Below, one piece after another: positions 1-42,780 of a stretch of 42,780 bases of DNA. The position numbers and the translations under genes are program-made. The first letter of the stretch is position 1, and the number at the start of each line of letters is the position of its first letter. Under the pieces are notes generated by a model, which worked only from the letters and a program-made list of their open reading frames with translations, was not told the DNA's origin and searched no databases. Source of the DNA: Promethearchaeota archaeon. Its GTDB lineage: Archaea > Asgardarchaeota > Lokiarchaeia > Sigyniarchaeales > SOKP01. The stretch covers positions 1-42,780 of the forward strand of contig JAGXNS010000009.1 of the NCBI GenBank assembly GCA_019894855.1, read 5' to 3'.

Positions 1-668
1 AGAGAATCGTTTAACCAAACGTACACATCGTGAGCGCCATCTGAGGTTACGGAGATTCCCAAAATCGATTCAATATCCGCACCAGGGACATATATTCCGT
101 CGGTATTGGTAGTTGGAGCAGAATCTAATTTATAATACGCACCAACGATGCCAGAAGTATCTGCTGGGTTGGACCACGACAAGTCAAAGCTGTCTGTATT
201 CGTCCACGATAAAGGATCAGAAGTAAATAATATAGGAACTCCCGGATCAACTGTGTCTTTCGTTACTAACACATAATCAGATTTTATGGTACTAACTGAA
301 TTATTCGCGTAAAATGTAATATTTACCACTCCGTCATTTAAATACGACCAGCCATCTATAGTTCCATTCAAAGTAAAAATATGTTTTGTTTGATTTGTGT
401 TTAGTGTATACCATGTTGTATTTATGGTAAATGTATCTTCACTTATTTCAACTACAAAAGTTGGCGCTGTGGCGTTAAAATTATCGTTAATTGAGGGTGA
501 GATTATGCTAATTGAAATTGCAGCTGATTTTGGTAATTCATCATCAAAAATGTAGTTTCCTTGAGGAGAGTAATTATTCGCATAGTTTACGGAAATGAAC
601 AGTAGTGTAAGTACGCCAAATAAAGCTAGCAATTGAATTTCTTTGGTTTTAATTTTTAATTTTATCAT
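1..668 (-). CDS. Secreted or surface beta-sandwich protein, 5' part only
   Basis: The minus strand is open from an ATG at 668 to the window edge (222 codons, continuing outside). The N-terminus has lysines followed by a hydrophobic stretch at about residues 13-27, typical of a signal peptide or signal anchor, so the product should be exported. What follows is Thr/Ser/Asn-rich with alternating beta-strand patterns. Residues around 60-130 look like one Ig/PKD-like repeat and residues around 140-220 like a fibronectin III/Ig-like repeat (a Trp-Ser-Asn-Pro stretch, then an Ala-Tyr-Tyr-Lys-Leu-Asp strand). Many Asn-X-Ser/Thr sites would allow archaeal N-glycosylation. AT-rich TATA-like sequence lies at about 680-707 and no Shine-Dalgarno is obvious, so a very short leader is possible. 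Function unknown; adhesin, S-layer-associated protein or exoenzyme are all open. Confidence 0.75.
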   Translation of the reverse strand, partial: MIKLKIKTKEIQLLALFGVLTLLFISVNYANNYSPQGNYIFDDELPKSAAISISIISPSINDNFNATAPTFVVEISEDTFTINTTWYTLNTNQTKHIFTLNGTIDGWSYLNDGVVNITFYANNSVSTIKSDYVLVTKDTVDPGVPILFTSDPLSWTNTDSFDLSWSNPADTSGIVGAYYKLDSAPTTNTDGIYVPGADIESILGISVTSDGAHDVYVWLNDS

Positions 669-937
669 TTGGAAAACACTTATTTTTATAAACGAATTTC
701 TATTTAAAAGAATTTAAGAAAGTTAGCAATAATAATTTTAGCTATCTGATTATCTAAACAACACATTAATTTTGTCTTCTAGTTTTTCTTCCATTGGAAT
801 TCAAATTATTTGATAATATCTTTGTGTTAAATTATCTTGTATTTGAAAACCAGGTTTCTTAATAAAATATTGATTTCAAAATATTGACGTTTTAGTGTTT
901 AAAATGAGTAAAAATTATGTGAAATAAGAATTAAGTA

Positions 938-1747
938 TTAAGCAGCTATATACAATCTGCCATTCGTTTCTTTCTTAATTGTGTGGTCCCCGCTATATTC
1001 GATGAATTTTCCTTTAATCACTTCACCGTTAGGGAGTTGAACTTCTTTAACTTCGCCAACTTTCTTATAAGAAGGTAAGAGCCTTGAAACCTTTCCTTTA
1101 ATAACAATATTTCCCCATGCTTGGTCAGCGCCCACACATCGGTCGACATCTCCTTCGACTACAATAGTTCCACCATGATTGTGAATCCCTAAGAACGAAT
1201 CAGCACTTCCACAGTATAGAGTTGGCCACTTGTTTGAGGGTTTGGAACTCTTAGCCCATAACATTGACTCTACTCCTACTTTTCCTTTGACTTTTATCGT
1301 ACCATTTTTCATGCCTTGCCAGTATCCTCTGTAAGCTGATCCAACATAGTGTCCTGCGTCGCCTGTAATTTCGAGTTCGCCTCCTTGAAGCATAGCGCCA
1401 GCCCAATCGTCAGCATTCCCATTAACAGTAATTTTACCACCGGACATATGATTTCCGATATGCATTCCAATATCACTGTTAATAACTATTTCCCCACCAG
1501 TCATCTTTTCTCCAATGCGTTTTACGTTGGATACATCGCCATCAATAACTATTTTTGTATCAGCCACATCTGTAGATTTACCAGATACATCAAAGAAATC
1601 ACCAATAGTTACCTGCTTTGTTGCGTAAAATAAAGGTAATTTTTTAATATCAGCTGCAGTTTTACCAGCAAAATTATCAGGAGTAATACTATCCGCTTCT
1701 AATGGAAAATCTAGCTTCTTTTTTATTTTTAATTTAATTTCCGCCAT
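938..1747 (-). CDS. fwdC: Formylmethanofuran dehydrogenase subunit C
   Basis: 269 aa, the usual length for FwdC/FmdC. The protein is built of repeated Gly-rich strands (roughly residues 65-215), the GXGXG right-handed beta-helix shared with the C-terminal domain of glutamate synthase. In the characterised complex FwdC is a structural subunit that helps hold FwdA and FwdB together. It is the last gene of the fwd operon, and its ATG at 1747 lies 3 bases after the fwdB stop, with GGGTGAG just upstream. The complex reversibly reduces CO2 to formylmethanofuran with ferredoxin electrons in the cytoplasm, the first step of the archaeal methyl branch of the Wood-Ljungdahl pathway. Identity is clear from fold pattern, length and neighbours. 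Confidence 0.93.
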   Translation of the reverse strand: MAEIKLKIKKKLDFPLEADSITPDNFAGKTAADIKKLPLFYATKQVTIGDFFDVSGKSTDVADTKIVIDGDVSNVKRIGEKMTGGEIVINSDIGMHIGNHMSGGKITVNGNADDWAGAMLQGGELEITGDAGHYVGSAYRGYWQGMKNGTIKVKGKVGVESMLWAKSSKPSNKWPTLYCGSADSFLGIHNHGGTIVVEGDVDRCVGADQAWGNIVIKGKVSRLLPSYKKVGEVKEVQLPNGEVIKGKFIEYSGDHTIKKETNGRLYIAA

Positions 1748-1750
1748 GCT

Positions 1751-3076
1751 TTACTCACCCATCTTTTCTTTAACTTTTTCGATAAGTCTTTCTAAAATTT
1801 CTTTATCCGATAAGGTTTCTCCTGGTGCGTCTTTCACTTTCCTTAATCTTAATGGTACTCCATCCATACGATAAGCAGTTCCTTCGCATTCAATACCAGC
1901 GATCGCAGCGGGTAAAATCACGTCTGCAAATGCAGAAGTTGGAGTTTTATGAGGTTCAATTGCTATTAGTGGATGTTTAAATAGATTTTTTACCGATGCT
2001 GCTGGAAAATTACTACCTGGATCAGATGCAACTATCAAGGAAGCGTCAACTTCATCTCGTAGTAATAATTCTACGGAAGAGAACTCCCCTGGATTATAAC
2101 GAGGATAACCTCGGGAAAAATCAATTGAATATGCATATCCCGTATTCCAAGTAAAAACTTGATTAGCCCCAGCAACATTATAATGCCCACGCATAGGAAT
2201 TAGAAGAAATTTAGTATAATCATTTAATTCCGCTACTAAACGGATTGCTGTGTCTACATTTCGGTGATGAGCGAGGCTTTGTGTCAAACCCATACCAAAA
2301 AAGACTACACCAAAATTGCATGATTTTAACTCTTCGACTAATTCTTTAATATCGTCTATAGGAACACCAGATACTTCTTTTACATCTAATTCACTACCTC
2401 TTAAGACTGCCCTTATTGCTTGGATCAATTCGTAATCTTCGCTAGGATTAACTTTAATGTATTTATCTGCAATTTGAGCAGTGTGAGTATTTCTTGGGTC
2501 AACTACTATAATGTTTCTATCGTTTCTACCGTCAGTTCTAAAATATCCTCTAATAAAATCACTGTAGCGGCTTAAGTGCCTTGGATGAGCATGAACTGGG
2601 TTAGACCCCCAAAAAATAATAGTATCTGCTCGGTTTTTGATCTCACCTAATGTTGCTAGTGAAGCACCTACGTCTTGGATTGCTAATAAACTTGGACCGT
2701 GACACACAGAAGCTGTATTATCTAAAAGAGCGTTTAACATCTCGGCTAATTCAACGCCTTTACTCTGAGCTTCACATTCAGTGCTAGAAAAACCGTAAAG
2801 CAAAGGTCGCTGTGCGTTTACCAATATATCGGCCGCTTTATCTAATGCTTCGTCCCAAGTAACTTCTTTATGTTCCCCATTTACTTTAATTAATGGTTTC
2901 GTATAACGATGATCGCTCGGATTCGATGAAAAATATTTTTTGGTACCAATCTGGCAACCGTTTCTTACTTCTACAACAAGATCTGTTTTTATATCGACAT
3001 CTATTTCGAGATCATCACAAAGAGTTCCACAAAACGGACAACTTACATCTTTTACTGTTCTTATTTTTTCAACCAT
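1751..3076 (-). CDS. fwdB: Formylmethanofuran dehydrogenase subunit B (catalytic, Mo/W)
   Basis: Catalytic molybdopterin/tungstopterin subunit that reduces CO2 to formate, which FwdA then transfers to methanofuran. From the ATG at 3076 it is 441 aa. Cysteines 13, 16, 20 and 41 make the N-terminal CxxCxxxC...C [4Fe-4S] site. The motif ASVCHGPS carries Cys125, the metal ligand that is Cys or Sec in this family, so this is the cysteine form. A GTG three codons upstream (3085) is also open, but GAGTGA sits 5 bases before the ATG and favours it. It follows fwdD by 13 bases and precedes fwdC by 3. No frameshift and no missing ligand is visible. Confidence 0.95.
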   Translation of the reverse strand: MVEKIRTVKDVSCPFCGTLCDDLEIDVDIKTDLVVEVRNGCQIGTKKYFSSNPSDHRYTKPLIKVNGEHKEVTWDEALDKAADILVNAQRPLLYGFSSTECEAQSKGVELAEMLNALLDNTASVCHGPSLLAIQDVGASLATLGEIKNRADTIIFWGSNPVHAHPRHLSRYSDFIRGYFRTDGRNDRNIIVVDPRNTHTAQIADKYIKVNPSEDYELIQAIRAVLRGSELDVKEVSGVPIDDIKELVEELKSCNFGVVFFGMGLTQSLAHHRNVDTAIRLVAELNDYTKFLLIPMRGHYNVAGANQVFTWNTGYAYSIDFSRGYPRYNPGEFSSVELLLRDEVDASLIVASDPGSNFPAASVKNLFKHPLIAIEPHKTPTSAFADVILPAAIAGIECEGTAYRMDGVPLRLRKVKDAPGETLSDKEILERLIEKVKEKMGE

Positions 3077-3089
3077 TTTTATCACTCTA

Positions 3090-3485
3090 TTAAGCTTCCC
3101 TTAATCTTCCTATTAATTCTATAGCGCCTAGAACTTTTCCAGTTTTTACAACTTCAACCTTAGCATTCATTCCCTTATATTGTGGAGTCCCACATCCATG
3201 GGAACTAGGATTTACGAGTTGATTTGCCCATGGTCCCATCGGTATAAAAATTATACCTTGATGAGGTCCTTCTTCAGTAATTGTTGAATAAACTACTACC
3301 TCACCGAAATCTGTTATGACTTTAACTGGAGTTCCAACGAGACAATCAAGTCTTTTAAAATCATCAGCATCAAATGTGCAGATACCTGCAGCTCGAACAT
3401 TTTCTCTTGATGCTTTTCCCCCTTCAAGTGCCACTCCCTGACTAATGGTTCTTCCTGTTAATAGAATTAAATTATCTAAACTCAT
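3090..3485 (-). CDS. fwdD: Formylmethanofuran dehydrogenase subunit D
   Basis: 131 aa with the fold of the molybdopterin-dinucleotide-binding domain (C-terminal domain of the DMSO reductase superfamily), which in Fwd is a separate subunit completing the FwdB active site. Recognisable features are the N-terminal strand with TGRTISQG and the glycine-rich MGPWANQLVNPSSHGCGTP region (about residues 83-101), which contacts the pterin cofactor in homologues. The start codon overlaps the fwdF stop by 4 bases (ATGA), a translational-coupling arrangement, and fwdB follows 13 bases downstream. Length and motifs are normal for the family. Confidence 0.93.
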   Translation of the reverse strand: MSLDNLILLTGRTISQGVALEGGKASRENVRAAGICTFDADDFKRLDCLVGTPVKVITDFGEVVVYSTITEEGPHQGIIFIPMGPWANQLVNPSSHGCGTPQYKGMNAKVEVVKTGKVLGAIELIGRLREA

Positions 3486-4198
3486 TTTACCGCCTCTTCT
3501 TTTTTACTCCATCTTAAAGTTTTCAATCTTTCTAATAAAGGTGGCCAATATCGTTCTTCAAATTCACCTGAAGTGTGCACTTCTATTATGTCAAGTACTA
3601 AAGCTCCAGTAGGACATGCATTATCGCAAGCTCCACAAGCTACACAAGCGTCTTCGTCAACTACTTCGACATTTTTCGACATTTCCCATCCATGTTCCGG
3701 TCTTTTAGCGATCTCAATTGAACCGGAGGGGCAAACTTCGGCGCAAGAACCACAACCCTTAGCACATTCTTCGTCAATAACTTTAACAGTTGCCTTAGCC
3801 CATTGCTTTGCGATTCTATCGTTTAATAGTTTCTTCGTTTCAAACTCTAAAGTTGGCATTACTTTTTGAGCAACAAGTGGGATGTCTGTTAAATTAAAAA
3901 TTTCGCCATCTTTTTTCATAGTTAATGCTCCAAAAGGGCAGCAATAAACGCAAGTTCCACAGAAAACACAAAGTTTGGGATCATAGAGTTCTGGAATAAT
4001 ATCTTCTGTTGTGGGAAACCTTCGTGAGGCTCCAACTGGTCCACGAGAAATAGCATCCTTAGGGCAAACCCGGGCGCAAGTTCCGCATCCAACGCATTTA
4101 TCTCGATTTAAAATTAGTTCTAAATTTTCAATAAGGAACTGAACTTTGATACTTTCTATCTCCTTTGAGATTTCTCTTGATATTTTTGGAAACGACAT
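3482..4198 (-). CDS. fwdF: Polyferredoxin of the formylmethanofuran dehydrogenase complex (FwdF-like)
   Basis: 238 aa carrying four [4Fe-4S] motifs: Cys35/38/41/45, Cys77/80/83/87, Cys145/149/152/156 (CxxxC spacing in the first gap) and Cys185/188/191/195. Methanogen FwdF usually has eight clusters in about 350 residues, so this is a half-size version. It should wire electrons from ferredoxin, or from an Hdr-type complex, to FwdB. It sits between the 85-aa ferredoxin gene (8 bases upstream) and fwdD (4-base overlap). AGGTGA just before the ATG sets the start. The third motif has one extra residue, which may alter that cluster's surroundings. Assignment to the complex rests on operon position; the sequence itself shows only a four-cluster ferredoxin. 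Confidence 0.87.
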   Translation of the reverse strand: MSFPKISREISKEIESIKVQFLIENLELILNRDKCVGCGTCARVCPKDAISRGPVGASRRFPTTEDIIPELYDPKLCVFCGTCVYCCPFGALTMKKDGEIFNLTDIPLVAQKVMPTLEFETKKLLNDRIAKQWAKATVKVIDEECAKGCGSCAEVCPSGSIEIAKRPEHGWEMSKNVEVVDEDACVACGACDNACPTGALVLDIIEVHTSGEFEERYWPPLLERLKTLRWSKKEEAVK

Positions 4199-4206
4199 TT
4201 TTTCAC

Positions 4207-4464
4207 CTATTTTTTCTTCACATTAATAATTCTAATTGCTACTTGAGGGCAAAATTTTACGCATACTCCACACCCATCGCAATTTACTTCTCTCTCGTCG
4301 CTATAAATCGGGATAGCTATTCCATTTTTGACTAATATTACGGCATTCGTTTCGTTCAAAAAGCTTTGTTTCCTCAACTGGTTGAAGTTGATCGGACATG
4401 AAACGACGCACGCATTACAACCGGTGCAGGTATTTTTATTTATTTTTAATTCATAGATTTGCAT
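4207..4464 (-). CDS. fwdG: Two-cluster ferredoxin subunit (FwdG-like)
   Basis: 85 aa with two CxxCxxCxxxCP motifs, one near the N-terminus (Cys-Thr-Gly-Cys) and one near the C-terminus (Cys-Asp-Gly-Cys), separated by about 35 residues. Length and layout fit FwdG, the small ferredoxin that passes electrons into FwdB. It is the first gene of the fwd operon and is divergent from the 2-oxoacid oxidoreductase across 338 bases. A GGGGAAAG stretch lies about 10 bases before the ATG and could act as a weak ribosome binding site. The alternative is a free ferredoxin that happens to lead the operon. Confidence 0.85.
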   Translation of the reverse strand: MQIYELKINKNTCTGCNACVVSCPINFNQLRKQSFLNETNAVILVKNGIAIPIYSDEREVNCDGCGVCVKFCPQVAIRIINVKKK

Positions 4465-4802
4465 AGTAATCTTTCCCCTATTTGTAAGAGTTAAGTCTTG
4501 ATTTTTTAGATTCGGTAAATGTTATTTGTTATAATAATTTTTAAGATAAATTCAATTCTGTATTAGTATTATTATAAAAATTATGATATAACCTTACTTC
4601 CTAAAAGGAATTGTGTTTTAAAAAATTTAGGATAGGGTTTTAAAAGCTCCTCGAACAGAACATATAATGATATGCGTATAACTTAATGAGAAGTGACTAA
4701 AATAGGAATATCTAAATCTTAAAATTAGGATTTATAATCCATACGTTTAAATATTTTAGGGCTAATTCAAAAATTAGTTTAAAAAATTGAGGTTTAAAAT
4801 AA
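4465..4802. other. Divergent promoter region between fwd and 2-oxoacid oxidoreductase
   Basis: 338 AT-rich bases with no convincing ORF or RNA gene. It must hold both promoters. On the plus side a TATA-like TTTAAATA lies at 4746-4753 and GAGGT at 4789-4793. On the minus side an AT-rich TTATTATAAC stretch at about 4528-4537 could be the fwd TATA box. A small inverted repeat GGATT-TAT-AATCC (4728-4740) sits just upstream of the plus-strand TATA and could be an operator. Confidence 0.5.
4746..4753 (+). promoter_or_regulatory. TATA-like box for the 2-oxoacid oxidoreductase operon
   Basis: TTTAAATA about 50 bases before the ATG at 4803. An archaeal start site some 25 bases downstream would give a leader of about 25 bases that includes the GAGGT ribosome binding site at 4789-4793. 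Confidence 0.4.
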
Positions 4803-6464
4803 ATGGTTCACGACATATTTACGTTTCTTGTTGGAGGTAAAGCTGGAGAAGGTGTAAAGAAAGCAGGGTCAGTAGCAGCTCATATTTTTTCTAGTTTGGG
4901 AAGGCAAGTGTTCCAAATGGACGATTACATGAGCTTAATAAGGGGCGGTCATAATTTTTCCGTTGTAAGCACGTCCTCTCGTTGGATTACGAGTCAATAT
5001 ATGAAAGCGAACCTTGTGGTTAATTTTGATAAGAGAAGTTGTGATACTCACATTAACGATGTTGCTGATGGGGGTATTGTCATTTTTAACTCAGACGAAC
5101 AAAAAAATGCTGATGGTATTGGCATCCCGTTAAGTTCAGAAGCCGAAAAATATCCTATGAAGAAATTAATGTATGGCGTAGGAGCCGTGGCGATATTATC
5201 TTCGACAATAGGAATGAGCAAAGATCAAATGAACCAAAATATCAAAAATCAATATCCAAGAGGTATCGAAGATAACATCAAATTTGCCGATACAATATAC
5301 GATATGGTAAAAGTTGGATGTCAAAATAAATACCCGTTAGAAAAAGGAGAAAAGGAAAGACCCATTATTACGGGAAACGATGCTATAAGCCTCGGTGCAA
5401 TAGCGGGTGGGTTAGACACGTATTTTGGATATCCAATGACGCCTGCTTCTTCTATTCTGCACTTTTTAGCAAAGCAGGCTGAAAATTTTGGTTTAGCTGT
5501 TGTTCATGCTGAAAGCGAACTTGCTGTAATTAACATGGCGATAGGTGCAGCATTTACAGGTGCGAAATCTATGGTCGGAACCAGCGGTGGAGGATTCGCA
5601 CTTATGACCGAAGGTATATCCTTAGCAGGTATAACAGAAACACCCATTTTATGTGTATTATCTATGCGTCCTGGGCCTGCTACTGGGGTTCCTACTTATA
5701 CTGAACAGGCTGATTTAAATTTTGCTCTCTCTGCGGGCCATGGTGATTTTTTGCGAATAGTAGCCTCACCTGGAACAATAGAAGAGGCTTATTATTTAAC
5801 TGCTGAAATGTTAGATCTCGTTTGGAAGTTTCAAACACCAGGCATTCTTCTAACAGAGAAACATTTATCCGAAAGTAGTATGACGATAAACTTAGATATT
5901 GATAGCGCTAAATGGGCAGAACCAAAGATGCATAATGGGGGAAGTTATAAGAGATATAAAGACACGGACGATGGAATTTCACCAATGCTCTTTCCACCTT
6001 CTAAAGAAATAATTAAATGGAATAGTTACGAACACGATGAGATTGGAATTACAACTGAAAGCGCGGAAATAATCGCAAAAATGCATAATAAAAGGAATAA
6101 AAAACTAGGGAAACTTATTGAATATTTAAAAACACAAAAGACAGTTAATATTATTCGAGGAGAGCACCCCACTAATATTTTTGCTTATGGTTCTACTTAT
6201 ATGAGCGTGTTAGAAGCGCTTAAGTATGGTAGATTAAATCCAACGGTTGTTCAACCGATTTATTTGAGCCCATTCCCTGTTTGGGAATTAGAAGAATTTA
6301 TAAATCAAGACAATATTGTAATTGAACAAAGCGTTACGGGACAATTCGCATCTCTTCTTAAGGAGAAAGCAGATTTGAACATTAGAAGCGTGATTAAGAG
6401 ATACGACGGTCGTCCCTTTGATCCAATTGAACTTTCGACTAAAATTAAGGAGGAGTTGGAATAA
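4803..6464 (+). CDS. korA: 2-oxoacid:ferredoxin oxidoreductase, fused gamma-alpha subunit
   Basis: 553 aa. Residues 1-180 are the gamma domain (GGKAGEG at 11-17, RGGHN at 47-51). Residues from about 190 are the alpha, pyrimidine-binding domain, with the YPMTPAS form of the family's YPITPSS motif near residue 210, followed by a transketolase C-terminal-like domain. With the beta subunit downstream it forms a TPP- and Fe-S-dependent enzyme that oxidatively decarboxylates a 2-oxoacid plus CoA to an acyl-CoA, reducing ferredoxin, or runs the reverse carboxylation. The two-gene layout with a gamma-alpha fusion is typical of 2-oxoglutarate/2-oxoacid enzymes (KorAB/OFOR). Substrate cannot be told from the sequence; 2-oxoglutarate or a broad range of oxoacids are the likely options. 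Cytoplasmic. GAGGT precedes the start. Confidence 0.9.
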   Translation: MVHDIFTFLVGGKAGEGVKKAGSVAAHIFSSLGRQVFQMDDYMSLIRGGHNFSVVSTSSRWITSQYMKANLVVNFDKRSCDTHINDVADGGIVIFNSDEQKNADGIGIPLSSEAEKYPMKKLMYGVGAVAILSSTIGMSKDQMNQNIKNQYPRGIEDNIKFADTIYDMVKVGCQNKYPLEKGEKERPIITGNDAISLGAIAGGLDTYFGYPMTPASSILHFLAKQAENFGLAVVHAESELAVINMAIGAAFTGAKSMVGTSGGGFALMTEGISLAGITETPILCVLSMRPGPATGVPTYTEQADLNFALSAGHGDFLRIVASPGTIEEAYYLTAEMLDLVWKFQTPGILLTEKHLSESSMTINLDIDSAKWAEPKMHNGGSYKRYKDTDDGISPMLFPPSKEIIKWNSYEHDEIGITTESAEIIAKMHNKRNKKLGKLIEYLKTQKTVNIIRGEHPTNIFAYGSTYMSVLEALKYGRLNPTVVQPIYLSPFPVWELEEFINQDNIVIEQSVTGQFASLLKEKADLNIRSVIKRYDGRPFDPIELSTKIKEELE

Positions 6465-6465
6465 T

Positions 6466-7299
6466 ATGGAAAACCTTAAAACCAACGCTGAAATTACTTG
6501 GTGTCCTGGTTGTGGGAATTTTGGGATTTTTACTGCTTTAAGAAACGCAATCCCAAAACTAGAAGCAGAAGGAATCAATAGGAAAGATATTGTAATAACA
6601 GCTGGAATAGGATGCCACGCAAAAATTTTCGATTATTTGAATTTAAGCGGGCTTTATGGGTTGCATGGACGAAATAGCTCGAATGCCGAAGGAATAAAAA
6701 TTGCAAATCCCGATTTAAAAGTCATAACTTTTTCTGGAGACGGAAACGGATTAGGTGAAGGATTAGCTCATACAATTTTCGCAGCCAAAAGAAATCAAGA
6801 TATTACCATGGTTTTGCATAACAACAGCGTGTATGCATTAACCACTGGTCAATATTCGCCGTTGACAGAAAAGGGGTGGAAAGGACCTTCTACTCCAAGA
6901 GGAAGTTTTGAAACGCCTTTTAACGCCATATCTTTAATGCTTGAGGTTGGAGCCACATTTATTGCAAGAACATTTGCTGGTGAAATTACACATCTTACAG
7001 AAATAATAGTCCAAGCGATCGAGCACAAAGGTTTCTCTTTTATCGAAGTTTTGCAACCAGCCATGCCCTATCATTCTTGGAGTGAGTATCGAGAAAAAGT
7101 AGAATTTCTTGAAAAAGAACCTGAAACTTACGAAGAGGCGGTAAAAATTGCTAAAGTTAGACACAAATATACTTTAGGCCTTTTTTATAAAATTAAAAGA
7201 CCGGTATATCATGAAGGATTATACGGAGATCATAATCCACTAATAAAGCGTTTATCCCGAAGTGACAGAATTACAAAAATTAAGAAAAACCTCAACTAA
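6466..7299 (+). CDS. korB: 2-oxoacid:ferredoxin oxidoreductase, beta subunit
   Basis: 277 aa from the ATG at 6466, one base after the alpha stop and 10 bases after a strong AAGGAGGAG (6447-6455). An upstream in-frame ATG at 6418 would lie inside the alpha gene and is unlikely. The TPP-binding signature is clear: WCPGCGNFG (Cys13 and Cys16 bind the [4Fe-4S] cluster in homologues), GIGCH, then SGDGNGLGEG with the downstream Asn-Asn pair for TPP-Mg. The remainder matches the KorB/OforB beta family, and no separate delta-type ferredoxin subunit is nearby. It forms the active heteromer with the upstream subunit. The C-terminal tail is lysine-rich but otherwise normal. Confidence 0.92.
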   Translation: MENLKTNAEITWCPGCGNFGIFTALRNAIPKLEAEGINRKDIVITAGIGCHAKIFDYLNLSGLYGLHGRNSSNAEGIKIANPDLKVITFSGDGNGLGEGLAHTIFAAKRNQDITMVLHNNSVYALTTGQYSPLTEKGWKGPSTPRGSFETPFNAISLMLEVGATFIARTFAGEITHLTEIIVQAIEHKGFSFIEVLQPAMPYHSWSEYREKVEFLEKEPETYEEAVKIAKVRHKYTLGLFYKIKRPVYHEGLYGDHNPLIKRLSRSDRITKIKKNLN

Positions 7300-7375
7300 T
7301 ACTGGATTAATATTAATTCTGCCATAAATTCTATAAAATGATAAGATAAATCAGATTACTCTAACTTGATCCTAC

Positions 7376-7600
7376 CTATCGCTCTATTTTGCTTGGGTTA
7401 AATATCCAATTGTTTTTACATTTTTTAGAACAAAAATAGTGGTTTGGTGGTTCTTGAGCGATATTTATAAAGACAAATTTGTGAGCTCTATCACTATTTC
7501 GCTGATACACTTTTAATGGTTTTCCACAAAATTCACATAGTTTTTTCAAGACAATGTTACTTCCATTTAACTCGTCTGCGGAATCGTTTAATAGTTTCAT
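7376..7600 (-). CDS. Small zinc-finger protein (TRASH/MYM-like), 74 aa
   Basis: 74 aa with CEFC at residues 22-25 and a second pair in FCSKKC about 30 residues later. The CxxC...(F)CxxxC spacing, with an aromatic before the second pair, resembles TRASH or MYM-type treble-clef zinc fingers, which bind metal or mediate protein contacts. There is no good Shine-Dalgarno, so it may be translated from a leaderless or short-leader mRNA. It stands alone between korB (convergent) and the UDP-glucose dehydrogenase gene. It could be a metal-sensing or ribosome-associated small protein; the sequence does not decide. Paired cysteines make a chance ORF less likely. Confidence 0.6.
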   Translation of the reverse strand: MKLLNDSADELNGSNIVLKKLCEFCGKPLKVYQRNSDRAHKFVFINIAQEPPNHYFCSKKCKNNWIFNPSKIER

Positions 7601-7743
7601 TTTTTTGATTTTCTAATATTTTCCATTTTATCTCTTTTACTCTTAATAGTATATTAGCTTACCTATAAAATTATTGTCTCTATATATACTAGAAAAAAAG
7701 ATAAAATGAAAAAAATACTAAATAAAAGAAAACTTAAAAGTAT

Positions 7744-9102
7744 TTATTTTAAATTTATACGTCCAATAGCTCTAAATGGTAAAGTGCTGTTGAACTTATC
7801 GTAGTCGAATAGCCTTCTTCCATCAATTACGTTAGGTGTTTTCATATGTTTCTTGAAATCGTTTGGTGTAAGATTTTTAAACTCGTCCCATTCAGTTATT
7901 AAAAAAGCGCATTCCGAATCTTTAAGAGCTTCTTCAATTGAATCGGCATACTTTATCTTGTCTCCAAATTCTACCTCTGCCGTCTCTTTAGCTTTAGGAT
8001 CGAATCCGTTTATGTTCGTAATTCCTCGTTTCATTAGTTCGTCAACGACCCTTAAGCTAGGGGCTTCTCTCATGTCGTCAGTACATGGTTTGAATGAAAG
8101 GCCTAATAATGTAATCTTTTTACCCCCTAGTTTACCAGCAAGTTCTTCCGCCATATCAACGATTTCAATTGCCTGATCGTCGTTGATTCCAAGAACTGCT
8201 TCCAATAATCTCGAAGGATATCCTTTTGATTTAGACCACGCTTTAATAGCGTTTACGTCTTTATGAAAACAAGAACCCCCAAATCCTACTCCCGCATTTA
8301 AAAATCGATCGTTTATCCTATAATCCAAACCTACACCCTTCATTACTTGGACTATATCGACATTAGGCACTAATTGAGCGAAGTTTGCGAATTCATTTGC
8401 GTAACTAATTTTCGTAGACAAAAGGCAATTATTCCCATATTTAACGAGCTCAGCACTTTCTAAATTCATTCTTAGGAGAGGACAATTTTGTAGGTGGTCG
8501 CCGTAGAAATATTCGTAAAATTCTTGGAGCATATCGCCGCTTCTATCGTCAAATGCTCCAATAACAATTCTATCCGGTCTCAATGTATCCTCAATCGATC
8601 GTCCTTCTGCTAAGAACTCAGGTTGCATACACAAACCAAAATCTTTTCCCGGAATTTTTCCTGAAACTTCTGTGATTATTTTTCCAACGAGGTTTCTGGC
8701 AGTACCAGGAACAACAGTAGACCTTACGACGACTAGATGGTAAGAATCTTTTTGGTTAAGAGCTTCTCCTATTTCTCTGGCCGTGCTCTCGATGTAGCCT
8801 AAGTTTATGCTTTTATCTTCTCGCATTGGTGTGCCTTGAGTTATCATTGAAATATCCGTTTCCAGAACGGCTTTAACGGGATCAAGTAAACATTGTAATA
8901 ACTCTGGTTTATTCGCTTTAATTCCGTCCATCATTTCTTGTAAGTCTGCTTCGTAAAAAGGTGCTTTCCCATCATTAATCATTTTAGCTTTCTTCTCATT
9001 ATGAGTAGAAGCTAACACTTTTATATCCTTATCGGCAAAACAGGCAGCTGAACAAAGCCCAATGAAGCCTGTCCCGAGGATTGATACACTATACTTATAC
9101 AA
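7744..9102 (-). CDS. ugd: UDP-glucose/GDP-mannose dehydrogenase family enzyme
   Basis: 452 aa. Residues 1-30 hold the NAD-binding Rossmann motif (ILGTGFIGL). The middle domain has LVKYGNNCLLSTKISYANEF around residues 219-238. The catalytic motif GFGGSCFHKD places the nucleophile at Cys278, and the C-terminal UDP-binding domain follows. The enzyme oxidises a UDP-sugar, most likely UDP-glucose to UDP-glucuronate, in two NAD-dependent steps, supplying precursors for glycans or protein glycosylation in the cytoplasm. The first codon is TTG (an in-frame stop lies two codons upstream) and an AAGTGG lies about 10 bases before it. UDP-N-acetylhexosamine or GDP-mannose cannot be excluded as substrate. 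It is monocistronic and divergent from the aldolase-Fae operon. Confidence 0.88.
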   Translation of the reverse strand: MYKYSVSILGTGFIGLCSAACFADKDIKVLASTHNEKKAKMINDGKAPFYEADLQEMMDGIKANKPELLQCLLDPVKAVLETDISMITQGTPMREDKSINLGYIESTAREIGEALNQKDSYHLVVVRSTVVPGTARNLVGKIITEVSGKIPGKDFGLCMQPEFLAEGRSIEDTLRPDRIVIGAFDDRSGDMLQEFYEYFYGDHLQNCPLLRMNLESAELVKYGNNCLLSTKISYANEFANFAQLVPNVDIVQVMKGVGLDYRINDRFLNAGVGFGGSCFHKDVNAIKAWSKSKGYPSRLLEAVLGINDDQAIEIVDMAEELAGKLGGKKITLLGLSFKPCTDDMREAPSLRVVDELMKRGITNINGFDPKAKETAEVEFGDKIKYADSIEEALKDSECAFLITEWDEFKNLTPNDFKKHMKTPNVIDGRRLFDYDKFNSTLPFRAIGRINLK

Positions 9103-9184
9103 TTTTTATGCCACTTAAGTTAATTTATCCTTTAAAGAATCAGTTTTGGATATTGTTAAAACTTTTTGGTTATTTACAAATAAA

Positions 9185-9195
9185 TTTATAATATA
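9185..9195 (+). promoter_or_regulatory. TATA-like box for the aldolase-Fae operon
   Basis: TTTATAATATA about 115 bases before the ATG at 9310. Transcription from about 9215 would give a leader of some 95 bases containing the two hairpins at 9220-9265. Confidence 0.4.
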
Positions 9196-9219
9196 CTGAA
9201 ACTTGATTAAATTTAGGTC

Positions 9220-9265
9220 TCTTCCAATGAAAGTTGGAAGAATGGGAATTCTTTGGGTAGAATTC
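9220..9265 (+). promoter_or_regulatory. Two tandem hairpins in the leader of the aldolase-Fae operon
   Basis: Two perfect inverted repeats lie 4 bases apart. The first is TCTTCCAA / TTGGAAGA (9220-9227 and 9234-9241), an 8-bp stem with a 6-base loop. The second is GAATTCT / AGAATTC (9246-9252 and 9259-9265), a 7-bp stem with a 6-base loop, extendable by two G-T pairs. They lie between the likely TATA box and the ATG at 9310, so they could be a 5' UTR control element; as DNA they could be operators for the divergent pair. No known riboswitch class is recognised. Confidence 0.5.
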
Positions 9266-9309
9266 TTAACTTGAAAAAGAAGTATGAATAAAAAAGGTTA
9301 AATGATAAA

Positions 9310-10590
9310 ATGAAAGATATTAGAAAAAAATTGAAAATTCCAGACGACGCATTACAAGTAATAAACGATTTTTTATTGGACGAAAAAAATCCACTGATAA
9401 ACGATCTCTTAACTATCATAGATAAATATGGTGGAATAGAAGAGATTAATAGAAAGGCAGAAGAAAACAGTAAAGTGGAAAGATTACTCGAAAAGTTAAA
9501 AAAGAAGAAACCTGAATATGTTAAGGATATAGAGTGGTTGATTTCTCAACGCGATAATAATTCTTTTATTAGCATAGCAGATTATAGAAAAAAGATTTTA
9601 GGTGATAGAGCGTCTGAAGTATCTTTTGACGAGGAATTTGCTGTCACATTAGAGTTATCTGCTTGCCAGTATTTTCCGTTTTTCATTGATATCGCGAAGG
9701 ATGCCTTAGAAAATCAGAAATTAGTCCCTGGAAGGATTATCCGCGTAAGGAATATGAAAGAACAAGAAGAAGATGGCGACTTATTAGCGATAGCTGCAGC
9801 TATGCAAATTATTGGCTCAACATGGGTAGAAACTCTTGACACAAAAGGTACCGCACCAGGTCCGGATGGAATGCCAGTGAATGTGCATCTCGGAGGGCCT
9901 GATACCATTACGGGATACTTTGGAGGCGTAGGCCAACCAAATGAGTACGCTTTAAAATGGATCGACGAATTCCTTTATTACTACACAAATTACGGTATTA
10001 AGCAGGTTTTAAATGTGAATCCTGGAACGGTTTTATTAGGATATTTTATCTATAAGCTGGGAATTAATAACGAGTTTAAAATTTCAGTCTTTATGGGAAA
10101 TGATAATCCCTACTCAAGCCTTTGGACATTATTGACTGCAAAATTATTTGCTCGGGAAGACGGTACTAGTCCATTAATCGGTTACAACTTGTCGAATGCA
10201 GTTAACAACCAAACATTAGAATTATCAGCTTACATAAGAAAACCATTTGGTTTCGAAGATGTTGTAAGGTTAGAGCACCACATTACAGAGTGCTACAAAT
10301 CGATAGTAAGGCAGCCGTACGACAGAAGAGATGAGTTAGTAGAACTTGCTAAGAAAGTTAAAAATATTAGTGCCAAACATGAAGGTGGAAATGTAGAGGT
10401 TGATAAAAATAGAGAACATCCCACAGACATTCTTGAATACTTCGCTGCTAAAAAGGATCTGATAGAAGCGGGACTTTGGGACGCTTTACGAATTAATCAT
10501 TTAGATCGAAATGATGCAGTTAATTCAACAGCTAAAGCTTTAACTGAGAACGGAATAGCGTTTATAGCCGCTAAAAATCTACACCACTAG
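9310..10590 (+). CDS. Unrecognised conserved-looking 426-aa protein, partner of the aldolase-Fae fusion
   Basis: 426 aa, no signal peptide or membrane segment, so cytoplasmic. Residues 1-90 are highly charged and helical (rich in Lys, Glu, Asp). From about residue 130 alternating hydrophobic strands and helices suggest an alpha/beta barrel, with glycine turns typical of enzymes: LDTKGTAPGPDG (about 177-188), VHLGGPDTITGYFGG (about 191-205) and NPGTVLLGY. Charged motifs EHHITECYKS and SAKHEGG, and the C-terminal NHLDRND and AKNLHH, offer possible metal or substrate ligands. I cannot assign it to a family. The gene ends 25 bases before the aldolase-Fae gene, so the two are almost certainly co-transcribed, and it may make or use the aldolase substrate. 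A weak AGGTT precedes the ATG. Confidence 0.85.
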   Translation: MKDIRKKLKIPDDALQVINDFLLDEKNPLINDLLTIIDKYGGIEEINRKAEENSKVERLLEKLKKKKPEYVKDIEWLISQRDNNSFISIADYRKKILGDRASEVSFDEEFAVTLELSACQYFPFFIDIAKDALENQKLVPGRIIRVRNMKEQEEDGDLLAIAAAMQIIGSTWVETLDTKGTAPGPDGMPVNVHLGGPDTITGYFGGVGQPNEYALKWIDEFLYYYTNYGIKQVLNVNPGTVLLGYFIYKLGINNEFKISVFMGNDNPYSSLWTLLTAKLFAREDGTSPLIGYNLSNAVNNQTLELSAYIRKPFGFEDVVRLEHHITECYKSIVRQPYDRRDELVELAKKVKNISAKHEGGNVEVDKNREHPTDILEYFAAKKDLIEAGLWDALRINHLDRNDAVNSTAKALTENGIAFIAAKNLHH

Positions 10591-10615
10591 TGATAAATAA
10601 GGAGGTTATATTAAA

Positions 10616-12106
10616 ATGGGAAAATTTGATTTTAGACCAACGGGAGTTATGCCAGCCTTAGTAACTCCTTTCAATAAAGATGACGAATCAATTAACGAAG
10701 AAAACCTTAGAAATTTAGTAAACCATCTCATAGAACAAGGAGTCACGGGACTCGTACCTGTAGGGACGACTGGAGAGTTCGTAAATATGACCTTCGAAGA
10801 ACGCTTGAGGGTTATAGAAATCGTAGTAGACGAAACAAATGGAAAAGTTCCAGTAATTGCGGGAACAGGGGAGACCGGTACAAAACTGGTTATAGATGCT
10901 ACCAAAGCTGCGACAGATATTGGGGCTGATGCTGCGATAATAGTAACACCATACTATTTAAAACCTAAAGCAAAGGGCTTATACGATCATTACTTCACGA
11001 TAGCTGAAAAAACGGATATTCCGTTAGTATTGTATAACATTCCAGCTTGCACCGGTTTAGAATTGCCTTGGACAGTTGTAGAAGATCTTGTTGATATCGA
11101 AAATTTTGTTGCGATAAAAGATTCTAGCGGCGATTACAAATATTTTTCTGCGTTACTAGAAAAAGTAAGTGATAAAATCTCGGTTTTGATTGGATGGGAC
11201 GAAAATGTGTTAGGTGCTTTAGCGGGTGGTGCTGCGGGTTGTATACTTGGGTCTGCTAATGTTATTCCCAAGATATGGCTTGAAATTTACGATCATGTGA
11301 ACAGCAATCGGTTGAAAGAAGCGCAATCTCTACAAAAAAAAGTTCAAAAGTTAGCTCGCATGTTAATCAATTCTGGCCCTTTAGGCGTTAAGGAGTGCCT
11401 AAATATGATGGGAGTTCCAGTAGGCACGACAAGACGACCTATTATTCTTGGAGATGCTCTTTCGTACGAGCTTCGAGACGAATTTAGAGTTGAACTTGAG
11501 AAGTTAGGGTTTATAGAAAAGAAAGAATTGAAATTTGAAATAGCTGAAAAAGAGCTAACAAGTAGATTTTATTCAGTGGGTATTACTCCAGAAAAAATAA
11601 CTAATTTTACTCTAAAAGTTGGAGAATCTCTTGTAGGGAATAGAGCAGAATTAGCACATATTGACTTGTTAATAGGAAGTAAAGATGGACCCGTAGGAGA
11701 CGCTTACGCTCGAGCTTTAACCCATCCTGCTAAGGGTCGCGAAGGACTACAGGTTATTCTAGAACCAAACATGCAAGTTAAACCAGCAACAATTATGATA
11801 CCTACAGTAAAGGTTACTTCTCTTCGACACGCGAGCTTAACTTACGGTCCCGCTCAAGCGGCAGTCGCGAAAGCAGTAATGAAGTGCGTAGAAGATGGAA
11901 TCCTTCCTAAAGAAGCTGCAGAGGATCTTTTAATCGTCGTAAATGTATTTGTGCACCCAAGCGCAAGCGCTCGAAAGCGAGTTTTTATAAACAACTTTAA
12001 AGCAACTAGAAATGCAATTCGAAAGGCGATGGAAGGATTACCGACGGTAGATGATGCCCTCCAAAACACTGAGAATGCTCGTCATCCCTTCAGGAACGAT
12101 CCTTAA
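10616..12106 (+). CDS. Fusion of DapA/NAL-family aldolase with formaldehyde-activating enzyme (Fae)
   Basis: 496 aa, AAGGAGGT before the ATG. Residues 1-300 form a class I TIM-barrel aldolase of the dihydrodipicolinate synthase family: GTTGE at 50-54 (pyruvate carboxylate site), Tyr113/Tyr114, YNIPACTG at 140-147, and Lys168 in AIKDSSGD as the Schiff-base lysine. The position that is Arg in true DHDPS (Y-N-x-P-x-R-T-G) is Cys145, so lysine synthesis is unlikely. Residues of about 328-495 are a complete Fae domain: VGESLVGN, AHIDL with His348 (the catalytic His22 of Methylobacterium Fae), YGPAQ at 410-414, and the C-terminal HPF. Fae condenses formaldehyde with tetrahydromethanopterin to methylene-H4MPT. 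A plausible, untested role is cleavage of a hydroxymethyl oxoacid such as 4-hydroxy-2-oxobutanoate to pyruvate plus formaldehyde, captured by Fae, or the reverse. Domain calls are firm; the reaction is inference. Confidence 0.92.
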   Translation: MGKFDFRPTGVMPALVTPFNKDDESINEENLRNLVNHLIEQGVTGLVPVGTTGEFVNMTFEERLRVIEIVVDETNGKVPVIAGTGETGTKLVIDATKAATDIGADAAIIVTPYYLKPKAKGLYDHYFTIAEKTDIPLVLYNIPACTGLELPWTVVEDLVDIENFVAIKDSSGDYKYFSALLEKVSDKISVLIGWDENVLGALAGGAAGCILGSANVIPKIWLEIYDHVNSNRLKEAQSLQKKVQKLARMLINSGPLGVKECLNMMGVPVGTTRRPIILGDALSYELRDEFRVELEKLGFIEKKELKFEIAEKELTSRFYSVGITPEKITNFTLKVGESLVGNRAELAHIDLLIGSKDGPVGDAYARALTHPAKGREGLQVILEPNMQVKPATIMIPTVKVTSLRHASLTYGPAQAAVAKAVMKCVEDGILPKEAAEDLLIVVNVFVHPSASARKRVFINNFKATRNAIRKAMEGLPTVDDALQNTENARHPFRNDP

Positions 12107-12111
12107 GAATT

Positions 12112-12732
12112 TTACTTTTTCTTTTTTGCGGATTTTTTTTTATCTTCAATTTTTTTAATGATTAAATGGACGCCAAAATACATAAAAATTACTCCAAGTA
12201 ATAACCAAAAGAACGATAAAATAATTGGCTGTTCGCCTGAGGTTGTAATCAACACAACAAAAGAGATTATATTAACAAGACCTATTGCGATTGAGATTAT
12301 TCCTAATATTTGGTTTGCTCGTTTTTTCGTTGTATCACTATCTATATAAATGTCAGCGGTTACTAAAAATATTCCGTAAATAAGTATAAATATACCTACA
12401 AGGGTCAAGGGTAGTAAAACTAATGTTCTTAAATCGTTGATTGCGTCAAGTCGCGAATCTGCCATAGCGTAAATAGAGCAAATTATAGGGATCATGCCGT
12501 CTATTATTAAAATTAATCCTTTAGCTTTAACACCTAATTTAGTTTGAGTGATTAAATAAAACCCGAAAAATATTGTAGTAAAGCTAAATGCTATTAACGG
12601 AATTGAAAGGATAATTAATACCCCTTTAGACACATCGTAATCAAAGAACATGCTCCAAATTGTAATTCCTGAAATGCCTAAAAAGATTACGCCCAAAACT
12701 GCTAAAAATATTCCTAAACTTCTTTTATCCAT
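12112..12732 (-). CDS. Six-helix membrane protein of unknown function
   Basis: 206 aa with six clear hydrophobic segments, at about residues 5-27, 37-62, 72-92, 104-130, 143-165 and 172-193, and a very lysine-rich C-terminal tail that should face the cytoplasm by the positive-inside rule. No channel, transporter or enzymatic motif is visible, and short glycine-containing helices are all that recur. It is convergent with the aldolase-Fae gene (5-base gap) and divergent from the peroxiredoxin gene. An integral membrane protein is certain in type; the function is unknown. Confidence 0.75.
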   Translation of the reverse strand: MDKRSLGIFLAVLGVIFLGISGITIWSMFFDYDVSKGVLIILSIPLIAFSFTTIFFGFYLITQTKLGVKAKGLILIIDGMIPIICSIYAMADSRLDAINDLRTLVLLPLTLVGIFILIYGIFLVTADIYIDSDTTKKRANQILGIISIAIGLVNIISFVVLITTSGEQPIILSFFWLLLGVIFMYFGVHLIIKKIEDKKKSAKKKK

Positions 12733-12912
12733 ATCTTAACTCACATTAATGGTTAATTTATATTTTATTAATATTTGAACTATCTAAGAACATTAATTAA
12801 TAAAACATTTTCAATCCTTTTATAGTTGATAATCTGAACATTGAAATAATATTCTTAAGATTTTATAATTGGAACACGAATAAAATCCAAAACTTTCAAG
12901 GAGAAAATTAAA

Positions 12913-13398
12913 ATGACAGTTAATGAAGTTGAATTAAAGGTTGGAGATAACGCTCCCGAATTTTGTCTACCAGACAAAGACAATAAAAAAGTATGTCTCA
13001 AAGATTTTAAAGGTAAGTACGTCATCGTTTACTTTTATCCTAAAGATAATACGCCTGGATGCACAACTGAAGCCATTGGCTTTACGGGTATTTTGCCCGA
13101 ACTTCAAAAGTTAAACGCGGAAGTAATTGGTATTAGCGCCGATAGTCCTGAATCTCATGCAAAATTCATTGAGAAAAAAAATCTAAAAGTAACTCTTTTA
13201 AGCGATCTTGATAAAGATGTTATAAAATCGTATGGGAAATGGGGTAAGAGGACATTCAGAGGTAAGGAATATATGGGCGTGGCGCGTAGTACCTTTTTAA
13301 TAAATCCGGATGGAAAGATCGCATATATTTGGTCTAAAGTATCTGTGGGACGACATCATAAAGAAGTTAAGAAAGTATTAGTAGAGTTGAAAAATTAA
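12913..13398 (+). CDS. bcp: Peroxiredoxin of the BCP/PrxQ type
   Basis: 161 aa, normal for PrxQ. The thioredoxin fold contains YFYPKDNTPGCTTEA, with the peroxidatic Cys50. In E. coli Bcp a resolving cysteine sits five residues later, but here that place is Ile55, so the protein must use another thiol (Cys18 and Cys28 are the only other cysteines) or act as a 1-Cys enzyme. It reduces H2O2 and organic hydroperoxides at the expense of thioredoxin-like donors in the cytoplasm. It leads a probable operon with a nitroreductase and a YyaL protein, which points to an oxidative or redox stress set. AAGGAG lies about 12 bases before the ATG. Confidence 0.92.
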   Translation: MTVNEVELKVGDNAPEFCLPDKDNKKVCLKDFKGKYVIVYFYPKDNTPGCTTEAIGFTGILPELQKLNAEVIGISADSPESHAKFIEKKNLKVTLLSDLDKDVIKSYGKWGKRTFRGKEYMGVARSTFLINPDGKIAYIWSKVSVGRHHKEVKKVLVELKN

Positions 13399-13407
13399 AC
13401 TGCAATC

Positions 13408-13983
13408 ATGAGCGTTAAAGAGATTATCGGAAAAAGGAGAGCTTATAGATCGTTAGAACCAGTAGAAATTACTCACGATTTAGTTAATGAACTTGCAGAA
13501 GTGGTCAAAATAGCGCCTTCTTGCGGCAATAAGCAGCCATGGCGATTTATTTTTGCCTATGATAAACAAGTGTTAAAGCAACTTTTTACAGCGTTATCCG
13601 GAGGTAATAAGTGGGTTGAAAAGGCGTCGATGATTATAGGTGTGTTCAGCAAACCTGAAAATGATTGCATGATTGGAGAACGATTATACTATTTATTTGA
13701 TACTGGCATGGCTACAGCATTTATAATACTACGTGCTACTGAATTAGGATTAGTTGCCCATCCAATCGCAGGTTTTGATGAAACCTCAGCTAAAAAGATT
13801 CTTGGGATTCCAAATGCGTTGAGGTTAATTACACTTGTTGTAATTGGAAAACATACAAAAACAGTAAATCCCGTTCTATCTGACTCAATGAGACTAGGAG
13901 AAAAGCAGAGACCTCCCAGAAAAGCTATAGAAGATTTTATTTATATTGATAAGTATGAAGAACAGAACAATAAATTTAAATAG
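13408..13983 (+). CDS. Nitroreductase-family flavoprotein
   Basis: 191 aa. The N-terminal KRRAYRSLEPVEIT followed by APSCGNKQPWRFIF is the FMN-binding signature of the nitroreductase superfamily (Arg-Ser/Arg at the phosphate, then PSxxNxQPW). The later GLVAHPIAGFDE and the C-terminal LVVIGKHTK are also typical. These enzymes bind FMN and reduce quinones, nitro compounds or flavins with NAD(P)H; substrates cannot be predicted. The gene starts 9 bases after bcp and ends directly against the next start, so it is the middle of a three-gene redox operon. No Shine-Dalgarno is visible, suggesting coupling to bcp translation. Confidence 0.87.
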   Translation: MSVKEIIGKRRAYRSLEPVEITHDLVNELAEVVKIAPSCGNKQPWRFIFAYDKQVLKQLFTALSGGNKWVEKASMIIGVFSKPENDCMIGERLYYLFDTGMATAFIILRATELGLVAHPIAGFDETSAKKILGIPNALRLITLVVIGKHTKTVNPVLSDSMRLGEKQRPPRKAIEDFIYIDKYEEQNNKFK

Positions 13984-16092
13984 GTGAATATTATTAACGA
14001 TTATAGTACTAAACGAGAGGAATCTGAAGGGGGTATAATTTACAATAAATTAATTACTGAAAAAAGTCCATATTTACTACAACACGCTAAAAATCCCGTA
14101 AACTGGTATCCTTGGGGGGATGAAGCCTTTGATAAAGCAAAATCTGAGGATAAACCGATTTTTTTATCCATAGGGTATTCTACATGCCATTGGTGCCATG
14201 TTATGGCTCATGAGTCGTTTGAGGACTCCTATGTTGGTAAATTGATGAACGAAACATTCATTTCAATTAAAGTTGATCGAGAAGAACGACCCGACATAGA
14301 TAAAATCTACATGACAGTTTGCCAACTTATGACTGGTTCTGGAGGCTGGCCGCTAACAATCGTAATGACTCCAGATAAAAAACCATTTTTTGCGGGTACT
14401 TATTTTCCTAAGGAAAGTCGTTTTGGAAGGATAGGTATAATAGATTTAATAAAACGAATAGATAGTTTATGGAAGAACGAGAGAAAACAACTATTAGAAT
14501 CGAGCGAGAAAATAATCTTTGCCTTACAAGATGTAAATGCAGAATCGCTAGGAAGTAGTTTAACAAAAAATGTTTTAAATAGTACCTACTCTCAGCTTTC
14601 TACAAGATTTGATAAGAAGAACGGGGGATTCGGAACAGCTCCTAAATTCCCTACTCCGCATAATCTACTGTTTTTATTACGATATTGGAAAAGAACTGGG
14701 GACGAGAACGCTCTAACTATGGTCGAAAAAACGCTTAAACAAATGCGAATGGGAGGAATTTATGATCACATTGGATTTGGGTTTCACCGCTACTCTACGG
14801 ATTCTGACTGGCTTGTTCCTCATTTCGAAAAAATGCTCTACGATCAGTCTTTATTAACTCTTGCGTATCTGGAAGCTTACCAAGCAACAAATAAACAAGA
14901 GTACGCTAATACTGCAAAAGAAATAATGACGTATGTTTTGCGCGATATGACATCTCCTGAAGGAGCATTTTATAGCGCAGAAGATGCTGATAGCGAAGGA
15001 GAGGAAGGGAAATTTTATGTTTGGTCGAAAAAAGAAATCGTAGAAATCTTAGGAGCAGATAAGGCAGAAAATATTTTAAAACTCTATAATGTTAGTATTG
15101 ATGGTAATTTTTTGGATGAAGCAACTAAAGTAAAAACAGGAAAAAATATCCTACATCTAAAAGTCGACTCGACGAATAGTTCAAATTTCGATTTGGAATC
15201 CGCCAGAAAACAACTATTTGAAGATAGGGAGAAAAGGATTAGACCACATAAAGACGATAAAGTATTAACCGATTGGAATGGATTAATGATTGCAGCATTT
15301 GCTAAGGCAGGGTACATTCTAAATGAACCTAAATACATTCGATCAGCCAAAGAAGCAGTGGACTTCATACTTAATCAAATGAAAAATTCTGATGGAAGAC
15401 TACTACATCGTTATCGTGAGGGTGGAGCGGATATACTTGCTTTCTTAGATGACTATGCATTCTTAATATGGGGTTTTATTAATCTTTATGAAGCCACTTT
15501 TGATACCTTTTATCTTAAAAAAGCAGTAGAACTTACTGAGGAGCAGCTAGAATTGTTCTGGGACGATTTGATTGGGGCATTCTTTTTTACAGCTGAAGAC
15601 GCCGAATCGTTATTAACTAGGCAGAAAGAAACCTATGACGGAGCAATACCATCAGGAAATTCTGTTTCTATGTTAAATTTACTTAGATTAGCCCAATTAA
15701 CAGGTAACGATAATTATGAGAAGAAAGCAGATTATCTTGGAAGAGTCTTTGCCGAAAATGTACGAGCTAACCCTGTTGCGCATAGTTTAATGATGGTTGC
15801 AGTGGATTATGCTGTTGGTCCGACGTACTCATTAGTTATCGCAGGAGATGCTGGACATGAAGACACAAATCATATGTTAGATGAGATTAGAAAACAATTT
15901 TTACCTAACAAATCGTTAATTTTTCGTCCTACAGAGAAGTTAAATCCAGAAATTGATAAGTTTTCTAATTTTGTTCAATTTTTTGACAAGTACGAGGGAA
16001 AGGCTACTGCATTCGTATGTATTAACAAAACCTGCAAAGCACCTACAAACGATATAAACATAGCTTTAGAAAGCTTAAGCTCTAAAGCATAG
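13984..16092 (+). CDS. Thioredoxin-domain protein of the YyaL/DUF255 (spermatogenesis-associated 20) family
   Basis: Up to 702 aa from a GTG that follows the nitroreductase stop with no gap. The conserved family start is near residue 22 ([19 protein letters not shown]), so the first 15-20 residues may not be translated. Residues 55-130 form a thioredoxin-like domain with a CHWC active site at 68-71. The rest is an alpha/alpha-toroid resembling six-hairpin glycosidases and N-acylglucosamine epimerases, with [22 protein letters not shown] and [15 protein letters not shown] as conserved blocks. The cellular role of the family is not settled; a redox or sugar-related function is inferred from the folds. 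It is the third gene of the bcp-nitroreductase operon. Family length is 650-700 aa, so it is intact. Confidence 0.9.
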
Positions 16093-16104
16093 AAAATTAT
16101 TTCC

Positions 16105-16125
16105 CATTTATTTTCAAAATAAATG
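16105..16125. terminator. Perfect hairpin between convergent genes
   Basis: CATTTATTTT-C-AAAATAAATG is a perfect 10-bp inverted repeat placed between the yyaL-type gene (stop 16092) and the convergent gene ending at 16134, followed by T-rich sequence. It would suit a bidirectional terminator or mRNA 3' end. The A/T content makes the stem weak. Confidence 0.45.
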
Positions 16126-16133
16126 AAGAGATT

Positions 16134-16502
16134 TTATTTTAATTTAGAAGATACGAGATCTTCCATTTCAGTAGTCGTTGTTACTTTATCCATTTCTTCT
16201 TGTGAGATAAGTAACCTAAGAACTCCTTCTTCTAATAAATAAGCAGAAGGATATTTTGCGTCTTGAACGTCGTAGCTTTCTAAAAATTCGTCCTTATGAA
16301 GAAATTCCGTATCAACTTCTAAGGTGTTAATAAAAGATTTCCATTCTTTTTTCGCTCCGAAAGTTCCAAAGGTTGTTTGACATAAATTGCATTGATACGT
16401 GCTAGGTCTAAGAGCTTTATGCCAGAAATCTTTTACGGTGTTTAACAAACCTGAATCCGCATTATATATAAAAATTAATTTATTTTTTTTTTTTTCGCTC
16501 AT
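16134..16502 (-). CDS. Conserved hypothetical protein with CxxC motif, 122 aa
   Basis: 122 aa from the ATG at 16502, preceded by GGGTGAT; an in-frame ATG 6 codons upstream (16520) lacks such a site. It begins with a basic stretch and LIFIYNADSGLLN, followed by WHKALRPSTYQCNLCQTTFG with a CxxC at about residues 38-41, then a mixed alpha/beta stretch. The order strand - helix - CxxC recalls thioredoxin-like or DCC-type small proteins, and proteins of this pattern occur as uncharacterised families in bacteria. No signal peptide or membrane segment. It faces the yyaL-type gene across a hairpin. Function unknown; a thiol-redox or metal role is possible. Confidence 0.75.
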   Translation of the reverse strand: MSEKKKNKLIFIYNADSGLLNTVKDFWHKALRPSTYQCNLCQTTFGTFGAKKEWKSFINTLEVDTEFLHKDEFLESYDVQDAKYPSAYLLEEGVLRLLISQEEMDKVTTTTEMEDLVSSKLK

Positions 16503-16707
16503 ACAAATCACCCATGACAAGAAAAACTTATCTAAATATATAGAGCTTGATTTGAGATTTTAATCTACTGATTATTATCTATAAATATTATGAAATGTGA
16601 GAGAAATTAGATAAGTAATTATCAAAAAAAATTGTTAAATTATTAGTTAAATAATAATATACTATTTTAGAATCACTCGTTTAACTAAGCTTGCACCCCT
16701 CTCTTAA

Positions 16708-17085
16708 TTAAAATAATTTTGTAATTTCTTCCATTCTTTTTCGGTTTACTCCCATATCGCTATAGCCCATTCTTGCTCGAGAACGAAAATGGATAACTTT
16801 TTCTTTATCGTCAAAAAGAAATTCAACATCGTCAACAAACCTGAAAGTAGCTGTTCTAAATTCGACATGAATGTAGTTTTCTTCATTTGTTATGATTTTC
16901 GATCTTTTTAACGAGTTTACTATACCAATTATTTTAGCTTTAGCATCTTTTAAATCTCCAGAATAATTAATAGGTTCCATTTTCTGCTTTTCATCAATAG
17001 CTTGCGTAGAGACACAGTTTGGAGATTTAGGGCAAGGATATAATTTTCCGTTTACAAATCCAATTGGTTTTTTTGATTTTGCCAT
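16708..17085 (-). CDS. DUF1499 family protein
   Basis: 125 aa. The motif LYPCPKSPNCVSTQA near residues 16-30, a central strand pair ending in HVEFRTATFRFVDDVEFLFD, and the terminal FRSRARMGYSDMGVNRKRMEEI are the hallmarks of DUF1499. Family members are about 110-150 aa, often follow a signal peptide in bacteria, and have no established function. Here there is no signal sequence, so it should be cytoplasmic. It is alone, with the next gene on the same strand ending 187 bases upstream. The family call is firm, the role is not. Confidence 0.87.
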   Translation of the reverse strand: MAKSKKPIGFVNGKLYPCPKSPNCVSTQAIDEKQKMEPINYSGDLKDAKAKIIGIVNSLKRSKIITNEENYIHVEFRTATFRFVDDVEFLFDDKEKVIHFRSRARMGYSDMGVNRKRMEEITKLF

Positions 17086-17191
17086 AAGATTTTCATTATT
17101 TAACTCAATATATTTATTTGGGTTTTAATCTATAAGACACGAGAAAAATGAGTGCTAAGGAAGAGAAAATTAATTCTTCGCCTATTTCTAT

Positions 17192-18502
17192 TTAAACACT
17201 AATAATTTCTTTTACAAGTTCGACAATACGAGGTTTGTCGAAAACGGCTGTATTACCTGTTTTGTTAAATTTTACTATTTGATCGTGGTAGTGATCCTCA
17301 AATTGATTTAAAAAGTAAGCTAATCTCTCTTTTAAGCTTTGCGGAGCTGGCTTCGATAAAAATAACGCTATTTTTATATATTGTCCATATACGGCATGTA
17401 TATAAAACCCTTTGTAATTAATTTCATTCATTGAAGTAGTGCCTCCTATTTCTGAAACAAACGAGTCCATAGCTGACAAAAACCCAGATACCAATTCTTG
17501 TTCCATAGGCGTATCTTCACTGGAATGTGAAATCATATTTAACCCAGAGTCTTTGTCAATTACCATTAATGTTCTAAATGTATCTTTAAACAGAGGCTTT
17601 ACAATTACAGCGTGGTCTTCTAGAATTAATGTCTCCTTTGGAAAAAGTTCAAACATAACAAAATTTTTAGGGTTATACGATTCGGATTCTTTAAATTTAT
17701 ATTTCGATATTTTAGCCAATCGTGAAGGTGCCCTTATCGGTTCGTGTGGTAATTTTTGAATATAATCGTCTCTGACTGAAGTTTCGTGATTCTTCGATTT
17801 TTTACCTTTAAGAATTCCTAAAACTTTTTGATGAATTGGGTCTATTACATATAACCAAACATTTAAATTTTCCATATCACTCTTAAGTCGTTCATATCCA
17901 ATATTGCATACACCTCGAGGAGTTGTTACAAATACAGACCAAACTGCTACTTTTGAAGCTTCATTAACAAGGTAGAAAGTGTTCTTGTAGTTTTCTTCTG
18001 TCATCTCTGCTCCCGTTCTAACAAAAACAGCTTCTGTTCTCAAGAATGGTTTTTTCTTAATTAAGTATAAGTCTAACGAAAAATCTTTGATATCCACGGT
18101 ATTATACACAGAAATTCCATAGTCAGCACAATAATCAGCGAAAGCGTCTATTAATTCTTGCTTTGAAATGAAATCAAATCTTGTTAAATAATCGCTTAAA
18201 ATATCGTCATTTAAAATGAAATTTCCAATGTAATCTATTGGAGTCTTAAATTGTTTATGGAGAGTCGGACTTTTTTGGTATTGTTTATAGAAAAAAATAC
18301 TTATACAATCGAGAAGTTCCAGTTTTGATAATTTTTGATTTTCTGGGAAAGGAATAGTATGGCTCTCCATAAAAGCATAAATTTCTTTAAACCTACTTCT
18401 TACCATTAAACAATTCAGACATAAAATTCCTAATTTCCCTTCACTATCGCTTCTTATAATCTTTAAAATTTCCTCTGCGTCGGATAGATTTTCAGTGCTC
18501 AT
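17192..18502 (-). CDS. 436-aa protein with longin-like C-terminal domain
   Basis: 436 aa, soluble, no signal. Residues 1-130 are largely helical. Residues 135-260 form an alpha/beta region. Residues of about 305-430 begin with a strand LMVIDKDSGLNMISHS followed by an amphipathic helix (ELVSGFLSAMDSFVSEIGG), then paired strands and a helix. That order, strand - turn - helix with an SGFLSA motif, resembles longin/roadblock-type domains common in Asgard archaea, where they serve as platforms for small GTPases. The match is by pattern only. It is monocistronic, upstream (5') of the DUF1499 gene, and could be an effector or regulator of a GTPase such as the one at 38521-39072. The N-terminal two thirds are not recognised. 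Confidence 0.8.
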   Translation of the reverse strand: MSTENLSDAEEILKIIRSDSEGKLGILCLNCLMVRSRFKEIYAFMESHTIPFPENQKLSKLELLDCISIFFYKQYQKSPTLHKQFKTPIDYIGNFILNDDILSDYLTRFDFISKQELIDAFADYCADYGISVYNTVDIKDFSLDLYLIKKKPFLRTEAVFVRTGAEMTEENYKNTFYLVNEASKVAVWSVFVTTPRGVCNIGYERLKSDMENLNVWLYVIDPIHQKVLGILKGKKSKNHETSVRDDYIQKLPHEPIRAPSRLAKISKYKFKESESYNPKNFVMFELFPKETLILEDHAVIVKPLFKDTFRTLMVIDKDSGLNMISHSSEDTPMEQELVSGFLSAMDSFVSEIGGTTSMNEINYKGFYIHAVYGQYIKIALFLSKPAPQSLKERLAYFLNQFEDHYHDQIVKFNKTGNTAVFDKPRIVELVKEIISV

Positions 18503-18574
18503 TATTGATATTATTATATCAATAAGTTTAAAATACTTTCATAATATCTTAAAAAAAAAATTTAGGAGGAAAGC

Positions 18575-19204
18575 TTATTCTTGAAATAATTTATGCGCCT
18601 TTATCAACCTTAAAATAGCAGTCGTAAACACCAAGCCAGAAAAAATCCATAATAATATCAAACGCCAAGGAATTAAGATAATCATAGCTAAGAAAAAGAG
18701 AAAAGTCTCAGAACGCTCCATTAGCCCATTTTGATACGTAATAACTTTAGATGTGTTTTCTACACCGCTTCTTTTATTTATCCCCCCTACAATTAAAAAC
18801 ATAGAAATACAAAGAATAATAGCAGCTAAAGAAAACATTCCTGCCCATAATAAATTCTGAGAATCTGATGCAACAAGCGAAATTATTATTGCTATCTCAA
18901 CTAATCGATCGCAAAATATATCCAATATACCCCCAAAGCTAGTAGGACCTTCATATCTTGCTACTGAACCGTCTATGGTATCAATAACAAAAGAAATTGA
19001 AACAATACTTACCGAAGCTATCATCATAATTATTAAAAAATCTTCTAAGAGACTGCTAAGATATATTAAAAACGAGCCTACGAGACCAAAAATTAGCCCT
19101 ATGATTGTGAGTTGATTGGCAGAAACTTTACCGAGAAAAAATTTCCTCACAAATTTCTCATACATATCTTTAAATTTCGTCTTAGAAAGCCAGCTATCAA
19201 TCAT
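18575..19204 (-). CDS. CDP-alcohol phosphatidyltransferase
   Basis: 209 aa integral membrane enzyme with about five or six hydrophobic helices. The family signature D-G-x2-A-R-x7-G-x3-D-x3-D is complete: Asp75, Asp78-Gly79, Ala82-Arg83, Gly91, Asp95, Asp99. These residues bind CDP and Mg2+. It transfers a phospho-lipid moiety from a CDP-lipid (CDP-archaeol in archaea) to an alcohol such as inositol phosphate, glycerol phosphate or serine, making a polar lipid head group at the membrane. The acceptor cannot be read from the sequence, though inositol phosphate is common in archaea. No lipid gene neighbours it. Confidence 0.9.
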   Translation of the reverse strand: MIDSWLSKTKFKDMYEKFVRKFFLGKVSANQLTIIGLIFGLVGSFLIYLSSLLEDFLIIMMIASVSIVSISFVIDTIDGSVARYEGPTSFGGILDIFCDRLVEIAIIISLVASDSQNLLWAGMFSLAAIILCISMFLIVGGINKRSGVENTSKVITYQNGLMERSETFLFFLAMIILIPWRLILLWIFSGLVFTTAILRLIKAHKLFQE

Positions 19205-19460
19205 TGTGAGATTTGTAAGATTTACTAAAGCCTATTAATCTTAATGTGTTTGAATTTAAAAAAATTTATGAAAAACCTTTAACAAATCCTTTGGGGTAAT
19301 AGCAGATTGCTCCTTCATGTTTTTTAAATCGGTTCATCAAATGTTCAAGAGTCCATTCATAGTTTAACATTAAAAACTAATTATGCATCCTTACCTTGTT
19401 TTAATTAAGAACAAAAAAAAAACAAGAAAACGAAAAATAATAAAAAGGAGGTAAAAGCTA

Positions 19461-19559
19461 ATGGAAAAATCTGACATCAAAGCGTTAAAAGCTCAATCGA
19501 ACTACAATTCATTTGAACTTCAATACCTTAAGTTTGCTTGCGAGATAGGCAAGGAATAA
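19461..19559 (+). CDS. Micro-ORF, 32 aa, with consensus Shine-Dalgarno
   Basis: An ATG at 19461 lies 8 bases after a perfect AAGGAGGT (19445-19452) and opens a 32-codon frame ending in TAA. The peptide starts MEKSDIKALKAQSN and ends CEIGKE: charged, probably helical, one Cys, no membrane segment. It is followed at once by poly-T runs that could end the transcript, so it looks like a complete small gene. No family is recognised. It could be a small regulatory or structural protein, or a leader peptide. Confidence 0.5.
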   Translation: MEKSDIKALKAQSNYNSFELQYLKFACEIGKE

Positions 19560-19563
19560 ATTC

Positions 19564-19580
19564 TTTTTTTTAATTTTTTT
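19564..19580 (+). terminator. Poly-T terminator after the first micro-ORF
   Basis: An 8-T and a 7-T run separated by AA directly follow the stop at 19559. Archaeal RNA polymerase terminates at such T-rich stretches without a hairpin. Confidence 0.4.
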
Positions 19581-19624
19581 AATTTAAAAGCACCAAAAAA
19601 ACTCAATAAAAGAGGTTAATAAAA

Positions 19625-19696
19625 ATGGACAAGTATGAAAAAAGAACAATCATAATAAAAACACCTGACGCTTATCTTGAGCGTATAGATTTCTAA
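19625..19696 (+). CDS. Micro-ORF, 23 aa, with Shine-Dalgarno
   Basis: An ATG at 19625 lies 8 bases after GAGGT (19612-19616) and opens a 23-codon frame ending in TAA at 19694-19696. The peptide begins MDKYEKRTIIIKTPDAY and ends in IDF. It is basic at the N-terminus with a short hydrophobic strand. It is shorter than the first micro-ORF and shares no sequence with it beyond the M-(E/D)-K start. Tandem placement and correct spacing support translation, but the short length makes this tentative. Confidence 0.35.
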   Translation: MDKYEKRTIIIKTPDAYLERIDF

Positions 19697-19831
19697 TTAC
19701 GATCTCTTTCTTAAATTTAGCTTAAAACAGTATTGTTTCTAGTATTTCATTTTAAACCTTAGTTTTAACTTCACACAATCATCATTTCTGAGGATGAAAA
19801 TCGATTATATGCAATTTTTACACAAATATTC

Positions 19832-19839
19832 TTATATAT
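19832..19839 (+). promoter_or_regulatory. TATA box for the GNAT gene, giving a leaderless mRNA
   Basis: TTATATAT centred about 27 bases before the ATG at 19863. With no Shine-Dalgarno in front of that ATG, transcription probably begins at the start codon. Confidence 0.5.
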
Positions 19840-19862
19840 GGTAACAAATCTAATTAATCATT

Positions 19863-20468
19863 ATGTCATTAATTAGCGATTTCTATAAATTAAAAAAAGA
19901 AGATATTAAGAAAGCAGTAAAAGTATTCGTGAATGCATATTCTGATGATCCAATGTTTGAAAAATTTATTACAGAAGAAGACAAGAGGCGTGTACAGTTT
20001 GAGATTATGCTTAGATTTTGTGTGAAATACGGTAATGTTTTCTCGACATCTGATAATTTCGAAGGAGTAATGGCAATTGTATCACATGATAAAGGCGATA
20101 TGACAGGATGGAGAGTTTTTCGAAGTGGTGGTTTTTTTCTTGGTTTGAAATTATTAAGCTTACAAAAGATTATGGGGCAAAGCGCTAAAGCATTAGAAGA
20201 AGCGAAGAAAGATCTTGATATAGGTCCATATATATTTCTATTTATAATGGCTGTTTCAAAAGAATTTCAAGGAAAAGGTTTTGGAGGAAAATTTTTAAGA
20301 GCAATTATAGAAAAATCTGAAACAGAAAGAAAACCTATTTATTTGGAAACTCAAAACGAAAAGAACGTTTCACTCTATGAAAAGTTTGGATTTCATGTTG
20401 TTAAAAAAATAAATATGCCAGATCCAGTGAATTTACCAATGTGGTTAATGGTTCGAGATGCGAAATAA
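19863..20468 (+). CDS. GNAT-family N-acetyltransferase
   Basis: 201 aa. The acetyl-CoA-binding motif A is clear: the strand LFIMAVSKEFQ leads into Q136-G-K-G-F-G141 and helix KFLRAIIEKS, followed by motif B with YLETQNEKNVSLYEKFGF. The protein is cytoplasmic and single-domain. It transfers an acetyl group to an amine whose nature cannot be predicted; the DDPMFEKFI and MWLMVRD segments recall the acetyltransferase group of small-molecule resistance proteins and of fungal/bacterial proteins with the same pattern. It appears leaderless (TATA at 19832) and is convergent with the HAD gene. Confidence 0.88.
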   Translation: MSLISDFYKLKKEDIKKAVKVFVNAYSDDPMFEKFITEEDKRRVQFEIMLRFCVKYGNVFSTSDNFEGVMAIVSHDKGDMTGWRVFRSGGFFLGLKLLSLQKIMGQSAKALEEAKKDLDIGPYIFLFIMAVSKEFQGKGFGGKFLRAIIEKSETERKPIYLETQNEKNVSLYEKFGFHVVKKINMPDPVNLPMWLMVRDAK

Positions 20469-20480
20469 ATATAAAAAAAA

Positions 20481-21098
20481 TTAATTAATAATCTGAGGAA
20501 GTACATCTAGTTTTTTCAATTCTTCTCTTAAATCAGTTTCAGGGCGATTCCATATGGTTTTCATACCGAGTTTTTTTGCTGGCTTCAGGAAAAACAAGAT
20601 ATCATCGATAAAAAGGCTTTCTTCAGGAATTAAATTATACCGTTTTAGGAGAAGTTCGTAAATCGCTTTTTCCGGTTTAATTACATTTTCAACTCCAGAA
20701 ATTATCTGACCGTCAAATAGAGAAAGGAAACTATACTTAGAACTAATGTAACTAAACGCTTCTTTAATATAATTGGACAAAATATACGATCTGTAACCTA
20801 ATTCGTTTAATTCTTCTAAAATTTTTATATTTTCTTCAATTGGGGTTAGCATATCCATCCATTGATCAAAGAACAGCTCAATAAAATCTTTTTCTTGAGG
20901 ATATTTAGATAAAAAAATAGTTCTGGCATTTTCCAAGGAGTTTGTTCCCCGATCTAGCTCTAACCATATCTTGCTCCCAGTGACTTTAGAAACAAATTGG
21001 TCGATATATTCTTTATCATTTGTAAATCTTAACAAGAATTCGTAAGGTTTGAACTTTATTAAGACATTTCCTAAATCAAAAATTATGTTTTTTATCAT
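20481..21098 (-). CDS. HAD-superfamily hydrolase (subfamily IA, DxGN type)
   Basis: 205 aa with all four HAD motifs. Motif I is IIFDLGNVL, with the nucleophile Asp8 and Gly in place of the usual second Asp, as in the YihX-like DLGNVL subgroup. Motif II is ILSNY, motif III the Lys in IKPEKAIYELLL, and motif IV FIDD. A helical cap (about residues 15-90) sits between motifs I and II. Such enzymes hydrolyse small phosphorylated metabolites (for example glucose 1-phosphate); the substrate here is unknown. The gene stands alone, ending 12 bases from the convergent acetyltransferase. Confidence 0.88.
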   Translation of the reverse strand: MIKNIIFDLGNVLIKFKPYEFLLRFTNDKEYIDQFVSKVTGSKIWLELDRGTNSLENARTIFLSKYPQEKDFIELFFDQWMDMLTPIEENIKILEELNELGYRSYILSNYIKEAFSYISSKYSFLSLFDGQIISGVENVIKPEKAIYELLLKRYNLIPEESLFIDDILFFLKPAKKLGMKTIWNRPETDLREELKKLDVLPQIIN

Positions 21099-21152
21099 GC
21101 TGTAAATTATAATAACAAAAGAAGAAATAAAAGAATTGTAATTTTATCTTGA

Positions 21153-21992
21153 CTAATATTCGTTTGGCATTTTTTTGAGTTCTGCTAGTGAAAAAACAGG
21201 CCCATCGATGCAGACAAATTTCTCACCGATATTGCATCTTCCACATTTCCCGATTCCACATTTCATTCGCATTTCTAATGAATTAAGGATCTGCTCGTCT
21301 TTCCAACCGATCTTAACTAACTCATCTACGGCAGTTCTTATCATAATAGGTGGTCCGCAAATAATTGCTACTGCATTATCTGGAGAAGGAGCAACTTCCT
21401 TGACTATGGCAGCTACAAAACCTACTTTTCGTGTCCAGCCTTCTTCTTCGCGATCTATGGTCAAAACTACCTTAATATCGTCTCGTTTTTCCCATTCTTC
21501 AAGAACATCTCGATAGAGAACTTCGCCTGAATCTCGATTTCCATAAATTACCGTTATATCACCGTAATCTTTTCTGTGTTTGTCATCTAACACATATAAG
21601 ACAAGTGATCTTAGCGTGGAAAACGCAAATCCCCCTCCAATTACGACAATATTCTGCCCTTTTAGCTCTTTCATCGGCCAACCGTTTCCCAACGGACCTC
21701 TCACACCAATAGTATCTCCAATATCACTGTTGTGAAAGGAAGAAGTCACGGTTCCCATTTTTTTTATCGTGAATTTGATCGTACCCTCTTCAGTGGGCGA
21801 AGAGGCAATACCAATAGGACATTCTCCTTTACCAATAATACTAATTTCTGCAAATTGACCAGGAATATAATCGAAAGCTTTATATTCTTCATCCTTTTGA
21901 AATTCTAACTCGAGAGTTTTTATATCTCGTACTTCATTTTCCGAAATTATAGATTTTACTTTCGTCAACATTGGAATATACGGATTAGGCAC
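21153..21992 (-). CDS. flxA: FlxA-like FAD/NAD(P)-binding oxidoreductase subunit
   Basis: 279 aa in the ferredoxin-NADP reductase-like family of sulfhydrogenase gamma and anaerobic sulfite reductase B subunits. Residues 1-105 bind FAD (PGQFAEI, RGPLGNGWP), residues 110-235 bind NAD(P)H (VVIGGGFAFSTLRS, CGPPIM at 212-217), and Cys245/250/253/261 at the C-terminus bind a [2Fe-2S] cluster. It should take electrons from NAD(P)H into the Flx-Hdr complex. The first codon is GTG at 21992 with GGTGAG upstream, and it overlaps the flxB stop by 8 bases. It is the last gene of the operon. HydG of archaeal sulfhydrogenases is the nearest alternative name, but no hydrogenase gene is in this locus. Confidence 0.87.
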   Translation of the reverse strand: MPNPYIPMLTKVKSIISENEVRDIKTLELEFQKDEEYKAFDYIPGQFAEISIIGKGECPIGIASSPTEEGTIKFTIKKMGTVTSSFHNSDIGDTIGVRGPLGNGWPMKELKGQNIVVIGGGFAFSTLRSLVLYVLDDKHRKDYGDITVIYGNRDSGEVLYRDVLEEWEKRDDIKVVLTIDREEEGWTRKVGFVAAIVKEVAPSPDNAVAIICGPPIMIRTAVDELVKIGWKDEQILNSLEMRMKCGIGKCGRCNIGEKFVCIDGPVFSLAELKKMPNEY

Positions 21993-23043
21993 TTACTTTC
22001 TCACCACTTTTTTCTTGAATTTCCAGTATTTTATCAATTATTAATCTGAGCTCGTTATTAACGGGACAGGCAGTAATACATCTCCCGCACCCCACACACC
22101 CTAAACAATCGTAGTTCGAGGGATAATAGCTAAACTTGTGCATTATTCGATTTCTACACCTTTGTATTTTAGCTGGGCGAGGGTTATGACCGCTCGTTTC
22201 GAGCGTATAAAGACACGACTGACATGTGTCCCAAATCCTAATTCGTCTACCCCGGTTATTGTATTCGTCGTTTTCGTCAATAACATCAAAACATGTACAA
22301 GTAGGGCATAGAAAAGTGCACGAACTGCATCCGATACAGCTTTCGCTAATTTCTTGCCAGACGGGATGTTCGAAGTTTTCGTCTAATACTTTTGTGACTA
22401 AATCAAAATTAAATTTAGTTGTAATCGATTCTTCCGCTTGGTTTGCTAAATCTTTAGATTTTTCTATATCTGCTTTTTTAGCGTCAGTAAGCCAAGATAA
22501 CTTCTTCAAGAGGTTCTCTCCTTTTTCGCTTATGGCCTCAACTAAATAAGTATCTCCTAAATCTGAAAGAAATACATCTGTACTCTCTTTTTGGAAGGGA
22601 TGACCGCCTACAGACGTACAGAAGCACGATTGCCTTGGGCTATTACAACCAATACCGATTATGGTCGCGTTTTCTCGTTTTTTAAGAAAAATATCGTCCT
22701 GAAAGTCGCCAGATGCGAAAAAATCTTCTAAAAGCTTAAAACTGTAAGCATCGCAAGGTCTAACCCCAAAAATTAGGAGTTTATCATCGAGATCTTTTCT
22801 CTCTTCAATAATTACTTCCTTCCCTTCGTATCTATACTCAAAAATAGTTTCTTTTTGAGGAAATAGCACGTCTTTTGGAGGAACCTTTGAATTCAAGTAG
22901 TCTAATTCGATTTCTTCCGCATTTGAAATCTTTTTGAATGCAATATTACCTTTTACTTTAGTAGGAGCGTAAAATTTGTATTCTTTTTCTAGCTCGCTAT
23001 AGAGTTTACCAAAGTCATCTTTTTTCAATAATTTTTCGGCCAT
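21985..23043 (-). CDS. flxB: FlxB-like iron-sulfur subunit (sulfhydrogenase beta/AsrA family)
   Basis: 352 aa. Residues 1-230 form the AsrA/HydB-type domain, with conserved FGVRPCDAYSF (about 92-103) and GIGCNSPRQSCFC around 130-142. Two [4Fe-4S] motifs follow: Cys236/239/242/246 and Cys316/319/322/326. Extra cysteines at 274/277 and 296 may bind another cluster. In the FlxABCD scheme this subunit carries electrons between FlxA and the rest of the complex. The ATG at 23043 follows flxC by 16 bases. Homologues also serve in sulfhydrogenases and anaerobic sulfite reductase, but the HdrABC-MvhD context points to Flx. Confidence 0.87.
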   Translation of the reverse strand: MAEKLLKKDDFGKLYSELEKEYKFYAPTKVKGNIAFKKISNAEEIELDYLNSKVPPKDVLFPQKETIFEYRYEGKEVIIEERKDLDDKLLIFGVRPCDAYSFKLLEDFFASGDFQDDIFLKKRENATIIGIGCNSPRQSCFCTSVGGHPFQKESTDVFLSDLGDTYLVEAISEKGENLLKKLSWLTDAKKADIEKSKDLANQAEESITTKFNFDLVTKVLDENFEHPVWQEISESCIGCSSCTFLCPTCTCFDVIDENDEYNNRGRRIRIWDTCQSCLYTLETSGHNPRPAKIQRCRNRIMHKFSYYPSNYDCLGCVGCGRCITACPVNNELRLIIDKILEIQEKSGEKVSA

Positions 23044-23059
23044 ATCTTAACCACTTCTC

Positions 23060-24091
23060 TTAATCCTCTTCTAACATAAATTCTTGGGCATCTTCCATCT
23101 TGAAATCTACCATGGGTGGTAGTACATCTGGATCGAGGCCTGAAGTGAAATCAAATCGTTCTTTAACGATCTTTTCTAATTTTCTATTAATTTTATTTAA
23201 ATCAATGCCCATTGGGCAAACAAGTGAGCACGCACCGCATGCAACGCATCTTCCTGCCATGTGCATTGCTCGAATCAAGTGATAGACGAATACATCCGGT
23301 AAATCGGTTGTCTTCCCGAACCAAACCGGCTTATTTTGATCAACAAAACAAAGATTACAATAGCACATAGGACAGGCTTCACGACAAGCGTAGCACCTGG
23401 TACACACGCTTAACTCTTCTGTGATCTGGTTCCATTTTTCTTCGGGAGTTAACGCTTCAAACTCGGCAATGTCGCTAAAATCGTCTACGATGTTCGAGTA
23501 TTCTTCGCATTCGCCAACACATAAGTCAGGAGCTTTAGAAACGAGAGGTGGCTTTCGTATTTTACATGTCTTGCATAAATCGTTCATGTATTCGTCGTAG
23601 GGAAATTCTTTTTCAAAATCTTTTCCTTTCACGATTATATTATTACCCAACACGGAGACCTCAAGAATTTCTTTTTCTCCAATATCCATCTCAATCCGTT
23701 GCCTATTAACAACTCCATTGCATGGAATTCCTATAATTTTAATCTCGTCTAATTTAATCTTATTTTCTGACGCTAAGTGAATTAATGCTCTTCCTACACA
23801 GCCCTTAGAGACAACTCCTACTATTAAATTACCTTTTTCAGAGTCTACAAATTTAGGCACTCGAGGTACTAAATACTTAGCCAAATTTACGTAGCATAAA
23901 TTGTTCCAGATCAACTTATCGACATCTTCTTCGCTGTCGATTATGATTGGTTGGGAGAGCATGGGTAAAGTACCTTCCATATAGCCAATAATCACATCGA
24001 CCTTATTCTCTTTAAGTAGTCCTTTAGCAATTTCTCTTAGATTAGTTTCAATACCCTTATTTTCTGTCTCAAGTCCCATACTCTTCACCAT
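23060..24091 (-). CDS. flxC: FlxC-like iron-sulfur protein with FrhB/FdhB-like N-terminus
   Basis: 343 aa. The N-terminal ~225 residues look like the F420-reducing hydrogenase/formate dehydrogenase beta type of domain, with cysteines at 66, 98, 124, 173, 176, 191 and 195. Two ferredoxin motifs follow: Cys230/233/236/240 and Cys282/285/288/292. This is the arrangement of FlxC, which links HdrA/MvhD to the flavin subunits. The start overlaps the upstream mvhD stop by 7 bases. An F420 site cannot be excluded, in which case F420H2 rather than NAD(P)H might also feed the complex. Residues 241-250 carry three further cysteines. Confidence 0.8.
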   Translation of the reverse strand: MVKSMGLETENKGIETNLREIAKGLLKENKVDVIIGYMEGTLPMLSQPIIIDSEEDVDKLIWNNLCYVNLAKYLVPRVPKFVDSEKGNLIVGVVSKGCVGRALIHLASENKIKLDEIKIIGIPCNGVVNRQRIEMDIGEKEILEVSVLGNNIIVKGKDFEKEFPYDEYMNDLCKTCKIRKPPLVSKAPDLCVGECEEYSNIVDDFSDIAEFEALTPEEKWNQITEELSVCTRCYACREACPMCYCNLCFVDQNKPVWFGKTTDLPDVFVYHLIRAMHMAGRCVACGACSLVCPMGIDLNKINRKLEKIVKERFDFTSGLDPDVLPPMVDFKMEDAQEFMLEED

Positions 24092-24540
24092 TTCTTTTCA
24101 AATTTTTTGTTTGGACCCAATTTTTTTACGATTTCAGTTGCTTTTCGAACTAACACGGCAAAACGCTCGCCTTCTGCGGCAGAAGCCCACATAAAGTTAA
24201 CTCTACCGGGTTCGATGCCAAAGAATTCTAGAAGTTCTTTTAATATCGCAAATCTTCTTCGGGCAACCAAATTTCCACTAATGTAATGGCAATCGCCAGG
24301 GTGACATCCAGAAATAAGAACCCCGTCCCAACCATCAGTTAAACTTTTTATAATAAAATAAGCATTAATCCTTCCAGAGCACGGGACCCTTACAATTCTA
24401 ATGTTTGGTGGGTATTGGATTCGACTTACGCCCGCTAAATCTGCTCCGGCGTAGGAACACCAATTACACAGAAAAGCGATAATTTTTGGTTCCCATTCTT
24501 TATTTTCAGACTGTTTTGTTTCTACAATTGGTTCTGTCAT
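24085..24540 (-). CDS. mvhD: MvhD/FlxD-type iron-sulfur electron-transfer subunit
   Basis: 151 aa, the family length. Motifs CNWCSYAGADLAG near residue 25, RVPCSGR near residue 53 and GCHPGDCHY near residue 79 ligate the [2Fe-2S] cluster of MvhD, which in the Mvh-Hdr complex passes electrons to the flavin of HdrA. Cysteine, not selenocysteine, occupies all sites. The ATG at 24540 follows hdrA directly (2-base gap) with GAGGGT as ribosome binding site, and it overlaps flxC by 7 bases. In the bacterial Flx operon the same gene is flxD. Confidence 0.93.
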   Translation of the reverse strand: MTEPIVETKQSENKEWEPKIIAFLCNWCSYAGADLAGVSRIQYPPNIRIVRVPCSGRINAYFIIKSLTDGWDGVLISGCHPGDCHYISGNLVARRRFAILKELLEFFGIEPGRVNFMWASAAEGERFAVLVRKATEIVKKLGPNKKFEKKW

Positions 24541-24542
24541 TA

Positions 24543-26543
24543 TTATACCCTCTTAGTTATCATTGAATGTAATTGTTCAGAAGAAAATCCTATTATATCA
24601 ATTGCGGAGCTTCTACAATTGCCAGAGCAAGCACCACATCCTTTACAGAGTGCTACATTAACTGAAGCTATCGTTCCAAACCTTCTATCATCAACATACT
24701 CAATAGCTCCATAAGCGCAATTTTGAATACACATTCCACAACCAGAACATCGATCAGCATGAATTACTGCAAAAAATGGCTCAATTTCTACTTCTCCTTT
24801 CGCCATTAACCCAATGGCGCTAGCAGCAGCTCCTTTCGCTTGTGCTACTGAATCCGGTATGTCTTTAGGTCCCTGAGAAACGCCTGCTATGAAAATTCCT
24901 TCGGTTAAAGTATCTACAGGTCTTAATTTGGGGTGTGCTTCTAAAAAGAATCCATCGGCTGACTTTTGAATTCTTAAAAGAGTAGTTATAGAATCTGAGT
25001 CCGCTCTAGGCTCGATACCAGTCGAAAGGACAAACAATTCAACTTCTAATTCAATAGGTTGCTGGAGTAATGTATCTTCGGATCGTATAATTATATTGTG
25101 ATTAAGAGGATTTTCTCTTACTTCAGCAATTCGTCCTCTCACATAATTAATACCGTAATCTCTTGCTGCTGATTCGTAAAATTCTTCATATCCTTTCCCA
25201 AACGCCCGAATATCCATGTAAAATATGTAGATATCCGCTTCTGGATGTTTTTCTTTATATTGCCTTGCCTGTTTGGTAGCATACATACAGCACACTCGAG
25301 AACAATATTTATTCCCTCCTTCTCTAAAATTTCTGCTTCCAACGCACTGTAGGAAAGCAATGCTATGTGGGTCTTTAAGATCTGATGGTTTTACAGGTTT
25401 TCCCAGAACTGGACCAAATGAACTAAGTAGTCGTTCCATTTGAAGTCCTGTAATGACATTTGGATATTTTCCGTAGCCATATTGTTTTAGTCCTGACGGA
25501 TCGTATTCGTCGTATCCCGTTGCTACGATAATTGTGCCTATTTTAACCGTAATATATTCAGGTTTGTCATCGTAATTTATAGCAAGAGGTTCACATACAC
25601 TTTCTCTGGCGCAAATTCCGCATACAACGCAGGTGTCCATGTCGATAGTATATTCGCTTGGAACTGCTTGAGGGAATGGAACATAAATAGCTTTTCTTGT
25701 AGCTAATCCTAACTCAAACTCGTTAGCAACTGTAATAGGACATGAATCGACGCAGATTCCACATCCGGTGCATTTTACTTGATCTACATAATGAGGTTTC
25801 TTTTTAATCGTAACTTCAAAATTGCCAACATATCCTGTTACTTCGGTTACTTCCGAATATGTCAACAATTCTATATTTTTATCTCGTGATATTTCAGACA
25901 TTTTTGGTGTAAGAATACATGAAGAACAATCCATAGTCGGAAAGGTCTTGTCAAGTTGGGCCATGTGCCCTCCAATTGTAGCTGATCTTTCTACTAAGTA
26001 TACTTTGTATCCTGCAGCGCTGAGATTTAAAGCGGCATTCATTCCAGTAATCCCCGCACCGATAATTAAACTTGTTGGTTCGACTTTTACTTTTTGTACT
26101 GCTAATGGCGCTAGTTCTCTTGCTTTCGCAATTGCTAACCTAATGTGATCTTTTGCTACTTCATAAGCACCTTCAGTATCTTTCATGTGAACCCACGTAG
26201 AATGTTCTCTTATGTTTGCCATTTCAAACAAAAATTGATTTAAGCCCGCTTCTTTACAAGCTATTCGAAACGTAGGTTCGTGCATTCTAGGAGAACAAGC
26301 TGCAACCACAACCCGGTTAATTAACCCCGCTTCGATATCTTCTTTAATCATTTTTTGTCCGACATCTGAACAAAAGAATTTGTATTCGCGACCCACCGTA
26401 ACATCCGGTAGCGTTTTAGCGTATTCCACTAAATCTGGAACTGAAACTACTCCACCAATATTCACGCCGCAGTGACACACGTAAACTCCTATTCTTGGTT
26501 TTTCGTTTCCCATGATACTGATTTTTTTATCTGATTCTGTCAA
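24543..26543 (-). CDS. hdrA: CoB-CoM heterodisulfide reductase subunit A-like, flavin-bifurcating
   Basis: 666 aa. Residues 18-150 are the N-terminal HdrA domain (YVCHCG, FFCSD with Cys58). GAGITGMNAA at 162-171 starts the FAD-binding thioredoxin-reductase-like fold, with GGHMAQLDKTFPTMDCSSC (191-209). An inserted ferredoxin lies at about 258-318 (two motifs, the second irregular), the CVGSRN...CSRVCC cluster at 400-419, and a C-terminal two-cluster ferredoxin at 599-647. HdrA holds the FAD that splits electron pairs between ferredoxin and the HdrB disulfide. The first codon is TTG at 26543, set by AGGAGGAT (26551-26558) seven bases away. Sec-containing homologues exist; here Cys58 is plain cysteine. 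Confidence 0.95.
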   Translation of the reverse strand: MTESDKKISIMGNEKPRIGVYVCHCGVNIGGVVSVPDLVEYAKTLPDVTVGREYKFFCSDVGQKMIKEDIEAGLINRVVVAACSPRMHEPTFRIACKEAGLNQFLFEMANIREHSTWVHMKDTEGAYEVAKDHIRLAIAKARELAPLAVQKVKVEPTSLIIGAGITGMNAALNLSAAGYKVYLVERSATIGGHMAQLDKTFPTMDCSSCILTPKMSEISRDKNIELLTYSEVTEVTGYVGNFEVTIKKKPHYVDQVKCTGCGICVDSCPITVANEFELGLATRKAIYVPFPQAVPSEYTIDMDTCVVCGICARESVCEPLAINYDDKPEYITVKIGTIIVATGYDEYDPSGLKQYGYGKYPNVITGLQMERLLSSFGPVLGKPVKPSDLKDPHSIAFLQCVGSRNFREGGNKYCSRVCCMYATKQARQYKEKHPEADIYIFYMDIRAFGKGYEEFYESAARDYGINYVRGRIAEVRENPLNHNIIIRSEDTLLQQPIELEVELFVLSTGIEPRADSDSITTLLRIQKSADGFFLEAHPKLRPVDTLTEGIFIAGVSQGPKDIPDSVAQAKGAAASAIGLMAKGEVEIEPFFAVIHADRCSGCGMCIQNCAYGAIEYVDDRRFGTIASVNVALCKGCGACSGNCRSSAIDIIGFSSEQLHSMITKRV

Positions 26544-26556
26544 TTTTTCGATCCTC

Positions 26557-27507
26557 CTAAGTTAACTGGTTTTTTACTTTTTCTAAAAACGGTTTTATAG
26601 GAATAAATGGAGTAACTCCTTTTAGGTCGTGATTTTTTACTAATCCTAAAAGATTTGGATCAATTCCAAAAGATAATCCTAATAGCTGAGTAATGTATAC
26701 TACAGGGATTTTATATGGTTCTCCAATCATATCTTTATAAAGATTATTAGCCTCCATTTGACCTAAATCTAATTGTAAATGGCAAAATGGGCAACAATCG
26801 ATAATGATATCGGCGCCAGCATCCCTCATGTTCTCTAATTTTTCCCGAGAAAAGTCAGCTGAAACTTCTTTTACAGCCGTTCTTACTGCGCCGCCAGCTC
26901 CGCAACACATTAATTTATCTTTATAATCAATGCTTTTAGCACCCGTAATTTCAACAATTTCATCGAGAAATGTCGGGTCTTCGCATTCTCCTCCCCAAGG
27001 TCTTTTATCACTTGGTTTAATAATGTGACATCCGTAATGCACTGCCACCTTTAAATCCTTAAATTTATGTTTTACAAAACCTCGTAAGTACTCTAAACCC
27101 ATATCTTGATACAAAACCTGAACAATGTGCTTAGGTTCAATTGATCCTTTAAATTCTCTGCCAACTTTTGCGAGATGTTCGTTTACCATTTTCTTTAATT
27201 CGTGTTCGTGTTCTAATTCAACCCACGCGTCTCGAAGCGTACCATAGCAACCATTACACCCCGTTATAATATCAACTCCCAGCTCTTCTGCTATTGTTAT
27301 ATTTCGAGCAGCGATTACTAACCAAGTAGGAATGTGAAACGCTCGAAAAACACCCGGAGCAGGACAACAAGACGCTCCTTCTAATTCAAGAATTTCAGCA
27401 CCTAAATGATCAAATACTGCCCTGATAGACGATTCAATCATGGGATAGCGATTAGGAGCCACGCAACCAAGAAAAAAACCATATTTCCATTTATTTTCTT
27501 CACTCAT
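26557..27507 (-). CDS. hdrB: CoB-CoM heterodisulfide reductase subunit B-like
   Basis: 316 aa with two complete CCG domains that bind the noncubane [4Fe-4S] clusters of HdrB. The first is Cys15, Cys47-Cys48, Cys84, Cys87. The second is Cys160, Cys201-Cys202, Cys239, Cys242 (Cys238 is extra). In methanogens this pair cleaves the CoM-S-S-CoB heterodisulfide. Outside methanogens the acceptor of HdrABC is usually unknown, so the physiological disulfide here is open. AGGTGG sits before the ATG at 27507. The gene is followed after 13 bases by hdrA and preceded by hdrC, the canonical order C-B-A. Confidence 0.95.
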   Translation of the reverse strand: MSEENKWKYGFFLGCVAPNRYPMIESSIRAVFDHLGAEILELEGASCCPAPGVFRAFHIPTWLVIAARNITIAEELGVDIITGCNGCYGTLRDAWVELEHEHELKKMVNEHLAKVGREFKGSIEPKHIVQVLYQDMGLEYLRGFVKHKFKDLKVAVHYGCHIIKPSDKRPWGGECEDPTFLDEIVEITGAKSIDYKDKLMCCGAGGAVRTAVKEVSADFSREKLENMRDAGADIIIDCCPFCHLQLDLGQMEANNLYKDMIGEPYKIPVVYITQLLGLSFGIDPNLLGLVKNHDLKGVTPFIPIKPFLEKVKNQLT

Positions 27508-27521
27508 TATTATATACCACC

Positions 27522-28130
27522 TTATTTTTCCTCTGCTTTGTCTTTTTCAGCCTCAGCTTTTTCTTTTTCCTTAATTTTTTCGATTTTATCCAACAAATCT
27601 CTAAAACCAACAGATTTCATTAATTCTTGACATTCTTTAACAGCTTCAGGATGCATATGGACAGTTGGTGGTAATGGCGGTAATCCATAGGATTCACGTA
27701 AATCTTGCCATTTCTTATTCGCTTCTCCGTTGGCTGGTACTCCATGTCCAGTTTCGTAAAATATTTTATTCGCTAATCCGAAATGAGCGTCTAGAATATG
27801 TCCTTCTTCAACAGCGATATTTCTAAGCTTAATAATCATATCAGTTACTGGAATGTCTCGTGGACATCGCTCATAACAAGTATAGCAGGTACTACAAAGC
27901 CAAATATCGATATCTTCTAAAACTGTTTCATCACCTGTCAATGCTCGACGAAGAACTGAGCGCGTTCTATATGCCGTACGCCTACCCGATGGACAAGAGC
28001 CTGTACATGTTCCACAATTAATACACGCCCTAAGTTTTTCTAAACCAGCGTCAACAAATTTGTTGGCTATCCCAGAACTCGTTGACTTATAGACCTTTCT
28101 TTTTATGTATTTCTCTACATTTTCGCTCAT
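27522..28130 (-). CDS. hdrC: Heterodisulfide reductase subunit C-like, first copy
   Basis: 202 aa from the ATG at 28130; a TTG at 28148 would add six residues but has no better ribosome binding site. Two [4Fe-4S] motifs, CINCGTCTGSCPSGRR and CSTCYTCYERCPRD, are about 40 residues apart, then NTGHGVPAN-like helical sequence and a Lys/Glu-rich tail. HdrC transfers electrons from HdrA to HdrB. The gene opens the hdrCBA-flxDCBA operon, with two palindromes at 28195-28218 upstream. It resembles the second copy at 28753-29370 throughout. Confidence 0.93.
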   Translation of the reverse strand: MSENVEKYIKRKVYKSTSSGIANKFVDAGLEKLRACINCGTCTGSCPSGRRTAYRTRSVLRRALTGDETVLEDIDIWLCSTCYTCYERCPRDIPVTDMIIKLRNIAVEEGHILDAHFGLANKIFYETGHGVPANGEANKKWQDLRESYGLPPLPPTVHMHPEAVKECQELMKSVGFRDLLDKIEKIKEKEKAEAEKDKAEEK

Positions 28131-28451
28131 AGTAAATTCATATCCCAATTTCCATTTTCAACTAGATTTAATAAAACGTAAAAAACTTAGTCTTCACATA
28201 AATGTGTTTGATCAAACAAATCAATTGATAATCTTATAATTGAAAAAGAACTTTTCTTAAAAAAATTTATTATGATAAATAAATAACTAAATTCCTATAT
28301 TGGCTATATCATATATTGAATATTTTTATAAGGAAAATAATTAGATTTATCAAATTAAGGAACAAATTTTTATTAAAATTAGAGTACAGATATGCAATTT
28401 TGAAATGAAAGCATTATTGAAGATGCTTAAACAAAAAAAATAGATTTTTTA
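28131..28451. other. Promoter region of the hdrCBA-flx operon
   Basis: About 320 AT-rich bases between the zinc-ribbon membrane gene and hdrC, too long for simple read-through. It holds two overlapping palindromes (28195-28218). A TTTTATTAAAT stretch (about 28166-28176 on the minus strand) could be the TATA box. No ORF or RNA gene is supported in the rest. Confidence 0.5.
28195..28218. promoter_or_regulatory. Overlapping palindromes upstream of hdrC, candidate operator
   Basis: TGTTTGATCAAACA (28205-28218) is a perfect 14-bp palindrome. CACAT-AA-ATGTG (28195-28206) is an adjoining 5-bp-arm inverted repeat. They end about 65 bases upstream of the hdrC ATG, just upstream of the likely TATA box, a normal place for an activator or repressor site. 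Confidence 0.5.
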
Positions 28452-28838
28452 TTAGGAAACCAATTTGTTGCCACATTCAGGACAAAAATTTAAAGATTCT
28501 TCTTCAGATTTAAAGCCACAATTAGTACATAATGTACGAACGGTAATAGTTGGTTGCTCTTTCGTTAGACTTTGATCAATTTTCTCTCCCTTTTGGACCA
28601 AAGGAGGGCCATATAAAAAATTACGTTTCGAAACAAGTTTATAAAAAAAGTTGCCTAAAATAATCATTAATCCCCCTACTAATCCCGGCTCGTGGAAAAA
28701 AATGAAAGTTCCAAATTCAAATATAGAGAAAATTGACAGACCTAAAGAGACACTAATAGCTAACCATGAAAAAATTAGCAGTTTCTTCTTTTTTTCGGAT
28801 AAAGTTGCTTTTCCCTTCTTCATCTTTCTTTTCTTCAT
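28452..28838 (-). CDS. Small membrane protein with C-terminal zinc ribbon
   Basis: 128 aa from the ATG at 28838, preceded by AGGTGATT. The N-terminus is extremely lysine-rich (MKKRKMKKGK). Two hydrophobic segments follow at about residues 19-47 and 52-68, and a C-terminal zinc ribbon, CTNCG...CPECG, ends the protein. Both ends should face the cytoplasm. The gene overlaps the 3' end of the second hdrC copy by 86 bases in another frame, so the two are made from one mRNA and may interact. It could anchor HdrC2 or the Hdr complex to the membrane. No known family is recognised. Confidence 0.65.
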   Translation of the reverse strand: MKKRKMKKGKATLSEKKKKLLIFSWLAISVSLGLSIFSIFEFGTFIFFHEPGLVGGLMIILGNFFYKLVSKRNFLYGPPLVQKGEKIDQSLTKEQPTITVRTLCTNCGFKSEEESLNFCPECGNKLVS

Positions 28839-29370
28839 AATCACCTACTCCTGTAAGCTTATCAAACTCCGTACTTTTTAGAAGAGTTTGAATTTCTTTT
28901 TCAGCTTTAGGATATTGGTGTGTAGTAGGTGGGACACTGGACAACTTATGGAACTCGCGCAATTTATTCCATTTTTCTTCGTTAATTGGAACTCCGTGAC
29001 CCGTGTTGTAAAACATTTTACATAAAGCAATGTGAGGCGCTTGCATGTAACCTTCTTGAACTGCTAAATTTCTGAGGAATATTATCACATCTGTAACTGG
29101 TACGCCCCGAGGGCATCTTTCCAAGCACGTATAACACGTACTACAAAACCAGAGTTCTTTATCTGAGAGAACTTCTTCTTTAAGTCCTAACTGCACTTTT
29201 TTCATAAGAGATCTAGTGCGATACGCAGTTCTTCTTCCACTAGGACAACTACCAGAACAGGTTCCACATTGAATGCACGCACTTAATTCTAAATAGCCTG
29301 CATCTCTTAATAAATTGGACAAATCGTCTGTTATTTCTGTTATCTTATTAGTCTCTAATATTTCCAACAT
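28753..29370 (-). CDS. hdrC: Heterodisulfide reductase subunit C-like, second copy
   Basis: 205 aa from the ATG at 29370 with AGGTGG directly upstream (a GTG two codons earlier is also open). Cluster motifs CIQCGTCSGSCPSGRR and CSTCYTCLERCPRG match those of the first copy, as do YRTRS, NTGHGVPIN and the SVPPTTHQYP segment. It is a paralogue that heads the locus. The last ~30 residues are Lys/Glu-rich and overlap the membrane-protein gene. HdrC2 could offer an alternative electron path or bind a different HdrB/D partner. No second hdrB is in the window. Confidence 0.9.
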   Translation of the reverse strand: MLEILETNKITEITDDLSNLLRDAGYLELSACIQCGTCSGSCPSGRRTAYRTRSLMKKVQLGLKEEVLSDKELWFCSTCYTCLERCPRGVPVTDVIIFLRNLAVQEGYMQAPHIALCKMFYNTGHGVPINEEKWNKLREFHKLSSVPPTTHQYPKAEKEIQTLLKSTEFDKLTGVGDYEEKKDEEGKSNFIRKKEETANFFMVSY

Positions 29371-29639
29371 ATCCACCTAATTATAAAATTAATAGAAGTT
29401 ATATCTTGCTTTAAAGCTTGAATGTGAGCTTTTTTTAGTCACTTTTTTCGTTATTCTATAGATATGATAAAGAGGTTTAATAAGGTTTTTTTTTATTAAA
29501 TATAATTCTCCACAAAAACTACTATTTTCAATCACAAAAAAATGAAAAGTGATTATAAAAGATAATTCAATAGGTTAAAAATAGCAATAAATGTACATTG
29601 TCGATAAAAAACGAGCGTTCTAAAATTGTCCAAAATATA

Positions 29640-29882
29640 TTACTCGGCATTTCCCGTTAGTTCTTTTAGAAATTCTATCTGTTTTTCTTCTGGTAAAAAA
29701 ACTAATTCTTTCTTGATTTCCTTCAGTTCATCCTTTGAAAGGTTTAGTTTCATTAATTCTTCTTTAACTTCTTTTGATAGTACTGTAAAGATTCTATAGA
29801 AATATTTTTTCACAACCTCTAATTTCTCGAATCCTCCATTATTTTCATCGCTACTTATCAGGCTCACCAAATGCACTTTCAA
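29640..29882 (-). CDS. Small charged helical protein, 80 aa
   Basis: 80 aa starting at a TTG (29882) without a clear Shine-Dalgarno; the true start may be a downstream GTG or the ATG at codon 44. The sequence is rich in Lys, Glu and Leu, with ELMKLNLSKDELKEIKKEL and LPEEKQIEFLKELTG suggesting two or three amphipathic helices, perhaps a small helical bundle. No cysteines, no membrane segment. It sits 75 bases upstream of the stop end of the multi-PAS kinase gene's neighbour region, on the same strand. Family not recognised. Could be chance, though the helical periodicity argues for a real protein. Confidence 0.4.
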   Translation of the reverse strand: MKVHLVSLISSDENNGGFEKLEVVKKYFYRIFTVLSKEVKEELMKLNLSKDELKEIKKELVFLPEEKQIEFLKELTGNAE

Positions 29883-29957
29883 TGTGATGTTAAAATTTCA
29901 TCTATTATCTAATAAGGAAATGAAATACGTGTTATTAAAGAATATGGAGTCCATATT

Positions 29958-32822
29958 TTAGCTTTTTATAATAGGTAATGAAAAGAAAAAAGTACTTCCT
30001 TTGTTTCTACCATCTGATTCTACCCAAATTTTACCATCGTGAAGCGTTATTAATTCTTTTGAGATATACAATCCTAGTCCTGTTCCTTCGATGCCTACAT
30101 CCCAACCTTGGCCATATCTTTCAATTTTGCCAAATTGCGTGAATAATTGTGCAATTTCTTTCTGAGTTAATCCAATACCCGTATCTTTTATTGAAACTAT
30201 ATAGTGTCCGTCTTTTTGTGTGGAATCTATTGTGATTTTTCCTCCTACAGGAGTATATTTTACAGCATTGATTATCAAATTTGTAATAACTTCGTAAATT
30301 TTCTCTTTGTCAAATTCTGTAAATAATTTATCTTTTATATTTACCTTGATCTTCTGTTCTCTCAAACTAGCAATTCCTTGGAGTTGTTTAACACAGTAAT
30401 TAATTAAGAATGTTAGATCCTCTTTTTCTTTTCTTATATTTAGAAGTCCTTGTTCTAATTGCGAACTTTCTACAAGTGAGTTAATATAATCTTCAAGACG
30501 CTTACTTCCGTCTTTTATTTCTTCCAAAATTGAAATGACATCATCGTCTAATTTATCAGAATGTAGTTTTAATAATAATTCAGTAAATCCTTTAATGGAA
30601 ATTAATGGTGTTTTTAATTCGTGGGAAGTTCTTGAGAATAGATCACTCTTTAGCTTATTAATTTCGCTCAACATTTTGTTTCGTTCAACTAAATGTTGCT
30701 GAGACTTCCATCTTCTTTGCTCTATTTCAAGAGCATCGCAAATTAAGAAGAGAACCAACTTATTTTGATTAGAAATCATAGGGTTTTCGGTAAACAAGAC
30801 AACTAACAAATCGTTTAAATCATTCCCAGATAATATTAATTTGCCGTAACAAGCTTTAATTTGTTGGTCCTTAATGAAACGATCTGTTTTGGCATATTCC
30901 GTTTTATCGATATCATAAAATTCTTGAGTAAAATCGTGGTTTTCTACAAAAACTTGACTTACAAATAATTTTTTATTAAACTCTTCTGAGCTATATATTT
31001 TTACATCCCCTTTATGAGACATTACTCTGTATTGTTCTTCTTCTTCATGAATAATTTTATTGATATACAAAACAACATCGCCATCAAGTAATTTAAGGCA
31101 AGTTTTTAGCAATAATTCAATGTTTTGTTGAGTATCCGTCGTGTAGTTTAAAAAGTTTATATTTAGTTCATAGATTAATTCTTCGTAAATTTTCTTCTCA
31201 GTTACATCCTCTAACCACAGTCGAAAACTTATTAAATTGCCTTTTTCGTCGTGTTGGTTTAATCTTTTACCCTGTAACCATTTCATTTTACCTTCATTGG
31301 TAATAACTCTAAACTCTATTTCCTTTCCTTCTTCAGAATTTAATAATCTTAACAAGTCGTCGGGATGGATAATTTCATCCATTAGTTTTTTATTAACAAT
31401 TTTGATATCTTGATAGCCAATGAATTCTAACAATCTAGGGTTAAGGTAGGAGATGCTATTTTTTTCTAATTCAATCTCTAAAACTCCAATTGTTGAGGTC
31501 TCTAATAGATCCCTAAGTTTTTCCTCTGAATCCTTAATTTTTCGTTCTGTCAACACTTTTTCTGTTATATCTTCTACAGTAAAAATTATATTCTCTATTA
31601 TCCCGTTGCTTCCAATAAGAGGTGTGCCATTAATTGAAAGGAGTATATTCTCATCCTTAGCTAGGTTAAAGGTTGCGTGATAATCTAATAATGGCTTTTT
31701 CGTTTTCATAATAATTTGGAAAGGAAGCTCGTCTTTTGGTATGGGATTGCCTTCTAAGTCTATAAGTTTGAACTTAGACGCTATAAAGGATTTTTTTAAT
31801 AGTTCTTCTTTAGGAAAATGTAAAACTTTCTCAGCTTGTGAATTTACATAAATAATTTGTCCGCTAGTGTCTATAGATAAAATCCCGGCGGGATTGGTTT
31901 CCATGATCCGTTCCAATCTTTCATGTTGCATACGTAAATTTTCTTCAGCGTTCTTTCTTTCGGTGATATCTTCAAATGTTATTAGAAGTCCTGCTACTTT
32001 CCCATCAGAATTTAATAAGGGAATCCTATTTACATCTATCCAGATCTTCTGTCCATTTCTACTAATCCAATATTCATCTTTATGAAAAACCGCTTGATTT
32101 GATTCTATAACTTTTTTCTCTTGTTGTTTATTATAATTAATCTGATTACTGTCCCAAAGTAATTCTTCGTCCTTTTTTGCTATTATATTTTCGGGGTGGT
32201 CAATTCCTATCAAATTTGCATAATTGTCATTACACCCTAAATAACTTAAATCAATATCTTTCCAGATGATATATTGGGGTATATTCTCCATAACCATTTG
32301 GAGCATTTCGTATGAACTTTGAAGGGCTTCTTCGTATTTCTTAGGATTGAACAATTTCCAAAATCGTATTTCAGGGATGGTTTCTGTTATTTTTTTAAAC
32401 CTATCTTCCGTATCTTTTAGGTTTACTTCGATTTTCTTTTGTTTTGAGATATCTTTTAGAATTACTAAAATCTTATTGATCTTGTTCTCATCAGTAAATT
32501 TTTTTGCTTTAATTTCTGCCCAAATAATTTCGCCCTTCTTTGAAAGCAACCTTATTTCTTGGAAATGACTAAAAGTTTCAACACCTTTTTTAAAAAATTT
32601 AGCGACTTTTTTAACATCATCAGAAAAAAGAATTGTTAGAAAAGGCTTACTTATTAGCTCAGTTTCAGAATACTCAAGCTTGTCTAATAAAGGGCATTGA
32701 TTAATGAGTTCTATTGCGAAATCTTTATTTTGATTAATAACAACAACCAAATCGTTAACGATTTCCATAAAGATTTGAAATTGAGTTTTGATGTTATCTT
32801 GCTTGTTGTCGTCAGAAATCAT
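29958..32822 (-). CDS. Soluble multi-PAS/GAF sensor histidine kinase
   Basis: 954 aa without membrane segments. Residues 10-130, about 160-300, 305-430 and 440-550 are four PAS domains, three of them followed by the ...EDITE(R/K)K junction. About 560-700 is GAF-like. HisKA has SRTSHELKTPLISIK with the phospho-accepting His734. HATPase_c has N-box NLIINAVKYT, G1 DTGIGL and G2 GTGLGLYI. It autophosphorylates in response to a cytoplasmic cue, perhaps a ligand or redox state sensed by the PAS/GAF modules. No receiver domain or response regulator adjoins it; the nearest regulator is at 34941-35837, beyond the cys genes. TATA-like sequence lies at 32900-32916. Confidence 0.9.
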   Translation of the reverse strand: MISDDNKQDNIKTQFQIFMEIVNDLVVVINQNKDFAIELINQCPLLDKLEYSETELISKPFLTILFSDDVKKVAKFFKKGVETFSHFQEIRLLSKKGEIIWAEIKAKKFTDENKINKILVILKDISKQKKIEVNLKDTEDRFKKITETIPEIRFWKLFNPKKYEEALQSSYEMLQMVMENIPQYIIWKDIDLSYLGCNDNYANLIGIDHPENIIAKKDEELLWDSNQINYNKQQEKKVIESNQAVFHKDEYWISRNGQKIWIDVNRIPLLNSDGKVAGLLITFEDITERKNAEENLRMQHERLERIMETNPAGILSIDTSGQIIYVNSQAEKVLHFPKEELLKKSFIASKFKLIDLEGNPIPKDELPFQIIMKTKKPLLDYHATFNLAKDENILLSINGTPLIGSNGIIENIIFTVEDITEKVLTERKIKDSEEKLRDLLETSTIGVLEIELEKNSISYLNPRLLEFIGYQDIKIVNKKLMDEIIHPDDLLRLLNSEEGKEIEFRVITNEGKMKWLQGKRLNQHDEKGNLISFRLWLEDVTEKKIYEELIYELNINFLNYTTDTQQNIELLLKTCLKLLDGDVVLYINKIIHEEEEQYRVMSHKGDVKIYSSEEFNKKLFVSQVFVENHDFTQEFYDIDKTEYAKTDRFIKDQQIKACYGKLILSGNDLNDLLVVLFTENPMISNQNKLVLFLICDALEIEQRRWKSQQHLVERNKMLSEINKLKSDLFSRTSHELKTPLISIKGFTELLLKLHSDKLDDDVISILEEIKDGSKRLEDYINSLVESSQLEQGLLNIRKEKEDLTFLINYCVKQLQGIASLREQKIKVNIKDKLFTEFDKEKIYEVITNLIINAVKYTPVGGKITIDSTQKDGHYIVSIKDTGIGLTQKEIAQLFTQFGKIERYGQGWDVGIEGTGLGLYISKELITLHDGKIWVESDGRNKGSTFFFSLPIIKS

Positions 32823-33063
32823 TTTCTTACATCCTTAGTTAAAACTAATTTTTTTTTTCAAACCTTCGTGTTACTCCTAATTAAACAAGTAAAGAAACTT
32901 TTATTTATATATATAGTATAATTTTCCAACGATTTCTGTAATGGGAGATTGTTATGGATCATAGAAAGAATCTTATATCTTAATACCGCTAAAAATTTAT
33001 TCATACATTAATTATTACATAATAACAGATTATCTAAATTAATTACAATTGGGAAGTTTCCAA

Positions 33064-33072
33064 AATAATATA
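33064..33072 (+). promoter_or_regulatory. TATA-like box for cysE
   Basis: AATAATATA about 23 bases before the ATG at 33091, consistent with a leaderless or near-leaderless mRNA; no Shine-Dalgarno lies next to the ATG. Confidence 0.4.
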
Positions 33073-33090
33073 GGAACGTGTTAAGAATCT

Positions 33091-33930
33091 ATGGAAGATT
33101 TTTTAAGTTGTTTGTCGTGTGGTAAGAAGTTAGGTGCAAAATCTAAGAATAACCATGGACAATGCACAGAATGCCTTTTGAAACTAGAATTTAAAACAGA
33201 AGATACCGATTTTGAATTCATTCAAAAATATTTGCAAGGAATATTAGATTTCTTTGTATCTGACGTAAGCGCAGCGTTTAATAAAGATCCTGCCGCGCGT
33301 ACTTTGATTGAAGTTTTAACGAGTTATCCCGGAATAAAAGCTGTATTGTTGTATCGTATTTCTCACTTTTTTTGGAAATTGAATGTTCCCTATATTCCAA
33401 GATATATATCGGATATTGCTAGAGAGTTAACAGCAATAGACATACATCCGGGAGCTGAAATTGGTTCCGAATTTTTTATAGATCACGGAGTGGGAGTTGT
33501 AATTGGTGAAACCGCTGAAGTTGGCAATAACGTGACATTTTATGCCGGTGTAGTCTTAGGGGGTACTAATTTAGAACAAATTAAGAGACATCCCACTTTA
33601 GGAGATAATATCGTTGTTGGTACCGGAGCCAAAATTTTAGGACCCATCACTATCGGCAATAATGTTAGAGTAGGCGCTAATTCTGTTGTAGTGAACGATG
33701 TACCTCCAAATTGCGTTGTCGTTGGGGTTCCTGGAAAAATTGTATCTAAGAAAGGAGATAAAATAGATAAGATAGATCTACGACACGGAGATCTTCCAGA
33801 TCCTATCTCAATTGCTATTTCACGGTTAGATAAACGACTTAAAGAGATCGAAAACCAATTCCCTAATATCAAAAAACCGAGTAAGGACGAATTAGAAATA
33901 TTTTACGGCGAATATGGTGAAGGAATCTAA
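33091..33930 (+). CDS. cysE: Serine O-acetyltransferase with N-terminal zinc ribbon
   Basis: 279 aa. The first ~38 residues add a zinc ribbon, CLSC (7-10) and CTEC (25-28), not found in ordinary CysE. The helical N-domain follows (DPAARTLIEVLTSYPGIKAV, YRISHFFW), then the left-handed beta-helix of hexapeptide repeats (HPGAEIGSEFFIDHGVGVVIGE, AGVVLGGT, GVPGKIV). It acetylates L-serine with acetyl-CoA to O-acetylserine, which CysK (20 bases downstream) converts to cysteine. The catalytic His/Asp pairs are present (DHG and RHPT regions). The length without the ribbon is like EpsC/CysE of bacteria, so transfer from bacteria is likely. Probably leaderless. Confidence 0.93.
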   Translation: MEDFLSCLSCGKKLGAKSKNNHGQCTECLLKLEFKTEDTDFEFIQKYLQGILDFFVSDVSAAFNKDPAARTLIEVLTSYPGIKAVLLYRISHFFWKLNVPYIPRYISDIARELTAIDIHPGAEIGSEFFIDHGVGVVIGETAEVGNNVTFYAGVVLGGTNLEQIKRHPTLGDNIVVGTGAKILGPITIGNNVRVGANSVVVNDVPPNCVVVGVPGKIVSKKGDKIDKIDLRHGDLPDPISIAISRLDKRLKEIENQFPNIKKPSKDELEIFYGEYGEGI

Positions 33931-33950
33931 GCTTAAAGTTTTTTTTTAAA

Positions 33951-34901
33951 ATGAATAAAAAGGTGAAAATTATAGTTAATTATTATAATAGTATTTTAGA
34001 AACAATAGGAAAGACTCCATTAGTAAAACTTAATCGAATTACTAAAGATGTTAAACCTAATATATTTGTTAAGTTAGAATCTTTTAACCCTGGTGGTAGC
34101 GTTAAGGACAGAATTAGTTTGAACATGATCCTTAAAGCTGAAGAGGAAGGTATAATTGATAGCGATACTATTATCGTTGAGCCCACGTCGGGGAACACAG
34201 GGATTGGTCTTGCAATTGTTTGTGCTGCAAAAGGCTATAAATTAATCCTTACGATGCCTGAAAATGTGTCTGTCGAAAGAAGGCAAATTCTTCTAGCGTA
34301 TGGTGCTGAAGTTATTCTCACGCCAAAAGAGGGAGGTATGAAAGGTTCTATAACGAAAGCAGAAGAAATCGCAAAGGAGAGAGGAAAGGTGTATATCCCT
34401 CAACAATTTAGGAATTTTGCTAATCCAGATATCCACAGGAAAGCCACGGCTAAAGAAATATTTAACGATTTAGATGGTCAAGTCGATGGATTTATTGCTG
34501 GAGTTGGAACAGGGGGAACTATAACTGGTGTAGGCGAAATATTAAAAGATAGAGTAGGAGCAAGATTTAAAGTTTATGCTGTGGAACCTAAAGAGTCTGC
34601 TATTTTATCAGGAGGAGAACCTGGACCCCATAAAATTCAAGGTATTGGCGCGGGATTTATACCAGAAGTGTTGAACACCGAAGTATACGATAAAATCATT
34701 ACTGTAGGCTTCGATGATGCCGTTGCAACAGCAAGAGAATTAGCTAAATTAGAAGGGATTTTTGTTGGAATTTCTGCAGGAGCTTGTGCGTGGGCGACAA
34801 TTTACGAGGCCTCAAAAGATTTCGTAGAAGGAGAAAATCTTGTAGCTTTACTACCCGATGGTGGAGAAAAATATCTCTCAACAGAATTATTTCGTTGTTA
34901 A
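33951..34901 (+). CDS. cysK: Cysteine synthase (O-acetylserine sulfhydrylase)
   Basis: 316 aa, family length. PLP lysine Lys52 lies in NPGGSVKDR, the substrate loop TSGNTG follows, and the PLP-phosphate loop is GTGGT(ITG). The C-terminal half has PHKIQGIGAGFIPEVL, a conserved CysK motif. It makes L-cysteine from O-acetylserine and sulfide. Start uncertain: ATG at 33951 has only a T-rich upstream, while an AGGTGA inside the first codons hints at a start a few residues later (homologues begin near NSILETIGKTPLV). Forms a cysE-cysK operon. A cystathionine synthase function is less likely given cysE. Confidence 0.93.
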   Translation: MNKKVKIIVNYYNSILETIGKTPLVKLNRITKDVKPNIFVKLESFNPGGSVKDRISLNMILKAEEEGIIDSDTIIVEPTSGNTGIGLAIVCAAKGYKLILTMPENVSVERRQILLAYGAEVILTPKEGGMKGSITKAEEIAKERGKVYIPQQFRNFANPDIHRKATAKEIFNDLDGQVDGFIAGVGTGGTITGVGEILKDRVGARFKVYAVEPKESAILSGGEPGPHKIQGIGAGFIPEVLNTEVYDKIITVGFDDAVATARELAKLEGIFVGISAGACAWATIYEASKDFVEGENLVALLPDGGEKYLSTELFRC

Positions 34902-34940
34902 GTAGCAAGGATCAAGTAAATACTCAAATATCATTAAATT

Positions 34941-35837
34941 TTATTCGAATTTTATTGTATCTAATAACATTATATCGTAAATTTTCTTCCAATATTTTTC
35001 AATGTTCCAATTAGCTTTGTTTTTAATTTTTTCAGATAACTCAAGAAATATCTCCTTTATTTCTAACGTGTGAAAATAGTTAATTGACGGTGCGATAACA
35101 GCAATCAAATATTGTTTTTCTCCAAATCTTTCTTTTTTGTCAGGATAAGAATCAAAATAGAGATAACCACGACTTTTTAGATTCTTTATGTCTAATAAAA
35201 CACCCTCTGCCTTTGTAATTTTATCATGACCATAAATTGAAGTTACAACCGTAAACAATTGATTTACAATGTTATCTAAGGGAATTGGAAATAATTTTTC
35301 TTCAGGGAAATATCTATTTAATTCTGGGCCGAATTTATCGTCCCAAAATGCTAAAAATAAGCAGATATAAAATTCTCGTTGACCCTCAATAGGGCTTTTC
35401 ATTTTTAAATTCGCAGTTGAGAATGATTCATCAATTTTGTTGTTTAATGCGGATATTCTCTTATTTCGAGCAATTCTACCCGATAATATTGCGAGTAAAT
35501 CTTTCTCGTCAAATGGTTTAGTTAAATAATCGTCCACCCCAAGCAGTTTACCAAATCTTATATCCTTAGGAGTACTGCGAGCTGAAAGAAAAAGGAATGG
35601 AATTCTGTTCCAACGCGGCTCGTTTGAAATTTCTTTAAAAAATTCGTATCCATCCATTTTAGGCATCATAATGTCACTTATAATTAAATCGGGAATTTCC
35701 TCGAGGGTAGAGAGAATTTCTATAGCTTCTTTTCCATTTTTCGCAATGATAGGTTTATAGTTATTAGATTTTAGTAATAAATTTAAATTATAGAGCAAAT
35801 CAACATTATCTTCAACTACAAGTATCAGAGGTTTCAA
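34941..35837 (-). CDS. Response regulator with non-DNA-binding (possibly longin-like) output domain
   Basis: 298 aa, first codon TTG at 35837. Residues 1-120 are a receiver: acidic pair Glu9/Asp10, phospho-acceptor Asp55 in ISDIMMPKMDGY, Ser/Thr switch near residue 85, Lys107 in LTKPF. Residues of about 147-298 are an output domain with no helix-turn-helix and no enzymatic motif. It begins with a strand and turn FWDDKFGPELNRYFPEE, then a helix (NIVNQLFTVVTSIYG) and further strands. The D-x(2)-F-G-P turn after the first strand is reminiscent of longin domains, which bind small GTPases, but this is pattern reading only. It is the last gene of the ArsR-GTPase-kinase operon, 51 bases after the kinase. 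Confidence 0.85.
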   Translation of the reverse strand: MKPLILVVEDNVDLLYNLNLLLKSNNYKPIIAKNGKEAIEILSTLEEIPDLIISDIMMPKMDGYEFFKEISNEPRWNRIPFLFLSARSTPKDIRFGKLLGVDDYLTKPFDEKDLLAILSGRIARNKRISALNNKIDESFSTANLKMKSPIEGQREFYICLFLAFWDDKFGPELNRYFPEEKLFPIPLDNIVNQLFTVVTSIYGHDKITKAEGVLLDIKNLKSRGYLYFDSYPDKKERFGEKQYLIAVIAPSINYFHTLEIKEIFLELSEKIKNKANWNIEKYWKKIYDIMLLDTIKFE

Positions 35838-35888
35838 GGGGAATCTAACTGAATTTTATATTAAATTTCTATTACATTAGAATTAGGG

Positions 35889-38495
35889 TTAGTTAGTATA
35901 TATTTCTTTTTCAATTCTCGGAAAAAAAACATAAAAAATTGCTCCTTTTCCATATTCACTTTGAACATATACTTCTCCATTATGAAGTTCGATCAATTCT
36001 TTCGCAATAGGTAATCCCAGACCCGTTCCGGGGATATCACTTACCTGGTCTGACCTAAAAAATCTCTGAAATAAAAAAGAAATATCTTTTTCTGAAATTC
36101 CAATTCCATTATCTTCAAATTGGAATAAAACTCCATCCTGGACATTAGGATTATATTGCCCTTTATAGTGATCAATTGCTTTAATTTCTATAGTATTCTT
36201 TTCTTTTGAATACTTTATAGCATTGTCAATAAATATACGAAATATTTGGTCAACTTTCTTATGGTCCCCATATAATTTGATGTCTTCGCTAACATCTGCT
36301 TTAAAAGTTATATTTTTCTGGTTTCCAATTAATTCCATTAGTGTTAAGATATCCGTGAGGACTATAGATGGTTGATATTCGTTCCATTGCATTTTAGCTT
36401 TTCCTTCATCTATTCTCGAAAGCGTTAAAATATCTTCTATTAAGTCTTTCAGAAGATAGATATTTCTTGAGATTCCTTCTCTCAATTTTTTCTCGATTTC
36501 TGGAGTAATTTTATCAGTATGGTTTTCTAAAAATTCAATCGACATAGTTAATACGCTAACTGGTGTTCTCAATTCGTGAGAAACCGTAGAAACAAAACGA
36601 CCCAAATTATCTTCAGCTTCCTTCCGAGCGGTTATATCCATGCCATATATATTGGCATACCCTTTTTCTTTAATCGGCATAATGAATAGGTTGTAGATAC
36701 GATCTTGGATTTTTAATTCCATTTCAATATTCTTATCCATAGAAAATGCTTCGTTAACAGATTTTATAAGAACTTCTGGTATTCTACTACCTTCCCCTAT
36801 TCTGAATAAAGTTTTGCTAGGTTTATTTGCTAGAAGAATATAATTTTTACTTAATCTTAGCACGGGATTAGGATTTTCGGTGTAAAATTTTGCCATATCT
36901 GCTATTTTTTCTCGTGCAATTTTTTGCTCCGAAATATCTGTCACAAACGCCATAGCACCGTTGAAATTTCCATTTTCATCGAATATTGGAGAAGCTCTTA
37001 CACTCGCAAATACCTTTCTTCCAGATTTGTGGATAAATTCAAATTCATGATCTTCTTTTATCCCTTGCTTACGCCTTTCAAAGTATATTTCCGCGATTCT
37101 TTTTTCATCTTCGTCCATAAATTTAAAAAGACTTTTTCCCATCATCTCATCTATCTCATAGCCAAACATACTTGCCATGCTTTGATTAACAAATGTAGTG
37201 TTAGCATTATCACCAATTACCCATATACCCTCTAGTGAATCTTCAACTAAATTTCTATATTTCTCTTCCGATTCTTTCATCGCGACTTCAAATTTACTAC
37301 GCTCAGTAATGTTAGTGAAGTTTTGAATTATCCCTACGAATTCTCCTTTAATATTTCTATAAGGGACAGATCGCACAAGATTTACGATTTTAACATTGTC
37401 ATCTAATTTCGAAGTTAACTCATATTCATAATAATCTTTACCTCCTTCGATTTGTTTTATTGAACACCCATCAGTATCACATTGATACCCAAGATGCCTT
37501 AAATCATTATCGTAACATTTCCTACCTATTATTTCCTCCGCAGATAAGCTAAAAAGATCTTTATAAGTCTCGTTAACATGTAAAATCTCACAGTCTTTAT
37601 TAATTATTCTCAGTGGTAAAGAAGCGTTAAATATTTGGTTAAATTCAGAGTAGGCTTGTCCTAAGTCATCAGCTTTTTGTCTCAACGATTCATCGCTCAA
37701 CTTTAACTTCCTAAGTAGCAATCCAAAGGGATCCTGTAAACCCTTTTCGATTATTGCCTTATATATGAAAAAAAATGCAATTATTTTTAAAATATGACCA
37801 ATAAAATTTGAAATGTCAAATACGCTTACATATAAGCTAAATGCCAATTCTGAAATGATCGTAGCGCCAATGGAAGTTATAACTAAAAGAAACATCTTCC
37901 TATTAAATTCGCTCCGAAATTTGTATAACATTATTGCTGAAGATAAAAAGATTAGAATAATTATGTATTCACTTATAATTTTAAAAGGTGTAAGCCCAAT
38001 CCCTTCGATGTAACTCGTTGGAAATATACCGTAAAAAATCGTTACAAAAAGAAGCGAAATGACTACTACTCCACTAATCATTAGGTAACCCGCGTTGATT
38101 TTTTTATTTATTGCAAGTAAAGCAATAAGATAAGAAAGGGATTGCCAATATCTTGCAGCAATCCACAATTGTGTTGGAAGATTCGCATCAAATTCAAGAA
38201 TAATGCCCATTCCAGAGTAAGATAATGTGTGAAGTAAATCTATTACGCTTATAAAAAGAAAGGAAATCCCAATAATTAGAAAAAAGGAACTATTCATGTA
38301 CTTTCGTGAATTCCATCCAATAAAAAAAATCCCACCTGAAATGACGATGCTAATTACTTCGGCAATAGAATGAAAAAGTAAATAACTATAAGTGCTTAGT
38401 AAAAAAGTAAGAAATAATCCTATTCCTAAAACAATATATTCAATTAAGTCACGCTGAAATATCGATGCTTTTGAATTACTTACATTATTAAGCAA
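35889..38495 (-). CDS. MASE3-PAS sensor histidine kinase
   Basis: 868 aa, first codon TTG at 38495 with AGGAAGTGA upstream. Residues 15-250 are an integral-membrane MASE3 sensor (seven to eight helices, with DLLHTLSYSGM and NLPTQLWIAARYWQS). About 275-400 is a PAS domain with the Cys pattern CYDNDLRHLGYQC...DGC. Two further PAS domains lie at about 405-525 and 530-620. HisKA has STVSHELRTPVSVL with His640, and HATPase_c has DNAIKYS, DNGIGI and GTGLGLP. It should sense a membrane or redox signal and phosphorylate the response regulator encoded 51 bases downstream. The Rag-like GTPase gene lies 25 bases upstream. Confidence 0.93.
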   Translation of the reverse strand: MLNNVSNSKASIFQRDLIEYIVLGIGLFLTFLLSTYSYLLFHSIAEVISIVISGGIFFIGWNSRKYMNSSFFLIIGISFLFISVIDLLHTLSYSGMGIILEFDANLPTQLWIAARYWQSLSYLIALLAINKKINAGYLMISGVVVISLLFVTIFYGIFPTSYIEGIGLTPFKIISEYIIILIFLSSAIMLYKFRSEFNRKMFLLVITSIGATIISELAFSLYVSVFDISNFIGHILKIIAFFFIYKAIIEKGLQDPFGLLLRKLKLSDESLRQKADDLGQAYSEFNQIFNASLPLRIINKDCEILHVNETYKDLFSLSAEEIIGRKCYDNDLRHLGYQCDTDGCSIKQIEGGKDYYEYELTSKLDDNVKIVNLVRSVPYRNIKGEFVGIIQNFTNITERSKFEVAMKESEEKYRNLVEDSLEGIWVIGDNANTTFVNQSMASMFGYEIDEMMGKSLFKFMDEDEKRIAEIYFERRKQGIKEDHEFEFIHKSGRKVFASVRASPIFDENGNFNGAMAFVTDISEQKIAREKIADMAKFYTENPNPVLRLSKNYILLANKPSKTLFRIGEGSRIPEVLIKSVNEAFSMDKNIEMELKIQDRIYNLFIMPIKEKGYANIYGMDITARKEAEDNLGRFVSTVSHELRTPVSVLTMSIEFLENHTDKITPEIEKKLREGISRNIYLLKDLIEDILTLSRIDEGKAKMQWNEYQPSIVLTDILTLMELIGNQKNITFKADVSEDIKLYGDHKKVDQIFRIFIDNAIKYSKEKNTIEIKAIDHYKGQYNPNVQDGVLFQFEDNGIGISEKDISFLFQRFFRSDQVSDIPGTGLGLPIAKELIELHNGEVYVQSEYGKGAIFYVFFPRIEKEIYTN

Positions 38496-38520
38496 ACAAA
38501 TTCACTTCCTTTTCCTATTT

Positions 38521-39072
38521 TTATATTGCTAATTTCTGAAAAACAGTATAAATTGATGTTTTGTAAATATGATACGCGAAACCGTATGGAATTAATTTTT
38601 TAATATTTCTGATCAAATCAGAAATTACGCTTTCATCAAATTTGGAATCTTTGAGATCCAAATCTATATCATATTTATGTAAAAATATAGAAAATTCTAT
38701 AGTTGTCTTATGTTTCCTTAATCGATCTAGGATTCTACCCAAGAATTCTAATGAAATGTCATACCGCTTCCAATCCTGGATGTCTAAGACATAAATAAAT
38801 TTCTTAGTTCCTTTTATATGGGTTTGAAAGTCGTTTAAATAGCCATCTCGGAACTGTTCTTGGCCACCGAAATCCCAAATGCTAAATTCTGAGCCTAAAG
38901 CTTGGAATTTATTGATCTTAACCCCTCTTGTGGGATTTAGCGAGGAAAACGAAGATAGATTCTTCACACCCATCAAACATAATACGATAGATGTTTTACC
39001 GGAATTATCTAAACCCATTAATAATACTTTTTTTAGGTTACTAGCTGTGTCTTCTGTCATTGCTATATTCAT
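38521..39072 (-). CDS. Rag/Arf-like small GTPase
   Basis: 183 aa, a bare G domain. G1 GLDNSGKT (20-27) is Arf-type; Thr48 in PTRG is switch I; G3 WDFGGQ (66-71) keeps the catalytic Gln71; G4 is HKYD (132-135), the His-Lys-x-Asp form seen in Gtr/Rag GTPases rather than NKxD; G5 is TSI (172-174). No N-terminal myristoylation Gly2, no C-terminal prenyl Cys and no Rag C-terminal roadblock domain. It binds GTP and probably acts as a switch with longin/roadblock partners. It lies in one operon with ArsR, the MASE3 kinase and the response regulator (25-27 base gaps). An alternative start is the Met at residue 5. Typical of the expanded Asgard GTPase set. Confidence 0.93.
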   Translation of the reverse strand: MNIAMTEDTASNLKKVLLMGLDNSGKTSIVLCLMGVKNLSSFSSLNPTRGVKINKFQALGSEFSIWDFGGQEQFRDGYLNDFQTHIKGTKKFIYVLDIQDWKRYDISLEFLGRILDRLRKHKTTIEFSIFLHKYDIDLDLKDSKFDESVISDLIRNIKKLIPYGFAYHIYKTSIYTVFQKLAI

Positions 39073-39099
39073 TTAATCAAGGGATTTAAAATAACTAAT

Positions 39100-39435
39100 T
39101 TATGATAATGTATCAATCACGTCTAAATCTCTTAAATCTTTAAGCTTTTCTTGATTTATTTTTGCAACAAAATCTCTAATTTCTACTAAGAGCTTAAAGA
39201 TTTCTGCATTCTTGATTTTATAATACTTAATAACGTTAATTCTTTCAAAAATGATGAGGTTTTTATTAACTAAAACCTTTAAGTGTTGAGATATTGTAGA
39301 TTGAGATTTATTCAGGGTTGATTGAATTTCAGAAGAGGTCCTCTTCTCCTGATATAGTAAATCTAATATATCTAATCGAGTTTGATCTGCTAATATCTTC
39401 AAAAACTCGATGATATCTTTTTTAAGTTCACTCAT
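39100..39435 (-). CDS. ArsR-family winged-helix transcription regulator
   Basis: 111 aa. LKILADQTRLDILDLLY, followed by the recognition region SEIQSTLNKSQSTISQHLKVLVNKNLI and the wing FERINVIKYYKI, is the classic ArsR fold. There is no cysteine at all, so it does not use the usual ArsR/SmtB metal-thiolate sites and must sense another signal. It is the first gene of the GTPase/two-component operon and probably autoregulates it; the Lrp-type gene is divergent across 167 bases. C-terminal residues form a helix for dimerisation. Confidence 0.9.
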   Translation of the reverse strand: MSELKKDIIEFLKILADQTRLDILDLLYQEKRTSSEIQSTLNKSQSTISQHLKVLVNKNLIIFERINVIKYYKIKNAEIFKLLVEIRDFVAKINQEKLKDLRDLDVIDTLS

Positions 39436-39602
39436 AAATTCTATTCAGCTGTATTTTAGGATTATTGGGTATAATCGCATTTAAACCTATTTTTAATTAA
39501 TTATTAAGTATTAATATTTAAATATAAGATCACCGTAATATTTATATATCGGCATATCGTTATTAATGAATATAGACAAAATAAATTTTTTCACCAATTC
39601 TT

Positions 39603-40115
39603 ATGGAAAGTAAAGTTTTTAAAATCGATGAAATAGACAAAAACATAATCGAAATAATACAAAGAGAGCCAATGCTCACTCATACTGAGATCGCAAAGAA
39701 AGTGAATCGAAGCCAGCCTACAATTGGAATGAGAATTCGAAAACTAGAAAAAGCAGGAGTTTTAAAATTTCAAGCTGGTATCAATGTGAAAACTATGGAC
39801 TTACTGTTAGCAAGGGTTGAAATTCAGACGTTAAAACCGGATGAAACAGTTAATTTAGTAAAAAGTTGTCCTCACATGGTAAACGCTTTCAGATTAAGTG
39901 GCACATCGAATCTTAGTATCCTAGTAGTAAGTGATAAACTCGCAGATCTAGACGAGATTGTAAACCATCATTTTAGAAAAGATCCTAATGTAACAAACGT
40001 TTATATGGATATTATAACCGATGTGACGAACGATTTTGTCCTCCCTTTTGATTTTAATTTCGAGAACTGTGGTTTAACTTCAAACCGTGATTGTTGTGGA
40101 AAATGTTTTTCCTAA
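39603..40115 (+). CDS. Lrp/AsnC-family regulator with cysteine-rich tail
   Basis: 170 aa. Residues 8-55 form the HTH (DKNIIEIIQREPMLTHTEIAKKVNRSQPTIGMRIRKLEKAG). Residues 60-145 are the RAM ligand-binding/dimerisation domain, a beta-alpha-beta pattern. The tail after residue 150 carries Cys156, Cys164, Cys165 and Cys168, which is unusual for Lrp and could bind a metal or Fe-S cluster or sense redox state. Cys89 is another free thiol. It is divergent from the ArsR-GTPase-kinase operon and may regulate it. TTTATATAT at 39541-39549 is the likely TATA box, with a leader of about 30 bases and no Shine-Dalgarno. Confidence 0.88.
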   Translation: MESKVFKIDEIDKNIIEIIQREPMLTHTEIAKKVNRSQPTIGMRIRKLEKAGVLKFQAGINVKTMDLLLARVEIQTLKPDETVNLVKSCPHMVNAFRLSGTSNLSILVVSDKLADLDEIVNHHFRKDPNVTNVYMDIITDVTNDFVLPFDFNFENCGLTSNRDCCGKCFS

Positions 40116-40273
40116 AATTCTAATAAAATTTTAGAATTGGATAACATCGATTTATAGAATAGAACAAGCATTTTTATTCCATTAACATCAAATTTTTAGC
40201 ATATTCTACTTTTTTAGAATTTGATAGTGATCTTTATTCAATCAAAAAATCAAATTAAATAAATAATTGAATC

Positions 40274-40282
40274 TTATACAAT
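40274..40282 (+). promoter_or_regulatory. TATA-like box for the tRNA-Cys/cysS unit
   Basis: TTATACAAT centred about 20-24 bases before the mature tRNA 5' end, near the usual spacing for archaeal tRNA genes. Confidence 0.4.
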
Positions 40283-40297
40283 TTAACTATTGAACTA

Positions 40298-40378
40298 GCC
40301 AGCGTATCCGAGTAGTTAAGGAGGCGGCCTGCAGAGCCGTTGCTTTCAGCATCGTGGGTGCAAATCCCACCGCTGGCT
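40298..40378 (+). tRNA. tRNA-Cys (GCA) with long variable arm (type II)
   Basis: The acceptor GCCAGCG pairs perfectly with CGCTGGC (40371-40377), with discriminator T40378. The D stem is TCC/GGA. The anticodon stem GCGGC/GCCGT encloses loop CTGCAGA with anticodon GCA at 40331-40333, the normal tRNA-Cys loop. The variable region is 13 bases and folds as TGCT-TTC-AGCA, a 4-bp arm; tRNA-Cys normally has 4-5 bases. The T arm is GTGGG/CCCAC with loop TGCAAAT, where the usual T at position 55 is G, and D-loop position 18 is A instead of G. The 3' CCA is not encoded. Discriminator U73, GCA and adjacency to cysS (45 bases) all fit cysteine. An intron is unlikely because 8-9 extra bases are below archaeal intron size. 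Confidence 0.85.
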
Positions 40379-40423
40379 CTTAAACCATCTTCTAAATTAA
40401 TTAATTTGGGTGTATCAACAATC

Positions 40424-41869
40424 ATGAAAGTATACAACAGTCTAACATTCCAAAAGGAAGAATTTGTTCCTATAGAGTCCGGAAAAATCAAGATGTATGT
40501 TTGTGGAGTTACAGTTTATGGGAGTCCACATCTAGGTCATGCAAAGTCTGCCGTCGCTTTTGATTTAATTCATAGGTTTTTAAAATATAAAGGATACGAG
40601 GTAAACATAGTCAAGAATTACACTGATATAGACGATAAAATTATCAAGAGCTCGCAAGAAAACAATGAAGATTATAGGGTAATAAGCGAACGCCATATAG
40701 GTGAATACGAGGAAATCATGGAATTATTGAATGTTGAAAAAGACACTCAAAATCCCCGAGCAACAGAAGTAATTGATCTTATTATCAAATTCGCTCAAGA
40801 ATTAATTTCCAAAGGTCACGCTTATGAACGAAATGGTTCGGTATATTTTTCAGTTAAGTCGTTCCCCAAATATACTACAATACTTCAAAGAGTAAAGGAA
40901 CGTGATAGCGAGGGCGAAGAAGAGGATTATATGGTTGATCAAGATACCGCTTTCGGCGAAGATAAGCTCGATAAGCGTGATTTTGCTTTATGGAAAAAAA
41001 TGAAAGAAGGAGAGCCGTATTGGGAAAGTCCTTGGGGTAAAGGACGTCCTGGATGGCACATCGAATGTTCAGTTATGATTCTGAATTATTTAGGAGAAAC
41101 GATTGACATCCATGGTGGAGGGCAAGATCTAAAATTTCCTCATCATAGGAATGAGATTGCCCAATCGGAATCTTATTCAGGTAAAGTATTTGCTAAGTAT
41201 TTTTTGCATAATGGTTATGTGAATGTCAACAACGAAAAGATGTCAAAAAGCCTAAATAACTTTTTCACCGTCGCTGACATTATCAAAGACTACGATCCTA
41301 TGGTTATACGCTGGTATCTGATATCGAGTCATTATAGAAGTTCAAATAATTACACTCCAGACAGTATGGAACCGGCAAAAAAGACTTACAATCGATTAAT
41401 TAATACGATCAAGAAGGTTAACGATGCCGAGTTTAGCGAAAAACGGTCTAAACAGCTTGAAGTTTTGATGAATAAAATTTTAGAATCTAAAAATAAAATC
41501 ATTGAAGCCATGGAAGATGATTTCGACACTCCCGTAGCTTTAGCTGAATTATTAACTCTATTTAGGGAAATAAATAAAGCACTATTGCAAGACGGGTTAA
41601 AAATTAATCAATCATTCAAGGACCAATTTTTAAATTATATTGAGTTTATTGAGGAACTTTTCGGGATATTTCCTTTTTTAAATTCTAAAACGGTACCTTT
41701 TTGTACGGTTGACGCTGATGAGAAAGATACCCTCATAAAAAATCTCATTAATTTAATTATTGAAACGAGAGCTAAGATAAGAGAAAAGAAGCTTTATGAT
41801 ATAAGTGACTTAATTCGAGATCGATTAAAAGAATTGGGACTCGATATTGAAGATAAAAAGGTAAAATAG
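40424..41869 (+). CDS. cysS: Cysteinyl-tRNA synthetase
   Basis: 481 aa from the ATG at 40424; upstream in-frame codons run into the tRNA gene and are not translated. Class I motifs are HLGH (HIGH box, after YVCGVTVYGSP) and KMSKSLNNF (KMSKS). Zinc ligands are expected from the Cys of YVCG, the Cys of HIECSVM and the His/Glu of GGGQDLKFPHHRNE. The C-terminal helical anticodon-binding domain is present. It charges tRNA-Cys with cysteine in the cytoplasm and is the natural partner of the adjacent tRNA, which has an unusual long variable arm. Presence of CysRS means the SepRS/SepCysS indirect route is not needed. Confidence 0.96.
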   Translation: MKVYNSLTFQKEEFVPIESGKIKMYVCGVTVYGSPHLGHAKSAVAFDLIHRFLKYKGYEVNIVKNYTDIDDKIIKSSQENNEDYRVISERHIGEYEEIMELLNVEKDTQNPRATEVIDLIIKFAQELISKGHAYERNGSVYFSVKSFPKYTTILQRVKERDSEGEEEDYMVDQDTAFGEDKLDKRDFALWKKMKEGEPYWESPWGKGRPGWHIECSVMILNYLGETIDIHGGGQDLKFPHHRNEIAQSESYSGKVFAKYFLHNGYVNVNNEKMSKSLNNFFTVADIIKDYDPMVIRWYLISSHYRSSNNYTPDSMEPAKKTYNRLINTIKKVNDAEFSEKRSKQLEVLMNKILESKNKIIEAMEDDFDTPVALAELLTLFREINKALLQDGLKINQSFKDQFLNYIEFIEELFGIFPFLNSKTVPFCTVDADEKDTLIKNLINLIIETRAKIREKKLYDISDLIRDRLKELGLDIEDKKVK

Positions 41870-41915
41870 CTAATTATTTTTTTCTGATATATAAAATCTC
41901 CTTCAATATATAGGT

Positions 41916-42320
41916 TTAAAGATCTGCGGTACTACTTATTATTTCATTTTGCTCTTCGAGTGTCTTATAATGTTTGTTAAGAATTGGGGCAAGTTTAACA
42001 TCTTTAGTAGTCGAAACGGTTAAAACTTGATCTTCTCCAGCGTGTAGTATTAAAAGATATCCTTTATTGGCTTGAATATAGGATTGCTCAAACTCCCCTA
42101 ATCCCATTTCTCCAATTGCTCGTTCGCTTAAAGAGCATAATGCAGCTGTCATTGCCGCTAAGCGCATATCGTCCGCAGTTGAAGGTAAAATTGAGGCCAG
42201 AGGTTGACCTGTGTCCGCCGTAAGTTGAGCTGCTTTTACACCCTCGACATTGTCCATGATATCTTTTAACAGTTCCTCTAGAGAAGTTTTAAAAACTCTT
42301 CTTTTCCTTAACCCTTTCAT
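41916..42320 (-). CDS. Roadblock/LC7 domain protein
   Basis: 134 aa. After a basic N-terminal segment (KGLRKRRVF) a single roadblock/LC7 domain spans about residues 13-120: helix LEELLKDIMDNVEGVKAAQLTADTG, strand QPLASILP, helix MTAALCSLSERAIGEMG, then strands around YLLILHAGEDQVLTVSTT. Such proteins (MglB, Asgard roadblocks) dimerise and regulate small GTPases as GAP-like or scaffold partners. A link to the Rag-like GTPase 3 kb away is possible but unproven. It converges with cysS, and a TATA-like ATATATATTTAG lies upstream on the minus strand (about 42360-42372). Confidence 0.88.
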   Translation of the reverse strand: MKGLRKRRVFKTSLEELLKDIMDNVEGVKAAQLTADTGQPLASILPSTADDMRLAAMTAALCSLSERAIGEMGLGEFEQSYIQANKGYLLILHAGEDQVLTVSTTKDVKLAPILNKHYKTLEEQNEIISSTADL

Positions 42321-42539
42321 TACACAAGAAATTTATAGAAATTATTAAACATATACACTAAATATATATTATACCTTTGTTGCTTAAAAAGGAGACTTTC
42401 TAATATAAATTTTAGTACGATTTGATGATATCGAACTAATATACGAGAATACAATAGAATGTAGAATGATAATGTTTAGATTTTTTGTAAGAAAAAATAA
42501 ATAGTTGGAGTATGATCTGTTATTTAACAACAAATAAAA

Positions 42540-42547
42540 TTTTAAAA
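42540..42547 (+). promoter_or_regulatory. TATA-like box for the secreted protein at the right edge
   Basis: TTTTAAAA centred about 25 bases before the ATG at 42569; this spacing fits a leaderless mRNA, and no Shine-Dalgarno is present. Confidence 0.4.
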
Positions 42548-42568
42548 CTTCAAGTGTAGTGTCTTAAC

Positions 42569-42780
42569 ATGAAAAAAAGTAAAATGACTTTTTTTATCTT
42601 AATAGGATTCCTTTTAACCATAGGTATAATAAACTCTGCGGTAGCGGTAACATGGGGAGTTTGTAATGGAGACGATTTGGAATATAAAGCAACTAAATAC
42701 ACCGATAATGAATTATTTATTGATCAAACCATTACTATGACCGTAACTTTTAATGTAACTTATGTAGGTGATTATGTCAC
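42569..42780 (+). CDS. Secreted protein, 5' part only
   Basis: An ATG at 42569 opens a frame that stays open to the window edge (70 codons). The N-terminus, MKKSKMTFFILIGF and following hydrophobic residues to about 24, is a signal peptide, with likely cleavage after an Ala-Val-Ala near residue 26. The mature part starts TWGVCNGDDLEYKATKY and then turns Thr/Asn/Val-rich with strands. Similar beginnings with a Trp-Gly-Val strand are common in Asgard/archaeal surface proteins. No family can be assigned from this fragment. Leaderless start likely (TATA at 42540). Confidence 0.6.
   Translation, partial: MKKSKMTFFILIGFLLTIGIINSAVAVTWGVCNGDDLEYKATKYTDNELFIDQTITMTVTFNVTYVGDYV

Follow-up and report, generated by a model that had tools for sequence, protein, structure and literature searches.

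Fae speeds the reaction of formaldehyde with tetrahydromethanopterin (H4MPT) to methylene-H4MPT, and aldolases of the DHDPS family take pyruvate-type oxoacids as substrates. The window analysed here, a single stretch of archaeal DNA of 42,780 nucleotides, contains a gene in which domains of both kinds are joined. If the reaction proposed below is right, this gene would open to direct test the question of how Asgard archaea connect carbon from amino acids or sugar acids with the Wood-Ljungdahl C1 pool.

The fusion gene and its distribution

The preliminary description of this locus reported an aldolase and a complete Fae domain in one gene, and this is borne out by a single open reading frame and by two sets of family models (Table 1). 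The reading frame begins with ATG and contains no internal stops. Pfam assigns the product to the DHDPS family (E = 2.9e-76) and to Fae (E = 2.9e-57), the latter match covering positions 1-158 of the 159-position profile. Likewise, the NCBIfam model one_C_fae scores the protein at 190.8 bits against a cutoff of 118.05, and the dapA equivalog model (TIGR00674) scores it at 239.3 bits against a cutoff of 206.15. Lys168, His348, YGPAQ and HPF, all named in that description, were found as stated, the tail reading RHPF. The Fae domain is complete, with its active-site His and GPAQ. The predicted structure of the fusion (pLDDT 55.4) is too poor for judging geometry.

Table 1. Features of the window that bear on the fusion gene, with positions, strand and basis of assignment.
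Feature	Positions	Strand	Basis
FwdC, FwdB, FwdD and FwdF-like polyferredoxin (formylmethanofuran dehydrogenase; C1 context)	938..4198	-	NCBIfam; D and F below cutoffs
2-oxoacid:ferredoxin oxidoreductase, two subunits, between Fwd genes and fusion operon	4803..7299	+	Pfam; context only
P0002, conserved partner gene, 426 aa, ending 25 bp before fusion	9310..10590	+	Neighbourhood and family scans
AGGAGGT, ribosome-binding-like, 9 nt 5' of fusion ATG	10600..10606	+	Read by eye
Fusion gene, DHDPS-family class I aldolase (N-terminal) and Fae (C-terminal), 496 aa	10616..12106	+	ORF, Pfam, NCBIfam
Aldolase domain, residues 8-277; GTTG, Tyr140, Lys168; Cys145 at DHDPS Arg position	10637..11446	+	Pfam and alignment
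Region separating the two Pfam domains, residues 278-334 (aldolase domain end and linker)	11447..11617	+	Pfam domain limits
Fae domain, residues 335-492; His348, EPN, YGPAQ, FVHP, RHPF	11618..12091	+	Pfam and alignment

A scan of genome contigs with exact peptide patterns yielded 40 loci, every one of them on a record whose title reads Lokiarchaeota or Lokiarchaeia. The fusion is full length in 36 of them (L032-L067, from named MAGs; 73-95% identical), and the other four are cut, three by a contig end (L068, L069 and L070) and one by an N gap (L071). Decay of the copy in L071 was considered and rejected because of this assembly gap. Searches of whole genomes were carried out within the phylum, across 227 Asgard genomes whose families are labelled f1, f3 and so on. 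With the whole protein as query, full-length fusions were found in nine families (f1, f3, f8, f9, f17, f18, f23, f26 and f28); by hand count, 105 of the 227 genomes carry a full or partial fusion, and 152 contain a Fae match. In G000, the genome to which the window belongs (84% complete), the fusion is the sole Fae match. Although the named loci come from metagenome assemblies, the probability that the fusion is an artefact of assembly or binning is negligible, since it is refuted by 36 independent full-length copies and by full-length fusions in nine families.

We placed a chosen subset of these proteins, in which L064 and L135 are one gene, in quick FastTree phylogenies of each domain. All 28 sampled fusion rows fall into one clade in both trees. 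In the aldolase tree this clade has a support of 0.805 and excludes the 17 stand-alone DHDPS-family proteins sampled from the phylum; in the Fae tree it excludes the 30 further Fae proteins, which are about 400 residues long. Given this monophyly in both domain trees, the simplest reading is that the fusion likely arose in a single old event.

Active sites of the two domains

We surveyed catalytic residues in 23 single-copy fusion rows, which represent 22 distinct genes. Lys168, Tyr140 and Thr52 are kept in all 23. Position 51 varies, with Thr in 19 rows (GTTG motif) and Ser in the other 4 (GSTG motif). The Schiff-base Lys, the Tyr, the G(T/S)TG motif and the PF00701 match that define the NAL/DHDPS class I aldolase superfamily are thus all found. 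The fusion shares this fold family, the Schiff-base Lys, the Tyr and GTTG with DHDPS itself (DapA; PF00701, TIGR00674), the enzyme that condenses pyruvate with aspartate semialdehyde, but it differs from DHDPS in its fused Fae domain and in having Cys in place of the Arg of YNVPxRTG. This Arg, which we take to be Arg138 of the E. coli enzyme, aligns with Cys145 when the fusion is compared with DHDPS of known structure, and the position is occupied by Cys in 17, Leu in 4, Val in 2 and Arg in none of the 23 single-copy rows. Since G000 holds a separate DHDPS-family, DapA-like gene bearing YNVPGRTG, lysine synthesis would be independent of the fusion. We rejected the identity of the fusion as the lysine-pathway DapA on both grounds, the loss of the Arg and the presence of an Arg-bearing DapA in the same genome.

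The Fae domain is conserved to a similar degree, with His348, Asn385, Gly411-Pro412, His447 and His490-Pro491 found in all 23 single-copy rows. Its alignment with the stand-alone Fae of entries 1y5y and 1y60 (E = 4.2e-31) takes in almost the entire domain, and the active-site His and GPAQ are kept; we take these entries to be the Methylobacterium extorquens enzyme and the aligned His to be its active-site residue. Unlike that protein, the domain described here is fused, and in one group of loci it is split over two complementary paralogues. These loci, six from family f28 that were read and one from G002 (f9), carry the fusion as a tandem gene pair. Copy 1 retains Asn385 and Gly411-Pro412 in 7 of 7 cases, His348 in none, His447 in one and the RHP tail in none. 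Conversely, copy 2 retains His348, His447 and the tail in 7 of 7 cases, and Asn385 and Gly411-Pro412 in none; in two of the seven copy-2 genes the aldolase domain is also missing its Schiff-base Lys. In the Fae tree, the f28 and G002 genes group according to copy. The aldolase tree shows this for copy 1, and there copy 2 of G002 does not group with that of f28. A duplication common to f28 and G002 is likely.

Fae is a pentamer with its active site between subunits, so the two members of such a pair could form a common Fae site. The pattern suggests a heteromeric and still functional Fae built from two paralogues, and the complementary losses in the two copies argue that Fae function is still under selection. 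The missing Schiff-base Lys in two of the seven copy-2 aldolase domains counts against this. Two large genes lie upstream of the tandem fusions in all six f28 loci read; in one of these (L126:2103-7162) they encode 869 and 817 residues, and the pair is without a Pfam match.

The closest known counterpart of this gene is Fae-Hps (NF009833; H4MPT hydro-lyase / 3-hexulose-6-phosphate synthase), which likewise combines Fae with an aldolase that would release formaldehyde for capture by H4MPT. In place of Hps, the fusion has a DHDPS-family class I aldolase of the pyruvate type, and the order also differs, Fae being C-terminal here and N-terminal in Fae-Hps. NF009833 matches only the Fae part of the fusion (model positions 2-161 of 392) at 158.7 bits, below its cutoff of 274, and neither Pfam nor NCBIfam matched an Hps domain in the protein. 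Therefore, as it has no matched Hps domain and carries Fae at the other end, the fusion is not a member of the Fae-Hps family. True Fae-Hps is the other Fae gene in 7 of 7 fusion-bearing genomes tested, scoring 539-594 bits against the same cutoff. Judged from its sequence, the fusion is predicted to work as Fae-Hps does with a different partner.

Fae-Hps is mentioned for a Lokiarchaeota MAG in PMC7495880. A survey of archaeal fusions (PMC11237513) lists Fae/Hps only, and the words formaldehyde, dihydrodipicolinate and aldolase are absent from its main text. The preliminary description knew of no account of the present combination. Our literature search agrees with it, as titles and the beginnings of abstracts, with few subscription papers covered, contained no description of a DHDPS-aldolase-Fae fusion; this is weak evidence of novelty.

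Partner genes P0002 and c18

The best clue to the pathway is a gene that the preliminary description had passed over. In every one of the 36 complete loci, as well as in L070, P0002 is the gene directly upstream of the fusion and shares its strand. At default cutoffs, neither Pfam nor NCBIfam has a model that matches it. Compared with PDB sequences, P0002 alone gave chance-level matches (best E = 0.06) and its profile gave none, and 23 of its relatives run against Pfam at E up to 10 matched scattered families (best E = 0.026). An AlphaFold model of the protein (pLDDT 72.8) returned 561 fold matches at E up to 10, of which none reached 0.001; the best of these weak matches has E = 0.019, and barrel enzymes are among the best. 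P0002 is present in 126 of the 227 genomes. Among the 65 genomes of f1, the fusion and P0002 occur together in 39, the fusion alone in 3, P0002 alone in 1 and neither in 22, and each of the four exceptions involves a partial match. Both genes are also present in f26 and f28, where they lie apart.

The fusions of f8, f9, f18 and f23 are without P0002 and are found beside a different gene, c18 (about 312 residues), instead. No match to c18 was found in Pfam (one protein tested), NCBIfam (two tested) or, by profile, in the PDB. It adjoins the fusion in 5 of 5 loci read, on the same strand in three and divergently in two, and by coordinates also in G068 and G070; in G177 it is apart from the fusion. 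Of the 227 genomes, 12 have c18; a full or partial fusion is present in 8 of these 12, and none of them has P0002 (Fisher P = 4e-5, with kinship among the genomes ignored). Even a single genus, g46, is mixed, with P0002 in G174 and G176 and c18 in G175 and G177. From this distribution, P0002 and c18 look interchangeable; a comparison of their profiles gave E = 0.0075 with a probability of only 5%.

Since P0002 also occurs in genomes without a Fae match, we read nine such loci. An aminotransferase follows P0002 in six of the nine. In all three f15 loci (L118-L120), P0002, a class I aminotransferase, a homoserine dehydrogenase and an aldehyde:ferredoxin oxidoreductase (AOR) are contiguous, and the same four genes lie within 8 kb in L116 (f12), with other genes between them. 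An aminotransferase and a homoserine dehydrogenase are near P0002 in L114 (f11); in L117 (f12) the aminotransferase is near and the homoserine dehydrogenase about 9 kb away. L113 has only an AOR, about 3.6 kb from P0002, and neither of the other two genes, L112 has none of the three nearby, and the neighbourhood in L115 is ended by the contig. A divergent DHDPS-family gene that retains the Lys directly precedes P0002 in L112; the Fae-less genome G087 shows this arrangement.

The association with homoserine dehydrogenase extends beyond the loci read. In the Fae-less families f11, f12 and f15, 29 genomes contain both P0002 and this gene, and in 23 of these the two lie within 10 kb of one another; in the remaining six they are separated, by a contig boundary in five and by a long distance in one. 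When the Fae-less genomes G088, G090 and G143 (f3 and f1) are added, the hand count is 24 of 32. Two homoserine dehydrogenases tested score above the cutoff of their equivalog model, and two aminotransferases tested reached no NCBIfam cutoff among the 25 models listed. An Asd match (PF02774) was found in no f12 genome and, within f15, only in G048. Because Asd is nearly absent by this search, the homoserine dehydrogenase of f12 and f15 probably stands off its usual feed route. The run in L119 (2181-8798) comprises P0002, the aminotransferase, the homoserine dehydrogenase, the AOR and a PatB-type C-S lyase, hinting at a link to sulfur amino acids; G051 shows the PatB-type C-S lyase next in the run.

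According to a review (PMC8879981), 4-hydroxy-2-oxobutanoate (HOB) and homoserine are one transamination apart, and HOB aldolase and HOB aminotransferase steps are described there. Thus, the neighbours of P0002 in the main Fae-less lineages point to HOB/homoserine as a common node.

Candidate reactions and their genomic setting

HOB is the simplest joint substrate for the two fused domains, because the DHDPS family takes pyruvate-type oxoacids and Fae takes formaldehyde. In the mechanism that we propose, the aldolase domain would form a Schiff base through Lys168 with the oxoacid and split HOB into pyruvate and formaldehyde, and the fused Fae domain would combine the formaldehyde with H4MPT to give methylene-H4MPT, which would enter the archaeal C1 pathway. 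The upstream P0002, or c18 in other Asgard lineages, would provide the oxoacid or its precursor. In several lineages with P0002 and without Fae, the aminotransferase, homoserine dehydrogenase and AOR would represent another exit from the same C4 intermediate. We infer the substrate, the direction, the use of H4MPT and the roles of P0002 and c18 from sequence and gene context, and we regard this bifunctional reading as the best of those considered but as somewhat less likely than not. It also supplies a hypothesis for the function of P0002, a very conserved family that matched none of the family models searched.

HOB had already been put forward as a possible oxoacid in the preliminary description; gene context now points to HOB/homoserine independently, and the reaction itself is plausible. 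Several observations count against it. P0002 has no recognised family, HOB is deduced from neighbouring genes rather than from a specificity motif, two P0002 loci (L112 and L113) have no aminotransferase or homoserine dehydrogenase nearby, and two of the seven copy-2 aldolase domains are without the Schiff-base Lys.

RhmA, which serves as HOB aldolase in a synthetic homoserine cycle, belongs to a different family and is a class II enzyme that depends on a metal. Its step, as set out in PMC8879981, is the same reaction as the one proposed here (pyruvate + formaldehyde = HOB). That cycle is engineered, whereas in Asgard archaea the C1 unit would pass through H4MPT. To our knowledge, the reaction is otherwise known only from engineered formaldehyde pathways. 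If the proposal is true, the fusion would naturally connect a C4 oxoacid with C1 units carried on H4MPT in the archaea held nearest to eukaryotes, and may represent an unknown one-carbon branch in these closest relatives. The most extended form of this proposal is an undescribed Asgard C1 branch in which P0002 or c18 makes or uses HOB, a natural HOB aldolase-Fae passes its C1 unit to methylene-H4MPT, and one large family employs a heteromer with a Fae site shared between paralogues; taken as a whole, we regard it as doubtful.

Cleavage is favored because of the parallel to Fae-Hps and because homoserine dehydrogenases and threonine synthases are fewer in f1 genomes that carry the fusion. Among f1 genomes at least 90% complete, homoserine dehydrogenase was found in 9 of 29 with the fusion and in 12 of 13 without it (kinship ignored), and threonine synthase at E < 1e-60 in 9 of 29 and 11 of 13, respectively. 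That threshold is our own and stricter than the model cutoff, and weaker matches above the model cutoff may remain, for example in G094 and G097. The rarity of both enzymes is as expected of amino-acid users; these presence counts rest on partly incomplete genomes and ignore shared ancestry. Nineteen of the 29 fusion-bearing genomes have neither a homoserine dehydrogenase nor a threonine synthase match at this threshold, suggesting that they are threonine auxotrophs. A search for thrB (homoserine kinase) exceeded its cutoff in only 14 of the 227 genomes and is given no weight here.

The same scarcity of homoserine dehydrogenase in f1 would also be expected if the enzyme ran in the synthetic direction, with Fae giving formaldehyde from methylene-H4MPT to pyruvate, the aldolase forming HOB and an aminotransferase converting HOB to homoserine, in replacement of the aspartate route. 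Across the phylum, homoserine dehydrogenase is present in 20 of 105 genomes with the fusion and 80 of 122 without it (hand count, kinship ignored). A threonine-synthase-type gene is near P0002 in two of three f28 loci read (L123 being the exception), and gene coordinates place the two near each other in at least 16 of the 39 f28 genomes with P0002. Together with the near absence of homoserine dehydrogenase matches from f28, this pattern would fit synthesis at least as well as cleavage. Against synthesis, 19 of the 20 f1 fusion genomes (at least 90% complete) without homoserine dehydrogenase are also without threonine synthase at E < 1e-60, and f12 and most of f15 have homoserine dehydrogenase and AOR but no Asd match, which suits the consumption of homoserine better than its production. 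Furthermore, methylene-H4MPT is a low-energy form. The oxoacid-building option of the preliminary description is thus weakened in f1, where most fusion genomes without homoserine dehydrogenase have no strong threonine synthase match either; it stands in f28, because that family keeps a threonine-synthase-type gene while 45 of its 47 genomes are without a homoserine dehydrogenase match. Overall, we consider the synthetic direction unlikely.

Two further readings give the aldolase a substrate other than HOB. If the aldolase were a 2-keto-3-deoxy sugar acid aldolase or DHDPS, Fae would be a mere general scavenger of formaldehyde. The score above the dapA equivalog cutoff agrees with this, as does the membership of KDG aldolases in the same superfamily, but the lost DHDPS Arg and the separate Arg-bearing DapA speak against it, and it leaves unexplained why Fae is fused to one aldolase, why P0002 is linked to the fusion and why the Fae domains degenerate in pairs; we find it improbable. 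Alternatively, the aldolase may act on another oxoacid that yields formaldehyde, such as 2-dehydropantoate, on the coenzyme A route, or a branched 4-hydroxy-2-oxoacid, to which the same chemistry would apply. Among 34 genomes split by hand, 10 of the 22 that carry the fusion show no PanB match, compared with 2 of the 12 without the fusion. Yet G000 itself has PanB, and so do 12 of the 22 (G132, G140, G112, G116 and G118 among them), and the homoserine-type neighbours of P0002 would be left unexplained, which makes this reading very improbable. The fusion was also considered as a substitute for PanB, and this is unlikely, since PanB occurs in 22 of the 34 genomes, 12 of them fusion-bearing.

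Within the preferred reading, cleavage of HOB, the 2-oxoacid:ferredoxin oxidoreductase of the window may have as its oxoacid a compound related to the aldolase product. Immediately downstream of the fusion, on the opposite strand (12112-12732), is a gene for a small protein predicted to lie in the membrane, whose weak tetraspanin-like match falls below the Pfam cutoff and six members of which occur in the clustered neighbourhoods. Farther along the window, a run of 4Fe-4S, flavin-type and CCG-domain genes on the minus strand (21985-27507) looks like a putative electron transfer complex of the heterodisulfide reductase type.
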